Source: Maribacter caenipelagi
GTDB taxonomy: Bacteria > Bacteroidota > Bacteroidia > Flavobacteriales > Flavobacteriaceae
Assembly: GCF_004364175.1 (NCBI RefSeq)
Contig: NZ_SNZW01000017.1
Coordinates: 1-64,000, forward strand
DNA: 64,000 nucleotides
Reading direction: 5' to 3'
This document shows, in pieces, positions 1-64,000 of the stretch. How positions within the stretch are numbered: the first letter of the stretch is position 1; every line of letters begins with the position of its first letter. The notes under the pieces are model-generated. The model did not search any database and had not been told where the DNA came from. It was given only the letters and a program-made list of their open reading frames with translations. The position numbers and the translations under genes were made by a program.

Positions 1-87
1 GGAAATCCTTGCAATTAACTATCTTCGGTACGGGCGGACATTTTCCGTTGGAAAAGTCCGCAACTAATCATACACATGACCGTTAGC
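1..87 (+). repeat. Right end of a cassette-boundary (attC-like) site
   Basis: This is the right-hand end of an intergenic site whose left part lies before the window. It holds a strong hairpin at 35-60 (CGGAC, A, TTTTCC, loop GTT, GGAAAA, GTCCG) and ends in CCGTTAGC at 80-87. The two complete sites at 848-1047 and 1848-2045 have the same order: a variable hairpin, then 25-45 bases, then CCGTT. It implies at least one more cassette upstream. Seen: hairpin and conserved end. Inferred: recombination role. Confidence 0.5.
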
Positions 88-91
88 AAAC
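82..91 (+). repeat. Left arm of 10-bp inverted repeat bracketing cassette 1
   Basis: GTTAGCAAAC at 82-91 is the exact reverse complement of GTTTGCTAAC at 848-857. The arms lie just outside the coding region of cassette gene 1. This is the relation expected of the R' and R'' cores of one integron cassette after linearisation. The cores keep GTT/AAC but do not fully match the classical GTTRRRY consensus. Confidence 0.6.
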
Positions 92-96
92 ATATA

Positions 97-843
97 ATGG
101 GAACCTGTAAATTATGTAAACAAGAGAGGGAACTCATAAAAAAATCTCATATTCTGTCCGACTTCCTACATTCTGATTTGTACGATGAAAATCACAAACT
201 GAGACAAATGGATGTTATTGCATTGTCTAATGGAATCAATAGGGAATCTAGACCATCTTCAGGAAGTTATGAAGGCGGAATTTTATGCAATATTTGCGAT
301 AACGAAACGATTGGAAAATTCGAAACTTATATTTCTAACGTAATAAAAGAAAACCTTGCTGAAAAAGAAAAAATCATTTGTAAAAGAGTAACTAACGTTC
401 ACGGGCTAAAGTTTATTGAGATAAGTAATTTGAATTACACTAAAACAAAGCTTTTTCTACTATCTCTGCTATGGCGTGCTGGAATTTCAACTCGTGAGGA
501 GTATAAAGAAGTAGACCTTGGGATGTATAGTGAAATAATCCGAAAACAGATATTTGAAAATAAAACTTCGGAAGACAATAACATTCAAATAACGATTTAC
601 AAATTTGAAGATGGCTCAAATTACTCATCATTCATTGGGCAACCAAGAAGACACAAATTTGGTCACTCAACAGCTTATTCAATCGTTATTATTGGCTATC
701 TTATTGTTTATCATCTTCGAGAAAATGACATTTCAAAGAAAGCCTTTAATAATCGACTTAAAGAAAATGATAGTGTGGCAATAATAGAAGTGCCAAAAAA
801 TAAAGTAGAAAAATTTGTAATGACATATACAGGAATGATATAA
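97..843 (+). CDS. HNH/zinc-ribbon-like hypothetical protein, cassette gene 1
   Basis: A 248-residue soluble protein with no signal peptide. Two CxxC pairs (C4/C7 and C64/C67) and a SHIL motif near residue 18 between them resemble the zinc-knuckle framework of HNH-type proteins (first CxxC, a SHI/L segment, second CxxC followed by D). I cannot see a complete HNH catalytic triad, so nuclease activity is not claimed. I chose the ATG at 97. An upstream in-frame ATG at 76 lies before the GTTAGC core of the boundary site, so it would belong to the neighbouring cassette junction. No Shine-Dalgarno is visible. The gene fills its cassette alone: an exact 10-bp inverted repeat (82-91 and 848-857) brackets it, with the right arm 4 bases after the stop codon. 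The function is unknown; defence or DNA-related roles are guesses from fold resemblance only. Confidence 0.6.
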   Translation: MGTCKLCKQERELIKKSHILSDFLHSDLYDENHKLRQMDVIALSNGINRESRPSSGSYEGGILCNICDNETIGKFETYISNVIKENLAEKEKIICKRVTNVHGLKFIEISNLNYTKTKLFLLSLLWRAGISTREEYKEVDLGMYSEIIRKQIFENKTSEDNNIQITIYKFEDGSNYSSFIGQPRRHKFGHSTAYSIVIIGYLIVYHLRENDISKKAFNNRLKENDSVAIIEVPKNKVEKFVMTYTGMI

Positions 844-847
844 ATAC

Positions 848-1047
848 GTTTGCTAACAAAACCTAAACGTAATGCGGACTTTAGGGCAAAATCGAAAGGT
901 CTGTGTATATTTATGAAGTCGCTAAATCTTATGGATTTAGCTTTGGAACAAAAAAAGAAAAAGCAAAACAATAAGCTATAGCTTCGTGCGCAGACGGAAA
1001 CGAAAAGTTTCCTTAACACTGCACTACGCTTAGCTAAACCGTTGTAG
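848..1047 (+). repeat. Intergenic cassette-boundary site 1 (attC-like, ~200 bp)
   Basis: This ~200-bp spacer aligns along its length with the one at 1848-2045. It starts with the right arm of the cassette 1 inverted repeat (848-857), followed by AAAACCTAAACG. It has an 8-bp hairpin GCTAAATC/GATTTAGC (921-928/934-941), an A-rich stretch, a second hairpin GGAAAC/GTTTCC (996-1001/1007-1012), and ends with CCGTTGTAG (1039-1047). No plausible gene lies inside; the minus-strand ORF across it is a shadow. The length exceeds typical attC sites (about 60-140 bp), so the integron comparison is structural, not a family assignment. Confidence 0.6.
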
Positions 1048-1054
1048 TTTATTT

Positions 1055-1843
1055 ATGAAAAACCTTATTTTAATTCTATACTTTTTACTACCAATGTGCA
1101 ATTTTGCGCAAAAAATTGTGGATGTAAAAATTAAAAAAACTGGCGAAATATTCGAGACGTATAAAAAAGATAAAAGCTTTAGGGACGGGATTTACACGAA
1201 GTTTTATATATATCCAAAATGGAAAAAAAAGGAGATAACAGGATATTATTCTGAAAATAAAAAAGATAGTATCTGGTCATACTTCGATTGGCAGGGGAAT
1301 CTATATAAAAAGGGTAGGTATGAAAATGGGCTGAAAAATGGGCTTTGGACATTTCATACGTTCAATGAAAAACATCCTAGTAGTAAAGGCATCTATTTTA
1401 ACGATTTAAAGACTGGTATTTGGGAGTATTTTAATGAAAATGGTGTTTTAATTCATAAATTTAATCATTCGGACAACCAACTTTTATACTATACGGAGAA
1501 ACAGGATTGCTTCGAAGAACAAGCTAATGATTTGATAGAATTGACAGATTTCAAAGGACTCGTCTTGGGTGGAGAAAAGAGTTTTCATAGTTATATAGGT
1601 CGAGAATTTCGATATCCAAAAGACGCTCAGTGGAATGGGGTGTCTGGAAGGGTGTTTGTCAATTTCTTTGTCGATGAAAATTTTAAAAAATCAGATTACA
1701 GTATTACAAATAATCCAGGTTATGGCATTGGGAAAGAGGCGAAAAGATTAATTGAAGAAGGTCCTGTATTTATTCCTCCGAAAAAAGATGGTAGTTACTC
1801 TAAAGTAAAACTATCCATTCCCATAAACTTTACGCTCAATTAA
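1055..1843 (+). CDS. Secreted MORN-repeat protein with TonB C-terminal-like domain, cassette gene 2
   Basis: A 262-residue protein with an N-terminal signal peptide (residues 1-19, ending NFAQ). Residues ~43-138 hold MORN-like repeats (YENGLKNGLW and GIYFNDLKTGIWEYF types). Residues ~180-262 resemble the C-terminal domain of TonB energy transducers: YPKDAQWNGVSGRVFVNFFV, then a proline-rich FIPPKKDG and a final beta strand. There is no transmembrane anchor or proline-rich periplasmic linker beyond the signal peptide, so it is probably an exported protein, not a working TonB. It is the only gene of its cassette; arms of an exact 10-bp inverted repeat sit at 1041-1050 and 1848-1857. Lipoprotein processing is unlikely because the signal peptide ends in AQ rather than a lipobox. 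The function is unknown. Confidence 0.65.
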   Translation: MKNLILILYFLLPMCNFAQKIVDVKIKKTGEIFETYKKDKSFRDGIYTKFYIYPKWKKKEITGYYSENKKDSIWSYFDWQGNLYKKGRYENGLKNGLWTFHTFNEKHPSSKGIYFNDLKTGIWEYFNENGVLIHKFNHSDNQLLYYTEKQDCFEEQANDLIELTDFKGLVLGGEKSFHSYIGREFRYPKDAQWNGVSGRVFVNFFVDENFKKSDYSITNNPGYGIGKEAKRLIEEGPVFIPPKKDGSYSKVKLSIPINFTLN

Positions 1844-1847
1844 AAAC

Positions 1848-2045
1848 AAACTACAACAACACCTATAAACAATACGGGCTTCGAGTATAAACTAATGGTT
1901 TGCGTATTTTTATGAGGTCGCGAAATCTTTGGGATTTCGCTTTAGACAGAAAAAAGAAAAAACAAAACCAAAAGATTTTGCTATGTACGTGGCGGAAAGC
2001 AAACGCTAGTTTGCTCCCGTACTGTTCATATCTCAACCGTTGTGC
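1848..2045 (+). repeat. Intergenic cassette-boundary site 2 (attC-like, ~200 bp)
   Basis: The second full copy of the boundary site. It begins with AAACTACAAC (1848-1857), the reverse complement of GTTGTAGTTT at 1041-1050. Hairpin GCGAAATC/GATTTCGC occupies 1920-1927/1933-1940, and hairpin AGCAAAC/GTTTGCT 1998-2004/2009-2015 with outer GTACG/CGTAC arms. It ends with CCGTTGTGC. Compared with site 1, the first hairpin differs by paired substitutions (GCT..AGC versus GCG..CGC) that keep the stem. No gene is seen inside. Confidence 0.6.
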
Positions 2046-2067
2046 TTAAAGTAAAAAATAGAAAATA

Positions 2068-2634
2068 ATGAAATTAAGAGATAATAATCCTGCTCTAATA
2101 TTAGTCGATGTACAAAAAGCATTTATGGACGAAGAATATTGGGGAGGAAATAGAAACAATAAAAATGCTGAGATTGTTTGTGGTAAAATTTTGGATAAAT
2201 GGAGAGAATTAGATTTACCAATATTTCATATTAGACACAGCTCAACGAATCTAAAATCCAAATTAAACCCATCTAACAAGGGATTTGAATTCAATGAAAA
2301 TGTAACACCCTTGGAAAAAGAGCCAATTATTACAAAAGAAGTTAATAGTGCATTTATTGGAACTGACTTAAAAGAGCAACTGGACAAATTAAGCATTGAC
2401 ACTCTTGTTATCGTGGGAATAACAACAAATCATTGTGTGTCAACAACAACACGAATGGCTGGTAATTTCGGATACGAAACCTATCTAATTTCTGATGCGA
2501 CCGCTACATTTGACAGAATTGGGATTGACGGAGAAAAATATGATTCGGAAACAATACATTTAACAACCCTTGCTAATTTGAATGATGAATTTGCAACTGT
2601 TTGGAATTTTAAAAAATTAATGTCCGAGATATAA
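2068..2634 (+). CDS. Isochorismatase-family cysteine hydrolase, cassette gene 3
   Basis: A 188-residue cytoplasmic protein of the isochorismatase-like hydrolase superfamily (nicotinamidase, N-carbamoylsarcosine amidase and relatives). The catalytic triad is visible: Asp14 in LVDVQKAF, Lys90 in TKEVNSAF, and the nucleophile Cys123 in GITTNHCVSTTTRMAG, preceded by the cis-peptide-type VGITT strand. The substrate cannot be told from sequence; nicotinamidase metal ligands are not obvious. The gene follows boundary site 2 by 22 bp, so it occupies the third cassette position, but no matching right-hand inverted arm is found after it. The short membrane-protein gene begins 4 bp after its stop and is probably cotranscribed. 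Confidence 0.85.
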   Translation: MKLRDNNPALILVDVQKAFMDEEYWGGNRNNKNAEIVCGKILDKWRELDLPIFHIRHSSTNLKSKLNPSNKGFEFNENVTPLEKEPIITKEVNSAFIGTDLKEQLDKLSIDTLVIVGITTNHCVSTTTRMAGNFGYETYLISDATATFDRIGIDGEKYDSETIHLTTLANLNDEFATVWNFKKLMSEI

Positions 2635-2638
2635 CAAA

Positions 2639-2932
2639 ATGAAAAAACCAAATACAGCAGTATACATCGCTTTAGCAATTGTTATAATCGGTCTGATATT
2701 TCAAGTTATGGAAATGGGAGTTTTTGGTAAAGATCCCATACCTGAAATAACAAAATACAATCAACTGTTTTTTTGGACCGGAATCGCCGTTTGGGCTCTT
2801 GGTTATATTAAGCAAGAAGATAAAAAAAGAAGGATAGCGAAAATGACCTGTGAACTAAACAACAATCTAAATGGCCTGCTTGTTATGAACTACCACTTTA
2901 AAACAAACGAACCTTTCGCTATCCTCTTCTAA
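2639..2932 (+). CDS. Small two-helix membrane protein with an odd C-terminal tail
   Basis: A 97-residue protein with two predicted transmembrane helices (residues ~7-25 and ~43-60), then a basic KKRRIAK segment. It starts 4 bp after the hydrolase gene. The last ~30 residues are unlike the rest and are encoded within an inverted-repeat element (2831-2842 and 2914-2925), so the natural C-terminus may have ended near residue 65 before an insertion or rearrangement. I do not recognise a family. It could also be a truncated remnant. Coding is supported by tight coupling to the upstream gene and by the hydrophobic pattern. Confidence 0.45.
   Translation: MKKPNTAVYIALAIVIIGLIFQVMEMGVFGKDPIPEITKYNQLFFWTGIAVWALGYIKQEDKKRRIAKMTCELNNNLNGLLVMNYHFKTNEPFAILF
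2831..2925. repeat. 12-bp inverted repeat with ~70-bp loop
   Basis: AGGATAGCGAAA (2831-2842) and its exact complement TTTCGCTATCCT (2914-2925) enclose about 71 bp. A-rich stretches flank both arms on the outside. The element overlaps the 3' end of the small membrane-protein gene and lies where the cassette-like region gives way to ordinary genes. It may be a small insertion (MITE-like), a degenerate boundary site or a large hairpin terminator. No target duplication was identified. Confidence 0.5.
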
Positions 2933-2946
2933 AAAAATATTCTCGC

Positions 2947-3363
2947 TTATTTAAATAAACGAATAGAAGATTCTTTCAAATTTAATTTTGCCGGTTGTGG
3001 AAACTCAGCGTGAATTATCAATACATTTTCATGATGCTGTTCTAGCTCGCTCAACACTTTTCTGTTCAACAATAAAATGGTTGAATGACCGTAATGATCT
3101 AGTTTATCTAGAATAGTTTTTCCGTTGAACTCACATACCCAATGGGTCTCAGACATATTCTCTTCATAAAATAATTCTAAAGTTGGTACTTGATAATATT
3201 CGTGCTCACCAATACCTTCTAAATCAAAAACCAAACGAAGCAATCCGCCCTCTAAAGAGGCTCCTTCACTAGAAATTCCTAATTCTTCAAACGATAATTT
3301 ACCCGAAGTTGGTTCATTAAATTTTACTTTTATCTCTCCTTGATTTATCTCTACATTGCTCAT
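2947..3363 (-). CDS. Conserved hypothetical protein
   Basis: A 138-residue soluble protein with no signal peptide or membrane segment. It is acidic in the N-terminal half, with a beta-rich pattern (LRLVFDLEGIG, YYQVPTLELFYEE), and ends in strands such as NVLIIHAEFPQPAKL. I recognise no domain or catalytic motif. It is followed downstream by the cassette-like region on the other strand, so it marks the start of the ordinary chromosomal gene order. The ATG at 3363 has no clear ribosome-binding site, which is normal in this phylum. Confidence 0.6.
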   Translation of the reverse strand: MSNVEINQGEIKVKFNEPTSGKLSFEELGISSEGASLEGGLLRLVFDLEGIGEHEYYQVPTLELFYEENMSETHWVCEFNGKTILDKLDHYGHSTILLLNRKVLSELEQHHENVLIIHAEFPQPAKLNLKESSIRLFK

Positions 3364-3441
3364 TTACTATTGTTTTAATGATACCATCAAAGCTAGAGAA
3401 CAACGACAATGTATTCTATGACATTTATCAGGGTTGAGAAA

Positions 3442-4113
3442 TCAATTCATCATATATAATGTAGTTACAATAATACCGTGGGCATCAACGATTTTCAGTA
3501 GTTCTCGCTTTTCAACAATTTCCAAGTTAAATGGAGGCTCAAGAAGTTTGATGCCACTATTCTTTTTTAAACGCGTTCCCTGACCAGAGATAATATCTAA
3601 ATTGGGGTTAAAATCTTTATTGGGAAGATGTTCTGTGACAATCACGTACTTATAACCAGATAACTTACGTGCAACTTGCTTTACCTCATCATTAGAGATA
3701 TGCTGTAATACTTGACGAAGAATTGCGCAATCTGCAACAGGCAACATGTCTTTGGCGATATCTACACATAGAAATTCTAAATTCCGTGCTTTATACTTTT
3801 CCTTGTTACGTTCAATAAGTTCTGGGACAATATCTACCGCTACAATTTTTTTGGTGTAAACCACTAGTTCTTTACCAACATTGAAATCTCCGCACCCTAG
3901 ATCACACACTGAAATCGGGTTTTTAAATGAAGTTAAAAATGCAATTAATGTCTCGATATAAGGTTTTAAAATTTCTGGTTTATGTGAACCTTCACCAGAG
4001 TAAAAATCTGAAGTACCACTACCCCACAGGTTATTTTCATAGACCTGCTGCATGGCATTCTTTGTGGGCCATGGTTGTTTATTCCGTTTCGATTTATTTT
4101 CTTCCTTATCCAC
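3442..4113 (-). CDS. Class I SAM-dependent methyltransferase
   Basis: A Rossmann-fold methyltransferase: motif I VCDLGCGDFNVG binds S-adenosylmethionine, followed by VAVDIVPELIERN (motif II acidic residue), FLCVDIAKDMLPVADCAILRQVLQHIS (motifs III-IV) and a C-terminal FNLEIVEKRELLKI strand. The substrate is unknown. The longest frame begins with ATG at 4167, but its first 14 codons run through a strong intrinsic terminator of the upstream gene (4126-4164). A GTG at 4113 lies 4 bases after AGGAG and keeps the PWPTKNAMQQVYENNLWG segment, so I favour that start (about 223 residues). An ATG at 4053 is the other option but would remove that segment. It is monocistronic. Confidence 0.8.
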   Translation of the reverse strand: MDKEENKSKRNKQPWPTKNAMQQVYENNLWGSGTSDFYSGEGSHKPEILKPYIETLIAFLTSFKNPISVCDLGCGDFNVGKELVVYTKKIVAVDIVPELIERNKEKYKARNLEFLCVDIAKDMLPVADCAILRQVLQHISNDEVKQVARKLSGYKYVIVTEHLPNKDFNPNLDIISGQGTRLKKNSGIKLLEPPFNLEIVEKRELLKIVDAHGIIVTTLYMMN

Positions 4114-4125
4114 CGGACTCCTATT

Positions 4126-4164
4126 TAAAAAAAACACGTCATAAATTTTTTGTTTATGACGTGT
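4126..4164 (-). terminator. Intrinsic terminator of the DUF885 gene
   Basis: A perfect 12-bp stem (ACACGTCATAAA at 4134-4145 with TTTATGACGTGT at 4153-4164, 7-base loop) is followed on the minus strand by eight U residues (4133-4126). It lies 30 bases beyond the stop codon of the minus-strand DUF885 gene, in the right position and direction to end it. It overlaps the longest possible reading frame of the methyltransferase gene. Confidence 0.85.
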
Positions 4165-4193
4165 CAATTTACTTTAAAATAGATGAATTCTTG

Positions 4194-5996
4194 TTATTTC
4201 TGGGTTGCTATCCAAGCTTTAACCCTACGCTCTAATAAATCTAAAGGTAAAGCACCGCCGCCAAGTATAGTATCATGAAAGCCTTTAATATCAAATTTAT
4301 CACCTAATTCGATCTCGGCCATTTTACGCAATTCTTGAATTTTAAGCATTCCTATTTTGTATGATGTTGCTTGCCCAGGCATTACCATATAACGCTGAAC
4401 CTCTGCTACAATAGCACCTTGAGAGATGGAAGAATTATCGGTGAAATATTTAATTGCATCGGCTTCTGTCCATCCCTTGGCATGTAAACCTGTATCGACT
4501 ACCAAACGAATGGCTCTCCAGATTTCATTTACCAAACGACCAAAATCATAATACGGATTCTGGTATCCGCCCATTTCTTTTGCCAATGCTTCTGAGTATA
4601 AACCCCAACCTTCGCTATACACACTAAAACCTGCTTGGGTTCTAAATTTTGGTACCGCCTCTAACTCTTGTGCAATAGAAATTTGCATATGGTGACCAGG
4701 GTTACCTTCATGATAGGCAACACCCTCCATCGTAGTTTTTGGCATCGCATTCATATCAGATAAATGCACGTAATAGGTACCTTTTCTAGAACCGTCGGGC
4801 GTACCCGCAGAATAGTGCTGTGGCGCACCATCTTGCTCACGAAATGCCTCTACCCTTTTTACCTGTAGCTTTGCTTTTGGCAAAATACCAAAGTAGTCTG
4901 GCAACTTCTTTGTCAGATCATCTAAGTACTTTGTCGACTCATCTAAATACCCCTGTCTACCTTCGTCTGTATTTGGAAAGAAGAATTGTGGGTCTGTATT
5001 TACAAATTTGAAAAAGGCATTTAAATCGCCATCAAAGCCAACCTTTTCTTTAATAGCCATCATTTCACCTTTGATTCTAGCAACCTCTTGGAGTCCGACT
5101 TCATGAATCTCATCGGCTGTCATTCCGGTTGTCGTAAAAACCTTTAAGCGATAATTATAAAAATCTTTTCCGTTCTCATGACGGCTAACGCCGGTCGGTG
5201 TTTCTTCGGCATTATCTATTTCAGTTTCTAACCATACCAATAGATTTTCATACGATGGTTTAAAATAATCATTTAACGCTTTTTCTGATTGCTCTTTCAA
5301 CAAAGAAGCTTGTTCTACCGTTATATTTTCTGATGCAACAAGCGCATCGATTTTACCAGTCATATCATTTAATAATGGTGTACCATCTTTTAATGACTTT
5401 GTTTGAGCGATAACCGTAGTAAATGCAAATTTTGGTGGAAGATTACCCGCTGTAGCTTGTTCTTTTGCTCTAACCACCAACTGATCAATACCTCTAGATA
5501 CTTCTTTAACCCTAGAGATATAAGCGTTCATATCTGACAGACTATCAACCTTATGAAAATTGATCAAATAACTTGGCAAACGCGTATGCATACCTCGCAT
5601 TTGGTCAAAAACGTAATCTAAATTATCAAATGCGGCACCTTCTTTTAATGTCTCGTATTGGTATACCCATAAATCGTAAGACGTTTTATCGGCATCATTT
5701 AGCTTATCGTAATCGAATTTCTCTTTTAGTTCGTTGGTTGTTTCTGTATACCACGCCAACTCTTTTTCTTCAGCCGCCTTACTTAAATCGTCAATTTTAT
5801 CATATTGGTCTTTTCTACCTTGAGCGGTCAACCCTAACGGACTCATCTGTAATTGCTCTTCGTATTTATCGTCGAACCATTGGTTCAACGCTACCGTTTG
5901 ATCTATCTCAACCTTTGGTTCTTCTTTACAAGAAGAGAGTAGCAGAAAAGCAATGGAAAAGCTTGTCGCAATGCTCGTAGAAATAATTTTTTTCAT
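4194..5996 (-). CDS. DUF885-family lipoprotein (putative zinc peptidase)
   Basis: A 600-residue protein of the DUF885 family. A lipoprotein signal ends at LLLSSC (Cys23), so it is probably attached to a membrane facing the periplasm. Near residues 424-436 is HEGNPGHHMQ, the HExxPGHH-type signature of DUF885 proteins, which are regarded as distant M32-like metallopeptidases. Further downstream is YSEGWGLYSEALAKEMG, which supplies the third acidic ligand in this family, and a late VQRYMVMPGQATSYKIG segment typical of the family. Length is normal. It is transcribed alone with its own intrinsic terminator. The substrate is unknown. Confidence 0.85.
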   Translation of the reverse strand: MKKIISTSIATSFSIAFLLLSSCKEEPKVEIDQTVALNQWFDDKYEEQLQMSPLGLTAQGRKDQYDKIDDLSKAAEEKELAWYTETTNELKEKFDYDKLNDADKTSYDLWVYQYETLKEGAAFDNLDYVFDQMRGMHTRLPSYLINFHKVDSLSDMNAYISRVKEVSRGIDQLVVRAKEQATAGNLPPKFAFTTVIAQTKSLKDGTPLLNDMTGKIDALVASENITVEQASLLKEQSEKALNDYFKPSYENLLVWLETEIDNAEETPTGVSRHENGKDFYNYRLKVFTTTGMTADEIHEVGLQEVARIKGEMMAIKEKVGFDGDLNAFFKFVNTDPQFFFPNTDEGRQGYLDESTKYLDDLTKKLPDYFGILPKAKLQVKRVEAFREQDGAPQHYSAGTPDGSRKGTYYVHLSDMNAMPKTTMEGVAYHEGNPGHHMQISIAQELEAVPKFRTQAGFSVYSEGWGLYSEALAKEMGGYQNPYYDFGRLVNEIWRAIRLVVDTGLHAKGWTEADAIKYFTDNSSISQGAIVAEVQRYMVMPGQATSYKIGMLKIQELRKMAEIELGDKFDIKGFHDTILGGGALPLDLLERRVKAWIATQK

Positions 5997-6225
5997 GATA
6001 ATTGATTTTGGATTTAATTTGTTATAATTCTACTGACTTATTTAGTAAAGAACAGCTGTCGGGGAAGAATTAAAGATAATGATTTTACCGAAATGAATTC
6101 TGCTAATAAGGTTTCCATTTTATAATCAAAATCTCTCATATGGAATATCAAGCTCGTAGGTATTAAAGCTTATAGACCATACCAAAAAAATCAATTTATC
6201 GATATAAATTATCGGGTCATTCTTG

Positions 6226-6576
6226 TTAATTCTTGTAGAAAATATAAATCCATATAGACCTAGATAGCCTAAAGTTTAAGGTGCTCAACAAAATTGCGCT
6301 TGAAGCTATTATAACGTACACCCTAACAGGTGATAAATCAACAAAGTACCAGAAGAGTATTAAGCATATAATCATTTGCGCTACAGCCAAAGCATAACTC
6401 ACGAACATAGCGCCAAAAAAGAAACCTGTCTCTTTTTCGAACTTGAAATTGCATTCGGGACACCTCGCGTTCATCTTAGGCATTTTAAACAAGAAAATAT
6501 TTCCGCCCTCACTAAAAACGTCTCCTTTTCTGCAATTAGGACATTTACATTTTAATACATCTACAACAATGCTCAT
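6226..6576 (-). CDS. DUF983 family protein
   Basis: A 116-residue protein with an N-terminal zinc-ribbon-like part (C10, C12, C15 and C39, C42; pattern CPNCRKGDVF and CPECNFKFEKETGFFFGAMF) followed by two transmembrane helices (about residues 53-76 and 82-100). The motif GFFFGAMFVSYALAVA is typical of DUF983. Many bacteria encode this family; its role is not established. It is divergent from the AraC regulator gene, with 91 bp between starts. Confidence 0.85.
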   Translation of the reverse strand: MSIVVDVLKCKCPNCRKGDVFSEGGNIFLFKMPKMNARCPECNFKFEKETGFFFGAMFVSYALAVAQMIICLILFWYFVDLSPVRVYVIIASSAILLSTLNFRLSRSIWIYIFYKN

Positions 6577-6667
6577 AACTACTATTATAATACTGCAAAA
6601 TTAAGACACAAAGTATCTATTTCGGTTATATTATTAGCCCCATTATTTGTACTTTTAAGACATTTAT

Positions 6668-7543
6668 ATGAAAATACCTGCTTTAAATATTCAACAATTC
6701 TTAGACAAAAAGCCTTTAGATAGCTTGTACGTAAACTCTTTTGCCACTCATATTGTACTTAACCAAAATTTAATCAATAGACCACACAGCCATAATTTCT
6801 ACTTATGCGTTCTATTTACCAAAGGCAGCGGTACGCATGAAATTGATTTTAACAGCTACACCATTAAACCTGGTATGGTTTTTTTCTTAAAACCAGGTCA
6901 AACACATTTTTGGAAGTTCGATACACAACCAGAAGGATACATCTTTTTTCATTCACAAGAATTTTATGAGCTAAAGTATTTAGACCACACCTTGAGTTCT
7001 TTTCCGTTTTATTACTCGAATCAAAATCCGCCATTTCTTGAACTATCCGCAGAAAAACTACTTGATATCTCAATCCACTTTTCCGAGCTTTTTAAAGAAT
7101 ATCAAGAAAATAATCTTCTTCGAGAAGCTAAAATCATCAATCTCATCAATTACATTTATATTGAACTGACCCGTGTCTATACCGCTGATGTCGCCATAGA
7201 AAAATTAGGATCTACTAGTTATTCTCAAATACTAGAGCAACTAGAAACGTTAATCAACATCCATTTCTACAGCAAAAAACTTCCGAAATTTTACGCATCA
7301 AAACTAAATATCACTACAAAACACTTGAACAGAGTGGTACAAAAAACTATTAATAAAACCACTAGCCAATTAATATCTGAACGCATATTACTTGAGGCAA
7401 AAAGATTAATTGTACATTCTACAGACAATTTAGCCGGTATTTCAAATACGCTTGAGTTTTCTGATTATGCCTACTTTTCAAAATTCTTTAAATCTAAAAT
7501 AGGAATGACGCCAATGGAATTTAGAAAAATGTATTTTCACTAA
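6668..7543 (+). CDS. AraC-family transcriptional regulator
   Basis: A 291-residue regulator. The N-terminal half (residues ~25-110) has a cupin-like sensing pattern (RPHSHNFYLCVLFTKGSGTHEID, then IKPGMVFFLKPGQTHFW). The C-terminal ~100 residues are the double helix-turn-helix AraC domain (FYASKLNITTKHLNRVV in the first HTH; GISNTLEFSDYAYFSKFFKSKIGMTPMEFR, the family signature). The ligand and targets are unknown. The gene is divergent from DUF983 and is followed at 35 bp by a small secreted-type protein, an NTF2-like protein and an arginase-family enzyme, which it might regulate. Confidence 0.9.
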   Translation: MKIPALNIQQFLDKKPLDSLYVNSFATHIVLNQNLINRPHSHNFYLCVLFTKGSGTHEIDFNSYTIKPGMVFFLKPGQTHFWKFDTQPEGYIFFHSQEFYELKYLDHTLSSFPFYYSNQNPPFLELSAEKLLDISIHFSELFKEYQENNLLREAKIINLINYIYIELTRVYTADVAIEKLGSTSYSQILEQLETLINIHFYSKKLPKFYASKLNITTKHLNRVVQKTINKTTSQLISERILLEAKRLIVHSTDNLAGISNTLEFSDYAYFSKFFKSKIGMTPMEFRKMYFH

Positions 7544-7578
7544 ATCAATTTGGCATTATTTAAAACCAAGAATTATAT

Positions 7579-8124
7579 ATGGAACAAATAAAAATAATAT
7601 TCTTTCTCTTAGCCTCATTTTTTGGTATTGAAGACGGTAAAATTGCTGCAGACAAAAACACCGTAACGGTTTACCCAAAAGACCATAAAATTGAGATTGT
7701 ACAAGAACATCTTTTTACCATTATACAAACTGAAAAAGACACCGCACTGACCTTGGCACAATGGCAGCAATTAGTAAATTGGAAAGAAAACAAATTACCA
7801 TGGGCCAAAGAACTAGATAACTTCACCAACAAAGATGTGACGATTAAAAATAACGGAGGGACTATAGAACCACGCATTTCTTTCAATTACACTGATGAAA
7901 ATGATTTACGCGCCTTGGGTATTTGGTATAACAAAGAGAAAAATGAATATTCAATTAATAATGTTCCAAGAGAGCATACTACTAGCGAAAACGGTAAATT
8001 AGAAGGTAATTATTGGATTTTTGACGGAAACGGCAAATTTAGCTTTACCAATGAAGCTTTTGCTGGTTTACCTAATGAGTATAAAAAATTAAAACTCCCG
8101 ATCACTGAAATCCTTAAGGACTAA
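7579..8124 (+). CDS. Hypothetical protein with weak N-terminal signal
   Basis: A 181-residue protein beginning with a short hydrophobic stretch (IIFFLLASFFG) that could be a signal peptide. The remainder is beta-rich and polar with no motif I recognise. The C-terminal part (YNKEKNEYSINNVPREHTTSENGKLEGNYWIFDGNGKFSFTN) suggests an outer beta sandwich. It lies between the AraC regulator (35 bp) and the NTF2-like gene (10 bp), so it is probably part of the same transcript. Function unknown. Confidence 0.55.
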   Translation: MEQIKIIFFLLASFFGIEDGKIAADKNTVTVYPKDHKIEIVQEHLFTIIQTEKDTALTLAQWQQLVNWKENKLPWAKELDNFTNKDVTIKNNGGTIEPRISFNYTDENDLRALGIWYNKEKNEYSINNVPREHTTSENGKLEGNYWIFDGNGKFSFTNEAFAGLPNEYKKLKLPITEILKD

Positions 8125-8134
8125 ATTTTCAAGT

Positions 8135-8512
8135 ATGGACTTACAGAAGAATAAAGAAAATGCCATTGCTTTTTACAATACAGCTTATTTGGGGCAACCT
8201 AAATTGGCTATAGAGAAATATGTAGGCAACGAGTATATTCAGCATAACCCGGCCGTAGCGAACGGCACACAGGGCTTCATCGATTACTTTGAACGTATGC
8301 AAAAAGAATATCCTGAGAAGTCCATTAAGTTTGTACGCAGTATTGCAGAAGGTGATCTTGTTGCCTTACACACCCACCAAACGTGGCCTGGTAACGACCA
8401 ATATATTACGATGGATTTTTTTAGGTTTGATGATAATGGCAAAATTTGCGAACACTGGGATGCTATTCAGCAAATTCCCGAGAAATCTGAGAACCCCAAC
8501 ACCATGTATTAA
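8135..8512 (+). CDS. NTF2/SnoaL-like domain protein
   Basis: A 125-residue single-domain protein of the SnoaL/NTF2-like fold. It has the N-terminal helix with NAIAFYNTAYLGQP, the YVGNEYIQHNPAVANGTQGFIDYFERM segment typical of SnoaL-like predicted polyketide-cyclase-type proteins, and the C-terminal strands GDLVALHTHQTWPG and DFFRFDDNGKICEHWDAIQQIPE. Many members are of unknown function; some are hydrolases or isomerases. It is 27 bp upstream of the arginase-family gene and likely cotranscribed. Confidence 0.85.
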   Translation: MDLQKNKENAIAFYNTAYLGQPKLAIEKYVGNEYIQHNPAVANGTQGFIDYFERMQKEYPEKSIKFVRSIAEGDLVALHTHQTWPGNDQYITMDFFRFDDNGKICEHWDAIQQIPEKSENPNTMY

Positions 8513-8539
8513 TTCAACAACAAGACGAAAATCACTTTC

Positions 8540-9322
8540 ATGAAGAACATTACTATTCAAGGCCTAAACTGGGATGCCAAGTCCTCTTTTCAACAAGGTC
8601 CGGCGAAAGCCCCTAATTTAATCAGAAAAGCATTGTATAGCGACTCTATGAATCTATGTACCGAATTCGGGGTATCGATTGAAAATGATGCCATAACCGA
8701 TAAAGGTGATTTTATCATAAACGACTATTTTGATATTGCAGAAATTACCAAAAAGAACATGGAATCTGGCTCAAAATTGCTTTCTTTAGGTGGTGATCAT
8801 TCGGTAACTTTTCCTATTATAAAAGCTTTTCATGAATACTACCCAGTTTTAGATATTCTGCATATCGATGCTCATGCAGATCTATATCATGATTACCAAG
8901 GCGACCCTTATTCTCACGCATGCCCCTTTGCTCGTATTATGGAAAATGGTTTTGCGGTTAAACTGGTTCAAGTCGGTATACGAACTTTGAATCCGCATCA
9001 GGCTGCACAGGCAAAAAAGTACAATGTAGACGTACATGAAATGCGGAATCTTGACCTAAATAACATTCCTAAATTTGAGAACCCACTATATATTTCTTTA
9101 GATATGGACGGGTTTGACCCTGCCTTTGCACCAGGAGTTTCTCATCATGAACCAGGCGGACTCTCATCGCGACAAGTTTTAGATTTGATCCATAGTATCG
9201 ATACCGAAGTAGTTGGTGCCGACATCGTAGAATATAACCCAGATCGAGATTTTCAAGACATGACCGCATATTTGGCCGCAAAAATGATGAAAGAACTTTT
9301 AGGTAAAATGATGGAACGTTGA
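8540..9322 (+). CDS. Arginase/agmatinase-family ureohydrolase
   Basis: A 260-residue binuclear-manganese ureohydrolase. The metal-binding motifs are complete: GGDHS (His87), DAHADLY (Asp110, His112, Asp114) and SLDMDGFDPAFAPG (Asp188, Asp190), followed by the conserved GGLSSRQ and VGADIVEYNPDRD. Family members hydrolyse arginine, agmatine, formimidoylglutamate or similar guanidino compounds; the sequence does not decide which. It ends the AraC-led gene set about 1.5 kb before the arginine biosynthesis leader, but I see no evidence that it belongs to that operon. Confidence 0.85.
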   Translation: MKNITIQGLNWDAKSSFQQGPAKAPNLIRKALYSDSMNLCTEFGVSIENDAITDKGDFIINDYFDIAEITKKNMESGSKLLSLGGDHSVTFPIIKAFHEYYPVLDILHIDAHADLYHDYQGDPYSHACPFARIMENGFAVKLVQVGIRTLNPHQAAQAKKYNVDVHEMRNLDLNNIPKFENPLYISLDMDGFDPAFAPGVSHHEPGGLSSRQVLDLIHSIDTEVVGADIVEYNPDRDFQDMTAYLAAKMMKELLGKMMER

Positions 9323-9376
9323 AACATATTTCAATAAAAACCATTAAATTGACCTGTTACTAAACCCAAAACCCTA

Positions 9377-10720
9377 ATGCCGTTTTCCTTTAAAAATTTT
9401 ATGAAACTCCATAGGGTTTCCTTGATATTGGCGGTATTGAGTTTTGTATTCTATTATACGTTTGCATATCACTTGCAGAGAACAGATTTTATAAAGCTAC
9501 TTACGCTGTTTGTTGCGCTTTACTTTTTCTGTTTTAAACTTATACAGTTCGAAAAACTCAACTTTAGATTTCTACTGGGAATAGGGATAATTTTTAGGCT
9601 TATTTTTCTATTTACCGAACCCAATCTTTCTCAAGATTTTTATCGTTTTATTTGGGACGGTCACTTGGTATCTAACGGTGCCAACCCCTATTTAAACACA
9701 CCAGATCAGCTAATGGAAAACATGGTATCTATGATACCAAATGCCAATATTCTTTATGAAGGCATGGGCAGTTTAAGTGCTCGACATTACAGTAATTACC
9801 CACCATTAAATCAGCTTATTTTTGCTATAGCAGCATTCGTAGGTGGTAAGAGTATTTTTTGTTCAGTGCTAACCCTACGGGCGATCATTATACTTGCCGA
9901 CATTGGTATATTCTATTTCGGCAGAAAATTACTAAAGAACCTGAACAGATCTCCGCACTTAATATTCTGGTATTTTTTAAATCCGCTTATAATTGTAGAG
10001 CTTACCGGTAACCTTCATTTTGAAGGGGTTATGCTGTTTTTCTTTATTTTATCTATGTATTTATTATCTATAGATAAATGGAAAATTGCAGGTATTGTTT
10101 TAGCTTGTTCTATTTCAATAAAACTCGTACCCTTATTATTTTTACCTCTTTTCTTCAAGTACCTAGGATGGAAAAAAAGTTTCGCTTTCTATGCTATCAT
10201 CGGTATAACCTCGATTGCTTTATTTCTTCCCTTTTACACACCAGAGTTCATTGACAACTATTCTAAAACCTTGAAACTGTGGTTTTCTAATTTTGAGTTC
10301 AATGCTAGCATCTATAACATAGTTAAAAAAATTGCCATACATTTTGATGCCAAGCCGTGGGAATTTATTAAAGAATATGGCAAAATTACCCCTATACTAA
10401 GTATAGCCACAGTAGGTCTATTTACGTTTTTACCTAAAAAATATGACCTAAATAGAGTACTATGGTCTATGATGTGGGTATTAACTATCTATTATTTTAT
10501 TTCTACTACGGTGCACCCTTGGTATGTCATTTTTATAGTATTACTTTCTGTATTCACAACATATAGATATGCTATTATTTGGTCTGCCGCCATTGTACTG
10601 AGCTACTTCACTTATTCTCAAGCAGATTTTAAAGAGAACCTCTGGCTTCTTACCATTGAATATATTTCAGTGTACGGCTTCATTATTTATGAAATAATTG
10701 CACATAATAACAAAAAGTGA
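9377..10720 (+). CDS. Polytopic membrane glycosyltransferase (GT87/DUF2029-like)
   Basis: A 447-residue integral membrane protein with roughly 11-12 hydrophobic helices. The first extracytoplasmic loop holds NLSQDFYRFIWDGHLVSNGANPY, the acidic DxYRF..WDG pattern of polyprenol-phosphate-sugar-dependent GT-C mannosyltransferases (GT87/DUF2029, MptB-like). Other signatures are NYPPLNQLIFA and ACSISIKLVPLLFLPL. It probably transfers a lipid-linked sugar, likely mannose, to an envelope glycan. The gene stands alone, followed by the arginine leader region. Confidence 0.75.
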   Translation: MPFSFKNFMKLHRVSLILAVLSFVFYYTFAYHLQRTDFIKLLTLFVALYFFCFKLIQFEKLNFRFLLGIGIIFRLIFLFTEPNLSQDFYRFIWDGHLVSNGANPYLNTPDQLMENMVSMIPNANILYEGMGSLSARHYSNYPPLNQLIFAIAAFVGGKSIFCSVLTLRAIIILADIGIFYFGRKLLKNLNRSPHLIFWYFLNPLIIVELTGNLHFEGVMLFFFILSMYLLSIDKWKIAGIVLACSISIKLVPLLFLPLFFKYLGWKKSFAFYAIIGITSIALFLPFYTPEFIDNYSKTLKLWFSNFEFNASIYNIVKKIAIHFDAKPWEFIKEYGKITPILSIATVGLFTFLPKKYDLNRVLWSMMWVLTIYYFISTTVHPWYVIFIVLLSVFTTYRYAIIWSAAIVLSYFTYSQADFKENLWLLTIEYISVYGFIIYEIIAHNNKK

Positions 10721-10784
10721 AGTTTTTGTAAAAATTATACGATGAGTGATGTCAAATAAATATAATTTGTACATTTACCCCGTA

Positions 10785-10871
10785 ATGAACGAAAAAAACT
10801 ACTTTCTAAATAGTACCGTGAGCGCAGTTGCTCTTGCGCGTCCGTTCACATCTCGCCGTCGTCGCCCGTAA
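10785..10871 (+). CDS. Arginine-rich leader peptide of the arginine operon
   Basis: A 28-codon ORF lying 85 bp before the first arginine-locus gene. It encodes MNEKNYFLNS, a short apolar segment, then five arginines in the last ten residues: ARPFTS followed by four consecutive Arg codons CGC CGT CGT CGC (10854-10865), Pro and stop. Arg CGN codons are uncommon in this AT-rich DNA, so the run is striking. Classical amino-acid leader peptides (his, leu, thr, phe) carry such runs of the regulated amino acid. By analogy, ribosome stalling when arginyl-tRNA is scarce would change folding of the downstream RNA. The ORF contains a hairpin (GTGA GCGCA / TGCGC TCAC, 10818-10849). Inferred role; too short for automatic gene calling. 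Confidence 0.75.
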   Translation: MNEKNYFLNSTVSAVALARPFTSRRRRP

Positions 10872-10917
10872 GGGTAAGATATAATTATGGAATTAGGTGA
10901 GTCCATTTCCGCACGAC
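10852..10917 (+). promoter_or_regulatory. Candidate attenuator pairing downstream of the arginine codons
   Basis: The four-arginine codon run can pair with downstream RNA in alternative ways. CUCGCC (10852-10857) pairs with GGUGAG (10896-10901). GUCGU (10858-10862) plus GC (10864-10865) pairs with GC-ACGAC (10911-10917), with one bulge. A ribosome halted on the Arg codons would block both. A U-rich stretch (TTTATTTTT) starts near 10929, too far from the last arm for a textbook terminator, so whether control acts on transcription or on translation is open. Pairing is read by eye; energies were not calculated. Confidence 0.35.
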
Positions 10918-10956
10918 AAATCAAATTTATTTTTACACTTTTAAATCTAACTGGCA

Positions 10957-11571
10957 ATGAACTTAATTGTTGCTAACGAATCACATTTTAAATACGCTCA
11001 GGATATTTGCGATACTATAGCTGATTCTGCTAAAGTTCGCGGTACGGGTATTGCGAAACGTACTCCAGAATACATCCAGAGAAAACTTTCTAACGGCAAT
11101 GCTATTTTAGCTTTGGATGGAGAAAAATTTGCAGGGTTCTGTTATATCGAGGTTTGGGGGCACGAGAAATTTGTTGCCAATTCTGGACTCATAGTACACC
11201 CAGACTACAGAGGTCAGGGACTTGCCAAGAAAATAAAAGCCAAGATATTCGATCTTAGTCGGGAGAAATTTCCAGATGCCAAAATATTCGGGATCACTAC
11301 TGGTTTAGCGGTTATGAAAATTAACTATGAACTTGGTTATAAGCCAGTTACATTTTCTGAACTTACTGACGATCCTGAATTTTGGAAAGGCTGCCAAACG
11401 TGTAAAAACTTCGATATTCTTACCAGAACAGAACAAAAGATGTGCTTATGCACAGGTATGCTATATGATGGCAACACAAAGAAAAAAACCGAAGAAGCTA
11501 AAGAAATGAACGGTAAAGCTTTTACAAGATTAAAAAGTATTAAAGAGAGTTTGTTTCTTAAAAAGAAATAA
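10957..11571 (+). CDS. GNAT-family N-acyltransferase, first gene of the arginine locus
   Basis: A 204-residue GNAT acetyltransferase with the acyl-CoA pyrophosphate loop VHPDYRGQGLAKKIKAKI. After the core it carries a cysteine cluster (CQTCKNFDIL, MCLCTG) that may bind metal. In Bacteroidota arginine clusters a GNAT gene like this sits directly before argG and is the best candidate for the first step, N-acylation of glutamate; no classical argA or argJ is in the window. Whether the acyl donor is acetyl-CoA or succinyl-CoA is not decided. The gene is preceded by the arginine-rich leader and followed by a possible terminator before argG. Confidence 0.75.
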   Translation: MNLIVANESHFKYAQDICDTIADSAKVRGTGIAKRTPEYIQRKLSNGNAILALDGEKFAGFCYIEVWGHEKFVANSGLIVHPDYRGQGLAKKIKAKIFDLSREKFPDAKIFGITTGLAVMKINYELGYKPVTFSELTDDPEFWKGCQTCKNFDILTRTEQKMCLCTGMLYDGNTKKKTEEAKEMNGKAFTRLKSIKESLFLKKK

Positions 11572-11609
11572 GGAGTATAGAATATGGCAATCAAAAAAAT
11601 GAATTGAAT

Positions 11610-11645
11610 GAGGAAAATATCGATCTATTTTCCAACCTCTTTTTT
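11610..11645 (+). terminator. Putative intrinsic terminator between the GNAT gene and argG
   Basis: GGAAAATA (11612-11619) and TATTTTCC (11626-11633) form an 8-bp stem with loop TCGATC. An alternative register pairs GAGG with CCTC (10 bases wider) and bulges CCAA. A run of six T (11640-11645) and a further T-rich stretch follow. It is an AT-rich but plausible terminator, or partial terminator, 38 bases after the GNAT stop and 75 bases before argG. Confidence 0.5.
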
Positions 11646-11719
11646 CTTTATTCTATTTGCCTAATTTCAATCAAATAAAACAATAATTACCCGGTATTAC
11701 CGGATTTGAACATATTAAA

Positions 11720-12907
11720 ATGAAAAAATTAGTACTAGCATACAGCGGCGGATTAGATACATCTTATTGCGCTAAACATTTATCAAAAGACAAAGGATTT
11801 GAGGTTCATGCAGTAAGTGTAAACACTGGCGGATTTTCATCGGATGAAATAAAGGAAATCGAGAAAAAAGCTATAGAACTTGGCGCAACTTCATACACCT
11901 CTATTGATGCCGTACAAACCTTTTACGACAAGGTAGTAAAGTACCTTATTTTTGGAAACGTATTAAAGAATAATACTTACCCACTTTCAGTGAGTGCAGA
12001 ACGAATCGTACAGGCAATTGAGATAGTAAACTATGCGAAGAAAGTAGGTGCAGGTTATATTGCACACGGTAGTACCGGCGCCGGTAACGACCAAGTTCGT
12101 TTCGATATGATTTTTCAAATCATTGCCCCAGAAATTGAGATTATCACTCCGATTAGAGATAACAAACTAGCAAGAGAAGAAGAGATTGCATATCTAAAAG
12201 AAAACGGAGTAGATTACCCTTGGGAAAAAGCAAAATACTCTATTAACAGAGGGCTTTGGGGAACATCTGTGGGCGGTGAAGAAACGCTAACTTCAGAAAA
12301 ACCATTGCCAGATAGTGCATACCCTAGCCAATTACAAGAAAAGAACCCTACAGATGTAAAGCTTACTTTCGAAAAAGGAGAATTGGTCGCTATTGATGGA
12401 GAAAAAGATACTCCCGTTGCCAATATTGAAAAGTTAGAAGCATTAGCTTCTAAATATGCCATTGGCAGAGATATTCATGTTGGTGATACCATTATTGGTA
12501 CTAAAGGAAGAGTCGGTTTTGAAGCTCCTGCGTCATTGATTATCATAAAAGCACACCATTTGCTAGAGAAGCATACACTTACGAAATGGCAACAATACCA
12601 AAAAGAGCAACAAGGTAATTTCTATGGTATGTTACTTCACGAAGGCAACTATCTAGATGCGGTAATGAGAAATATCGAAACCTTCTTGACGGATACTCAA
12701 AAAACCGTTTCTGGCGATGTATTTGTTGGTCTATACCCTTTTCAGTTTCGATTACACGGTATTTCATCTAAACATGATCTTATGACCGATGCTTTTGGTA
12801 AATATGGTGAGGTCAACAAAGGATGGACGGCAGATGACGCCAAAGGATTTATCAAGATTCTATCGAATTCAGGAAAGATATATAACCATGTAAATGGGGA
12901 TAAATAG
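11720..12907 (+). CDS. argG: Argininosuccinate synthase
   Basis: A 395-residue enzyme that condenses citrulline and aspartate with ATP to argininosuccinate. The PP-loop ATP motif AYSGGLDTSYCAKHL lies at the N-terminus. Later family motifs include YIAHGSTGAGNDQVRFD, YSINRGLWGTSVGGEE, and IGTKGRVGFEAPASLIIIKAHHLLEKHTLTKWQQ. The length is normal. Its TAG stop is the first base overlap of a GGAGTTA heptamer array. It lies within the arginine/proline locus, between the GNAT gene and argC. Confidence 0.97.
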   Translation: MKKLVLAYSGGLDTSYCAKHLSKDKGFEVHAVSVNTGGFSSDEIKEIEKKAIELGATSYTSIDAVQTFYDKVVKYLIFGNVLKNNTYPLSVSAERIVQAIEIVNYAKKVGAGYIAHGSTGAGNDQVRFDMIFQIIAPEIEIITPIRDNKLAREEEIAYLKENGVDYPWEKAKYSINRGLWGTSVGGEETLTSEKPLPDSAYPSQLQEKNPTDVKLTFEKGELVAIDGEKDTPVANIEKLEALASKYAIGRDIHVGDTIIGTKGRVGFEAPASLIIIKAHHLLEKHTLTKWQQYQKEQQGNFYGMLLHEGNYLDAVMRNIETFLTDTQKTVSGDVFVGLYPFQFRLHGISSKHDLMTDAFGKYGEVNKGWTADDAKGFIKILSNSGKIYNHVNGDK

Positions 12908-12944
12908 GAGTTAGGAGTTAGGAGTTAGGAGTTAGGAGTTAGGA
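12907..12944 (+). repeat. GGAGTTA heptamer tandem array, 5.4 copies
   Basis: Five perfect GGAGTTA units plus GGA start at the last base of the argG stop codon. The same heptamer recurs in 13 copies before proB at 17402-17494. Perfect copies of a 7-mer indicate recent slippage. The spacing to argC would change by 7 bp per event. No CRISPR-like spacers are present. Confidence 0.95.
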
Positions 12945-12971
12945 AAAAAATAGTATTAAGTAATGAGTACA

Positions 12972-13026
12972 AAGTATTAAGTGAAAAGATTAAAAATGTT
13001 ATTCAAGTACTTCGTACTTAATACTT
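12972..13026. repeat. 11-bp inverted repeat in the argG-argC spacer
   Basis: AAGTATTAAGT (12972-12982) and ACTTAATACTT (13016-13026) are exact complements around a 33-base loop that also contains GTACTTCGTAC. The surrounding 100 bp consists of variations on TATTAAGT, TAATGAGTAC and ACTTGATACTT. It could fold in RNA, but no U-run follows immediately. Similar ACTTGATACTTG text occurs before argH. Confidence 0.6.
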
Positions 13027-13065
13027 ATTACTTGATACTTGATACTCTTTACACAAAATAAAATT

Positions 13066-14040
13066 ATGATTAAAGCAGGTATTATTGGTGGTTCTGGTTA
13101 TACGGGTGGGGAACTTATTCGCATCTTATTGAATCATCCCGCAACGGAAATAGATTTTGTTTTCAGTACCACCAGAGCTGGAAAAAAAGTTACCACGGCT
13201 CACCCAGATCTATTAGGAACTACAGAACTTGAATTTACGGGAAATGTAAATCTAGATGTTAATGTTGTTTTTCTTTGCTTAGGTCACGGTAATTCTACTA
13301 CATTTTTAAAGGAACACAATTTCTCTTTAAACACCGTTATCATTGATTTAAGCAATGATTTTAGATTACATAACGATGCTGATTTTGATGGTAAACAATT
13401 TGTTTACGGTCTTCCAGAGCTATTTAAAAATGAAATAGAAAACGCTAAATATATTGCGAATCCTGGTTGTTTTGCTACTGCTATACAACTAGCGTTGCTG
13501 CCATTGGCAAAAGCAAATCTATTGCAAAATGAAGTGCATATTAATGCCGTAACCGGTAGTACAGGTGCAGGTGTTAGTCCGTCTGCTACTTCACACTTTT
13601 CATGGAGAAATAATAATGTTAGCTGGTACAAGCCATTTACCCATCAACATTTGGGTGAGATTAACGAGAGCCTACATTCACTTCAAGAAAATACTGGCAA
13701 CTTATTTTTTATGCCCAATAGAGGAAATTTCACTCGTGGAATTTTAGCGACTTCTTATACCAAATTTGAAGGCAGTTTAGGTGATGCCGAAAAAATCTTC
13801 CAAGACTTTTACAAAGATGCCATGTTTACCCAAATTTCTGATGAACCCATCAACCTGAAACAAGTGGTAAATACGAATCATTGCCATATTCATTTGCATA
13901 AACACGATGATATTTTGTTGATTACATCGGCAATTGACAACCTATTGAAAGGTGCATCTGGACAAGCGATACAGAATATGAATTTAATTTTTGGTCTAGA
14001 AGAAAATTTAGGCTTGAATTTGAAAGCAGGAGTCTTTTAG
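13066..14040 (+). CDS. argC: N-acyl-gamma-glutamyl-phosphate reductase
   Basis: A 324-residue NADPH-dependent reductase acting after ArgB. The N-terminal Rossmann motif is AGIIGGSGYTGGELIRIL, and the catalytic cysteine is in ANPGCFATAIQLAL. Further family motifs are TGSTGAGVSPSATSHFSWR and NHCHIH. I chose ATG 13066; a longer frame opening at a TTG (13039) would add nine non-conserved residues before the Rossmann strand. It acts on N-acetyl- or N-succinyl-glutamyl phosphate depending on the first step of the pathway. Confidence 0.95.
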   Translation: MIKAGIIGGSGYTGGELIRILLNHPATEIDFVFSTTRAGKKVTTAHPDLLGTTELEFTGNVNLDVNVVFLCLGHGNSTTFLKEHNFSLNTVIIDLSNDFRLHNDADFDGKQFVYGLPELFKNEIENAKYIANPGCFATAIQLALLPLAKANLLQNEVHINAVTGSTGAGVSPSATSHFSWRNNNVSWYKPFTHQHLGEINESLHSLQENTGNLFFMPNRGNFTRGILATSYTKFEGSLGDAEKIFQDFYKDAMFTQISDEPINLKQVVNTNHCHIHLHKHDDILLITSAIDNLLKGASGQAIQNMNLIFGLEENLGLNLKAGVF

Positions 14041-14087
14041 AAATAATGTAAAAAGTACTGAGTAATTGGTACAGAAATATATAAAAC

Positions 14088-14882
14088 ATGAAAATAGCCA
14101 TTATAGGTGCAGGTAATTTAGGACTTTCTATAGCAAACGGAATTCTAAAAAGTAATGGTGCCACTAGTATGTACCTTACAAAAAGAGACACTAAATCTAT
14201 TGCTGATTTTGAGAAATTTGACAAGGTTACGGTTACTGACGATAATCGTTTGGCCGTGCAAAATTCAGATATTTTAATTTTTGCGGTACAACCTGTTCAT
14301 TTCGCTGTGATCCTAGAAAGTGTAAAAGATCTATTGACCGAAAATCATGTAGTAATATCTACCATAACCGGTTTCGGAATCGAAAAAATAGAGGCAGTTA
14401 TAGGTAAAGATAATTACATTGTAAGAAGTATGCCAAACACCGCAATCTCAGTTGGTAAATCTATGACCTGTATTTGTAGCAATGAAAAAGGAAAAAAACG
14501 AATAGATCTAACAAAGGCAATTTTTAATAGAATGGGGCATTCTATGGTAATACCTGAAAGTCAAATGCAAGCTGCGACGGTTATTTGTGCAAGCGGTGTC
14601 GCTTTTTGGATGCGTTTAATTCGCGCCACCACACAAGGCGCCATACAATTAGGTTTTGATGCCAAAGAGGCTCAAGAGCTAGCCATGCACACCTGTAATG
14701 GTGCCGCAAGTTTATTAATAGATTCTGGTAATCATCCTGAAGAAGAAATTGACCGAGTGACGACACCAATGGGCTGTACCATAACCGGGCTTAATGAAAT
14801 GGAACACCAAGGTTTAAGCTCTTCTTTAATACGAGGTGTTATAGCCTCCTATGATAAAATTACCGAATTTAAAACGAAGTAA
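14088..14882 (+). CDS. proC: Pyrroline-5-carboxylate reductase
   Basis: A 264-residue enzyme for the last step of proline synthesis, reducing pyrroline-5-carboxylate with NAD(P)H. The N-terminal dinucleotide motif AIIGAGNLGLSIANGIL is followed by VRSMPNTAISVGKSMT and the C-terminal P5CR signature region (SGNHPEEEIDRVTTPMGCTITGLNEMEHQGLSSSLIRGV). It sits between argC and argD, showing that the proline genes are interleaved with the arginine genes. Both pathways start from glutamate. Confidence 0.95.
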   Translation: MKIAIIGAGNLGLSIANGILKSNGATSMYLTKRDTKSIADFEKFDKVTVTDDNRLAVQNSDILIFAVQPVHFAVILESVKDLLTENHVVISTITGFGIEKIEAVIGKDNYIVRSMPNTAISVGKSMTCICSNEKGKKRIDLTKAIFNRMGHSMVIPESQMQAATVICASGVAFWMRLIRATTQGAIQLGFDAKEAQELAMHTCNGAASLLIDSGNHPEEEIDRVTTPMGCTITGLNEMEHQGLSSSLIRGVIASYDKITEFKTK

Positions 14883-15024
14883 ATAACCTTGAAGAAAGAT
14901 TGCGAGGTATTGAATTGAAAATATAATTATCATTTCGACGCAAACATCTCAGTATATAATCCTCGATTATCGAGTAAAACAAGTTACCAAACCGATTCAT
15001 TATTAAAATTGATTCTATTGAATT

Positions 15025-16149
15025 ATGAAATTATTTGACGTTTACCCACTATATAATGTTACTCCCGTTTCCGCCAAAGGAATAGTTGTAACCGATGATA
15101 AAGGACAAGATTATTTAGACTTTTACGGCGGGCATGCCGTAATATCCATTGGTCATTCGCACCCGCATTATGTGGAGCGATTAAAAGAACAGTTAGATAA
15201 AATCGGATTTTATAGTAATGCTGTTCAAAATCCGCTTCAAGTAGAACTTGCCGAAAAATTAGGTATAGTTTCCGGTTGTGAAGATTATAACTTATTCATG
15301 TGCAATTCTGGCGCCGAGGCAAATGAGAACGCCTTAAAAATGGCATCATTCGTAACTGGAAAATCAAAAGTTATTGCATTTAATAACGGATTTCACGGTC
15401 GTACGTCTGCTGCAGTAGCGGCTACCGACAACCCGTCTATCAACGCAGAGCTTAATCAACAACATGAGGTTGTGTTTTTAGACTTGAACGACATTAAAGG
15501 TTTTGAACGAGAAATTTCTAAAAATGTCTGTGCCGTAATTATTGAATCTATACAGGGTGTAGGCGGTTTAGATGAACCCTCTACCGAATTTTTACAACAA
15601 GTGGCTTTTCTATGTAAAGAAAACGACACATTATTAATTGCTGATGAAGTACAATCCGGATTTGGTAGAAGTGGAAAATTCTTCGGATTTCAACATCACG
15701 ACATACAACCTGATATAATCAGTATAGCTAAAGGTATGGGCAACGGCTTCCCTGTTGGTGGCGTTCTTATTCACGATGATATTAAAGCTAAATATGGTAT
15801 GTTAGGTACTACTTTTGGTGGTAACCATTTAGCATGTGTCGCCACCATGGCAGTTCTAGAAGTTATCGAAAAAGACAACTTAATTGCAAACGCCCAAGAA
15901 CTAGGAGATTATTTCAACGAAAAGGCAAAAGAAATTTCGCAAGTAAAGCGCGTAAAAGGCAGAGGCTTAATGCTTGGGCTAGAGTTTGATTTTCAAGTAG
16001 CCGATCTACGTAAAAAATTAATTCATGAGCACTTCCTTTTTACTGGGGGTGCCAAAGATAAAATGGTTCTAAGAATATTACCGGCATTGAATATTACAAA
16101 ACAAGATTTAGACGTGTTTTTCACAGCTCTTAATAAAGCCCTATCATGA
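15025..16149 (+). CDS. argD: N-acylornithine aminotransferase
   Basis: A 374-residue class III PLP aminotransferase. Motifs in order: YLDFYGGHAVISIGHSHP; CNSGAEANENALKMA; NGFHGRTSAAVAAT; LIADEVQSGFGRSGKFFGF; then IISIAKGMGNGFPVGGV with the PLP lysine in AKGMG. It converts N-acyl-glutamate semialdehyde to N-acylornithine with glutamate as amino donor. Somewhat shorter than the ~400 residues usual for the family, as is common in Bacteroidota. Its stop overlaps the start of proA by 4 bp, so the two are translationally coupled. Confidence 0.93.
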   Translation: MKLFDVYPLYNVTPVSAKGIVVTDDKGQDYLDFYGGHAVISIGHSHPHYVERLKEQLDKIGFYSNAVQNPLQVELAEKLGIVSGCEDYNLFMCNSGAEANENALKMASFVTGKSKVIAFNNGFHGRTSAAVAATDNPSINAELNQQHEVVFLDLNDIKGFEREISKNVCAVIIESIQGVGGLDEPSTEFLQQVAFLCKENDTLLIADEVQSGFGRSGKFFGFQHHDIQPDIISIAKGMGNGFPVGGVLIHDDIKAKYGMLGTTFGGNHLACVATMAVLEVIEKDNLIANAQELGDYFNEKAKEISQVKRVKGRGLMLGLEFDFQVADLRKKLIHEHFLFTGGAKDKMVLRILPALNITKQDLDVFFTALNKALS

Positions 16150-17342
16150 CAAAAACGCTCAGCTTAACAAAAAGAAATGCCGTATTAAAGCGTATGGCAG
16201 AATTGGTTTTACAAGAAGAATCTATTTTAATGTCTGCCAATGAAAAAGATTTAAATTCTTTCGAATTGGGTGATATCGCAATGATAGACCGCTTAAAAGT
16301 AGATAAAAACAAAATAGGGGAAATGATTTCTTCTTTGAAGAAATTAGCCGCTCTGCCCGACCCCTTACATGTAGAAAGTTTTCAGTTTACACATGATAAC
16401 GGTTTAGAAATCAGTAATAAAACAGCCCCGTTCGGTACGATCATGATTATTTATGAATCTAGACCAGACGTAACAATTGAAGCTGCCGGTATCGCTTTTA
16501 AATCTGGAAATAAAATTTTATTAAAAGGCGGCAAAGAATCGTTGAACTCGAACTTGGTTTTAGTCAATTTATGGCATAAAGCTTTAGAGTCTTGTGACTG
16601 TTCTGAAGATTGGATTACGTACTTGAATTATTCAAGAATAGAAACCCAACAGTTTCTTGAAAATCCTACTCAAAAATTAGATTTGATTGTTCCACGTGGT
16701 GGCGAAAAACTAATCGCTTTTGTAAAGCAACATGCTCAGTGCCCTGTAATTGTTAGTGGTCGTGGAAACAACTTTGTATATGTTTCTCATGAAGCAGATC
16801 TGCAAATGGCTTTAGACGTGATCGTCAATGCCAAGACTACCAAAATATCGGCATGTAATGCGGTTGACAAAGTGATTATTTCTAGAGATTTACCTCGTAA
16901 GGCCGAATTTTTAAGTCACTTAATTCAAACTTTGAAGAAACATAATGTTGAAATTTTAACCGATACCAAACTAGCAGGTATGGATGGCACATCCCAAATG
17001 GAAGATGAGTCGGTGTGGTATGAAGAATTTTTAGACTATAAAATTGTTATCGGGCAAGTGCCTGATGTTGACGAGGCTATTCAGCATATCAACACATATG
17101 GCGGCGGTCACTCTGCTTCTATCATTACTAAAGACGAAGAAGAAGCTGATATTTTTATGCAATCTGTAGATACTGCTGCGGTATACCATAATGCATCTAC
17201 CCGTTTTACCGATGGCGGTCAATTTGGTCTCGGTGGCGAACTAGCTATTAGTACAGATAAGTTACACCAACGTGGTCCCATTGGCTTACAGCATTTGGTT
17301 ACCAATAAATGGTATGTTAAAGGGAATGGACAAGTAAGATAG
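16146..17342 (+). CDS. proA: Gamma-glutamyl phosphate reductase
   Basis: A 398-residue aldehyde-dehydrogenase-superfamily enzyme. It reduces glutamyl-5-phosphate to glutamate semialdehyde for proline synthesis. Family motifs are PFGTIMIIYESRPDVTIEAAGIAFKSGN, LIVPRGGEKLIAFVKQH, the catalytic cysteine in TTKISACNAVDKV, and YHNASTRFTDGGQFGLGGELAIST. The start overlaps argD by 4 bp. Normally proB precedes proA; here it follows, separated by a repeat-filled spacer of 187 bp. Confidence 0.95.
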   Translation: MTKTLSLTKRNAVLKRMAELVLQEESILMSANEKDLNSFELGDIAMIDRLKVDKNKIGEMISSLKKLAALPDPLHVESFQFTHDNGLEISNKTAPFGTIMIIYESRPDVTIEAAGIAFKSGNKILLKGGKESLNSNLVLVNLWHKALESCDCSEDWITYLNYSRIETQQFLENPTQKLDLIVPRGGEKLIAFVKQHAQCPVIVSGRGNNFVYVSHEADLQMALDVIVNAKTTKISACNAVDKVIISRDLPRKAEFLSHLIQTLKKHNVEILTDTKLAGMDGTSQMEDESVWYEEFLDYKIVIGQVPDVDEAIQHINTYGGGHSASIITKDEEEADIFMQSVDTAAVYHNASTRFTDGGQFGLGGELAISTDKLHQRGPIGLQHLVTNKWYVKGNGQVR

Positions 17343-17373
17343 GTTGTTCGTAAAACAAATGATAATTGTGTCC

Positions 17374-17393
17374 GGTCGAGCGCAGTCGAGACC
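17374..17393. repeat. GC-rich imperfect palindrome (REP-like)
   Basis: GGTCGAGCGCAGTCGAGACC lies in the proA-proB spacer, immediately before the heptamer array. The ends GGTC/GACC are complementary and TCGA occurs twice inside. It stands out as GC-rich in an AT-rich spacer. Very similar TCGA-GCGCAG-TCGA elements are, from memory, widely repeated in flavobacterial genomes; that needs a genome search. Confidence 0.5.
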
Positions 17394-17401
17394 TGAAAGA
17401 A

Positions 17402-17494
17402 GGAGTTAGGAGTTAGGAGTTAGGAGTTAGGAGTTAGGAGTTAGGAGTTAGGAGTTAGGAGTTAGGAGTTAGGAGTTAGGAGTTAGGAGTTAGG
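17402..17494 (+). repeat. GGAGTTA heptamer tandem array, 13.3 copies
   Basis: Thirteen perfect GGAGTTA copies plus GG, with no interruption, lie 36 bp before proB. Its last bases form the left arm of a small hairpin AGGTAAA/TTTACCT (17492-17498/17505-17511). This is the same unit as at 12907-12944, 4.5 kb away in the same locus. The perfection of the copies points to recent expansion and likely length variation between strains. Confidence 0.95.
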
Positions 17495-17529
17495 TAAAAT
17501 AAAATTTACCTGACAAAATCAGAATTAGC

Positions 17530-18297
17530 ATGTTGAAAAAGAGAATTTTATTGAAATTAGGTTCCAATACCTTAACCAAGGACACTGACCATATTTCTCG
17601 TGGTAAAATCGAAGATATTGGTAGGCAAATAGCTGCACTTAAAGATCAGTACGAATTTATTATTGTTAGTTCTGGCGCTATTGCGGCAGCGAAGCAATTC
17701 GTAAAGCTGGAACATAATGGTGAAGAAATCAATGTAAAGCAAGCACTCGCATCTATAGGTCAACCACACCTAATGCGTATTTTTCAAGAGAATTTTAGAG
17801 AACTAGGGCTTTTTACTTCACAATGTTTATTATCCTATTCCGACTTTGAAAAGGAGCAAACTAGAGTGAATATTAAAAACACAATAAATGTTCTCGTTGC
17901 CAATAATTTCATACCAATTATCAATGAAAATGATACTGTAGCCACTGATGAGATTAAGTTTGGAGATAATGATAAATTAGCGGGGTTGACAGCATCTCTT
18001 TTATCTGCAGATATATTAATTATTGCCACTAATACTGACGGAATTTATACAAAATCGTCTTTAGCTTCTTCAACACCAAAAACAATTGAGTTAGCATCAG
18101 ACTTGGGTGAACTCTTAAAAGAAATAGGGGAATCTAAATCGACCCATGGTACGGGGGGAATGCAATCAAAAATAGATGCAGCAACCATAGCCCAAAAAGC
18201 AGGTATTGAAACCTGGATCACCAATGGCTTAAAAGATCATTTCATTACCGATGCCATTGACAATAAAAGCACATTTACAAAAATTAAAGCATCATGA
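17530..18297 (+). CDS. proB: Glutamate 5-kinase, PUA-less short form
   Basis: A 255-residue amino-acid kinase that phosphorylates glutamate to glutamyl-5-phosphate with ATP. The N-terminus KRILLKLGSNTLT contains the kinase lysine and glycine. Others are IIVSSGAIAAA, NENDTVATDEIKFGDNDKLAGLTASL and THGTGGMQSKIDAATIAQKAG. It lacks the C-terminal PUA domain found in the ~370-residue enterobacterial enzyme. Its end overlaps the transcarbamylase start by 4 bp. Feedback inhibition by proline usually maps to the kinase domain, so it may be retained. Confidence 0.93.
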   Translation: MLKKRILLKLGSNTLTKDTDHISRGKIEDIGRQIAALKDQYEFIIVSSGAIAAAKQFVKLEHNGEEINVKQALASIGQPHLMRIFQENFRELGLFTSQCLLSYSDFEKEQTRVNIKNTINVLVANNFIPIINENDTVATDEIKFGDNDKLAGLTASLLSADILIIATNTDGIYTKSSLASSTPKTIELASDLGELLKEIGESKSTHGTGGMQSKIDAATIAQKAGIETWITNGLKDHFITDAIDNKSTFTKIKAS

Positions 18298-19235
18298 ACT
18301 ACCTTTCAATAAATGATATCGACTCTTTATCTACATGGGTAAAAGAAGCTATATCTCTTAAAAAAGAGCCTAAAAAACATAAAGAACTCGGAAGTGATAA
18401 AACTATTGGACTCCTATTTTTCAATAATTCGCTACGTACACGATTAAGCACCCAAAAAGCAGCTATAAATTTAGGCATGGAAGTCATTGTTATGAACTTT
18501 GGTAGTGAAGGCTGGGCTATAGAATATGCTGATGGAACAGTTATGGACCAAGGTACTTCTGAACATATTAAGGAAGCTGCACAAGTAATTTCTCAATATT
18601 GCGATATTATTGCTATTCGTGCTTTTGCAGGTTTGAAAGACAAAGAATTAGATGAAGCCGAAAAAGTTTTGAACGGATTTAAAACTTACGCATCTGTACC
18701 AATAGTAAACATGGAAAGTTCTATTGGCCACCCATTACAAGCACTAACCGATGCCATTACTTTAGAAGAACATAATTTCAAAAATAACCCTAAAGTAGTT
18801 CTGTCGTGGGCTCCTCACCCTAGGGCTTTACCACATGCGGTTGCCAATTCATTTATTCAAATGATGCAGAAGCAAAATGCTGAATTTGTAATTACGCATC
18901 CTAAAGGATATGAACTTGACCCAAACATAACCAAAGATTCCAAAATTGAGTATGACCAAGAGAAAGCTTTAGAAAACGCCGATTTTGTGTATGTCAAAAA
19001 CTGGAGTAGCTATTCTGATTACGGACAGATAAAATCTCAAGACACTAATTGGCAAATGACCCTAAAGAAACTAGGGAAAGCTAAATTTATGCACTGCCTA
19101 CCTGTACGTAGAAATGTAGTAGTTGCCGATGAAGTTTTAGACAGCGAACAATCATTGGTCATTGAACAAGCGAATAACAGAACTTACGCTGCACAATTGG
19201 TTCTAAAGAAAATACTGGAGACTAATGAAAATTAA
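18294..19235 (+). CDS. argF': N-acylornithine carbamoyltransferase (SOTCase/AOTCase type)
   Basis: A 313-residue transcarbamylase of the acylornithine type. Carbamoyl-phosphate motif FFNNSLRTRLSTQKA (residues 42-56) replaces the STRTR of ordinary ornithine transcarbamylase. It also has SSIGHPLQALTDA and the C-terminal HCLPVRRNVVVADEV. It makes N-acylcitrulline. The residue that separates succinyl- from acetyl-ornithine specificity in characterised enzymes (Pro90 in Bacteroides fragilis SOTCase, Glu92 in Xanthomonas AOTCase) aligns by eye with Ser89 in MDQGTSEHIKEAA, neither of the two. Overlaps proB by 4 bp. Confidence 0.9.
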   Translation: MNYLSINDIDSLSTWVKEAISLKKEPKKHKELGSDKTIGLLFFNNSLRTRLSTQKAAINLGMEVIVMNFGSEGWAIEYADGTVMDQGTSEHIKEAAQVISQYCDIIAIRAFAGLKDKELDEAEKVLNGFKTYASVPIVNMESSIGHPLQALTDAITLEEHNFKNNPKVVLSWAPHPRALPHAVANSFIQMMQKQNAEFVITHPKGYELDPNITKDSKIEYDQEKALENADFVYVKNWSSYSDYGQIKSQDTNWQMTLKKLGKAKFMHCLPVRRNVVVADEVLDSEQSLVIEQANNRTYAAQLVLKKILETNEN

Positions 19236-19407
19236 TAAATGGATTTACATAGGTATCGCTTTATTTGCATTCATTTTATTTATTGCCAATATGATGAATA
19301 TAGACCATAGTACTGCGCACTGGAAAACCTATATGGGTCCGGTCAGTAATATTATTCTCATTATTGCCATGGTACTCATGTTTAAATTTGCCGACTATGA
19401 AAAATAA
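19225..19407 (+). CDS. 60-residue membrane protein embedded in the arginine operon
   Basis: A 60-residue protein with two transmembrane helices (about residues 7-22 and 40-56) joined by a short polar loop (NIDHSTAHWKTYMGP). Its start overlaps the end of argF' by 11 bp and its end overlaps the start of argB by 11 bp. This double overlap makes it a real operon member, not a chance ORF. No family is recognised. Possibilities are a transport or anchoring accessory of the pathway, or an unrelated passenger. Confidence 0.75.
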   Translation: MKINKWIYIGIALFAFILFIANMMNIDHSTAHWKTYMGPVSNIILIIAMVLMFKFADYEK

Positions 19408-20176
19408 ACTAAGCGTTGTAAAAATTGGAGGCAATGTCATTGAAGATGAAAATGCTTTAGACACATTTCTTACCGCTTTTTCCAAAATTGAAGGCTTAAA
19501 AATATTAGTGCACGGTGGTGGAAAATTGGCAACTCAATTGGCTACGAAACTTGGCATTGAATCCAATATGGTAGATGGTAGGCGCATTACCGATGCAGAA
19601 ACTGTTGATGTAATTACCATGGTTTATGGTGGTCTCGCAAACAAAAAAATAGTGGCTCAACTTCAAGCTAAAAATATAAACGCAATTGGCCTAAGCGGTG
19701 CCGACGGTAATAGCATACAAGCACATAAACGACCCGTAAAGGAAATTGATTACGGATTCGTAGGTGATATTGAAGGGGTAAACCCTGAATTAATCAGCAA
19801 CCTCTTATCCATCAACCTTACGCCTATTTTCTGTGCTCTTTCGCATGATGGCGCCGGACAATTACTAAATACCAACGCAGATACAATTGCTTCAGAGATT
19901 GCCATTGGTATGGCATCTACTTATGAAACGACTTTATATTACTGTTTTGAGAAAAAAGGAGTATTAATGGATGTTGCCGATGATAATAGCGTAGTTAAGC
20001 ATATTAACACTGCTACTTACCAAAAGCTTTTATCAGATAACATTATTGCTGACGGAATGCTGCCAAAACTACATAATTGCTTTCATGCTTTGAACAACAC
20101 AGTTTCAAAAGTATGTTTAGGTGATGTTACCATGCTCGATAAAAATACAGAACTGTTCACTACAATAAAGCTTTAA
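19397..20176 (+). CDS. argB: N-acylglutamate kinase
   Basis: A 259-residue amino-acid kinase. It starts KNKLSVVKIGGNVIEDENAL, followed by LVHGGGKLATQLATKLGIE, DGRRITDAETVDVITMVYGG and LNTNADTIASEIAIGMAS. It phosphorylates N-acetyl- or N-succinyl-glutamate, the second step of arginine synthesis. I chose the ATG at 19397; the longest frame (from 19364) adds 11 residues that overlap the membrane-protein gene further and precede the conserved strand. One base separates its stop from argE. Confidence 0.93.
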   Translation: MKNKLSVVKIGGNVIEDENALDTFLTAFSKIEGLKILVHGGGKLATQLATKLGIESNMVDGRRITDAETVDVITMVYGGLANKKIVAQLQAKNINAIGLSGADGNSIQAHKRPVKEIDYGFVGDIEGVNPELISNLLSINLTPIFCALSHDGAGQLLNTNADTIASEIAIGMASTYETTLYYCFEKKGVLMDVADDNSVVKHINTATYQKLLSDNIIADGMLPKLHNCFHALNNTVSKVCLGDVTMLDKNTELFTTIKL

Positions 20177-20177
20177 G

Positions 20178-21242
20178 ATGAACCAAACAGAACTTACAGA
20201 AAGTGCTATAGCATTATTAAAGGAATTAATTTCAATAGAGTCTTTTTCTAAGGAAGAGGATAAAACTGCCGATGCTATACAATCTTGGTTGGCACATTAC
20301 GATATACCCACAGAAAGAGACCTCAACAATATTATTGCGAAGAACAAATTTTGGGACGATTCTAAACCGACGTTGTTACTGAATTCGCATCATGATACCG
20401 TAAAACCGAATACGGCTTATACTAAAGACCCTTTCTTTCCTCATATTGAAGATGGCAAGCTATACGGATTAGGAAGTAATGATGCTGGCGGACCATTAGT
20501 TTCACTTCTGGCAACTTTTGTGAATTATTATAATGCCGAAGACCTTAACCATAATATATTAATGGTCGCTTCTGCCGAAGAGGAAAATGCCGGTGAGAAC
20601 AGTCTACGTGGATTGTTACCTAAACTACCCCATATTGATGTAGCGATCGTAGGCGAACCTACTTTGATGCAACTTGCTATCGCTGAAAAAGGTCTGGTTG
20701 TTTTTGATGCCGTGATTAAAGGGACTCCGTCTCACGCAGCCCACCCTAACGACGACAATTCGATCTACAACTCCATTAAAGTTTTAGAATGGTTTAAGAA
20801 CTACAGCTTCGAAAAATCATCTGAAGCATTAGGAGATGTAAAAATGACAGTTACCCAAATTAGTGCTGGATCGCAGCACAATGTAGTGCCAGCTCAGGTT
20901 GATATGGTTGTTGATGTTCGTGTAAACGATGCCTATAGCAACAAAGAAATTGCAGATTTACTGAAGAAGGACGCGCCATGCGAATTAAAGGAGCGATCTT
21001 TACGCCTAAATTCGTCAAAAATAGATAAGAATCACCTGTTGGTTAAGTCAGGTATTGCACTAGGCAGAACCACTTACGGTTCTCCTACGCTTTCTGACCA
21101 AGCAGCATTAAGTTGCCAATCGTTAAAACTAGGTCCTGGAGACAGCACTCGTTCTCACTCAGCCAATGAATTTATCTATGTACATGAAATTGAAGAAGGT
21201 ATAGATTTGTATATTAAAATATTAAAAGGCTTCATGCACTAG
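20178..21242 (+). CDS. argE: M20-family deacylase, N-acylcitrulline/ornithine type
   Basis: A 354-residue zinc hydrolase of the M20 (ArgE/DapE/CPG2) family. Metal ligands are visible in LLNSHHDTVKP (His/Asp), GLGSNDAGGPLVSLLA, the catalytic SAEEENAGENSLRG and VAIVGEPTLMQLAIAEKG, and late GDSTRSHSANEFI. In pathways with an acylornithine carbamoyltransferase the substrate is N-acylcitrulline, so it would release citrulline for ArgG. It lies directly after argB (1 bp), within the same transcript. Confidence 0.9.
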   Translation: MNQTELTESAIALLKELISIESFSKEEDKTADAIQSWLAHYDIPTERDLNNIIAKNKFWDDSKPTLLLNSHHDTVKPNTAYTKDPFFPHIEDGKLYGLGSNDAGGPLVSLLATFVNYYNAEDLNHNILMVASAEEENAGENSLRGLLPKLPHIDVAIVGEPTLMQLAIAEKGLVVFDAVIKGTPSHAAHPNDDNSIYNSIKVLEWFKNYSFEKSSEALGDVKMTVTQISAGSQHNVVPAQVDMVVDVRVNDAYSNKEIADLLKKDAPCELKERSLRLNSSKIDKNHLLVKSGIALGRTTYGSPTLSDQAALSCQSLKLGPGDSTRSHSANEFIYVHEIEEGIDLYIKILKGFMH

Positions 21243-21315
21243 GCGTACGGCCAATTTTATAACTAATTTTATTATTAAGTTTTTGAACTTGATACTTGAA
21301 CTTGACACTTGAATT

Positions 21316-22593
21316 ATGAAACTCTGGGATAAAGGATTTAGCACTGATAAAAAGATTGATCATTTCACCGTTGGTAATGACAGAGAACTAGATTTACTTT
21401 TGGCCAAATACGATGTTATTGCATCTAGAGCTCATGCTAAAATGTTAGGAGAGATCGGATTGATTACGCCTAAAGAAACTCATGACCTCGTAAGAGAGTT
21501 GAATACTATCGCTGCACGAATAGAAAAAGGAACTTTTACCATAGAAAATTCTTTTGAAGACATGCATTCTAAAATAGAATACATGCTTACCCTTAGTTTA
21601 GGCGATACTGGTAAAAAAATACATACCGCACGCTCTAGAAACGATCAAGTTTTAGTGGCTATGCACCTATATTTAAAGGATGAGTTAACAGAAATTAAAT
21701 CGATGACCAAGTCGCTCTTTAATCTTCTTTTAGTAAAAGCCCAAGAACATAAAGATGTTATGTTACCAGGGTATACGCATTTACAAATTGCCATGCCCTC
21801 TTCATTCGGACTATGGTTTTCTGCTTATGCAGAGAGTTTAATAGATGACCTATATTTTATTGAAGCTGCCTATAAAGTTGCTGATCAAAATCCGTTAGGC
21901 AGTGCTGCAGGTTATGGTAGCTCATTTGCTATCGACCGTAGATTTACCACTAAAGAAATGGGCTTTAGCACACTAAAATATAATGTAGTTGCCGCTCAAA
22001 TGAGCAGAGGGAAAGTAGAAAAAGCAACTGCATTCGGCATCGCAAATATTGCAGCAACACTTTCTAAAATGGCAATGGATATTTGTTTGTACATGAGTCA
22101 GAACTTTAACTTCATCTCTTTCCCAGATGAGCTGACTACCGGTTCTAGTATAATGCCTCATAAGAAAAATCCTGATGTATTTGAATTGGTACGAGGCAAG
22201 TGTAATAAACTACAATCTATTCCTAATCAGTTGACTATAATCATCAATAATTTACCTAGTGGTTATCATAGAGATTTACAATTGGTGAAAGAAATTATAG
22301 TACCGGCAATACAAGATATGAAGGCATGCTTGGAGATTTTGACCTTTAGCCTTAAAGAAATTAAGGTCAACAAAGAAATTCTAGAAGACCCAAAGTATGA
22401 CTATCTATTTAGTGTTGACACTTTAAACGAACTGGTACAAAACGGAATGCCTTTTAGAGACGCCTATAAGAAAATGGGTATGGAGATCAACGAAGGTACT
22501 TTCACTCCGAAGAGAGATATTCATCATACGCACGAAGGCAGTTTAGGCAATCTTTGTTTGAAGGAAATTAATGATAAAATGAAGGAGGTTTAA
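21316..22593 (+). CDS. argH: Argininosuccinate lyase
   Basis: A 425-residue member of the fumarase/aspartase superfamily. It cleaves argininosuccinate to arginine and fumarate. Signature TTGSSIMPHKKNPDVFELVRGK contains the catalytic serine. Other motifs are KIHTARSRNDQV, MLPGYTHLQIAMPSSFG and PLGSAAGYGSSFAIDR. It ends the arginine/proline run. The TAA stop overlaps the stop of the convergent YihY gene. The spacer before it carries ACTTGATACTTG-like repeats. Confidence 0.96.
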   Translation: MKLWDKGFSTDKKIDHFTVGNDRELDLLLAKYDVIASRAHAKMLGEIGLITPKETHDLVRELNTIAARIEKGTFTIENSFEDMHSKIEYMLTLSLGDTGKKIHTARSRNDQVLVAMHLYLKDELTEIKSMTKSLFNLLLVKAQEHKDVMLPGYTHLQIAMPSSFGLWFSAYAESLIDDLYFIEAAYKVADQNPLGSAAGYGSSFAIDRRFTTKEMGFSTLKYNVVAAQMSRGKVEKATAFGIANIAATLSKMAMDICLYMSQNFNFISFPDELTTGSSIMPHKKNPDVFELVRGKCNKLQSIPNQLTIIINNLPSGYHRDLQLVKEIIVPAIQDMKACLEILTFSLKEIKVNKEILEDPKYDYLFSVDTLNELVQNGMPFRDAYKKMGMEINEGTFTPKRDIHHTHEGSLGNLCLKEINDKMKEV

Positions 22594-23471
22594 TTCTCTT
22601 TCAAATACCTATCCGAATAAATTTTAGTGAATTGGGCACCGAAAGTGACTATTAAACTAGAATAAGATACCCATAGCATTACTAAAATTATGCTCCCGGC
22701 AGCGCCATATGTTGAACCTGGTTCTGCTTTTCCAAAGTAAAAGGCTAGCGCATATTTACCAATTAAAAATAATAAAGCAGTCAATGCAGCACCAACCTTA
22801 ACCGCTTTCCATCGAATGTGTATGCTTGGCAAGTATTTAAACATTGCACCGAACAGGAGATAAATAAAAGAAAGGGATATAACAATATCCAAGACAAAAC
22901 CAAGCTCTAACATCCCTTCTGGTAATAGACGAGAAAGTTGTTTAGAAAATGCTGATAAAAATGAAGTAAGGGCAAAACTAATTAATAATAAAAACCCGAA
23001 AATAAGAATAAATCCAAATCCCTTTAGCCGCATAAAAAGTGTAGATAATATTTCATTTGTATATTTTGGCTTTGCACTCCATATTTCATTCAAGGCATTT
23101 TGTAACTGATAAAAAACACCCGTAGCACCATATATTAGAACACCTACACCTAATATAGTAGCTATAATAGAAGTATTCTCACTACCTCTATCAGCCACCA
23201 TTTCTTGAATAGATTGTGCAGTTTCTGGTCCCATGGCAGATGAGATTTCAGCAAACAATTCCCCACGAACTATTTCTTTTCCCCAAATACCACCTACCAA
23301 TTCTAATATTAAAATGAGTAAACCAGGTAGTGATAAAATCGCATAGTATGCAATAACGGCACTTATCTGAAAGGGCTCTTTAGCCATCCAAGCCTTGTAG
23401 GTTCTTATAAGCAAGTTAGGAATATGGCTGAATCGGAATTTAGAATGTTGACTATCTTCTTTCTGTGACAT
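22590..23471 (-). CDS. YihY/virulence factor BrkB family membrane protein
   Basis: A 293-residue membrane protein with about six helices and the family pattern AVIAYYAILSLPGLLILILELVGG near residues 38-61, LIYGATGVFYQLQNALNEIW, and LYGAAGSIILVMLWVSYSSLIVTFGAQFTKIY-type C-terminal region. Once linked to RNase BN and serum resistance (BrkB); the actual function of most members is unknown. It is convergent with argH, with 4 bases of overlap at the stop codons. Confidence 0.9.
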   Translation of the reverse strand: MSQKEDSQHSKFRFSHIPNLLIRTYKAWMAKEPFQISAVIAYYAILSLPGLLILILELVGGIWGKEIVRGELFAEISSAMGPETAQSIQEMVADRGSENTSIIATILGVGVLIYGATGVFYQLQNALNEIWSAKPKYTNEILSTLFMRLKGFGFILIFGFLLLISFALTSFLSAFSKQLSRLLPEGMLELGFVLDIVISLSFIYLLFGAMFKYLPSIHIRWKAVKVGAALTALLFLIGKYALAFYFGKAEPGSTYGAAGSIILVMLWVSYSSLIVTFGAQFTKIYSDRYLKEN

Positions 23472-23705
23472 CTAGTGATGTTTTAAACTTAGAATAAAAA
23501 TAAAAACATCAATATAATGACTGTAACTCTAAACCGTATAATAGTATCCCTTAAAAGCTAGAAAAAACAATTAAATCATTAATATTTATGTAGTTCAACA
23601 AAAAAAGACGACTTCACATTCCATAATCATACATTCACAACAAATAATTTTAACATTTAACATTCATAGGCATCTTTGATATACACATTTGATCAAAACA
23701 ACAGC

Positions 23706-26700
23706 ATGCCATTATTTAAAAAGAGTATTACCCTTTTTCTTTTATTTTTAAGCGTTAATTTATTTGCTCAATCTTTCACCTCTACATGGAATACCAATAA
23801 TATAGAATCTGGATCCTCTCCCAATAACGAAATTACCATACCCACAAACCCTGCATACACTACCTATAATTATGATGTAGATTGGGGAGATGGAGCAACG
23901 GATACTGGCGTAACGGGAAACATTACCCATGACTATGCCACACCTGGCACTTACACCGTTCAAATAAGCGGCACATTTCCTTCAATTTATTTCAATGATG
24001 AAGTAGCCAATGATAAACTTAAAATTATTGAAATACTTAGTTGGGGAAACATCCAATGGCAAACCATGGAAAATTCTTTTTATGGTTGCGAGAACTTAAA
24101 TTTTGATTTAATTGACGCCCCAAATTTAAGTCAAGTTACTTCTTTAAAAAATATGTTTAGAGAAGGCACTTCATTCACCGGAATTGTGAACAATTGGGAC
24201 GTTTCTACAATAACGGATATTTCAGGAATCTTTTCTGGTTGTACCATTTTTGATAGACCTGTTGATACATGGACAACAAACTCCGTTACCGATATGTCCG
24301 AGACATTTAAAAGCACAGCTTTTAATCAACCCTTGGATAATTGGAACACTTCATCAGTTACTACTATGAAAGGAATGTTTATAGCTGCTGGACGTTTTAA
24401 TCAAAATATAAACAATTGGAATGTTAGCAATGTTACTGACATGTCACAAACATTTGCCTATACTAATGCCTTTAATAGACCTTTAAATAACTGGGATGTT
24501 AGCAGTGTTACAGATATGACATTTATGTTTGATGGCTCAGGTTTTAATCAGCCTATTGACAATTGGAATGTTAGTAATGTTACTAGTATGTCTGGCATGT
24601 TTAGACACGCTAAATATAACCAACCCTTAGCTAGTTGGGACGTATCTTCTGTTCTTGATTTTTCATTAATGTTTCAAAGAAATAGAACATTTAACCAACC
24701 TTTAAATACTTGGGTTGTAACAAATGCCACGGATATGTCTAGTATGTTTGATGGTTGGTATTGGGATCAAGTTTACAACCACCCATTAGACAATTGGAAT
24801 GTTAGTAACGTAACGAACATGAGTTACATGTTTAGAGACAACTCTGGTTTTAACCAAGATATTAGCGGATGGGATGTGAGCAATGTCACCAATATGCAAG
24901 GTATGTTTTCGCAAACAGATGTTTTTAATCAGGACATAAGTGGGTGGGACGTTAGTAGTGTTACAAATATGTCTACAATGTTCCAACAGGCACAGGTATT
25001 TAATCAACCTCTAAACAATTGGAATATAAGTAATGTAGAAAATGTTTCATCAATGTTTGAAAGGGCTTCAAGTTTCAATCAACCATTAAATTTATGGAAC
25101 CTCAGCAATGTTACTAGTTTCCAAAATATGTTTAACCTTGCAAGTTCTTTTAATCAAGATATAACGGGCTGGAATACATCTAGTATCACCAATATGTCTG
25201 GTATGTTTACTTCTGCCAGCACTTTCAACCAAAACTTGGGTGTTTGGGATATTTCTTCTGTAACCAACATGGCAAACATGTTGTCAAATAGTGGTTTATC
25301 ACAAGAAAATTATGACAATACTTTAATAGCTTGGTCTGCACAAACTGTAAACTCCGGAATAAATTTAGGGGCAACAAACCTACAATATTGTGATGCCTTA
25401 AGCCAAAGACAAAGTTTAATAGATGATGATGGGTGGATTATTACTGGAGATGCCGTAAATTGTTCTTATGTATTGTGTACCGATATTACCATGCCACATG
25501 CTAGCGACACTGCTACACCAGCAAATAGTGATATCCGTTGGGATCCTGCACCTAATGCTACGGGATATCGTATTTACTTAGAAATTGAAAGAGGTGGAGC
25601 AAGAAATTATGTTAATATCAATGGCTCACCTGCAAACAATCTTGATGTTGGCAATACTGTTGGAATTAGTTTCTCTAGTGAATTTGACCCTGGAGATACT
25701 GTTTATGTAACAGTTGTTCCCTACAATGATGAAGGACCAGCGACAGGTTGTCAAGAAATTAGTTATACTGTAGTAGAAAGCTGGGTAAACAGAACCGATG
25801 TTTTTAAAATCACTATTGACACTAGAAATTTAGATACCCATTCTACCGCAGCTAATCAATATAGAATTGAGCTAAATGATGGTTATCCTGATTATTTAAC
25901 CTATGATTTCAATATTGATTGGGGAGATGGACAGTATGATAATAATGTTACAAATGATATAACACATACTTACTTAACTCCAGATATTTATACCATTGCC
26001 ATTATTGGAGATTTCCCTTCGTTCCGTCAAGAATCAAGCAATAGAGATAATAAAAAACTTATTTCAATAGACCAATGGGGAGATCAGGTTTGGGGTTCTA
26101 TGGAGAATACATTCTATTACTGCCAAAATATGGAATACAATGCAACAGATATTCCTAATCTTACACAAGTTGAAAGCATGCAAAATATGTTTGGCTCTTG
26201 CTTCTTATTTAATGGCAATATTAATGATTGGGATGTAAGCAATGTTACTAATATGAGAGGTGTTTTCTTAGCGGCTCAAGCTTTTAACCAACCATTAAAT
26301 AATTGGGATATAAGCAATGTAACAAATATATCTACAATGTTTCTTGGTGCGAATGCCTTTGACCAACCACTTGACAATTGGGATACCAGTAATGTAACCG
26401 ATATGTCTAGAACTTTTGAACAGACCGAATTATTTAATCAAAACATTAATAATTGGAATGTCAGTAATGTAACCAACATGTCTAGTATGTTTGAAAGAGC
26501 ATTACTTTTTAATCAACCACTAAATAATTGGGATGTCAGTAATGTAACCGATATGTCTAAAATGTTCGATGGTTTTGTTTTTGATATTCCATTTAATCAG
26601 CCTTTAGATAATTGGAATGTTAGTAGCGTTACCAACATGACAATGATGTTTAGGAGAGCAATAGACTTTAACCAAAATATCAATGGCTGGAATGTTACTA

Positions 26701-29700
26701 ATGTAACCAATATGGCTTCAATGTTTAACAATACAGATGCCTTTAATCAACCTTTAAATAATTGGAATGTATCATCGGTAACAGATATGAATTCTATGTT
26801 CAACGGAGCAGATAATTTTAATCAAAATATAGATAGTTGGAATGTTACTAATGTAATTAATATGTCTTCCATGTTCAGCTATGCAGCTGCAATTAACCAG
26901 CCCTTAAATAGTTGGGATGTAAATTCTGTGGTAAATATGTCAAGTATGTTTCGTGGGGCATCAGCATTTAATCAACCTTTAGATAATTGGGATGTAAGTG
27001 CCGTAGCAAATATGACAAGTATGTTTGAAGATGCAGTTCTATTTAATCAACCAATAAACACTTGGAATGTTAGTTCAGTCACCTTAATGGAATCTATGTT
27101 TGAAGATGCTGCAGTATTTAACCAAAATTTAAATAATTGGAATACCGCGGTAGTAACCAATTTTGAAGCCATGTTTAAAAATGCCTTGACTTTTAATGAA
27201 ACAATATCGAATTGGAATACAGGCGAAGCATTAACCATGCAAGAAATGTTTAGTGGAGCAACAGCATTTAACCAAAACATAGACCCATGGAATGTTTCTT
27301 TTGTAACTACTATGCGAGCTATGTTTAATGGTGCTACCAGTTATAACCAAACCATGAACTCTTGGAACGTAGCTTCTGTAACCACTATAGAAGAAATGTT
27401 TAAAGATGCAAGTACTTTTAATGAGAACATTGGTGATTGGAACGTTAGAGGCGTAACCACAATGGAAGAAATGTTCAGTGGCGCAACCGCCTTTAACCAA
27501 GACCTAAATAACTGGCGTATAGCGGGTGTAAGCAATATGGACTATATGTTTAGAAATGCATCGGCATACAACCAACCAATGGATTTATGGAATCCTGGTA
27601 ATGTAACTATGCGTTCTATGTTCGATGATGCCATTGCTTTAAACCAAAGTTTAGCGGATTGGGATGTTAGTGGTGTTACCGATATGCGAGATATGCTGGA
27701 TAATACGGCACTCATAAGAGAAAATTATGATACTACTTTAATTGCTTGGTCTGAGAAAAACTTAACTCCTGGTATTACACTTGGTGCAGAAGATTTACCT
27801 TATTGTGATGCTCAAGAAGAAAGACAGTCTATGATCGATAATTTTGGATGGTCGTTTGACCAAGATGTTCGAGATTGTCCAATACCAGATTGTACGCTAC
27901 TAACATCTCCGCTTAATGGAGATATAGATGTACCGGTAAATACCAACATTACATGGGAGCATGCCTTATATGCAGAAGGGTACCGCTTAACGGTGGGCAC
28001 CACTACAGGTGGTAATGATATTGTAGATAATATTACCATTACCAATAAAACTTCATACGAATTTGCATCAGATTTTAATACCGGAGATACTATCTACGTA
28101 ACCTTGATTCCTTTTAATACAGAAGGAGATGCTGTGGGTCCTTGTACCGAAGAAAGCTTTACTATTTCCAGTAGTCCTGCTACCATACCTGAATGTACTA
28201 GTTTAACCGAGCCGTTACATGCCGCAACAGATGTAGCCGTAACTACAGATTTAAGCTGGAACCCGATTTCAAATGCCGATGGCTACAAACTTACTGTTGG
28301 TACTTCATCTGGAGCTAACGACATATTAGGCCCTGAAGATGTTGGTAACATAAATACCTATGAATTTACTTCTGACTTACCTGAAGATAGTGATATTTTC
28401 GTCACTATAATTCCTTATAATGATGAAGGAGATGCTACTTCATGTACCGAAGAAAGTTTCCATACCGAGATAATTCCTGTACCACCAACTTGTACAAACT
28501 TAACCAGCCCTGTTAACGGTGCTACCGATATTGCTATTGACACTCATTTAAGCTGGACACCAATAGCTAACGCAACAGGTTATTTAGTAATTGTAGGTAC
28601 TACCTCTGGCGGTATAGAAATAGTAAACAATGCAGATGTTGTTGGCGCCAACACCTATGATATTCCTGTAGATTTACAAGAAGCTAGAATGCATTATGTA
28701 ACCATTATTCCTTATAATGCTGAAGGGGATGCTACTGGTTGTATCGAAGAAACTTTTACCACTGGTGATTCTACAAGTCCACCGTCATGTACCACATTAA
28801 CAGCTCCTATTAATGATGCAACTGCGGTTGACCCTAGCACAAATTTAACTTGGACAGAATTATCATCTGCAACCGGTTATAAATTGACTGTAGGAACAAC
28901 AAGTGGAGGTTCAGATATTTTTACAGATGATGTGCTAAATGTAACTACGTACGACCTTGCCGCCAATTTACCAGAAAGCACACCTATTTATGTGACAATA
29001 ACACCATATAACGATAATGGCGATGCTATTGGTTGTACCGAAGAAAGTTTTACTACAGATGGTGCTCCTTTATGTACCACACTAGCAACTCCAGCAAATG
29101 GAGCTACAAATGTTCCCGTAGACACCAATATTGAATGGAACACAGTAACTAATACCGACGGTTACCGAATTACCGTTATTGGCAGCAACAGTACCGCAAA
29201 TAACATGACCGATTTTGAAGTGACAAGTGACAATACTCTTAACTTTTCAAATGATTTTATAGAAGGAGAAACGGTTACGGTAACTATTAAACCATATAAC
29301 AGCAACGGAGAGGCCAGCGGTTGTACATCTGAAACTTTTACAATCGTGCCTCCACCAGTACCCACTTGTACTACGCTTATGACACCTGTAAACAATACTG
29401 CAAATGCAGATATAGATACTGATATTAGCTGGAATGCTGTTGCCGGAGCAACAGGCTACACGATAACCGTAACAGCAAGTGAAAGTACCGCCAATAACTT
29501 AACTGAGGTTGACGTTATTGCAACTTCCTATGATTTCACGAATGACTTTATACAAGGTGAAATGGTAACAGTTACCATAACACCATTTAATGAATCTGGT
29601 GCCGCTACCGGCTGTACATCAGAATCATTTGCCATTAAGCCCGTACCTACATGTACTAGCTTAAACACACCTGTAAATGGTAATGACGCGGTCGATGCCA

Positions 29701-31376
29701 GTATTTCAATATCTTGGGATGCAGTATATGATGCCATTGGGTATTTCGTTACCATTTCCGCCAATACAAGTACCGCTAACAATGTAACGGATTTTAAAAC
29801 CACAGCTACTTCTTTAGATTTCACTGATGACTTTACGCAAGGTGAAACCGTTTCAGTTACCATTATACCTTACAACGAGTCTGGTAATGCCATTGGTTGT
29901 ACTACAGAAAGTTTTTCCATTCAGGCAGTGCCTACTTGCACAGGTTTAATTTCACCTGCAAATGGTGCTATAGATGTACCTGTAAACACAAATCTAGAAT
30001 GGACAACAGTGCCTGAAGCAGATGGTTATCTTCTTACGGTCACAGGTAGTTCAAGCTCAGCAAATAATGTTGACCAACTGAATATAACTACTGGTAACAC
30101 CCATATGTTTACCAATGATTTTGATCAAGGCGAAACCGTATCGATTACTATAGTACCTTACAACAATGCTGGGGAAGCCATTGGTTGCACTATGGAAAGT
30201 TTCAGCATTAAGTCTATTCCAAATTGTACCTTCTTAACCTCTCCTCTAAACGGTGCAGTTTTGGCAGAAGTAAATGAAATTTCATGGAATGCTATACCAG
30301 ATGCAGACGGATACAGATTAACTGTTTCCGCAAATAACAGTACAGCAAACAATGTATCCGATTTAGAAGTTACCGATACTACATATACTTTCCCTAATGA
30401 ATTTAACGAAGGTGAAACAGTTACAGTGACGATAGTTCCTTTTAATGATGTTGGCGATGCCATTGGTTGTGTTTCTGAGAGCTTTACCATAAGACCATTA
30501 CCAACTTGCACCAATTTGATAGCTTCGTTACAAAATGCAAATAATGTTGCCGTAACCGCAGATATTGAATGGAACCCTTCAAACGATGCAGATGGTTACA
30601 GAATCTCAATAGGTACAACCGCCAACGGAAACGATATCGTAGACAATGAAGATATAGCCTCTTTGACCAGTTATATACTGAATGAAGATTTACCTTCTGA
30701 AACACAAATTTTCATCACCATTACGCCTTACAATAGTTCTGGAGACGCTGAAAGATGTACTACCGAAAGTTTCACAACTGAAGTAATCGCACCCGATTGT
30801 GCGGTTCTTATTAGTCCGACAAACGGAGAAACAAATGTTTCATTAGAGAGTACAATTTCATGGAATGAAGTCGAAAAAACCAATGGCTATCGTATTTCCA
30901 TTGGAACCTCAGCGAATTCTAACGACATCATCGACAATGTGGATATGGGTAATTTAACAACATATACTCATCATGATGAGTTTCCATTTGACACTGAAAT
31001 TTTTGTAAATATCACCTCATATAACAGCGCAGGAGAATCCGCTGGTTGTGAAACTCAATCGTTTACTACAATGATTCCAGAAGATGAAACAAAATACGGA
31101 TTCTCACCTGATGGTGACGGTATAAATGAATACTGGCATATTGAAAACATAGATTACTACCCTGAAAATGTAGTGAGTATTTATAACCGTTGGGGAGATA
31201 TGGTTTTTCAAATTGAAAACTATGACAATGCCGCTAATGTGTTTTCAGGTACTGCGAATATGAGTATGAAATTAGGCGCAGACCAATTACCTGCAGGCAC
31301 CTATTTCTTCAACATTCAAATAGATGGTGAAACTATATTAAGAAAAACACAAGGTTTCCTTGTATTAAAGCGATAA
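23706..31376 (+). CDS. Giant T9SS-secreted surface protein with DUF285 and Fn3-like repeats
   Basis: A 2,556-residue secreted protein. Signal peptide ends NLFAQ. Domains in order: PKD-like YDVDWGDGATDTG (~50-95); 15 repeats of the DUF285/26-residue surface repeat (NNWDVSNVTDMSxMF, ~136-529); one Fn3-like unit (~595-690); a second PKD-like segment FNIDWGDGQYDNN; 20 more DUF285 repeats (~819-1335); 11 tandem Fn3-like units of ~95 residues (~1396-2457) that start CTxL and end GCTxESF, probably holding a disulfide; and a type B T9SS sorting domain (FSPDGDGINEYWHIENI, NRWGDMVF, TYFFNIQ). I used ATG 23706; the frame from TTG 23676 adds ten residues before the signal. The porP/sprF-like gene follows in 4 bp. 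Likely an adhesin. Confidence 0.92.
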   Translation: MPLFKKSITLFLLFLSVNLFAQSFTSTWNTNNIESGSSPNNEITIPTNPAYTTYNYDVDWGDGATDTGVTGNITHDYATPGTYTVQISGTFPSIYFNDEVANDKLKIIEILSWGNIQWQTMENSFYGCENLNFDLIDAPNLSQVTSLKNMFREGTSFTGIVNNWDVSTITDISGIFSGCTIFDRPVDTWTTNSVTDMSETFKSTAFNQPLDNWNTSSVTTMKGMFIAAGRFNQNINNWNVSNVTDMSQTFAYTNAFNRPLNNWDVSSVTDMTFMFDGSGFNQPIDNWNVSNVTSMSGMFRHAKYNQPLASWDVSSVLDFSLMFQRNRTFNQPLNTWVVTNATDMSSMFDGWYWDQVYNHPLDNWNVSNVTNMSYMFRDNSGFNQDISGWDVSNVTNMQGMFSQTDVFNQDISGWDVSSVTNMSTMFQQAQVFNQPLNNWNISNVENVSSMFERASSFNQPLNLWNLSNVTSFQNMFNLASSFNQDITGWNTSSITNMSGMFTSASTFNQNLGVWDISSVTNMANMLSNSGLSQENYDNTLIAWSAQTVNSGINLGATNLQYCDALSQRQSLIDDDGWIITGDAVNCSYVLCTDITMPHASDTATPANSDIRWDPAPNATGYRIYLEIERGGARNYVNINGSPANNLDVGNTVGISFSSEFDPGDTVYVTVVPYNDEGPATGCQEISYTVVESWVNRTDVFKITIDTRNLDTHSTAANQYRIELNDGYPDYLTYDFNIDWGDGQYDNNVTNDITHTYLTPDIYTIAIIGDFPSFRQESSNRDNKKLISIDQWGDQVWGSMENTFYYCQNMEYNATDIPNLTQVESMQNMFGSCFLFNGNINDWDVSNVTNMRGVFLAAQAFNQPLNNWDISNVTNISTMFLGANAFDQPLDNWDTSNVTDMSRTFEQTELFNQNINNWNVSNVTNMSSMFERALLFNQPLNNWDVSNVTDMSKMFDGFVFDIPFNQPLDNWNVSSVTNMTMMFRRAIDFNQNINGWNVTNVTNMASMFNNTDAFNQPLNNWNVSSVTDMNSMFNGADNFNQNIDSWNVTNVINMSSMFSYAAAINQPLNSWDVNSVVNMSSMFRGASAFNQPLDNWDVSAVANMTSMFEDAVLFNQPINTWNVSSVTLMESMFEDAAVFNQNLNNWNTAVVTNFEAMFKNALTFNETISNWNTGEALTMQEMFSGATAFNQNIDPWNVSFVTTMRAMFNGATSYNQTMNSWNVASVTTIEEMFKDASTFNENIGDWNVRGVTTMEEMFSGATAFNQDLNNWRIAGVSNMDYMFRNASAYNQPMDLWNPGNVTMRSMFDDAIALNQSLADWDVSGVTDMRDMLDNTALIRENYDTTLIAWSEKNLTPGITLGAEDLPYCDAQEERQSMIDNFGWSFDQDVRDCPIPDCTLLTSPLNGDIDVPVNTNITWEHALYAEGYRLTVGTTTGGNDIVDNITITNKTSYEFASDFNTGDTIYVTLIPFNTEGDAVGPCTEESFTISSSPATIPECTSLTEPLHAATDVAVTTDLSWNPISNADGYKLTVGTSSGANDILGPEDVGNINTYEFTSDLPEDSDIFVTIIPYNDEGDATSCTEESFHTEIIPVPPTCTNLTSPVNGATDIAIDTHLSWTPIANATGYLVIVGTTSGGIEIVNNADVVGANTYDIPVDLQEARMHYVTIIPYNAEGDATGCIEETFTTGDSTSPPSCTTLTAPINDATAVDPSTNLTWTELSSATGYKLTVGTTSGGSDIFTDDVLNVTTYDLAANLPESTPIYVTITPYNDNGDAIGCTEESFTTDGAPLCTTLATPANGATNVPVDTNIEWNTVTNTDGYRITVIGSNSTANNMTDFEVTSDNTLNFSNDFIEGETVTVTIKPYNSNGEASGCTSETFTIVPPPVPTCTTLMTPVNNTANADIDTDISWNAVAGATGYTITVTASESTANNLTEVDVIATSYDFTNDFIQGEMVTVTITPFNESGAATGCTSESFAIKPVPTCTSLNTPVNGNDAVDASISISWDAVYDAIGYFVTISANTSTANNVTDFKTTATSLDFTDDFTQGETVSVTIIPYNESGNAIGCTTESFSIQAVPTCTGLISPANGAIDVPVNTNLEWTTVPEADGYLLTVTGSSSSANNVDQLNITTGNTHMFTNDFDQGETVSITIVPYNNAGEAIGCTMESFSIKSIPNCTFLTSPLNGAVLAEVNEISWNAIPDADGYRLTVSANNSTANNVSDLEVTDTTYTFPNEFNEGETVTVTIVPFNDVGDAIGCVSESFTIRPLPTCTNLIASLQNANNVAVTADIEWNPSNDADGYRISIGTTANGNDIVDNEDIASLTSYILNEDLPSETQIFITITPYNSSGDAERCTTESFTTEVIAPDCAVLISPTNGETNVSLESTISWNEVEKTNGYRISIGTSANSNDIIDNVDMGNLTTYTHHDEFPFDTEIFVNITSYNSAGESAGCETQSFTTMIPEDETKYGFSPDGDGINEYWHIENIDYYPENVVSIYNRWGDMVFQIENYDNAANVFSGTANMSMKLGADQLPAGTYFFNIQIDGETILRKTQGFLVLKR
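24110..25290 (+). repeat. First DUF285 repeat block, 15 units
   Basis: Coding repeats of ~75-78 bp with the consensus FNQPLNNW(D/N)VSNVTDMSxMF. Fifteen units counted by their W(D/N)xSxVT core. Repeats differ in synonymous sites and in loop lengths, so they are old, not freshly amplified. They correspond to the BspA-type leucine-rich-like surface repeat of Bacteroidota and Firmicutes. Confidence 0.85.
26160..27710 (+). repeat. Second DUF285 repeat block, 20 units
   Basis: Twenty further DUF285 units after a second PKD-like segment, so the PKD plus DUF285 module is present twice in one protein. The last eight units are degenerate at the core (TFEAMF, TMQEMF, TIEEMF, NMDYMF), while the first twelve keep VSNVTNMSxMF. 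Confidence 0.85.
27890..31075 (+). repeat. Eleven tandem Fn3-like units
   Basis: Eleven units of ~290 bp. Each starts CT-x-L and contains a W near position 24, a DGYxLTV strand, a central acidic loop and ends YNxxGDAxGCTEESFT. The two cysteines per unit suggest one disulfide. Units 1-4 use VGTTSGG, units 5-9 use an STANN variant and 10-11 return to IGTTANG, suggesting block duplication. A related single unit lies between the DUF285 blocks. Confidence 0.85.
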
Positions 31377-31380
31377 TTAC

Positions 31381-32307
31381 ATGCAGAATTTATATAAAAA
31401 TATCACTTTAATAGCATTCGTTTTAGGAGCATTGATCAATAATACAATGGCTCAACAAACGCCAACATTCTCAGAGTACAATTACAATCCGTACCTAGTA
31501 AATTCTGCTTTTGCCGGTTTGGCACCTAGTGCAGAAATAGGTATTAGTAATACTGAAACTTTCAATCAATTTGAAGGTAGTCCAAAAAGTTTTGCCTTAA
31601 GTTTCCATACTCCATTAAACAGAGGTAAAATTGGTTTGGGAGCCGGATTAATTCGTGATGAAGTTGGAGTCACCACTTCAACCAGTGTATTTGCTACATA
31701 TTCTTACAAAATATTTTTCGACACCAAAAAGAATAGACCCTATTGGCAAATATATACCCCTAATTCCTTTTCATTTTCCATATCACCTGGCGTGCAACAA
31801 TATCAAGAAAATTTACTGGAACTGGGTATTATGGACGACCCTAATTTTGCTATGAACATTAATGCTACCATACCTACTTTAGGACTTGGTTTCTTATTAA
31901 ACTTAGCAGATGTATATGTGGGCTTCTCCACACCAAATGTAATTGGAGATATGCTGGTATCTGATGATAATGTGGAAATTTACGTGCCTTATTACGGGTA
32001 CTTAGGCTATCGGTTTTTCTCTAGTAAATTTGAAGAATTAATGATCAAGCCCAACCTATTATTAAAGTATGAAAATGGCGCTCCTTTTCAAGCAGATGTA
32101 AATATAGCCGTAAGTTTTAGAAACCGATTTGAACTAGGTACCGGTTACAGAACCAATTCCTCTATAAATCTGTTGGCGGGAGTTTATCTTTTCAAAAATA
32201 TTAGAGCTATTTACAGTTATAACCTAGCAACAAATGATTCTCCTTTAGGAAACACCCATGGTATTATTGCTACCTATCGTTTTGGAGAAGGCTTTAGTAG
32301 AGACTAG
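31381..32307 (+). CDS. PorP/SprF family T9SS outer-membrane protein
   Basis: A 308-residue outer-membrane barrel-type protein. Signal peptide ends NTMAQQ; the family start TPTFSEYNYNPYLVNSAFAGL follows. The PorP/SprF family includes SprF, needed for secretion of the type B sorting-domain adhesin SprB in Flavobacterium johnsoniae. It lies 4 bp after the giant surface-protein gene, which carries a type B C-terminus, so the two are most likely a cognate pair. Its TAG stop overlaps the complementary stop of the convergent metallopeptidase gene (shared CTAG). Confidence 0.92.
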   Translation: MQNLYKNITLIAFVLGALINNTMAQQTPTFSEYNYNPYLVNSAFAGLAPSAEIGISNTETFNQFEGSPKSFALSFHTPLNRGKIGLGAGLIRDEVGVTTSTSVFATYSYKIFFDTKKNRPYWQIYTPNSFSFSISPGVQQYQENLLELGIMDDPNFAMNINATIPTLGLGFLLNLADVYVGFSTPNVIGDMLVSDDNVEIYVPYYGYLGYRFFSSKFEELMIKPNLLLKYENGAPFQADVNIAVSFRNRFELGTGYRTNSSINLLAGVYLFKNIRAIYSYNLATNDSPLGNTHGIIATYRFGEGFSRD

Positions 32308-33365
32308 ACCTTTCTCAATAAATCGTGAATGAATTCTAATTTTCTCTCAACGGGTTTAGAAATTATAAACGGATAAGGGTCATCTTCTCCCATAGAACGG
32401 TTCATACTATTTAAAGTAAACAATAATGGGATACCGGTATCCATTTTTTTTTCAAAACTAGTCTCTTTATAGGGATCAAAACTAGCATTCATTTTTATAT
32501 TTTGCTTAGCGGTAATCTTAGGATTTGATCTTAATCCGAAATTATAGGCGGTCTCCAAAACATCGGTCAAGTGTAAATAATGCGACCATGTTTCCGCCCA
32601 ATCTTCCCAAGGGTGAGAAGAAGCATACTTACTTATAAAATTTTGTTGCCAATTTGCTTGCGGACCATTGTTGTAGTGATTGGTCAATGCATCTGCATAT
32701 GATTTTGACTCATCACCAAAAATGATTCTGAACTCCTCTAAAATATCAGGGTTATCACGAATAAGCAGGTCCCAAAAATAATGGCCTACTTCATGTCTAA
32801 AATGACCAAGTAATGTTCTGTAACGCTCGGCCATTTGCTGCTTTACCTGCTCACGAACAACGGGGTCGGCTTCTGATATTAAAAGGGTAATGACACCATT
32901 GGCGTGTCCTGTTTTGGTATCTTTTGATTCTTCCGGCAAATCTTCCCTAGCCAAAAAATCAAAACAAAAACCTTTTAAATCATCTCCAATTTTACTTACT
33001 ACCGGTAATGAAAAACGCAATAACTGATAAACAAGTCTGTGCTTAGCAATTTCAATATGCTTCCACTTAGCTAAATTAGCATCATCTAATATATGGGGAA
33101 TGGTTCTATTTAAGGAACAAGCCAGACAAAATTTTCGCCCTCTAGAAACATCTACCAGCCAATTACAAACTTTGTGTTTATAATTTTCACAGTACTCATA
33201 GGTTTTGCCATCTAATTCAAGTACTTGCCATTTAGAGGCATTCGTATCTAAAGCAACAATCTTATTATAATACGATGAATACCCTAAAAGGTAGCCACAG
33301 TTTACACATTTGTTATTCTCGAAAACAACTGTATTCTTACAGTTTGTACACTGAAATAATTTCAT
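32304..33365 (-). CDS. Putative zinc-binding metallopeptidase with N-terminal zinc ribbon
   Basis: A 353-residue protein. The N-terminal zinc ribbon has CTNCKNTVVFENNKCVNCGYLLGY (two CxxC pairs), and a further Cys pair follows. The central HFRHEVGHYFWDLLI is an HExGH-type zinc site, matching the family of putative zinc-binding metallopeptidases with an N-terminal ribbon. There is no signal peptide, so it is cytoplasmic. The function is unestablished. The gene is 35 bp downstream of the pseudouridine synthase gene on the same strand and convergent with porP/sprF. Confidence 0.85.
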   Translation of the reverse strand: MKLFQCTNCKNTVVFENNKCVNCGYLLGYSSYYNKIVALDTNASKWQVLELDGKTYEYCENYKHKVCNWLVDVSRGRKFCLACSLNRTIPHILDDANLAKWKHIEIAKHRLVYQLLRFSLPVVSKIGDDLKGFCFDFLAREDLPEESKDTKTGHANGVITLLISEADPVVREQVKQQMAERYRTLLGHFRHEVGHYFWDLLIRDNPDILEEFRIIFGDESKSYADALTNHYNNGPQANWQQNFISKYASSHPWEDWAETWSHYLHLTDVLETAYNFGLRSNPKITAKQNIKMNASFDPYKETSFEKKMDTGIPLLFTLNSMNRSMGEDDPYPFIISKPVERKLEFIHDLLRKV

Positions 33366-33400
33366 ATCCTATCGTCTTTTTAATAGACAAGGACATTGTA

Positions 33401-34243
33401 TTACTTGATCATCTTGAGATTTATAACCTCTTGATCGGTCAAATACCTCCAGTGCCCTCTTGGTAAATCTTTTTTAGTTAGACCACCATAAACAACCCTA
33501 TCCATTCTTTGAATCTTATATCCTAAATTTTCAAAAATACGTTCTACAATTTTATTTCTAGAACTATAAATCTCAATACCGACTTCTCTTTTTGGAGCAT
33601 CTGCAATAAAACTTACTTCTTGAACACGAACTGCCTTTTCATCAACAACTACACCTTCTTGAATCTTCTTTAAATCGGCACTTCTTAATTCTTGGTCTAA
33701 AACCAAATGATAAATCTTACGCATGCCGTTTACAGGGCTTTTCAACACCTTGGTCATGCTACCATCATTGGTAAACAAAAGTAAACCAGTGTGATCTTTT
33801 TCCAATTTATCTACAGGAAGTAATTTTGACTTAGACGCACTAGATATTAACCCAGAAACATGTCTTTTACCTTTTTCATCACGTATAGTCGTAAGAAAGT
33901 CTTTAGGCTTATTCAGCAATACGTATTCTCTTTTTACAGGGTTTAATAATTGACCGTCGAATTTTACCTCATCGCTCAACTTAACCTTATATCCCATTTC
34001 TGTAATTGGCTTACCATTTACAGTTACATTACCAGCTGCTATGTATATATCTGCATCTCTTCGAGAACATACCCCAGAATTAGCTACATATTTATTTAAT
34101 CTAATAGAATTTGGGTCTTGTGGCTTAGCTGGCGTCACATTTTTCTTAATGGGCGCATTACCACGAGCGTAGCTCTTCTTTTTAAAATTACCGCCTTGCC
34201 TACCTGAAGCATTTTTTCCCCTACTAGAATCATCCCTACTCAT
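33401..34243 (-). CDS. rluB: rRNA pseudouridine synthase, RluB/RsuA type
   Basis: A 280-residue enzyme. A basic low-complexity N-terminus (about 50 residues, rich in K, G and N) precedes the S4 RNA-binding domain (RLNKYVANSGVCSRRDADIYI). The catalytic domain has PVDKLEKDHTGLLLFTNDG, containing the D of the RsuA/RluB family, and MRKIYHLVLD. It isomerises a uridine in rRNA, probably 23S. The ATG at 34243 is chosen over a longer frame from 34273, whose extra residues are not basic or conserved-looking. It is downstream of the prenyltransferase gene by 75 bp. Confidence 0.88.
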   Translation of the reverse strand: MSRDDSSRGKNASGRQGGNFKKKSYARGNAPIKKNVTPAKPQDPNSIRLNKYVANSGVCSRRDADIYIAAGNVTVNGKPITEMGYKVKLSDEVKFDGQLLNPVKREYVLLNKPKDFLTTIRDEKGKRHVSGLISSASKSKLLPVDKLEKDHTGLLLFTNDGSMTKVLKSPVNGMRKIYHLVLDQELRSADLKKIQEGVVVDEKAVRVQEVSFIADAPKREVGIEIYSSRNKIVERIFENLGYKIQRMDRVVYGGLTKKDLPRGHWRYLTDQEVINLKMIK

Positions 34244-34318
34244 AACTGTACCAATTTTGCACAAAGGTAGCAAATTGCATTGCGGTTCAAATAGTTATAT
34301 GAAACATATTACCAACAA

Positions 34319-35224
34319 CTATAGTATTCTGTTTAAAACAAGGTCTACATCTATAAGTAGAATACCAAAGACACCCATTACTATAATTAGTTTGAGAATA
34401 TTGTGCAGCCAAACATAGTCTTTACGAGCCTTTGCTTTGAATAATAGAAATATAAACAATACCAATAATATTACACAAAGCATGAAATAAAGGTTCATAT
34501 GCCCAACATCGAACTTAAAAATTAGAAGTAATGAGGGTACAATGGTCAATAAAATCAATAAACTGATGAGAATTTTAGAAGTACGAGATCCGTAAATTAT
34601 CGGAATAGTTCTATAATTCTGGGCTAAATCTCCTGAAATATTTTCTAGATCCTTGATCATTTCACGTGCCAATATCAATAAAAAAAGAAATACTGCATGC
34701 ATAAAAATCACAGGCTGAATATTCTTGTAATAAATGAATACTACAAAGAATGGTGTAATTGCCAAAGTGGCTGAAATAAAATTGCCCAAAAATGGAATTT
34801 TCTTCAACTTATGCGAATAGATCCAAATACCGAATATGTATGAAGAGAAAAAGAAAACAGCTCTGAAAGAAACATAACTGGCCGCTATTACCGCCAGAAA
34901 ATTTAGCACAAAATAAGTCGTAAGCTTAAATCGCTGGCTTACCAAGCGATCCAACATACTCTTACGTGGTTTATTGATGAGATCTTTCTCTGCATCGTAG
35001 AAATTATTTATAATATAACCACCAGCAATAACCATGGCAGAAGCGATAACAATTACAAAAAGATTGACATCAAAAACTACTTTACGAACAGGAAGCTCTG
35101 GCGCAAGAATATAAATGGACGCCAAATATTGCGCTAGAGCTATAACTAGAATGTTATACCCCCTTACTACTGAAAACAGACTCAGTACTTTTAAAAGTAA
35201 GAGTTTATTTCTTCTATTAAGCAT
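34319..35224 (-). CDS. UbiA-family prenyltransferase (GGGP prenyltransferase-like)
   Basis: A 301-residue membrane enzyme with about nine helices. The first aspartate-rich motif is NNFYDAEKDLINKPRKSML, and the second is REMIKDLENISGDLAQNYRTIPIIYG. UbiA enzymes transfer polyprenyl groups from pyrophosphates to acceptors. It follows the mevalonate kinase gene by 13 bp. In flavobacteria this neighbour is often annotated as geranylgeranylglycerol-phosphate geranylgeranyltransferase, but the acceptor cannot be told from sequence. Menaquinone or heme a roles seem less likely given the context. Confidence 0.85.
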   Translation of the reverse strand: MLNRRNKLLLLKVLSLFSVVRGYNILVIALAQYLASIYILAPELPVRKVVFDVNLFVIVIASAMVIAGGYIINNFYDAEKDLINKPRKSMLDRLVSQRFKLTTYFVLNFLAVIAASYVSFRAVFFFSSYIFGIWIYSHKLKKIPFLGNFISATLAITPFFVVFIYYKNIQPVIFMHAVFLFLLILAREMIKDLENISGDLAQNYRTIPIIYGSRTSKILISLLILLTIVPSLLLIFKFDVGHMNLYFMLCVILLVLFIFLLFKAKARKDYVWLHNILKLIIVMGVFGILLIDVDLVLNRIL

Positions 35225-35237
35225 TTATGAAAATTAC

Positions 35238-36176
35238 CTAAAAATTATAGACTACTTCTAGTTTGTAGCCTTTTAACGCAGTTTTAGCTTTTTCAAAATC
35301 TTCTGTAAAACCTAAAATATAACCACCACCACCTGAGCCACAAAGCTTTAAGTAATAATTGTTAGTATCGATTCCATTTTTCCATAAGGCATGAAACTTA
35401 GCAGGAATCATAGGTTTAAAATTATCTAAAACAACATGAGATAATTGCTTTAAATTACCAAACAATGACTGAATATTGCCGTTTACAAAATCTTCTACAC
35501 AAGCATCTGTATGCTTTATAAATTGATTTTTTAGCATTTTACGAAAACCGTCATTCTTCATTTGTTCCATGAAAATCTGAACCATTGGTGCAGTTTCTCC
35601 AATAATACCGCTATCTAATAAGAACACAGCTCCTTTACCTTCTGCATTTTGTGAAGGTATGCTTGTAGACTCAATATTATCTTTAGAGTTTATAAGAATC
35701 GGAAGACTTAAATAGCTATTCAAAGGATCAAGCCCAGATGATTTACCGTGAAAAAACGACTCCATTCTACCGAATATCGTTTTGAGCTTCAATAATTTCT
35801 CTCTAGTTAAATTCTCAAGAACCGTTATTTTTTCGTGTGCGTATTTATCATAAATAGCTGCGACTAAAGCACCACTGCTACCTACACCATATCCTTGCGG
35901 TATAGAACTATCAAAATACATACCCTCGGCAACATCAGCTTTTAAAAGTTCTAAATCGAAAGAAACCAAACTTGGCTCTTCAACAGTTAACTCTTCTAAA
36001 TAAAGAGCAAATGCTGCTAAACTTTTGTTAGATTTTATTGCCTCTTTTGAAATACTGGCATCCGATTTTAAAGCTCCTTTATAAAAATTATAAGGTATTG
36101 ATAATCCTTTGGAATCTTTAATGATACCATACTCTCCGAAGAGAAGAATTTTTGAATAAAAAAGAGGTCCTTTCAT
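35238..36176 (-). CDS. GHMP kinase, probable mevalonate kinase
   Basis: A 312-residue GHMP-superfamily kinase. The ATP loop SIPQGYGVGSSGALVAAIYDKY (residues ~91-112) and the C-terminal motif KLCGSGGGGYILGF are intact. The N-terminus KILLFGEYGIIKDSKGLSIPY is the GEY signature of the family. It lies directly after the diphosphomevalonate decarboxylase gene, so mevalonate kinase is the best call. Phosphomevalonate kinase is possible but no second GHMP kinase is nearby. Flavobacteriia use the mevalonate route for isoprenoids. Confidence 0.85.
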   Translation of the reverse strand: MKGPLFYSKILLFGEYGIIKDSKGLSIPYNFYKGALKSDASISKEAIKSNKSLAAFALYLEELTVEEPSLVSFDLELLKADVAEGMYFDSSIPQGYGVGSSGALVAAIYDKYAHEKITVLENLTREKLLKLKTIFGRMESFFHGKSSGLDPLNSYLSLPILINSKDNIESTSIPSQNAEGKGAVFLLDSGIIGETAPMVQIFMEQMKNDGFRKMLKNQFIKHTDACVEDFVNGNIQSLFGNLKQLSHVVLDNFKPMIPAKFHALWKNGIDTNNYYLKLCGSGGGGYILGFTEDFEKAKTALKGYKLEVVYNF

Positions 36177-36321
36177 TTTTAAATACTAAGCTACTTTTTA
36201 AACTTTTATAAATATAGTCAAAGATCGATATAAAGTTGAACGTTTTACCTTAAAAGGTTAAACAAAGTAGATAAATCATTCTTTTACAAACGTTTTTTAT
36301 AAAAAAATAGTACATCAAATA

Positions 36322-37404
36322 CTACAACTTCTTAGCACCCAGACCAATTCGATCACAAATATACTGCCCATTTTGACAAAAAGGTACTAACTTCTCTTTT
36401 ATAAATGGAAAAACGATATCCTTTTCATATTCCGGATATAATACATGAACATTGGCACCTGCATCTAAGGTAAAGCATACATGGGTATTAGATTCTTGCC
36501 TAAATTTCCAAATCTCATTAATTATTGAAAGCGTATTAGGCTTCATTAATATGAAATATGGATTACTCGTCATCATCATCGCATGCAAGGTAAGTGCCTC
36601 GCTTTCTACGATACTTATGAAAGTTTTTAAGTCACCTTTTGATAAAACAGATTTTAACTTTTCTAAATTACTATGTGCCTGATCAAAACGTTGAGTCGCG
36701 AACGGATGCCCGTGCATTAACTCATGCCCGACAGTGCTACTTACTTGCTTCTCACCTTTATCGACCAATAAAATAGTATCATGAAAATTACTGAATACCT
36801 CATGCACTGCGTACGGATACTTTATACCGAATAGGTTTGAGCTTCCTTCGATTGAAGCTGTTTCTCCCCATTGTACCAAAGGCCCTTCAATACTTCGACA
36901 TGCAGAACCTGAACCTAAACGAGACAAGAACGAAACTTTTCTATTGAAATCTTCATCGGAAATAGACTCAGAGAATGACCTTTCCATCTCCATAAAACAT
37001 AATGCCAATGCTGACATACCGCTCGCAGAAGATGCTATACCACTACTATGCGGAAAAGAATTTGATGTATTAATGACAAAGTGATACTCTTTTAAAAACG
37101 GTAAATAGGCTTCTATCCTTTTTAAGAATGTATTAATTTTCGGCTTAAACTCTTCTTTTGGTTCTCCTTCAAACAATAGGTCGAAAGAGAACTCATCGCT
37201 TTTTTTATCTTTCTTTTTATACTGCACACTAGTTTTAGTTGTACAGGCTGCCAAAGTAAAACTGATTGATGGGTTTGCGGGAATCTGATTCTCTCTCTTG
37301 CCCCAATACTTTACCAAAGCAATATTGCTGGGCGAAGAATACGCCACAGTACCTTCTTCTTTCAATGTGGTATATGATGCTGGAATGAATTCTTTTTCTG
37401 ACAT
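36322..37404 (-). CDS. mvaD: Diphosphomevalonate decarboxylase
   Basis: A 360-residue GHMP enzyme that decarboxylates diphosphomevalonate to isopentenyl diphosphate with ATP. The N-terminus SPSNIALVKYWGKRENQIPANPS is the family signature. Also SFPHSSGIASSASGMSALAL (ATP loop) and a catalytic-type ACRSIEGPLVQWGE are visible. The start at 37404 (MSEKEF) is preferred; the frame from 37446 adds 14 residues. It is the first gene of the minus-strand mevalonate set and lies 145 bp before the kinase gene, more than a tight operon spacing. Confidence 0.93.
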   Translation of the reverse strand: MSEKEFIPASYTTLKEEGTVAYSSPSNIALVKYWGKRENQIPANPSISFTLAACTTKTSVQYKKKDKKSDEFSFDLLFEGEPKEEFKPKINTFLKRIEAYLPFLKEYHFVINTSNSFPHSSGIASSASGMSALALCFMEMERSFSESISDEDFNRKVSFLSRLGSGSACRSIEGPLVQWGETASIEGSSNLFGIKYPYAVHEVFSNFHDTILLVDKGEKQVSSTVGHELMHGHPFATQRFDQAHSNLEKLKSVLSKGDLKTFISIVESEALTLHAMMMTSNPYFILMKPNTLSIINEIWKFRQESNTHVCFTLDAGANVHVLYPEYEKDIVFPFIKEKLVPFCQNGQYICDRIGLGAKKL

Positions 37405-37485
37405 TGAATTTTCAATTTGTGCAAATATAGTTTTTAGGGCTATCAATTAAAATAAATCCTTATTTTAGAGCTAAACACCAACCAA

Positions 37486-37959
37486 TTGAAAAGAAAGCTT
37501 ACATATATTATTATTGGTATTGTCATTTGCTCGGCTATTGGGTTTCTTAGTAGCGTGGTCACACAAAGCTCTGTAAACGGATGGTATATGACATTGAACA
37601 AACCAATTTTTAATCCGCCTAACTGGGTTTTTGCTCCTGTATGGAGCGCTCTTTATATTATGATGGGTGTTTCTGCCGGTTGGGTCTGGGCTAAAGGTTT
37701 TCATCACAAGTGGGTAAAAACCGGATTGTATCATTTTGGTTTTCAATTACTTTTAAATGGATTGTGGAGTATTGTATTTTTCGGTTTAAAACAACCATTT
37801 TTTGGGCTGCTAGTAATTATGGCCCTTCTCGTTGTATTATCTCTTACGATTAAATGGTTCAATGTGGTTAGCAAATTTGCCGCTGTATTGCTAATTCCGT
37901 ATCTACTGTGGATTTGTTTTGCTACAGCTTTAAATTACAAAATTTGGGAGCTGAATTAA
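37486..37959 (+). CDS. tspO: TspO/MBR family protein (TTG start)
   Basis: A 157-residue five-helix membrane protein of the TspO/peripheral benzodiazepine receptor family. Motifs are NGWYMTLNKPIFNPPNWVFAPVWSALYIMMGVSAGWVW with the conserved W-x-P-P-W-x-F pattern. TspO proteins bind porphyrins or sterols and act in tetrapyrrole-related and stress responses. No ATG precedes the first helix; TTG at 37486 is the only suitable start. It is convergent with the DUF1697 gene. Confidence 0.9.
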   Translation: MKRKLTYIIIGIVICSAIGFLSSVVTQSSVNGWYMTLNKPIFNPPNWVFAPVWSALYIMMGVSAGWVWAKGFHHKWVKTGLYHFGFQLLLNGLWSIVFFGLKQPFFGLLVIMALLVVLSLTIKWFNVVSKFAAVLLIPYLLWICFATALNYKIWELN

Positions 37960-37960
37960 T

Positions 37961-38500
37961 TTAATTGCCCAACTCTAACAATTTGTGCATGGTTCTATAA
38001 TTTCGAGTGGTTGCCAAAACTTTTAGCTTTCGCTCTATTAAATTATTATTCAGCTTTGCTTTACCATACCCAGCTTTACACTTTAAATATATGCAATTAT
38101 CAGAAATTGAAAATTCTTCGTTATTGTAGGATTCTGCTTTAAACTCCGTAAGCTCTCCAATTTTCGGAACATCATTTAACAGTACAAAATAGATTTGCTT
38201 TCTTATAATTTCACCTTCTGACTCGAACGAGTTATTATTAAGAATATCGTGTAATTGTAAAGTAGTCTTCACTATTACAGGTACTTCGAAACCAAAACTT
38301 TTTAAAATAGCTTTAGAAATGAGTGATTCTAATTTTGATGTATTCTGAAGTTCACTTTTAAAAACTACATTACCACTTTGAATGTATGTTTTAACGTCTT
38401 TCAAGTTTAAACTTTCGCATAATTCTCGAAGTTCAGCCATCGGAATTTTATGTTTTCCGCTGACATTTATCCCTCTTAAAAATGCAATATATGTCTTCAT
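37961..38500 (-). CDS. DUF1697 family protein
   Basis: A 179-residue protein with the DUF1697 signature TYIAFLRGINVSGKHKIPMAELRELCESLNLKDVKTYIQSGNVVF (two parts), a conserved small cytoplasmic family of unknown function. The gene follows the flavoprotein gene by 1 bp on the minus strand, so it is the last gene of the long operon that starts with lacI. No catalytic motif can be named. Confidence 0.9.
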   Translation of the reverse strand: MKTYIAFLRGINVSGKHKIPMAELRELCESLNLKDVKTYIQSGNVVFKSELQNTSKLESLISKAILKSFGFEVPVIVKTTLQLHDILNNNSFESEGEIIRKQIYFVLLNDVPKIGELTEFKAESYNNEEFSISDNCIYLKCKAGYGKAKLNNNLIERKLKVLATTRNYRTMHKLLELGN

Positions 38501-38501
38501 T

Positions 38502-39782
38502 TTATGATTGGTTTACATTCAAACTTTCTACCACTCCATTGGCTGCAATATAACCTCCTGTCCAGGCATTCTGAAAATTGAATCCACCAGTAATGGCATC
38601 TACATTTATGATTTCCCCAGCAAAATAGAGATTTGGAAGAATTTTACTTTCGTAGGTTTTAAAGTTGATTTCCTTTAAATCTAAACCACCGGCCGTCACA
38701 AACTCTTCTTTAAAAGTACTTTTACCGTTAACCTGAAAAACACCCATGGTTAATTGCTCTGCAAGTGATTGCAACTGTTGTTTAGATACTTCTGGCCAGG
38801 TTGTAGTATCGGCTATACCAGATGCTTTTACCAAGTTCGCCCATAAACGCTTCGGAATATCTAAGACCTTGGTTCTTAGAATAGTTTTCTTTTCTACCTG
38901 TTTTACTTTCAAGAACAATTCTAACAATCCGTTTTGGTGATACTCTGGCACCCAATTTACTTGAATTTTGAATTGATAATTATACTGTTCTAAAATTCTT
39001 GCTCCCCATGCAGACAGTTTTAAAATAGCCGGTCCGCTCATTCCCCAATGGGTAACCAACAAAGGTCCGTCTGAGCTTAAACCAGATGCATCTAATTTTG
39101 TTCTTGCTGTCTTTTTACCGAAGTTCTTTTTGGGTATAACGTTTACCTCGGCAAGCGTTACAATACCCGGTATATCCGTTATACGCTCATCTTTTATATT
39201 AAAAGTAAACAACGATGGCACAGGCGGAACAATGGTATGCCCTAAAGCTTCAAGATACTTCCACATTTTAGGATTACTTCCTGTTGCCAAAATGAGTTTA
39301 TTGCAGTACATAAAACCCTCCCCTACGGCAACCTTCCACTTTTTAATTCCTTCTTCCTCGATTTGCTCAATTCCGCTTACCGAACAAAGTGTTTTCACCT
39401 GAACCCCTAATCTATCTGCCTCAGAAATAAAACAGTCTATAATTGTTTGTGATGAATTACTGACCGGAAACATTCTGCCATCTTCCTCAATTTTTAAAGA
39501 TACACCGCGTTCTTCAAAAAAACCGACGGTATCACCACTGGCATAGGTATGAAAAGGACCTAAAAGTTCTTTTTCTCCTCTAGGATAGTTTTTGCTTAAA
39601 TCTGCCGGATTAAATTCTGCATGAGTAACATTACAACGACCACCACCAGAAATTTTAACCTTGGTCAGCACATCCTTTCCCCGTTCTAAAATAGCTATTT
39701 TAGTATTTGGTCTTTTTTCTGCGATATGTATTGCCGCATAAAAGCCTGCAGCACCACCACCAATTACTAAAACGTCGTACAT
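38502..39782 (-). CDS. HI0933/BaiN-family FAD-dependent oxidoreductase
   Basis: A 426-residue flavoprotein. FAD motif DVLVIGGGAAGFYAAIHIAE at the N-terminus is followed by GRCNVTHAEFNP, the GRCN signature of the HI0933 (YhiN/BaiN) family, and a C-terminal TAGGLDLKEINFKTYESKI-LPNLYFAGEIINVDAITGGFNFQNA (two motifs). No substrate is known for most members. The start overlaps the GDPD stop by one base (TAATG), showing translational coupling. Joined to the maltose operon by position only. Confidence 0.92.
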   Translation of the reverse strand: MYDVLVIGGGAAGFYAAIHIAEKRPNTKIAILERGKDVLTKVKISGGGRCNVTHAEFNPADLSKNYPRGEKELLGPFHTYASGDTVGFFEERGVSLKIEEDGRMFPVSNSSQTIIDCFISEADRLGVQVKTLCSVSGIEQIEEEGIKKWKVAVGEGFMYCNKLILATGSNPKMWKYLEALGHTIVPPVPSLFTFNIKDERITDIPGIVTLAEVNVIPKKNFGKKTARTKLDASGLSSDGPLLVTHWGMSGPAILKLSAWGARILEQYNYQFKIQVNWVPEYHQNGLLELFLKVKQVEKKTILRTKVLDIPKRLWANLVKASGIADTTTWPEVSKQQLQSLAEQLTMGVFQVNGKSTFKEEFVTAGGLDLKEINFKTYESKILPNLYFAGEIINVDAITGGFNFQNAWTGGYIAANGVVESLNVNQS

Positions 39783-40525
39783 TATTTTACCCGTTCAGGA
39801 AAGTTTGTAATAATACCGTCAACTCCAATACGTTTCATGGCATCTATATCTGCAGGTTCATTAACCGTCCAAGTATAAATTTTAAATCCGGCATCTCTAA
39901 TCGCATTCGCCTTCTCTAAATTTAGATTTTTGAAATACGGATTAATAGCTACGGCATTCAATTCTTTGGCTATAGGTATTGCATCTACAGGGTCTTCTTC
40001 GGTCAATACAGCTATAGCCACGTTAGGGTTATGTCTGCGCATTTCTTTTAATTCATCCCAATTAAAACTTGAAATTATGAAGTTTTCTGGCGACCAGTTT
40101 CTTTGCTCGATATAATACTTCATAATATGGTTAACCTTATCTGCAGTACCGGCACCTTTAAGCTCAATATTTAAGGTAACCTTATTGTCTATTAATTTTA
40201 AGACATCTTGTAGCATTGGTATCTCGTGCCCACCTTCAACAATCACCTTTTTTAGGTCAACTATATAATAATCTTCAATATTACCAGGGGCATTCGTTAA
40301 TCGATCAAGCTTATCGTCATGAAAAACTACAATCTCTCCACTTTTAATTTTAAAGACATCGATCTCTATCATATCAACACCCAAATCCATTGCTTTTTGA
40401 ATCGATGGCAAGGTGTTTTCTGTTTCGTGACCCATAGCACCTCTATGACCAATTACTAAAGGTTCTTTCATATTACAAGATGCTAAAGTGATACAAATAA
40501 AAGCTAAGGCAATTTTTTTGAGCAT
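39782..40525 (-). CDS. Glycerophosphodiester phosphodiesterase lipoprotein
   Basis: A 247-residue GDPD-family enzyme. Lipobox ITLASC (Cys17) anchors it in the envelope. Catalytic motifs are IGHRGAMGHETENT (His27, Arg28) and MIEIDVFKIKSGEIVVFHDDKLDR (Glu/Asp metal ligands and second His). It would release glycerol-3-phosphate from lipid-derived glycerophosphodiesters. It is 3 bp downstream of the GH13 gene and one base overlaps the flavoprotein gene. Confidence 0.92.
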   Translation of the reverse strand: MLKKIALAFICITLASCNMKEPLVIGHRGAMGHETENTLPSIQKAMDLGVDMIEIDVFKIKSGEIVVFHDDKLDRLTNAPGNIEDYYIVDLKKVIVEGGHEIPMLQDVLKLIDNKVTLNIELKGAGTADKVNHIMKYYIEQRNWSPENFIISSFNWDELKEMRRHNPNVAIAVLTEEDPVDAIPIAKELNAVAINPYFKNLNLEKANAIRDAGFKIYTWTVNEPADIDAMKRIGVDGIITNFPERVK

Positions 40526-40528
40526 AAC

Positions 40529-42304
40529 TTAAGATTTTAATTCAAAAATAAAGGATTCTAAAGGATTTAGTTTAATTGCGACATGACCTTCTCCATTTTC
40601 TATTCGTAATGAGTTGGTGTGACCATAAAGTGCATCTTTTAAAGGATAACTACCTTCTTTTAATTCCCAAGTTTTCATTAAATCAACCGGTAGTTTTAAA
40701 TCGAAAGCAAAATGATCATTGACATCAAAATTCGAAACAACTATAAGTTTTTGATTCTCTGACCAACGTACATATGACAACACCCGGTGATTATAATTTT
40801 CAGTAATTTCTTTATTATAAAAATGAATTTCGCGGTAAGCCCCCATTAAGGCTTCACTATTAATAGTGAAATTCAATAGTCGCTTATAGAAGTCTCTTAA
40901 TAAAGCCTCTTTTGGCGTAGATTGACCACCATCAAATTTTTTATTATTTACCCATCTTTGGTGGTGGGGCACACCAATGTAATCGAATATCGATGTTCTT
41001 GACGGACTTCCAAAACCTGCATGTTCAGCAGCTGGTTCACCTACTTCTTGCCCAAAGTAAATCATTGTCGGCGATGTACCTATCGTTGCAGATACTACCA
41101 TTGCAGGCCTACCTATTTCAGCATTACCCACAAATTCTGGACTAGCGATACGCTGCTCATCATGATTCTCTAAGAAATGAAGCATGTTATGCTCTATGTC
41201 TTGCAAGCCGTTTTGTACCACCGGTAAATGATCAGACCAACCATAGCCTTTCATTATATGTTTTAATCCGTCATAAAAATCGACCTTATCATATAAATAA
41301 TCCATTTTTCCTTTATAGATATATGTTCTATACAGATCTGGATTATACACTTCTGCCATTATAAAAGCATCAGGATTTTTCATTTTTATTGACGAATTCA
41401 TGTAGCTCCAGAATTCTACCGGAACCATTTCTGCCATATCATACCGAAAACCATCAACGCCCATTTCCATCCAATACAAGGCAACATCTCTAAACTTGCG
41501 CCAAGAACTAGGTACTACTCTCTTTTTCCAATAATTAAAATGCTCTTCATGATCTTTTTCTCCGAAATCATTAGGTAACATATCAAAATCTAACCTGCCA
41601 TCTGGTCTTACCCCATAATTTATACGAACGGTCTCATACCAATCGTTCATATCTGGTTGCGGACTGCGAGACCCATTACCTGTCCATTTCGCTGGAATTT
41701 CCTCTAATTCAGTATATGATAAATGAGGAGTATTCCCTCCTAAAGGCACATAACCATCTCGCCATTGGGGAGTTTTAAATTCCGTTCCCGGGATGTAATA
41801 AAAATTATTATCTTTTTGATATTCAATGGATGTATCATCACCAAATCCGAAATCAGAAACACCTTTCGGGTTCGTCTTTCCTTCATACTTTCTGGCCACA
41901 TGATTCGGTACAATATCAATAATCACCTTCATATCAGCTTTATGCGTACGGTCAATTAGAGATTTGAACTCCTTTAACCTTTTTGCAGGATCTTTTGCTA
42001 AATCGGGGCTAACATTGTAATAATCTTTAACCGCGTAGGGCGAACCTGCTCTCCCTTTTACAACGTCTGGATCATCATTTGAAATACCGATTTCAGTATA
42101 ATCATTAATAACCGCATGATGCGGAACACCTGTAAACCAAATATGGGTAACACCTAAATCTTTTATTTCATCAAGTGCCTTTTTAGTAAAATCTGCAAAC
42201 TTACCTACACCATTTTCTTCAATGGTACCCCAAGGTTTGTTGTTGGTATTTGTATTACCAAAAAGTCTGGTAAATACATGATAAATTACAATTTTACTAT
42301 TCAT
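40529..42304 (-). CDS. GH13 alpha-amylase-family enzyme, cytoplasmic
   Basis: A 591-residue GH13 glycosidase without a signal peptide. Catalytic residues are visible: nucleophile Asp289 in GVDGFRYDMA, acid/base Glu318 in FIMAEVYNP, and transition-state stabiliser Asp382 in ENHDEQ; the first region is VIIDIVPNHV. It probably acts on imported malto-oligosaccharides or branched glucans alongside the phosphorylase. No starch-binding module. It is 45 bp after the GH65 gene and 3 bp before the GDPD gene. Confidence 0.9.
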   Translation of the reverse strand: MNSKIVIYHVFTRLFGNTNTNNKPWGTIEENGVGKFADFTKKALDEIKDLGVTHIWFTGVPHHAVINDYTEIGISNDDPDVVKGRAGSPYAVKDYYNVSPDLAKDPAKRLKEFKSLIDRTHKADMKVIIDIVPNHVARKYEGKTNPKGVSDFGFGDDTSIEYQKDNNFYYIPGTEFKTPQWRDGYVPLGGNTPHLSYTELEEIPAKWTGNGSRSPQPDMNDWYETVRINYGVRPDGRLDFDMLPNDFGEKDHEEHFNYWKKRVVPSSWRKFRDVALYWMEMGVDGFRYDMAEMVPVEFWSYMNSSIKMKNPDAFIMAEVYNPDLYRTYIYKGKMDYLYDKVDFYDGLKHIMKGYGWSDHLPVVQNGLQDIEHNMLHFLENHDEQRIASPEFVGNAEIGRPAMVVSATIGTSPTMIYFGQEVGEPAAEHAGFGSPSRTSIFDYIGVPHHQRWVNNKKFDGGQSTPKEALLRDFYKRLLNFTINSEALMGAYREIHFYNKEITENYNHRVLSYVRWSENQKLIVVSNFDVNDHFAFDLKLPVDLMKTWELKEGSYPLKDALYGHTNSLRIENGEGHVAIKLNPLESFIFELKS

Positions 42305-42349
42305 GAGGAAATTTCAATTTAATCTTAAAAATACTATAATAGCAACTAC

Positions 42350-44653
42350 TTATACCGTAATCAACTCATTTGGTATTAAAGCTACTTTTTTTCCATTGAC
42401 CCGAATAGATACTTCTTCAGTACCAATCAATTGAAACGTAGTATTCTGCGCCGTAACGGATACCTTAATTATTCGATCTCTAAAATTGACCTTGAAAGAA
42501 TAGGCTTTCCACTGATTGGGTATTTGAGGCTTAAATGATAATTTATCATTGATAACGCGCATACCACCAAAACCTTCAACAATACTCATCCAAGTACCAG
42601 CCATAGAAGTAATGTGCAAGCCTTCTTCTACTTCTTTATTATAATCATCTAAATCTAATCTAGATGTTCTTAAATAGAAATTATACGCCTGTTCCATTCT
42701 ACCCAATTTCGCTGCTTGAATACTATGTACACATGGCGACAAAGAAGATTCATGAACAGTAAAAGGCTCATAGAAATCGAAGTGTTTTTCTAAATCTTCA
42801 ACAGAAAAATCTTCCTCAAAAAAATAAAAACCTTGCAAAACATCTGCTTGTTTTATATATGGAGACCTTAAAATTCTGTCCCAACTCCATTTTTGATTTA
42901 TAGGTCTTTCTGTTTTTGGCAAATCATCTACCCTTACCAAATCTTTATCTAAAAAGCCATCTTGCTGTAAAAATACCCCATGCTCTTTCGAATACGGAAA
43001 ATACATTTTATTGGCTACTTTCCTCCATTTATCACACTCTCTATCAGTTAGTTTAGTTTTACCAATTATTCTATGATAATCGTCTGAATAACCGTTTTTA
43101 ACTTTGTCTAACTGAGTTAGCGTATAATTAATACACCATTTCGCTAAATAGTTAGTATACCAATTATTATTTACGTTGTTCTCATACTCATTAGGCCCTG
43201 TTACCCCAAGCATCACATATTTATTTTTATCCTTTGATAGGTTTACACGTTGGTGCCAAAATCTAGAAATACCGATTAATACTTCTAACCCCATTTCTGG
43301 TATGTAGCTGTAATCGCCAGTATATCTAAAATAGTTATGGATTGCAAAGGCGATTGCCCCGTTTCTATGAATTTCTTCAAAGGTAATCTCCCATTCGTTA
43401 TGGCATTCTTCACCATTCATTGTTACCATTGGGTACAATGCCGCTCCATTAGAGAATCCTAATTTTTTGGCATTTTCAATAGCCTTTTCTAAATGGTTGT
43501 ATCGATACTTCAATAACTTTCTAGCAACCTTATCATCTTTGGTAGCCATATAGAAAGGAATACAGTATGCCTCGGTATCCCAATAGGTACTACCGCCATA
43601 TTTTTCACCAGTAAATCCTTTAGGACCAATATTAAGCCTAGAATCTGTACCTAAATAGGTTTGGTTTAATTGAAATATATTGAAACGAATACCTTGTTGC
43701 GCCTTTACATCGCCTTCAATAACAATATCGCTCATGCTCCAAATAGCTGCCCAAGCATCTTTTTGTTTTTGTAATAACTGATCAAAGCCTAAAGCACTTA
43801 CTTCATCTAAACTATTATTAGCTACTTGTACTAATTCTTGATTAGGGTGATTTCTTGCAACAGTGTAACCACCAAATTTCGTCAACGTAACAGATTCGTC
43901 TGCCTTTAAATTCTGCTCAAACCTTAAAGACACAAATGAATCTGTCTTTTCATACGGCACACCCGAAATCTGATTCCCATTATATTCTAATGAAGCCTGC
44001 ATAAACGTACAGGTCTTAAATTCAGTTTTCATAGTATGCGCCTCGATAAAGGCACGGTTATCTGTTGTGCTTACATTCGTAGTATTCCAGAATTTATCAT
44101 CCCAATTACTATCTTCATTTGTAATACCACTATCTAAATATGGCTCAAAAACTAAGGTAGCATCTGTCTTTAAAACCTTAACGGTGTATGAAATAGCACC
44201 AACCGTATCAATATCTATACTCAAAAATCGTTTTACAACAACTTCTATTTCTACATTATTAGAAGCTACTGCTTGAAAACTACGGGTGTAAACGCCCTCT
44301 TTCATATTCAATTCTCTTCTAAAATTTGACACTTTTTTACTCGTGGCCAAATCGAACTCTACCTCATTAATATAAATTTTGATTCCGATCCAATTTGGAG
44401 CGTTCAAAACCTTTGCAAAATATTCTGGGTATCCATTTTTCCACCATCCCACACGGGTTTTATCAGGATAATAAACCCCAGCAATATAACTACCTTGAAA
44501 AGTATCACCTGTATAGGTTTCTTCAAAATTGGCACGTTGTCCCATGGCACCGTTACCTATACTAAATATACTTTCAGAAGACTTTACGTTTTCTTGATCG
44601 AAACCTTCTTCTATGATGCACCACTTATCTGGTTTAATATAATCTTGATTCAT
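42350..44653 (-). CDS. GH65 glycoside phosphorylase, probable maltose phosphorylase
   Basis: A 767-residue GH65 enzyme. The catalytic acid is Glu489 in GVTGPNEYENNVNNNWYTN; the substrate-binding YGGSTYWDTEAYCIPF (352-367) and MNGEECHNEWEITFEEIHRN (412-431) are typical of the family. It cleaves an alpha-glucoside with phosphate to beta-glucose-1-phosphate and glucose. Maltose is the likely substrate; trehalose, nigerose or kojibiose cannot be excluded. The gene is 36 bp downstream of pgmB, which isomerises the beta-glucose-1-phosphate. No signal peptide. Confidence 0.88.
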   Translation of the reverse strand: MNQDYIKPDKWCIIEEGFDQENVKSSESIFSIGNGAMGQRANFEETYTGDTFQGSYIAGVYYPDKTRVGWWKNGYPEYFAKVLNAPNWIGIKIYINEVEFDLATSKKVSNFRRELNMKEGVYTRSFQAVASNNVEIEVVVKRFLSIDIDTVGAISYTVKVLKTDATLVFEPYLDSGITNEDSNWDDKFWNTTNVSTTDNRAFIEAHTMKTEFKTCTFMQASLEYNGNQISGVPYEKTDSFVSLRFEQNLKADESVTLTKFGGYTVARNHPNQELVQVANNSLDEVSALGFDQLLQKQKDAWAAIWSMSDIVIEGDVKAQQGIRFNIFQLNQTYLGTDSRLNIGPKGFTGEKYGGSTYWDTEAYCIPFYMATKDDKVARKLLKYRYNHLEKAIENAKKLGFSNGAALYPMVTMNGEECHNEWEITFEEIHRNGAIAFAIHNYFRYTGDYSYIPEMGLEVLIGISRFWHQRVNLSKDKNKYVMLGVTGPNEYENNVNNNWYTNYLAKWCINYTLTQLDKVKNGYSDDYHRIIGKTKLTDRECDKWRKVANKMYFPYSKEHGVFLQQDGFLDKDLVRVDDLPKTERPINQKWSWDRILRSPYIKQADVLQGFYFFEEDFSVEDLEKHFDFYEPFTVHESSLSPCVHSIQAAKLGRMEQAYNFYLRTSRLDLDDYNKEVEEGLHITSMAGTWMSIVEGFGGMRVINDKLSFKPQIPNQWKAYSFKVNFRDRIIKVSVTAQNTTFQLIGTEEVSIRVNGKKVALIPNELITV

Positions 44654-44689
44654 GAAATTTATATTGAATTGAAATATAGCTACCTTAAA

Positions 44690-45358
44690 TTATTCTTTAT
44701 GTTGTTTTTTGATCAATGATTCTAAAAAATCATCGCTCATTTCGGTAAAATCGTTAAAATTGTAATCTGCCTCGTTTAGTATTTCAGTATCTCCTATTCC
44801 TATGCTTACCATATTTGCTGCATTTGCTGCTTGAATACCTGCAACTGCATCTTCAAAGACCACACATGAATTTGCTGCAACACCTAAATTATCAGCTGCA
44901 ATCAAAAACACTTCTGGGTCTGGCTTTGCCTTGGTTACGCTATTACCATCGACAATGCTATCGAAATATGGTAATAAATCAACCTTTTCTAAAATAGGTC
45001 TGGCATTTTTACTTGCAGAGCCCAATGCTATGGGGATATTTTTATTCTTTAAATATTGTAAAACCTTTGCAACATCTGGGAGAATTTCACTTGAATTCAT
45101 CTTTTCAATGTAAGCTAGATAATCAACATTTTTCTCAACCATCCATTTATCGAACTGATCCTGTGTAGCAGTAATATTGCCAATATCTAAAAGAATTTCT
45201 AGGCATCTTTTTCTACTCACTCCTTTAAAGAGTTCGTTCTGATCTTTGGTAAATTCAAAACCTAATTCATTGGCTAGTTTTCGCCATGCTAAATAATGAT
45301 ACTTAGCTGTATCAACAATAACACCATCTAAGTCAAATATAAAACCCACTTTTTCCAT
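44690..45358 (-). CDS. pgmB: Beta-phosphoglucomutase
   Basis: A 222-residue HAD-superfamily enzyme. The nucleophile aspartate is in GFIFDLDGVIVDTAKYHYLAW (Asp9, with Asp11 as acid/base). The cap has GVSRKRCLEILL, then LGSASKNARPIL (Ser/Lys) and a C-terminal KAKPDPEVFLIAA-VVFEDAVAGIQAA. It converts beta-glucose-1-phosphate to glucose-6-phosphate, the product of the adjacent GH65 phosphorylase. Thirteen bp separate it from lacI. Confidence 0.95.
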   Translation of the reverse strand: MEKVGFIFDLDGVIVDTAKYHYLAWRKLANELGFEFTKDQNELFKGVSRKRCLEILLDIGNITATQDQFDKWMVEKNVDYLAYIEKMNSSEILPDVAKVLQYLKNKNIPIALGSASKNARPILEKVDLLPYFDSIVDGNSVTKAKPDPEVFLIAADNLGVAANSCVVFEDAVAGIQAANAANMVSIGIGDTEILNEADYNFNDFTEMSDDFLESLIKKQHKE

Positions 45359-45371
45359 TATTACAAAAATA

Positions 45372-46394
45372 TTAGTTGATTGTAGAACCTCTTTTAATTA
45401 ATGTCGCTTCAATTACCTCTGTTCTAAAAGGCTCTTCTACTACCTCAGTTGACTCCATTCTTTTTATCAGCATTTCGGCTGCTAATCCCCCCATTTTTTC
45501 ACCATGCTGAGCAACCGTACTAAGTTTGGGCGAAGAGAATCGAGATAAGATTCCGTCCGTAAATCCTATTATAGATATATCTTCAGGTATTTTCAAACCT
45601 ATTTGCTGAATAACACTCATACATTGAACTGCGAAAATCTCATTAACACACAATACCGCTTCTATTTCATTTTTCTGAAAAAACTCTGTTATTAGCTTTG
45701 TATTGTCTAAATCATGAGGTAAAGTCAAAATTAAATTCTTATCGAACGGAATATCATTATCCTTTAAAGCTTGTATATAGCCATCTTTTCTACGTTCACT
45801 TACATTAAAATAATTATCGGTCGTTATCAAGGCAATTTTCTTAGATCCTTTCTCTATTAAATGCTCAACCGACTCTCGAGCTATTTCCATATCATTCAAT
45901 ATAACCTTATCGCATGCAACCTCTGGGGCTACTCGATCAAAAAGAACTATTGGTATACCTTGATCTAACAATTCTTTTAAATGGGTAAAATCATTCTTTC
46001 GCTGGGTTTCGGCACTCAATGAAAGTATAAACCCATCTATACTGCCGTTTGCCAACATTTCCATGTTAATTACCTCTTTATCATAAGATTCATCAGAAAT
46101 ACAGACAATAACATTATACCCCATCTGATTGGCATACATTTCTATACCCCTAAAAACTGTGGTAAAAAAGTGATGCACAATATCTGGAATAACAACACCA
46201 ATATTTTTGGTTCTCTTATTTTTTAAGCTAAGTGCGATATTATTAGGACGGTAATTATAGAATTTTGCAAAAGCCTTAATTCTATCTTTTGTGTCTTTGC
46301 TAATTTCTTTACTGTTCTTCAATGCCTTCGACACTGTAGAAATAGAAACATCAAGTTCTTTAGCAATATCTTTTAAAGTGATTTTTGGTTTCAA
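45372..46394 (-). CDS. LacI-family transcriptional regulator
   Basis: A 340-residue repressor-type regulator. The HTH headpiece is TLKDIAKELDVSISTVSKALK (residues 5-25), with a hinge DRIKAFAKFYNYRPNNIALSLKN and a periplasmic-binding-protein-type sensor domain beginning NIGVVIPDIVHHFF. The sensor likely binds maltose or a related sugar. The gene is divergent from susC and leads the minus-strand operon, so it would control both. A LacI-type palindrome is in the intergenic region at 46608-46623. Confidence 0.93.
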   Translation of the reverse strand: MKPKITLKDIAKELDVSISTVSKALKNSKEISKDTKDRIKAFAKFYNYRPNNIALSLKNKRTKNIGVVIPDIVHHFFTTVFRGIEMYANQMGYNVIVCISDESYDKEVINMEMLANGSIDGFILSLSAETQRKNDFTHLKELLDQGIPIVLFDRVAPEVACDKVILNDMEIARESVEHLIEKGSKKIALITTDNYFNVSERRKDGYIQALKDNDIPFDKNLILTLPHDLDNTKLITEFFQKNEIEAVLCVNEIFAVQCMSVIQQIGLKIPEDISIIGFTDGILSRFSSPKLSTVAQHGEKMGGLAAEMLIKRMESTEVVEEPFRTEVIEATLIKRGSTIN

Positions 46395-46715
46395 AAAAAA
46401 GGAATTTAAAATTTAAGATAAGAACTTAAATTAATCTAGAAACAAAAGTTCAAAAATAGATTCTATATCGTAAATATATATAAAAAAGGATTTTTCTTAT
46501 ATTTGAAGAATAATCATATATTCATATTTAACCTGTATGTTAATTAAGAATATCATAATATTGTCTATTAACATTCATTATACTCGCAAAAATTAAAAGT
46601 TATCAACACGAAACCGTTTTCGTAAATTTTAATTTTGCTTAAACTATTGTTAACACACCTTTTTACATATTTTTAACAATTGAAATTAAATTAACTCAAC
46701 TTAAATTAACAATTT
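46395..46715. promoter_or_regulatory. lacI-susC divergent promoter region
   Basis: A 321-bp non-coding AT-rich region between the divergent lacI and susC genes. It contains the LacI-type operator at 46608-46623. A Bacteroidota -7-type match TAnnTTTG (TATATTTG, 46498-46505) lies ~210 bp before susC, and CAAAAATA (46451-46458, the minus-strand TATTTTTG) lies upstream of lacI. A 7-bp inverted repeat ATTTAAG/CTTAAAT sits at 46411-46417/46425-46431. No gene is seen. Confidence 0.5.
46608..46623. promoter_or_regulatory. Candidate LacI-family operator
   Basis: ACGAAACCGTTTTCGT is a 16-bp palindrome with perfect 6-bp arms ACGAAA/TTTCGT around the centre CCGT. It fits the general LacI/CcpA-type operator pattern nGnAAnCGnTTnCn (cGaAAcCGtTTtCg). 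It lies 93 bp before the susC start and 214 bp from lacI. The adjacent LacI regulator is the natural ligand. Inference by pattern. Confidence 0.6.
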
Positions 46716-49700
46716 ATGAAGATTACATTCCTAAAAAGTCTGTTAGTTCTCGGTGCATTTTTGTGCTTTGGATACATACAGGCGCAAGAAGTATCTGGAA
46801 CTGTTTCAGATTCAAGTGGACCTTTACCAGGAGCTAGTGTTCTAGAAAAAGGGACAACGAATGGTACACAAACCGATTTTGACGGTAATTACACATTGAC
46901 CGCTGAAGAAGGTGCTGTACTTATTGTAAGTTATATCGGCTACAAAACTCAAGAAGTGGCTATAAATGGTAGAACTTCAATTAACTTTACTCTAGAAGAA
47001 GATGCTGAAGCATTGGAAGAAGTTGTAATTATCGGTTACGGTACAACAACTGTAAAAGATGCAACAGGTTCGGTAACTGCTGTAACTGCTGAAGATTTTA
47101 ACGGTGGTAACATTGCTTCGCCAGAACAGTTAATACAAGGTAAAACTGCCGGTGTTAACATTCAAGAAACTAGTGGTGAACCTGGAGCGGGCATCCAGAT
47201 TAACATTAGAGGTTCTAACTCTGTACGTGCAAACAACAATCCTCTTTTTGTAGTAGATGGTGTTCCATTAGGCGGTGGTAATACTTCACCACAAGGTGAA
47301 ACAGGTTTTGGGCAAAGTGCTGTTAAAAACCCATTAAACTTTATAAACCCTAATGATATTGAAAGTATCAGTATTTTAAAAGATGCATCTGCAACTGCTA
47401 TTTATGGTTCTCGTGGTGCTAACGGTGTTGTAATCATTACTACTAAAAGTGGTAAAGGCAGCAGCAAAGGTGTATGGGATTTTTCAAGTTCATTAAGTAT
47501 TGCCAAAGCAGCAAATACTTTTGACCTTTTAGATTCTTCAGAATTTTTATCTGGAGTTACTGCCGTAGGTGGTAATGCAAGTGCCGTAAATTTCGGTGCC
47601 AATACGGACTGGCAACAAGTTGTATTAAGATCTACTGCTTCTCAAAACCAAAACCTTTCTTACTCTAAGAATTATGGTAGTGGTAACGTAAGAGCAACAT
47701 TTGGTTACGGAAAACAATTTGGTATCGTTGAAAACTCTGATTTAGAAAGAATTACCGGTAGAGTAAATCTTAACCAACGTTTTTTAGATGATAAACTAGT
47801 TCTTGGCCTTCAAATGTCGATTGCTAGAATCAATGATTCTCAAGCGCCAATTAGTGCCCAAGCAGGTGCTGCAGGTGATGTTTTAGGAGGGGCTTATGCT
47901 GCGAACCCAACATGGCCAGCTAACTCAAGTTTTAATGCAGGCGGATTAAACGTAAATCCCCAGAATGCTTTAGATAATACTCAAAATATTACCAACACCG
48001 ATAGATATTTATTGAACGGATCTATTCAGTACAATTTCACATCTGAACTTTCGGCAAAATTAAATGCAGGTTTAGATGTTGCAGAGGCATCCAATACTTC
48101 TGTTATTTCAAGAGATATTATCAACCTTAACGGTGTTACCGATATAGGTCGTGGTAATTACGGAATTTTAAAGAGAGACAACAAAACTTTTGAAGCTACG
48201 GTTAACTACAATAAAGAATTCGAAAACTCTAGCTTAGAAGCTTTAGTAGGTTTCGGTTACCAAGATTTTCAAACTTATGGATTTAATGCTGGTGGTAGAG
48301 GTTACACAACTAGTGATTTAAATGCAATGGGTAGAGACCTAAGAGGTGCTGTAGTCGATTTACAGAATGCTGTAACTGGGTCTTACCAACAAGCTTATTA
48401 CGCTCCTAACACGGGTGGGGTATTGGTGAATAGATTATTACCAACCGTTGTAGCTCAAGAAGAATTAGGCAGAACTCTTGACAGTCCTGTTACTTCTGTT
48501 TTCACAAACTCATTTGACAATACAGATGAGCTACAGTCTTTCTTTGCTAGATTAAATTACACTTTGAAAGATAAGTATTTGTTTACAGCGACAATGAGAG
48601 CTGATGGTTCTTCTAGATTTGGACCTGAAAATCAATACGGTTACTTCCCTTCTGGTGCTTTTGCATGGAAAATGAACGAAGAGGATTTTGTTGGAGAGAA
48701 CGTTTCTACACTTAAATTACGTTTAAGTGCGGGTATCACTGGTAACCAAGATGGTCTAGGTTATGGTAACTTCGTAGCAAGACAACGTTTTTCTGATTTA
48801 ACTGTTCAACAAAATCTTGATATTAACGCCAACGGTACTGCAATTGTAGCTACTGATAGACCCGACCTAAAATGGGAGTCTTCTTTCAACTTAAACGCTG
48901 GTTTTGATTTCGGATTTAACAATGATCGCTTAAGCGGTAGTGTTGATGTTTATAGAACTGAGACTACTGACGTTCTTTTACAAACTCCACCTGCAGCACC
49001 TGCTGTTGACCCTTTCCAATTTCAAAATGTTGACGCTAGTATTATCAACCAAGGGGTTGAATTTGCATTAGCTTACGATTTTGTGCAAACTGATGACGCA
49101 ACGTTCTCTGCAGATTTCAATATAGCTTACAACAACAACGAAGTTCAAAATTTCGAAGGTCTAATTGATACTGGTGCAGTTAACGGTCCTGGTTTAACAG
49201 GTGCATTTGCACAACGTTTTGCTTCTGGTCAGTCATTATATTCTTACTACCTACCAATTTTCACTGGATTTGATGGTGCTGGTTCGCCAACATACCAAGA
49301 TGTTGATGGAAATGGTGTAGGAGACCCATTTGCAGATAAAACCTTCGTTGGCGAAGATGCTTTACCAGATATTACAACTGGTTTAAGCTTAAACTTAAAA
49401 GTTAAGGATTTTGATGCATCTGTATTCTTTCAAGGTCAATTTGGTTTCTCAGTATATAACAACACCGAAAATGCGTACTTTACTGCAGGAGCGCTTTCTA
49501 ACTCTAGAAATGTAACTCAAAGCGTATTAACAAGTGGTGAAGACCCAGGAGCTTCTGCTGATGCTTCTACTCGTTTCTTGGAAAAAGGAGATTTCGTACG
49601 TTTTCAAAATGCTAGCATTGGTTACAATGTACCTTTATCTGGTGAAGGTGCTTTAAACTCGTTACGTTTTTCATTAACTGGTCAAAATCTTTTCTTAATT

Positions 49701-49838
49701 ACGGATTATAGTGGTTTAGATCCAGAGGTTACTGCAAATACTGGTGATTTAGGTTCAGGTGTACCATCTAGAGGTATTGATTACGGGTCTTACCCAAGAC
49801 CAAGAACTTTCACTTTTGGTATTAATGCATCATTTTAA
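46716..49838 (+). CDS. susC: SusC-family TonB-dependent receptor
   Basis: A 1040-residue outer-membrane receptor. The signal peptide ends YIQAQ, followed by a carboxypeptidase-regulatory-like domain (VSGTVSDSSGPLPGASVLEKGT, ~25-100) and the SusC plug (GKTAGVNIQETSGEPGAGIQINIRGSNS; SISILKDASATAIYGSRGANGVVIITTK). The C-terminal barrel ends RTFTFGINASF with terminal Phe. It forms the import channel for oligosaccharides with SusD. Substrate is likely maltodextrin judged by the divergent maltose operon. It is 18 bp before susD. Confidence 0.95.
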   Translation: MKITFLKSLLVLGAFLCFGYIQAQEVSGTVSDSSGPLPGASVLEKGTTNGTQTDFDGNYTLTAEEGAVLIVSYIGYKTQEVAINGRTSINFTLEEDAEALEEVVIIGYGTTTVKDATGSVTAVTAEDFNGGNIASPEQLIQGKTAGVNIQETSGEPGAGIQINIRGSNSVRANNNPLFVVDGVPLGGGNTSPQGETGFGQSAVKNPLNFINPNDIESISILKDASATAIYGSRGANGVVIITTKSGKGSSKGVWDFSSSLSIAKAANTFDLLDSSEFLSGVTAVGGNASAVNFGANTDWQQVVLRSTASQNQNLSYSKNYGSGNVRATFGYGKQFGIVENSDLERITGRVNLNQRFLDDKLVLGLQMSIARINDSQAPISAQAGAAGDVLGGAYAANPTWPANSSFNAGGLNVNPQNALDNTQNITNTDRYLLNGSIQYNFTSELSAKLNAGLDVAEASNTSVISRDIINLNGVTDIGRGNYGILKRDNKTFEATVNYNKEFENSSLEALVGFGYQDFQTYGFNAGGRGYTTSDLNAMGRDLRGAVVDLQNAVTGSYQQAYYAPNTGGVLVNRLLPTVVAQEELGRTLDSPVTSVFTNSFDNTDELQSFFARLNYTLKDKYLFTATMRADGSSRFGPENQYGYFPSGAFAWKMNEEDFVGENVSTLKLRLSAGITGNQDGLGYGNFVARQRFSDLTVQQNLDINANGTAIVATDRPDLKWESSFNLNAGFDFGFNNDRLSGSVDVYRTETTDVLLQTPPAAPAVDPFQFQNVDASIINQGVEFALAYDFVQTDDATFSADFNIAYNNNEVQNFEGLIDTGAVNGPGLTGAFAQRFASGQSLYSYYLPIFTGFDGAGSPTYQDVDGNGVGDPFADKTFVGEDALPDITTGLSLNLKVKDFDASVFFQGQFGFSVYNNTENAYFTAGALSNSRNVTQSVLTSGEDPGASADASTRFLEKGDFVRFQNASIGYNVPLSGEGALNSLRFSLTGQNLFLITDYSGLDPEVTANTGDLGSGVPSRGIDYGSYPRPRTFTFGINASF

Positions 49839-49856
49839 TTAAAAAAATTGTATATC

Positions 49857-51467
49857 ATGAAAAATAATTTTAAAATCTTAACGCTTTCTATTCTATCGTT
49901 GCTAGGGGTTACCTCTTGTACCGACCTAGAAATAGAAGAAACAGATTCCATCATTTCTGAGGGATTCCAAGGATTAGCCGACCCATCATCAACAGTAACG
50001 AATCTTTATGGTTCGCTTGCCGGACAATATGCCGGACAAGACAACTACTTTGCTCTTCAAGAAGTAACTTCAGATGAGCATTTAATCCCAACACGTGGAG
50101 GTGACTGGGGTGATAACGGGCTATGGAGAGTATTACACACACACGATTGGAGTGGGCAACATGCTTTTATTGTTAACGTATTTCAATTATGGAACGGAAA
50201 CCAACTTCAAGCTTCTCAAGTTTTAGATCCTAGAAGTAACCCATCAGCAACTAACATTGGCGATGCAAGCTTTATTAGAGCTTACAGCATGTGGGTTATT
50301 TTAGACAATTTTGGTCAGGTTCCTTATAGAGACACCGCATTACCCTCTACATCTGTACCTGAAGTACTAAGTGGACAAGCTGCTGTTGATTTTATTCTTG
50401 CTGACATTGAAACTGCTATTGCAAATGCTCCTGCTACAGCTGCTGCAAGTGGAAACACTAGCTTAAGAGCAAGCAAGGCCGCAGCTAGGTATTTAAAGGC
50501 TAAAGTTCTTTTAAACAAGCATATCTATTTAGGCGGTTCTCCTGATTCAGGTGATATGGCAGAAGTTATTTCTTTAGTTGACGCTATTACCGCTGACGGT
50601 TATGCTCTACAAGAAGGATATTTTGACCTTTTCTTACCAGATGCCGATACTGAAACTATCTGGTCTTTAGAAGCTAATACAATCAATAAGGTAGTAATGG
50701 GACTTCACTACAACAACACCAGTATTCAAGGTGGTGGTTGGAACGGTTTTAGTACGCTTGCTGAATTTTATGATCTTTTTGAAGGTGATGAAGATTTCAA
50801 TGAACTAGATGCCAACCAAGAACCAGCCAATAATCAAGAAGAGCGTAGAGGTGGTGTACCGACTGTAGGTATAACTTTTGCTGATCAACCTTATGCTGCT
50901 GAAAATGACGGCTATGTAGACGGCTCTAACGTTGGTTATGGTTTCCTTATCAATCAACAATATGCTCTTGACGGGACACCACTAAAAGACAGACAAGGTG
51001 CGCCACTTACTTTCAAAAGAGAATTTAAAGATGGTTCTGGTGCAGTAAACTTCATCAACAATGATGAAACTACTGGTATTAGAATTCAAAAATATGCCGC
51101 AAGAAATGGTGATGCCTCAATTAGCCATCAAATCGTTTTTAGATATGCAGATGCTCACTTAATGAAAGCCGAAGCTATGTTTAGAAGCGGTGGTGATCCA
51201 ACATCAATGATCAATGATTTAAGAACAATACGTAACACTGAAGAGTTGTTAGGAACAGTGACTGAACAAGATATCTTAGATGAAAGAGGTCGAGAATTAT
51301 ATCAAGAAGCTTGGAGACGTAACGATTTAATTCGTTTTGGACAATTCGGTAGAGATTGGTTATTTAAAGCGGAAGGGACTATTAACAATGATGATTACAA
51401 CGTGTTCCCTATTCCACCAGCACAATTGCTTGCTAATCCTAATTTGGTTCAAAACCCAGGATACTAA
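49857..51467 (+). CDS. susD: SusD/RagB-family substrate-binding lipoprotein
   Basis: A 536-residue outer-membrane lipoprotein: signal with lipobox LLGVTSC (Cys21), then the acidic start TDLEIEETDSI. The helical TPR-like SusD fold is suggested by DASFIRAYSMWVILDNFGQVPY and RYADAHLMKAEAMFRSGG, and the C-terminus FPIPPAQLLANPNLVQNPGY is the family end. It captures the glycan and hands it to SusC. ATG 49857 is chosen over an upstream TTG (49848). A strong terminator follows 31 bp after its stop. Confidence 0.94.
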   Translation: MKNNFKILTLSILSLLGVTSCTDLEIEETDSIISEGFQGLADPSSTVTNLYGSLAGQYAGQDNYFALQEVTSDEHLIPTRGGDWGDNGLWRVLHTHDWSGQHAFIVNVFQLWNGNQLQASQVLDPRSNPSATNIGDASFIRAYSMWVILDNFGQVPYRDTALPSTSVPEVLSGQAAVDFILADIETAIANAPATAAASGNTSLRASKAAARYLKAKVLLNKHIYLGGSPDSGDMAEVISLVDAITADGYALQEGYFDLFLPDADTETIWSLEANTINKVVMGLHYNNTSIQGGGWNGFSTLAEFYDLFEGDEDFNELDANQEPANNQEERRGGVPTVGITFADQPYAAENDGYVDGSNVGYGFLINQQYALDGTPLKDRQGAPLTFKREFKDGSGAVNFINNDETTGIRIQKYAARNGDASISHQIVFRYADAHLMKAEAMFRSGGDPTSMINDLRTIRNTEELLGTVTEQDILDERGRELYQEAWRRNDLIRFGQFGRDWLFKAEGTINNDDYNVFPIPPAQLLANPNLVQNPGY

Positions 51468-51497
51468 GCATATATAAATTTAAGTTTAAGTTGAAAA

Positions 51498-51526
51498 GGC
51501 CTCCAATTCATTTTGGAGGCTTTTTT
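51498..51526 (+). terminator. Intrinsic terminator after susD
   Basis: GCCTCCAA (51499-51506) pairs with TTGGAGGC (51513-51520) over the loop TTCATT. Six T residues follow (51521-51526), with more T after. It is a textbook terminator for the susC-susD transcript, 31 bases beyond the stop. Confidence 0.95.
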
Positions 51527-51780
51527 GTTTTCTAAATAACTTTTCAAACTATCAGCTTATACTTTCACCAATCAATTTATGTTGAATACCTAAGAATAAT
51601 ATGATTCATAGAATTAAGATTATACAATACAAAAAGAGAGTACTTCCTATATAAGTAAAACCATTCAAGTAAAACAGCCACTACCTTAACGAACAATAAA
51701 ACGTTAGGATTTAATATCTTCTAATAGTTGGCTTGAATTAGAGAAATATAATAAGCAATTATCTATAGCTAATAATTATC

Positions 51781-51824
51781 AAAAGAAAAGCCACAACATA
51801 TGATTATGGTATGGCTTTTCTTTT
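51781..51824 (-). terminator. Intrinsic terminator after the symporter gene
   Basis: AAAAGAAAAGCCA (51781-51793) pairs with TGGCTTTTCTTTT (51812-51824), a perfect 13-bp stem over an 18-base loop. On the minus strand the left arm is U-rich (TTTTCTTTT), so it would end the symporter transcript 22 bases after its stop. It could also stop plus-strand read-through. Confidence 0.8.
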
Positions 51825-51845
51825 ATTTAAAATAATTAAAGCATA

Positions 51846-53498
51846 CTACTTAGCAAAGTACACGTATATTCCAATAACAATACAACAAATTGCTATACCT
51901 ACCTGATTAACATACTTATACGGAGTAATAGAAACTTGATCTGTATATTCCAAAACGAAAGGCTCTTTTCTTGGTCTAATAGCACCTATAATCAGCATTA
52001 TAACAATATTGGTCACAAACAAAATAGCCATTATATGCAAGAAGTGGGGGTATGCTTCTGCTTCTATTAATTTTAATTGTATTGGTTCTGTAATACCTGC
52101 AGCATTAGCATCTGCCAAAGCCTCATCAACAAATTTATTCTTTAACCAAAACTGACTAATAATATATAACAATGAACCAGAAACAATACCCACTTTAGCC
52201 GCAATAGCCGGCACTTTTTTGGTCACATAACCAACCACTATAATGGTGAAAATCGGAATACTATAGATCCCATTGATTTCTTGTAAGTAATTAAATAAAC
52301 TACCTGCATTTGCAATTAAGGGTGCAATGAACATCGCTGCTAACGCCAAACATATCCCAAAAATCTTACCGTACTTTACTACGGTAGTTTCTGGTGCATT
52401 CTGGTTAATATGTTGTTTATAAATATCAATACCGAATAAGGTTACAGAACTGTTCAACACACTGTTGAACGAACTCAAAATAGCACCAAACAATACTGCT
52501 GCAAAAAAGCCAACCAACGGTTTTGGCAACACAGCTCTTACCAGTTCTGGGTAGGCTAAATCACTAGAAGCCAAACCACCATCGAAATAATGATATGCTA
52601 TCATTCCCGGTAACACCAAAATTAATGGACCCAATATTTTCAAAAATGAAGCTAACAATAATCCTTTTTGACCCTCTGCCAAGTTTTTCGCTCCTAATGC
52701 TCTCTGTATTATTTGTTGGTTTGTTCCCCAATAAAATAACTGTACCAACATCATACCGGTAAATATGGTTGCAAATGGAACCTCTTGACCAGTATTACCT
52801 GTAGAATCAAATCTCTCAGGGTTTGAACTTACCAAAATATCTAGTCCACTAAAAACACTGCCATCACCAATTGCCATCAATCCGAATATTGGAATCAACA
52901 ACCCACCGATCAATAAACCCACTGCATTAATAGAATCTGATACTGCGACAGCTTTTAGCCCACCAAAAACCGCATATACAGAACCTATAAGACCTATTCC
53001 CCAAATACAAATAACCAAAGCCGAATTATCCGAAACCCCTAATAAAGAAGGTACATCGAACATACCACTTATGGCTACAGAACCAGAATACAAAATAACC
53101 GGCAACAATACCACAACATACCCGGTTAGAAATAGACCCGAGGTTATCGTTTTGGTCGTGACATCGAATCGTTTCGCCAAAAACTGCGGAACAGTGGTTA
53201 ACCCTCCTTTTAAATATCTAGGCAACAAAAATATAGCAGCAATCACTATAGCTATTGCAGCCAATGTCTCCCAAGCCATAACCGACAATCCGTCCGTGTA
53301 TGCACTACCGTTTAAACCTACAATCTGCTCTGTAGATAAATTCGTTAATAATAATGAGCCAGCTATTACTCCCGCAGTTAAACTTCGTCCACCAAGAAAA
53401 TAACCATCGGAGGTTTGCTCATCGGTTGTTCTTGTTGCGAAATACGCAATTACGGCCACTAGTAAGGTAAAGCCTAAAAAAGATAAAATTCCTATCAT
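51846..53498 (-). CDS. Sodium:solute symporter (SSS family, sugar-type)
   Basis: A 550-residue inner-membrane transporter with about 14 helices. The SSS-family patterns include GYFLGGRSLTAGVIAGSLLLTNLSTEQIVGLNGSAY near the N-terminus and GLKAVAVSDSINAVGLLIGGLLIPIFGL-type helix, and FYWGTNQQIIQRALGAKNLAEGQKG, typical of the glucose/SGLT branch. It probably imports glucose or a related sugar with sodium, matching the SusCD/GH65 locus. It is convergent with susD and divergent from the VCBS gene. Confidence 0.9.
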   Translation of the reverse strand: MIGILSFLGFTLLVAVIAYFATRTTDEQTSDGYFLGGRSLTAGVIAGSLLLTNLSTEQIVGLNGSAYTDGLSVMAWETLAAIAIVIAAIFLLPRYLKGGLTTVPQFLAKRFDVTTKTITSGLFLTGYVVVLLPVILYSGSVAISGMFDVPSLLGVSDNSALVICIWGIGLIGSVYAVFGGLKAVAVSDSINAVGLLIGGLLIPIFGLMAIGDGSVFSGLDILVSSNPERFDSTGNTGQEVPFATIFTGMMLVQLFYWGTNQQIIQRALGAKNLAEGQKGLLLASFLKILGPLILVLPGMIAYHYFDGGLASSDLAYPELVRAVLPKPLVGFFAAVLFGAILSSFNSVLNSSVTLFGIDIYKQHINQNAPETTVVKYGKIFGICLALAAMFIAPLIANAGSLFNYLQEINGIYSIPIFTIIVVGYVTKKVPAIAAKVGIVSGSLLYIISQFWLKNKFVDEALADANAAGITEPIQLKLIEAEAYPHFLHIMAILFVTNIVIMLIIGAIRPRKEPFVLEYTDQVSITPYKYVNQVGIAICCIVIGIYVYFAK

Positions 53499-53773
53499 TG
53501 GTTGAGTTGTTTGTTATTTAGTCAAGGTTAAATATATTGGATTATTTCCATTACTTCTAAAAACTGACTACAAAATCTCATTATTCATAATATTCGACCA
53601 AACCTATAACGTTTTCTTTAAATTTTAACGCCGACTTTTACTAAATAAGCCCGTCAAATAGTCGGTATTTGGCTATCTTGCAAATTAATTTTGAACGAAC
53701 AAATATAAAGATTATTAACTCAACTTTAATAGTTTACCAAATAACTCAAAGTGCTATTCAAACATACTCAAGA

Positions 53774-56700
53774 ATGAACTCTAATTTTCTTAAACTAAGC
53801 TGTCTCAGCTTAGTTTTCTCCCTTTTATATTCTTGCGGCTCTAAAGAAGATGCGAATGCATCAGATGAAAAAATAGAGCCTACTTTATTTACATTATTAC
53901 CACCCGAAGAAACAGGTATCTCATTTGTAAATAAAGTTGCCAACTCAAAAGAATTCAACATATTTAAATATCGTAACTTTTATAACGGTGGCGGTGTTGC
54001 TATTGGCGATATTAATAACGACGGATTATCGGATGTTTTTCTTACCGGAAACATGGAGCCAAACAAACTATTTCTTAACAAAGGCGATATGAAATTTGAA
54101 GATATTTCGGAAAATGCCGGGATATCAGGGAATAAGCCATGGTCTACAGGGGTGGTTATGGCTGACATTAACAATGATGGCTTTCTCGATATATATGTAA
54201 GTAATGCAGGTAATATGGAAGGTAATAACCATGACAACGACCTTTACATAAATAATGGTGATGGAACTTTTACAGAAAAAGCGCATGAATACAATTTAGC
54301 GGAAACAGGATTTTCTACTCACGCTTCTTTCTTTGATTATGATAAAGACGGAGATTTAGATGCTTATATTTTAAACAATAGTAACATACCTGTAAGTAGT
54401 CTTGGTTATGCCGAACAACGAGACGTAAGAGCACAAGACTGGGAAGGTGTTCCAAAAATTTTTAGAGGTGTAGGCGATATGCTTCTAAGAAATGACAATG
54501 GTAAATTTGTTGATGTGAGTGAAAAAGCTGGTATTTATGGTAGCCTTATCGGTTTTGGACTTGGAGTTATGGTTGTGGATATTAACAATGACCTGTATCC
54601 GGATATATATGTTTCTAACGATTTTTATGAAAGAGATTATTTATACATCAATAATCAAGATGGCACGTTTAGAGAAGAAGTTCAAAAATGGACGAATCAC
54701 TTAAGCTTATCTGCAATGGGTGTCGATATGGCCGACATAAATAATGACGGACTAACAGATATCTTCATTACAGATATGCTGCCCGAACCAGATCAACGTG
54801 TAAAATCTGTCATGGAATTCGAAGGTTATAACATCTTTAAACTAAAGCAGAGTAAAGATTTCCATCAGCAATACATTCAAAATACATTACAGCTAAACAA
54901 CGGTAATGGCTCCTTTTCTGAAATTGCATATTACAGCGGTGTTGAAGCCACAGATTGGAGCTGGTCTGGATTGTTATTCGACATGGATAATGATGGTCTA
55001 AAAGATATTTATATTACTAACGGAATTAACCATGATCTTACAGATTTAGATTTCGTTGATTTCTTTGCTAACGAAATCATTCAAAAAATGGCCTTGACCG
55101 GCAGAAAAGAATCTATTGATTCTATCATTAATAAAATGCCAGTTACCCCATTACCAAATTACGCTTACCGAAATAACGGAGACATTACGTTCAGTAACTA
55201 TAATAAAAAATGGGGTTTTGAATTACCCAGTCGCTCTAACGGTTCTGCTTATGGAGATTTAGATAATGATGGCGATTTAGATTTGGTCGTCAACAATGTA
55301 AATATGGAGACATTCGTATATCGTAACAATTCTGAATCTCAATCAGAAAATAATTATATCAAATTAAAATTCGAAGGTACTGACGGCAACAAATTTGGTA
55401 TAGGAACAGTTGCTCGTTTATATTACCCAGATAATATTATTGACCAAACATTAATGCCGTCTAGAGGTTTTCAATCTTCGGTAGAATACCCAATGACTAT
55501 TGGTTTGGGCGCTACAGAAATGTTAGACTCCATTCGTATTATATGGCCAAATGACGCTACAGTAAAATTAACCAATGTAAAAGCGAACCAGACTATAACA
55601 TTTAAGCAAGAAGAAGCTATAGAAGTATTTAAAATCAAAAAGACCGAAACCCCTACCCTTTTAAAATCAATAGACAACAACTCTTTCTTGACCCATAAAG
55701 AAAATAGCTATATGGATTTTGACAATGAGGGATTGATATCTAAGTCATTGGCAGAAGAAGGTCCTGGTTTAGCCGTTGGCGATGTAAATGGTGATGGCAA
55801 TGAAGATATTTTTATTGGTGGCGCAAAAAATCAAGCTGGTGCTTTATATCTGCACAATGGCAATGGATCACTTTCTAAACCTATTGTAAAATATTTTGAA
55901 GCAGAAGCCCTACTTGAAGACACCACTGCCTCATTTTTTGATTCAGATAATGATGGCGATTTAGACCTTATGGTGGGTACCGGTGGTAACGAATTGGGCA
56001 TGCAAGGCACTTATGGAATTCGACTTTACCTAAATGATGGAAAAGGCACTTTCTCTTTAAGCACAAACAAACTACCTAGTATTAATAAAAATGTTTCCGT
56101 AATAGCTCCGTCCGATTTTGACGCAGATGGCGATATTGATGTTTTCGTTGGTATAAGAAGTGTGGTGGGTACATATGGCATCAATCCTGAACACTTATTC
56201 CTATCGAATAACGGAGACGGAATTTTTACTGATATAACCGAACGATCGGCTTATGATTTAAAAGATGCCGGTATGGTAACCGATGCCAAATGGATAGACA
56301 TCGACACCGATGGCAAAGATGACCTTGTGACGGTATCTGACTGGGGAAGTCCAAAAATCTATAAGAACTCTGGCAGAAGGCTTAGCGACTCAAAAAGTAC
56401 TCTTGACAGCCTTAGTGGATGGTGGGGAGCTGTTGAAGGGTATGACTTAGACAATGATGGCGATCAAGATTTAATTCTCGGTAACATGGGTAGTAATCTA
56501 CATTATAAACCAGAACCTGGGCATCCAATGAAAATGTGGGTAAACGATTTTGACAATGATGGTACTATAGAACAAATTACCACCCAAAATTATGATGGCG
56601 GTGATTATCCTCTTCATCAAAAGAAGGAATTAACAACCCAAATTCTTGCATTGAAGAAGAAAAATATTAAAGCTTCTGAGTATGCTTCAAAAACCATTCA

Positions 56701-57130
56701 AGAGTTATTCCCAAAGTACATTATCGAAAATACCATATTAAAGCAGTCAAATATCTCTGAGTCTATAATTGCCATAAACGATGGCAATGGCAACTTTACT
56801 ATTAAAATACTACCACCTCAAGTTCAATTTTCATGTATCTGTGGCATACAATGTTTAGATATCAATAAAGACGGAAACCTTGACATTGTGATGGCAGGTA
56901 ATAATTTTGAATTTAAACCTCAATATTCGAGATTAGATGCTAATTACGGAAACGTTCTACTTGGCGATGGTAAATTGAATTTTGAATGGCAAAATTATGC
57001 CAATAGCGGTTTCTTTATTCGTAATGAGGTAAAGCAACTAAGAACAATCAAGGATAAGAACGGAAATGAATTCATCATTGCTGCGATTAACAATGATGCT
57101 CCAAAACTTTATCGAATAAATGAAGAATAA
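53774..57130 (+). CDS. VCBS/FG-GAP repeat lipoprotein with ASPIC/UnbV domain (1)
   Basis: A 1118-residue exported protein. The lipobox is LLYSC (Cys21). It has about 14 VCBS/FG-GAP-type calcium-binding repeats of the form DINNDGLSDVFLTGN and DLDNDGDLDLVVNNV in two groups (before and after residue ~600). Between them is an ASPIC/UnbV-type domain (NKFGIGTVARLYYPDN, MPSRGFQSSVEYPMTIGLG, DSIRIIWPN). These proteins fold into calcium-bound beta-propellers on the cell surface; the ligand is unknown. The longest frame from 53669 adds 35 residues; I prefer ATG 53774 just before the lipoprotein signal. Its end overlaps the next gene by 11 bp. Confidence 0.88.
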   Translation: MNSNFLKLSCLSLVFSLLYSCGSKEDANASDEKIEPTLFTLLPPEETGISFVNKVANSKEFNIFKYRNFYNGGGVAIGDINNDGLSDVFLTGNMEPNKLFLNKGDMKFEDISENAGISGNKPWSTGVVMADINNDGFLDIYVSNAGNMEGNNHDNDLYINNGDGTFTEKAHEYNLAETGFSTHASFFDYDKDGDLDAYILNNSNIPVSSLGYAEQRDVRAQDWEGVPKIFRGVGDMLLRNDNGKFVDVSEKAGIYGSLIGFGLGVMVVDINNDLYPDIYVSNDFYERDYLYINNQDGTFREEVQKWTNHLSLSAMGVDMADINNDGLTDIFITDMLPEPDQRVKSVMEFEGYNIFKLKQSKDFHQQYIQNTLQLNNGNGSFSEIAYYSGVEATDWSWSGLLFDMDNDGLKDIYITNGINHDLTDLDFVDFFANEIIQKMALTGRKESIDSIINKMPVTPLPNYAYRNNGDITFSNYNKKWGFELPSRSNGSAYGDLDNDGDLDLVVNNVNMETFVYRNNSESQSENNYIKLKFEGTDGNKFGIGTVARLYYPDNIIDQTLMPSRGFQSSVEYPMTIGLGATEMLDSIRIIWPNDATVKLTNVKANQTITFKQEEAIEVFKIKKTETPTLLKSIDNNSFLTHKENSYMDFDNEGLISKSLAEEGPGLAVGDVNGDGNEDIFIGGAKNQAGALYLHNGNGSLSKPIVKYFEAEALLEDTTASFFDSDNDGDLDLMVGTGGNELGMQGTYGIRLYLNDGKGTFSLSTNKLPSINKNVSVIAPSDFDADGDIDVFVGIRSVVGTYGINPEHLFLSNNGDGIFTDITERSAYDLKDAGMVTDAKWIDIDTDGKDDLVTVSDWGSPKIYKNSGRRLSDSKSTLDSLSGWWGAVEGYDLDNDGDQDLILGNMGSNLHYKPEPGHPMKMWVNDFDNDGTIEQITTQNYDGGDYPLHQKKELTTQILALKKKNIKASEYASKTIQELFPKYIIENTILKQSNISESIIAINDGNGNFTIKILPPQVQFSCICGIQCLDINKDGNLDIVMAGNNFEFKPQYSRLDANYGNVLLGDGKLNFEWQNYANSGFFIRNEVKQLRTIKDKNGNEFIIAAINNDAPKLYRINEE

Positions 57131-60100
57131 CATACTATACTTTTGTGTATTGATATTTGCAATTGGCTGTAACGAAAACTCTGGTGAATTATTCGTAAAA
57201 CGTTCTGCCGCAGAAACTGGTATTACTTTTGAAAACACACTTACAGAATCTAAAGATCTTAGTATTTTAGATTATCTATATTTTTATAATGGTGGTGGTG
57301 TTGCTATTGGTGATATAAATAATGATAGCCTACCAGATATATATTTTTCTGGTAATCAAGTAAAGAACAAACTATATCTGAACAAAGGTAATTTACAGTT
57401 TGAAGACATTACCGAAACAGCGGGTGTAGCAGGAAATAGTTCTTGGAACACCGGTACCATAATGGGTGATGTTAATGGTGACGGTCTTCTAGATATTTAT
57501 GTTTGTGCAGTTGTGGGCCTAAACGGATTTAATGGATACAATGAGCTTTTTATTAACCAAGGTGATAACACTTTTAAAGAGAGTGCTGCCGAATATGGAC
57601 TAGATTTTGAATCCTACAGTTCATCTGCTGCTTTTTTAGATTATGATTTAGATGGTGACTTAGATATTTACCTTCTTAATCATGCCATACACACCCTAGA
57701 CTCTTACGGTAATGCAAAAATCCGCTACAAAAGAGTTTATGAAACAGGTGATAAATTACTTCGTAACGACAATGGTAAATTTATAGATATCAGCGAAGAT
57801 GCTGGTATTTATGGTGGCATAAATGGATATGGACTAGGTATCGCAGTATCTGATTTTAACCAAGACGGCTATCCTGACTTATACATCGGTAATGATTTTC
57901 ATGAAGATGATTACTACTACTTAAATAACGGAGACGGTACTTTTAAAGAAAGTCTGAAAGAAGCGTTTGGACATACTACTAGGTTTTCAATGGGTAGTGA
58001 TGTGGCAGATATAAACCATGATGGTCTGCCAGATTTAATTTCTTTGGATATGTTAGGTAAAGACGAAATTGTCTTAAAATCATCTGAAGGCGATGATGAT
58101 ATCCAAATTCAAAAAATGAAAACCGAGACCTTTGGATATCACAACCAGTATACTAGAAATATGCTTTCGGTAAATCAACCCAACGGTAAATTCCTAGAAA
58201 CTGCTTTGCAGAGTGGTGTAGCAGCAACAGATTGGAGCTGGAGTGCCTTGTTCGGTGATTATGATCAAGATGGAGAACAAGATATATATATTAGCAATGG
58301 TATACCAAAACGTCCAAATGATTTAGATTACATCAACTATATATCTAACGAAAATATTCGATCAAAAATCAATAATACCAATCTTGTAGACCAAAAAGCG
58401 TTAGAAATGATGCCTTCTGGTTTTATTGGTAACATGATTTTTAAAGGAGCAGCTGATCTTCAATTTATAGATGAATCTGAATCTTGGATAGCTCAAGACA
58501 CAATTATTTCTGGGGCTACTGCATATAGCGACTTAGATAACGATGGCGATTTAGATCTGGTAACAAACAATCTATTTAGCCCTTCATTGATTCAAGAGAA
58601 CACTACCAACAGTCAGCGCAATTGGCTAAAAATTAAACTGAACTTTTCCGATAAAAACAAATTCGGTATTGGCACCAAAGTATTTTCATATGCCAACGGA
58701 ATTCAACAGTTTAAAGAAATGTATACTGTTCGCGGCTTTCAATCATCTTCTGAACCCATTATACACTTTGGTTACGGCGAACTTAATACTATTGATTCGT
58801 TGAAAATTATATGGCCAGATAAGAGCTGTCAATTGGTGAAAAATGTCGCCGTCAATCAAACGCTTTATGTAAGCCCTGAAAAAACACAACCTTTTAACTA
58901 TACTGTTTTGCACCCAAAACAGCAGAACCTTTTTCAAAAAACATCAAATAATCTAGGCATAAATTATGCACACATTGAAGATGCCTACAGCGATTATTTA
59001 CGCCAAAAGTTAATACCTTATCAAATGTCCGATCGCGGACCTGCAGTCAGTGTTGGTGATTTAAATGCTGATGGAAAAGATGATATATTTTTCGGAGGAG
59101 CTAAGTATATTCCGTCACAAATTTATATTCAAGAAGATTCCACTTTTCAATTAAAAAACTATCCTGAAATTAAAAAAGATAGCATCAAAGAAGACATCGC
59201 ATCTATCATTGATGATTTTAATGCCGATGGGAAAAATGATATCATAATAGGTACAGGCGGGGCAGACTTCTTTAATAAAATGAAGCCATTAACCGACTCT
59301 TACTACGTGGATAAAGATAGTACTTTTACTCAAAGAGAATTTCCTGAGATGTTCGAAAACACCTCTGTTCTTTTAAAACTGGATTATGACCACGATGATG
59401 ATTTAGATATTATTATATGTAATCAATCTATCAGTGCAGACTATGGAAACAAACCTAATAGCTATATTCTAGAAAATGAAAATGGCAACTTTAAAGTAGC
59501 CAATAATCCCTTTGAAAAGTTAGGTATGGTTACCGATGCCCTAGTTACAGATTTCAATGATGATGGCTGGGAAGATCTATTATTTGTTGGGGAATGGATG
59601 TCACCTCGTTTTTTTCAAAACAACAAAGGCAAATTCGAAGAAATTCAACCGTTAGACAATGAAAATATTAATGGTTTATGGCAAGCAGTTACTGGTTTTG
59701 ACATTGATGGTGACGGGGACCAAGACTACCTTTTAGGGAACTGGGGAATGAATACCAAGTTTACTACATCACCAAAGCATCCGATGAAAATGTATTATGG
59801 TGACCTTGATAAAAATGGAGCTACCGAAACTATTGTTAGCACTTACAAAGACGGCAAAGACTACCCAATAGACGGGTTAAAAGAATTGTCGAGTCAATTG
59901 GTTTCGCTTCGTAAAAAGTTCAATACCTACAGTTCTTTTGCAGGAAAATCGATGGAAGAAATTCTTGGTAAGGAAATGTTACTCAATGCGGAAATTCATG
60001 AAGTACATACTTTAAATTCCGGATATCTAGAAAACAACAATGGCAAATTTGCTTTTATACCATTTAGTCACGAATTACAGCTGGCACCTATTATGGTATT

Positions 60101-60371
60101 TTTAGAATATGATTTTAATAACGATAACAAAACCGAAGTACTAGCTGCAGGAAATTATTTTGGTGTAAAACCATATCATGGTCGTTTTGATTCTTTTCCA
60201 GGAGCATTGATTAGTACTGGCAACAATATTACCTTAGCGAATGAAATAGGACTCGATTTAACTGGTAAATCGATTCGAAGCATGAATATTATAAACTCAA
60301 ATAACAACACATACATTTTGCTCACTTTTAATAACGAGGCAGCAGAGGTGTATAGCATTCTCAAACAATAG
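57120..60371 (+). CDS. VCBS/FG-GAP repeat lipoprotein with ASPIC/UnbV domain (2)
   Basis: A 1083-residue paralogue of the preceding protein with its own lipoprotein signal (FAIGC, Cys17). VCBS repeats include DINNDSLPDIYFSGN, DVNGDGLLDIYV, DYDLDGDLDIYLLN, DFNQDGYPDLYIGND and DIDGDGDQDYLLGNWG; the ASPIC/UnbV part is GIGTKVFSYANG, YTVRGFQSSSEPIIHFGYG, DSLKIIWPD. The same order of domains as in copy 1 shows a tandem duplication followed by large divergence. It overlaps the first gene by 11 bp and is followed at 4 bp by the haloperoxidase-like gene, so all three are co-expressed. Confidence 0.88.
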   Translation: MKNNILYFCVLIFAIGCNENSGELFVKRSAAETGITFENTLTESKDLSILDYLYFYNGGGVAIGDINNDSLPDIYFSGNQVKNKLYLNKGNLQFEDITETAGVAGNSSWNTGTIMGDVNGDGLLDIYVCAVVGLNGFNGYNELFINQGDNTFKESAAEYGLDFESYSSSAAFLDYDLDGDLDIYLLNHAIHTLDSYGNAKIRYKRVYETGDKLLRNDNGKFIDISEDAGIYGGINGYGLGIAVSDFNQDGYPDLYIGNDFHEDDYYYLNNGDGTFKESLKEAFGHTTRFSMGSDVADINHDGLPDLISLDMLGKDEIVLKSSEGDDDIQIQKMKTETFGYHNQYTRNMLSVNQPNGKFLETALQSGVAATDWSWSALFGDYDQDGEQDIYISNGIPKRPNDLDYINYISNENIRSKINNTNLVDQKALEMMPSGFIGNMIFKGAADLQFIDESESWIAQDTIISGATAYSDLDNDGDLDLVTNNLFSPSLIQENTTNSQRNWLKIKLNFSDKNKFGIGTKVFSYANGIQQFKEMYTVRGFQSSSEPIIHFGYGELNTIDSLKIIWPDKSCQLVKNVAVNQTLYVSPEKTQPFNYTVLHPKQQNLFQKTSNNLGINYAHIEDAYSDYLRQKLIPYQMSDRGPAVSVGDLNADGKDDIFFGGAKYIPSQIYIQEDSTFQLKNYPEIKKDSIKEDIASIIDDFNADGKNDIIIGTGGADFFNKMKPLTDSYYVDKDSTFTQREFPEMFENTSVLLKLDYDHDDDLDIIICNQSISADYGNKPNSYILENENGNFKVANNPFEKLGMVTDALVTDFNDDGWEDLLFVGEWMSPRFFQNNKGKFEEIQPLDNENINGLWQAVTGFDIDGDGDQDYLLGNWGMNTKFTTSPKHPMKMYYGDLDKNGATETIVSTYKDGKDYPIDGLKELSSQLVSLRKKFNTYSSFAGKSMEEILGKEMLLNAEIHEVHTLNSGYLENNNGKFAFIPFSHELQLAPIMVFLEYDFNNDNKTEVLAAGNYFGVKPYHGRFDSFPGALISTGNNITLANEIGLDLTGKSIRSMNIINSNNNTYILLTFNNEAAEVYSILKQ

Positions 60372-60375
60372 TACA

Positions 60376-61707
60376 ATGAAAAGGTATTTAATAATTTTAA
60401 TTACAGGGCTTTTATTCGCGAACTGTACCGAAAAGAAGCAAGAACCCATATTAGTATCTCCTGATCAATTACACAATTCAATTGACAAGATAATAGATAT
60501 TATGATTCATGATATTTTTTCGCCACCGGTAGCAAGTAGAATTTTTGCTTATCCGAATATTGCCGCCTATGAAATTGTGGCGCAGGTAAACCCTAATTAT
60601 CAAACATTGGCTGGGCAATTAAAAGACTTAAAGCCGATTCCTGCAATAGATACTGTTTCCAGTATTAATCCTCAATTATCTGCACTGATCGCACATATGA
60701 ATATTAGTAGACAATTAATATTCTCTGAAGATAAATTCGATGTTTTGCAAGACAGTTTATTTACGCAATGGAAGTCAATGAACGAACCTGAATTCGAAGC
60801 TTCTAAAGCCTACGGATTAAAAGTTGCAGACCACATTAAAGAATGGATGAGCAAAGACAATTATAGTCAAACGCGTACCATGCCTAAATTTACAGTAAAT
60901 ACAGATGATCCTACTAGATGGCAACCAACACCACCAGCTTATATGGACGGTATAGAGCCACATTGGAGCAAAATTCGCCCTTTTATTATAGACTCGGCAT
61001 CTCAATTTAAGCCAATCCCGCCACCTCCGTTTTCATTAGAAAAAGACTCAGATTTTTACAGGGAATTGATTGAAGTTTATAATATTAGTAATGAAATAAC
61101 CAAGAATGGAGATGAATCTGATGAAGTAGCAATTGCTAAATTCTGGGATTGCAATCCGTATGTATCAGTTACAAGAGGACATTTAATGTTCGCTACCAAG
61201 AAAATTACCCCAGGTGCACATTGGATAGGAATTACTAAAATTGCCTGTAAAAAAACCAATAGTAACTTCGACGATACCGTTTTTGCGTATACGAAAACAT
61301 CAATGGCAATTGCTGACGGTTTTATTAGCTGCTGGGATGAAAAATATCGCAGTAATCTAATTAGACCAGAAACACTGATCAACCAGCATATTGACGAAAA
61401 CTGGAAACCTATTCTACAGACGCCTCCGTTCCCCGAATACACTAGTGGACACAGTGTTGTTTCAGGTGCTGCAGCAACTGCTTTGACCAGCATTTTCGGT
61501 GAAGATTTTAGCTTTGAAGACGACACCGAAACACCGTATGGGTTGCCTATAAGAAAATTCAATTCTTTCAACGATGCTGCTGACGAAGCTGCCATTAGTA
61601 GAATGTATGGTGGAATTCACTATAGAGCCGCTGTCGAAGTTGGTGTGGGTCAAGGCAGAAAAATTGGAGCACTATTGAATTCAAAAATTAAAATGAAGAA
61701 TAATTAA
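60376..61707 (+). CDS. Vanadium-dependent haloperoxidase/PAP2-like lipoprotein
   Basis: A 443-residue lipoprotein (LLFANC, Cys17) of the vanadium haloperoxidase/PAP2 superfamily. Phosphate or vanadate-binding residues are visible in order: KFWDCNPYV (~residue 256), RSNLIRPETLIN, PEYTSGHSVVSGAAATAL (~355, Ser-Gly-His) and GIHYRAAVEVGVGQG (~414, Arg and His). Such proteins are either haloperoxidases or acid phosphatases; vanadate use cannot be proven from sequence. It sits directly after two VCBS/ASPIC-UnbV genes (4 bp), an arrangement that suggests a shared cell-surface process. Confidence 0.85.
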   Translation: MKRYLIILITGLLFANCTEKKQEPILVSPDQLHNSIDKIIDIMIHDIFSPPVASRIFAYPNIAAYEIVAQVNPNYQTLAGQLKDLKPIPAIDTVSSINPQLSALIAHMNISRQLIFSEDKFDVLQDSLFTQWKSMNEPEFEASKAYGLKVADHIKEWMSKDNYSQTRTMPKFTVNTDDPTRWQPTPPAYMDGIEPHWSKIRPFIIDSASQFKPIPPPPFSLEKDSDFYRELIEVYNISNEITKNGDESDEVAIAKFWDCNPYVSVTRGHLMFATKKITPGAHWIGITKIACKKTNSNFDDTVFAYTKTSMAIADGFISCWDEKYRSNLIRPETLINQHIDENWKPILQTPPFPEYTSGHSVVSGAAATALTSIFGEDFSFEDDTETPYGLPIRKFNSFNDAADEAAISRMYGGIHYRAAVEVGVGQGRKIGALLNSKIKMKNN

Positions 61708-61730
61708 ATTTTATTACATTTTAAATCATC

Positions 61731-62621
61731 ATGAAAAAAGCGCTTTCAATTATAATTGCCATTATTTGCATTGGCCTACTTTGGTATTTTTTCATAAAAC
61801 CACAAGATTACCAAATAAGAGTTGTAGCCAAGTCTAACACAGGTACAGTTAACCAAGCATTAAAATCATGGAGTAAAACACTACAAGAAGCCTCTATACG
61901 TCAAACAAAAGACCTAGGACATCTAGAGCAAATGATTGCTTCTGGTGATTCTACACATATTTATAATTGGAATATCACCCCTATCAACGATTCAACATCT
62001 CAATTAGTTATAGACGTAAAAGATTTAGACCACAGTTTTGCAAACAAGCTGTCTATTCCCTTTACCGATACCAATTTTGAGAAGCAAGCTAGAAAAACGG
62101 TTACTGATTTTATTGAGAGTTTAAATATCCATAAAAAAGAATTTAAAGTAACTTTTATGGGCGAGGACCATTTACCTTCTACCTATTGTGCTTGTGTTGA
62201 ACATAAAACCATTCAAAGCAAAAAAGCTTTTGGAATGATGGAAAGTTACCCTTTTATAAACTCGGTTATCGCAAGTAATGGAATTCAAGTTAATGGAGTA
62301 CCTTTTATTGAAACTACTGATTGGAATATGCAAAACGACAGTATTAGCTTCAATTTCTGCTATCCTATCATTAAAACCGATTCGTTGCCAACCATTAAAG
62401 ACCTTATTTATAAAGAATTTATAGGCATGAAATCTTTAAAAGCAATTTACAATGGTAATTATATGACCTCTGATAGAGCTTGGTATACATTACTTGATTA
62501 CGCAAAAGAGAAAAATATAAAAGTAGACCCCAAACCTATCGAATTCTTTTTTAACAACCCTAACATGGGTGGAGATGCATTGCGTTGGAAAGCCGAAGTA
62601 TTTTTACCAATAAAAGAATGA
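61731..62621 (+). CDS. Membrane-anchored GyrI-like/effector-binding protein
   Basis: A 296-residue protein with one N-terminal transmembrane segment (SIIIAIICIGLLWYFFIKP), then a SRPBCC-like domain (~30-150) and a C-terminal effector-binding (GyrI/AraC_E_bind-like) domain (PFIETTDWNMQNDSISFNFCYPI, and the ending FFFNNPNMGGDALRWKAEVFLPI). GyrI-like domains bind small molecules. It is 23 bp after the haloperoxidase-like gene and 1 bp before the next lipoprotein, so probably the same operon. Confidence 0.7.
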   Translation: MKKALSIIIAIICIGLLWYFFIKPQDYQIRVVAKSNTGTVNQALKSWSKTLQEASIRQTKDLGHLEQMIASGDSTHIYNWNITPINDSTSQLVIDVKDLDHSFANKLSIPFTDTNFEKQARKTVTDFIESLNIHKKEFKVTFMGEDHLPSTYCACVEHKTIQSKKAFGMMESYPFINSVIASNGIQVNGVPFIETTDWNMQNDSISFNFCYPIIKTDSLPTIKDLIYKEFIGMKSLKAIYNGNYMTSDRAWYTLLDYAKEKNIKVDPKPIEFFFNNPNMGGDALRWKAEVFLPIKE

Positions 62622-62622
62622 T

Positions 62623-63480
62623 ATGAATAAACTTATACTATCCACGCTCATAATACTTACTTCCCTAGCATCATGTAATAATTACGGACAGTTAAAAGTA
62701 ATTGCGGACTTACCTAATAGTTTAGCTGAAAATTCAGGACTGGTAACCTATAATGATTCTACAGTTTGGGTCGTTGAAGACGGTGGCAATAAAGACGAAA
62801 TTTACCAAGTAAATTTAAATGGCGAAATCCTTAAAAGTTTAGAGGTGAAAAATGGTAAGAACCATGATTGGGAAGATCTTACTAAAGACACTTCTGGTAA
62901 TCTCTACATAGCCGATATCGGCAACAACGCAAATGATCGTAAAAATTTGGTCATTCTAAAATTACCAAACCCCACTATTGAACCTGGCGACAAAATTGAT
63001 GCAGAAAAGATTGAGCTATACTACCCAGATCAAAAAAAATTCCCGCCAAAAAAAGATGCCTTTTTCTATGATTCTGAAGCTATATTTCACCACGGTAACC
63101 AATTATATATTGTAACTAAAAATAGATCTAAATCGTTTACTGGTGAAGCTCATATTTATTCTGTACCTGATACTAAAGGTAATTACGAAGCTAAGCTGGT
63201 CGGTTCTTTTACACCATGTAAAGATTGGAAAACTTGCCAAATAACTTCTATTGACATATCACCAAAAGGTGATAAAATTATAGCACTCAGTTATGGAAAG
63301 CTTTTCATTTTTACGGATTTCACCTGGGATGATTTCACTAAAGGAAATATGCAAGAAATTGACCTAGGCGCTCGCTCCCAATTGGAGTCAGTTTGCTTTT
63401 TAAATGACAATACCTTACTCATTTCTGATGAAAAATCGCATGGTGAAGGGGGAAATCTCTACACTTACTCTTTAAAGTAA
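62623..63480 (+). CDS. Beta-propeller-like lipoprotein
   Basis: A 285-residue lipoprotein with lipobox LTSLASC (Cys18). It has repeated strand motifs (NSGLVTYNDSTVWVVEDGG; WEDLTKDTSGNLYIADIGNN; SEAIFHHGNQLYIVTKNRS; QLESVCFLNDNTLLISDEK) that suggest a beta-propeller fold, close to SdiA-regulated-like or NHL-type proteins. No catalytic motif. Ligand or partner unknown. It ends the plus-strand set that begins with the VCBS genes and is convergent with a barrel protein gene. Confidence 0.6.
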   Translation: MNKLILSTLIILTSLASCNNYGQLKVIADLPNSLAENSGLVTYNDSTVWVVEDGGNKDEIYQVNLNGEILKSLEVKNGKNHDWEDLTKDTSGNLYIADIGNNANDRKNLVILKLPNPTIEPGDKIDAEKIELYYPDQKKFPPKKDAFFYDSEAIFHHGNQLYIVTKNRSKSFTGEAHIYSVPDTKGNYEAKLVGSFTPCKDWKTCQITSIDISPKGDKIIALSYGKLFIFTDFTWDDFTKGNMQEIDLGARSQLESVCFLNDNTLLISDEKSHGEGGNLYTYSLK

Positions 63481-63489
63481 TCAAATCAC

Positions 63490-64000
63490 CTAAAAGCCAA
63501 AACCTAGTCCGAAGGTAAATCTTGGTCCTTCTTCACTAGCGAAAATGGCAGTATTGATCGAAATGATATCAGAAGCATTTAAAAAGAATCCTCCTCCATA
63601 TGAAGTATGCCAACGACCAGAACTCATTTCAGGCATCCAAACTCTACCATAATCAAATCCTCCAAAAAGACCCATTGCCATTGGCAATAATCGGGTACGT
63701 TTCTTTTTTAAACTAAATCTTATATCTGTATTCTGATAGTATGATGTTTTACCGGTAAAACGTTGATTTCTAAATCCGCGAAGACCATCTATACCTCCAA
63801 TACTTGCTGCTTGGTAAAATTCAAAATCATCACCAATATTAAAATGTGCTTTCCACTTAGTTGCTAATACCAGCCTACCATTAGGTATCAATTTATAATC
63901 AAAACCCAGGCTAGGTATAATGTAACCAAAACTACCCGCTTCTTTTGAAATATTCTCTTTGAAACCTGCCTGTAATGACGATGACATTCCTAAAGTTGGG
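63490..64000 (-). CDS. BamA/TamA-family outer-membrane barrel, C-terminal part
   Basis: At least 169 residues of the C-terminal barrel end of an outer-membrane protein of the BamA/TamA (surface antigen/D15) type. It has alternating strands with FGGFDYGRVWMPEMSSGRWHTSYGGGFFL and a final FTFGLGFGF with terminal Phe. The frame runs off the right edge of the window without a clear start; the Met at 63987 is internal. The gene is incomplete here, so its N-terminal domains and exact family cannot be assessed. Confidence 0.65.
   Translation of the reverse strand, partial: PTLGMSSSLQAGFKENISKEAGSFGYIIPSLGFDYKLIPNGRLVLATKWKAHFNIGDDFEFYQAASIGGIDGLRGFRNQRFTGKTSYYQNTDIRFSLKKKRTRLLPMAMGLFGGFDYGRVWMPEMSSGRWHTSYGGGFFLNASDIISINTAIFASEEGPRFTFGLGFGF

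Follow-up and report, generated by a model that had tools for sequence, protein, structure and literature searches.

The question raised by this locus is whether a short open reading frame (ORF) that ends in a run of Arg codons senses arginine on behalf of the arginine genes behind it. In the window, that is, the whole 64,000-nucleotide stretch of Maribacter caenipelagi DNA analysed, the first gene after this leader encodes a GNAT acetyltransferase (10957–11571; PF00583, with an NCBIfam score below threshold). It is followed, all on the plus strand, by argG for argininosuccinate synthase (11720–12907; TIGR00032 over the cut-off), argC (13039–14040, start uncertain; TIGR01850 over the cut-off), an argD-like transaminase gene (15025–16149; TIGR00707 under the cut-off), an acetyl/succinyl-ornithine carbamoyltransferase-like gene (18294–19235; PF02729/PF00185, NF003384 just under the cut-off), argB (19364–20176, start uncertain; TIGR00761 over the cut-off), a gene for an argE/dapE-family deacylase (20178–21242; PF01546, TIGR01910 under the cut-off) and argH (21316–22593; TIGR00838 over the cut-off). 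GNAT is thus succeeded by a series of arginine and proline genes, of which argG and argC come first. An arginase-family gene (PF00491, 8540–9322) lies two genes upstream of GNAT, and the gap between GNAT and argG contains a terminator-like hairpin of minus-strand sense, CCCGGTATTACCGG, at 11689–11705.

The leader ORF (10785–10871, plus strand) encodes MNEKNYFLNSTVSAVALARPFTSRRRRP followed by a stop, and its translation agreed with what the earlier note had read there: 28 residues with Arg at positions 19 and 24–27, a Pro and a TAA stop (10869–10871). All five Arg codons (10839–10841 and 10854–10865) are CGT or CGC. The stop and the ATG of GNAT at 10957 are 85 bases apart, with argG and argC next, hence the placement of the ORF just before GNAT-argG-argC was correct as well. 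A search of the host genome at E ≤ 10 returned the leader as a single copy. The earlier note had made its proposal depend on conservation at homologous GNAT-argG loci, and such conservation was found, as the ORF precedes GNAT-argG in 79 of 79 assessable related loci besides the window; one truncated locus (L078) was excluded from all counts. These close loci were the best 80 of 531 relatives in a GNAT protein search, and the set therefore leans towards close kin; among these best 80, the nearest relatives of the GNAT protein belong to Maribacter, at up to 98% identity. Throughout the close loci and the window the ORF ends in RRP (once in SRP). Since the loci and genomes are related, counts across them throughout this work refer to non-independent events. 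Judged by this comparison, the leader peptide is real and conserved.

The reading frame itself carries the marks of coding. The last 20 codons of the 80 close loci contained no in-frame stop in 1600 codons, versus 57 and 85 in the other frames, and Arg made up 20.9% of these codons versus 2.8% in the window genes (37 non-overlapping ORFs of at least 200 codons). Across 42 divergent loci, a single stop was found in frame versus 58 and 52 elsewhere, with Arg at 22.6%; one further divergent locus (L139), which has an insertion in the hairpin B described below, was left out of the counts for coding, codon choice, hairpin A, pair changes and the terminator pattern. We infer from these codon statistics that the ORF is translated. 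It is very improbable that the ORF is non-functional and kept merely by overlap with a conserved RNA element. Its last Arg and Pro codons (CGC CCG) do lie inside hairpin B and are nearly fixed, and over the 12 codons that precede the final three the Arg fraction in the close loci was 0.098 in frame versus 0.097 in one other frame, which would suit such a passive ORF. Against it stand the gaps among aligned close loci, which are mostly multiples of three, the lack of in-frame stops, and the CGY-biased Arg codons upstream of hairpin B; over the same 12 codons of the divergent loci the Arg fraction was 0.185 in frame versus 0.046 and 0.030.

The choice among Arg codons points to what may be sensed. 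CGT and CGC had been described as uncommon in this DNA, and indeed they account for 23% and 5% of the Arg codons in the window genes (28% together), with AGA at 51%. At leader positions −4 to −11, which lie outside hairpin B, CGY was used for 54 of 54 Arg codons in the close loci and for 67 of 84 in the divergent ones; further upstream, at −12 to −19, it was used for 0 of 8 and 1 of 11, respectively. A CGY bias restricted to the end of the ORF is expected if one Arg tRNA is being sensed. CGY codons are read by tRNA-Arg(ACG); the window contains no tRNA genes. The number and spacing of the Arg codons differ among lineages. According to the part of a modelling study that was available, high sensitivity of an attenuator requires a particular choice of synonymous codons (PMC1183508).

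Upstream of the ORF, a promoter-like box, ATAATTTG TACATTTA, was located at 10762–10777 on the plus strand, and its second half resembles TAnnTTTG, the −7 element of Bacteroidetes. The form T[TC]GTAC[AT]TT was present in 80 of the 80 close loci, where the leader ATG begins 17–20 bases past the start of the box. About 40 bases further upstream, many close loci contain a conserved A/T block (TTTTTGTAAAAA-like; 10724–10737 in the window), which may serve as an activator site or UP element, or may mark where the transcript of the upstream gene ends.

Absent from the earlier note was a conserved two-hairpin RNA element (10864–10910, plus strand), which overlaps the stop codon of the leader and extends beyond it. 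Hairpin B (GCCC-GUAA-GGGU; 10864–10875) draws its 5′ arm from the last Arg and Pro codons, each in part, and holds the stop codon in its loop. An A/T-rich spacer follows (10876–10888), which measures 11–16 bases among the aligned loci; of the 51 rows, 42 have a spacer of 13 or 14. Hairpin C (10889–10910) displays a bulged A, two inner G-C pairs and the loop UGAGU (loop sequence AGGUGNGUCC), which reads UGNGU in relatives. The B/C region is nearly invariant throughout the close relatives; the structure was evaluated on 51 rows that include divergent loci and were chosen by hand for spread. Both-side changes were observed at 8 of the 12 pairs with 98.0% of cells paired, and 53 cells changed on both sides versus a mean of 10.3 in shuffles and 1–13 when the partners were slid by 1–3 columns, the alignment having been fitted to the structure and so leaning towards it. 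These rows omit one chance row (L071:3576); in a 61-row version that includes it the values were 9 of 12 pairs and 63 cells, and that row alone made one of the pairs count. Covariation thus strongly supports hairpin C, in which 7 of 8 pairs changed on both sides. Hairpin B is more weakly supported by comparison: 99.0% of its cells are paired, and its case consists of this invariance, of a both-side change at one of four pairs (to A-U in L160 and L164) and of a version seen by eye in L144, CGCAC-GTTT-GTGCG. As a whole, the window leader folds no better than its shuffles (z +0.90). A search with Rfam families, T-box included, returned three chance-level matches (16–19 bits), none near its gathering score, and the B/C element is therefore one without an Rfam match.

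A third hairpin may form within the ORF itself. Comparison with relatives placed hairpin A, GAGC-GCAGTT-GCTC, at 10820–10833 on the plus strand. At this place the close loci gave a mean z of −1.59, with 60 of 80 below −1; their apex lay 33.7 ± 2.6 nt upstream of the final Arg codon. For the 42 divergent loci the mean was −1.21, with 21 below −1. The minimum-energy fold of the window prefers another pairing there. The fold scores suggest a hairpin inside the ORF at a near-constant place, as supportive rather than decisive evidence.

Two readings of loop C were considered and set aside. As a Shine-Dalgarno-like site (AGGUGA against the 16S tail) it fails at position 6, which varies among A, U and C, and the loci L142 and L159 have AGAUG together with a compensating change. 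Reuse of the loop elsewhere in the genome was likewise dismissed: AGGTGNGTCCA occurs twice, the same as its reversed control, and no such hairpin was seen by eye at the second place (L165).

To follow the element across genomes, a covariance model (R1) was used that had been built from relatives of the genomes later searched with it. R1 matched 153 of the 249 genomes of the family, the Flavobacteriaceae, with a single match per genome except in G094 and G178 among the matches listed. In a draw from the phylum, 16 of 395 genomes matched, 14 of them in the family and two elsewhere at about 24 bits. A broader model (R2) matched 30 of 296 genomes drawn from the order (22 in the family, eight elsewhere at 21 bits or less) and 14 of 247 drawn from the class (three in the family, 11 elsewhere at 23.2 bits or less). 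In the phylum, order and class draws there were therefore no convincing matches outside the family, all outside scores being 24 bits or less. The range of Flavobacteriia proposed in the earlier note is accordingly too wide, since among the genomes drawn the leader belongs to one family, and not to all of it. Within the family, all 40 of the mid and weak matches examined sit 37–237 bases before a match to GNAT, behind which argG and argC come next. Among the 96 genomes of the family with no match, 20 were inspected: 17 of these have no GNAT at E ≤ 1e-20, and the other three (L195, L198 and L202) show a diverged B/C element by eye. The genus g127 (9 of 9 genomes) and the genome G181 have a GNAT relative, but gave no model match and no element recognisable by eye, which indicates that the operon can run without the leader. 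In three g127 loci (L190, L192 and L194) the region upstream of GNAT contains an inverted repeat, TTTGTCCA-T-TGGACAAA, and no leader; this repeat is possibly an operator that replaces it.

The arginine repressor was looked for as well. No ArgR (PF01316) was found in 45 genomes, comprising the 99.99%-complete assembly of M. caenipelagi itself and 44 others; as a control, PF01316 matched 9 of 14 genomes, including Bacteroides ihuae. The statement that no ArgR gene is visible in the window hence extends to the whole assembly. Since leaderless genomes are likewise without ArgR, the lack of this repressor is not by itself an explanation for the leader.

In another reading, hairpins B and C form a ligand- or protein-binding RNA akin to a riboswitch, with the leader peptide serving for tuning only. 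Few stretches are as conserved as loop AGGUGNGUCC, more so than a plain stem would require, and the element normally occurs as a single copy before the arginine operon, as in the 40 matches just described. We nevertheless consider this reading unlikely: it would not call for Arg codons held at the same place with a codon bias, Rfam returned no match, and an inner pair of hairpin C becomes A-U in L142, L159 and, by eye, L195.

Divergent loci reveal how much of the leader can change. Among 40 divergent loci, which were chosen by hand from the mid or weak R1 matches in the family, 18 have no ATG between the preceding in-frame stop and the end of the ORF. L129 and L140 do have ATGs in frame, but only misplaced ones, either five codons ahead of the last Arg codons or past them. 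All these ORFs would therefore have to use TTG or GTG as their start, close to where other loci have their ATG. L157 has no Arg run. From the last Arg codon to the stop there is one codon, mostly Pro, in 27 of the 42 divergent loci and 3 to 20 codons in the other 15. Endings such as RRTFVRA, RRLVRV, RRPLGV and RRPFGYDLH occur among the divergent loci.

These endings bear on the proposal that the nascent peptide, rather than its codons, is the sensor. The precedents are the fungal arginine attenuator peptide and TnaC, nascent peptides that halt their own ribosome in response to a high metabolite level. By analogy, FxPRRRRP-stop would arrest the ribosome on its stop codon in the presence of abundant arginine, or of some other metabolite; plenty would then keep hairpin B from forming, giving the opposite polarity to a codon-based sensor. 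In 22 hand-picked, aligned close leaders the Pro before the stop is invariant and the Phe nearly so, and the 80 close loci use only TAA (74) and TAG (6). The pattern FxPRR(R)P is thus kept in close relatives beyond its Arg residues; a sensor of codons alone does not need it, and we counted this against such a sensor. Part of the invariance near the stop, however, stems from hairpin B. Two observations make arrest by the nascent peptide improbable: the divergent endings are variable, with 1 to 10 codons (once 20) separating the stop from the last Arg, and outside hairpin B the use of CGY is strict, which is unexpected if the peptide alone matters.

How such a leader might act on the genes downstream was approached through a search for terminators. 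The same genome carries classical leader peptides for his (MKNRTTHHHFHIHAQAR; L208, G000:C10:19000-21500, minus strand) and ilv (MKLLNLHIEIVIVIPI; L209, G000:C5:395500-397500), each followed by a hairpin and a T-run. The terminator scan of the tool used returned nothing on the plus strand after the arginine leader, but it also missed the his and ilv terminators, making its negative result unusable. A terminator pattern of our own found both of these (11-pair stems) and gave no match in the window from the leader to 60 bases into GNAT. It did match 9 of the 80 close loci, only at hairpin B (5 pairs) with its A/T-rich spacer, versus 2 of 80 shuffles, and 17 of the 42 divergent loci, 15 at or around hairpin B and two (L130 and L133) inside GNAT. 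Given these matches at hairpin B and its spacer in some loci, we do not call the leader terminator-free; by sequence pattern, a strong terminator after the leader is absent, while in some lineages B and the A/T-rich stretch behind it look like a short terminator. No antiterminator pairing was detected, the consensus fold of 60 loci giving only hairpins B and C. Nor did the predictions indicate that the GNAT start is sequestered, as its predicted accessibility was 0.48–0.50 in every condition, including removal of B or C.

The analysis thus did not establish classical attenuation, to which the earlier note had likened the leader: the pattern gave no terminator in the window and, among the 80 close loci, matched the short B plus spacer in 9, and no antiterminator pairing was detected. 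The output could even so be one of the known types of transcription attenuation, in which hairpin B and its spacer would act as a short intrinsic terminator, or Rho would end transcription, whenever the ribosome does not stall. This alternative is nested, as the arginine sensor may stay the same, and we regard it as a serious candidate, although somewhat short of even odds. The his and ilv leaders of the same genome have terminators, and the loose pattern recurs at B in the close and divergent loci at the frequencies given above. Yet the pattern is found in a minority and is absent from the window, its stems have about 5 pairs where those of his and ilv have at least 11, hairpin B would be masked by any ribosome that sits on the stop codon, and hairpin C is left without a role.

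The reading that we prefer is that the leader is a ribosome-mediated arginine sensor, in which the folding of hairpins B and C lowers expression of the operon and stalling relieves it; we assign this a probability of roughly 0.68. The sensor suggested in the earlier note is well supported by comparison: the conserved coding ORF is rich in Arg, biased to CGY near its end, preceded by a promoter-like box and linked to the operon, so that the leader is very probably an arginine sensor. Comparison among genomes likewise provides hairpins B and C, their fixed location and the absence of ArgR. As the ORF begins 17–20 bases past the start of the promoter-like box, a ribosome would load on the leader early. 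When Arg-tRNA for CGY codons is scarce, we infer that it stalls at the CGY codons of the ORF end; these lie just before and within the 5′ arm of hairpin B, and a ribosome stalled there would keep B unfolded. When arginine is plentiful, the ribosome would read on to the stop, located within B or immediately behind it, and leave, whereupon B and C would fold together. The folded B-C unit would then lower expression of GNAT-argG-argC and the genes beyond, which a stalled ribosome would relieve; the folded unit was chosen as the off state because a biosynthetic operon should rise under limitation. Candidates for the output step are weak termination at B and the A/T-rich spacer, Rho, RNA decay, or a factor that binds loop C. 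Several results weigh on the other side: the pattern gave no strong terminator, predicted access to the GNAT start did not change, the window leader as a whole folded no better than shuffles, both-side change in B was limited to one pair of four, some divergent leaders lack an ATG or (L157) the Arg run, close relatives keep FxPRR(R)P, and g127 and G181 do without the leader. A bolder form of this idea, which we hold only tentatively and consider rather doubtful, makes the B-C pair a new, family-specific output device for a leader-peptide sensor, with the UGNGU loop being read by RNA polymerase, the ribosome or another protein, such that stalling would control the whole operon without a strong terminator.

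If the preferred reading is correct, the leader offers an answer to how flavobacteria devoid of ArgR may control arginine synthesis, and it suggests arginine as a further amino acid with a leader peptide on its own biosynthetic operon; the analysis has also brought to light an RNA element that is conserved and matched no Rfam family. Such leaders had been called little described for arginine, which stands in part. Arg-codon leader ORFs have been published, namely orf34 (DUF2618) of the Salmonella speF leader (PMC6386406) and the short upstream ORF of rbf in Staphylococcus aureus (PMC13009471), and in the accessible parts of these reports neither stands before an arginine biosynthetic operon. 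The literature searched, which included few subscription journals and some sources in part only, contained no report of an arginine leader peptide ahead of such an operon in Bacteroidetes. In the same family, a report on Flavobacterium psychrophilum mentions "clues" of leader-peptide attenuation before amino-acid biosynthesis operons; its available part names no amino acid, and overlap with arginine is possible (PMC9723704).

In the speF leader, consecutive Arg codons sense arginine and alter downstream folding, much as proposed here; unlike the present locus, it controls ornithine decarboxylase rather than arginine biosynthesis, with an output through RNase G and Rho, as described in the accessible part of that paper (PMC6386406). 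In rbfL of S. aureus, Arg codons sense arginine limitation through ribosome pausing, but there are two of them, AGA and AGG, and a ribosome that pauses on them occludes the ribosome-binding site of rbf, which makes limitation repressive, as far as the available part of the report goes (PMC13009471). The carAB operon of Pseudomonas aeruginosa resembles our locus in having a leader peptide before an arginine-linked gene, whereas its attenuation is tied to pyrimidines and arginine acts at another level, according to the part of the source at hand (PMC4997734). A further likeness is to the his and ilv leaders of the same genome and to the trp and his attenuators of enterobacteria, in which a short ORF rich in codons for the end product lies upstream of the operon and is followed by RNA hairpins. 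Those of his and ilv are hairpins of at least 11 pairs with a T-run, whereas the arginine leader is followed in the window by the short hairpins B and C and no such terminator; searches that start from strong terminators would miss a leader of this kind, and similar leaders may therefore exist for other operons.
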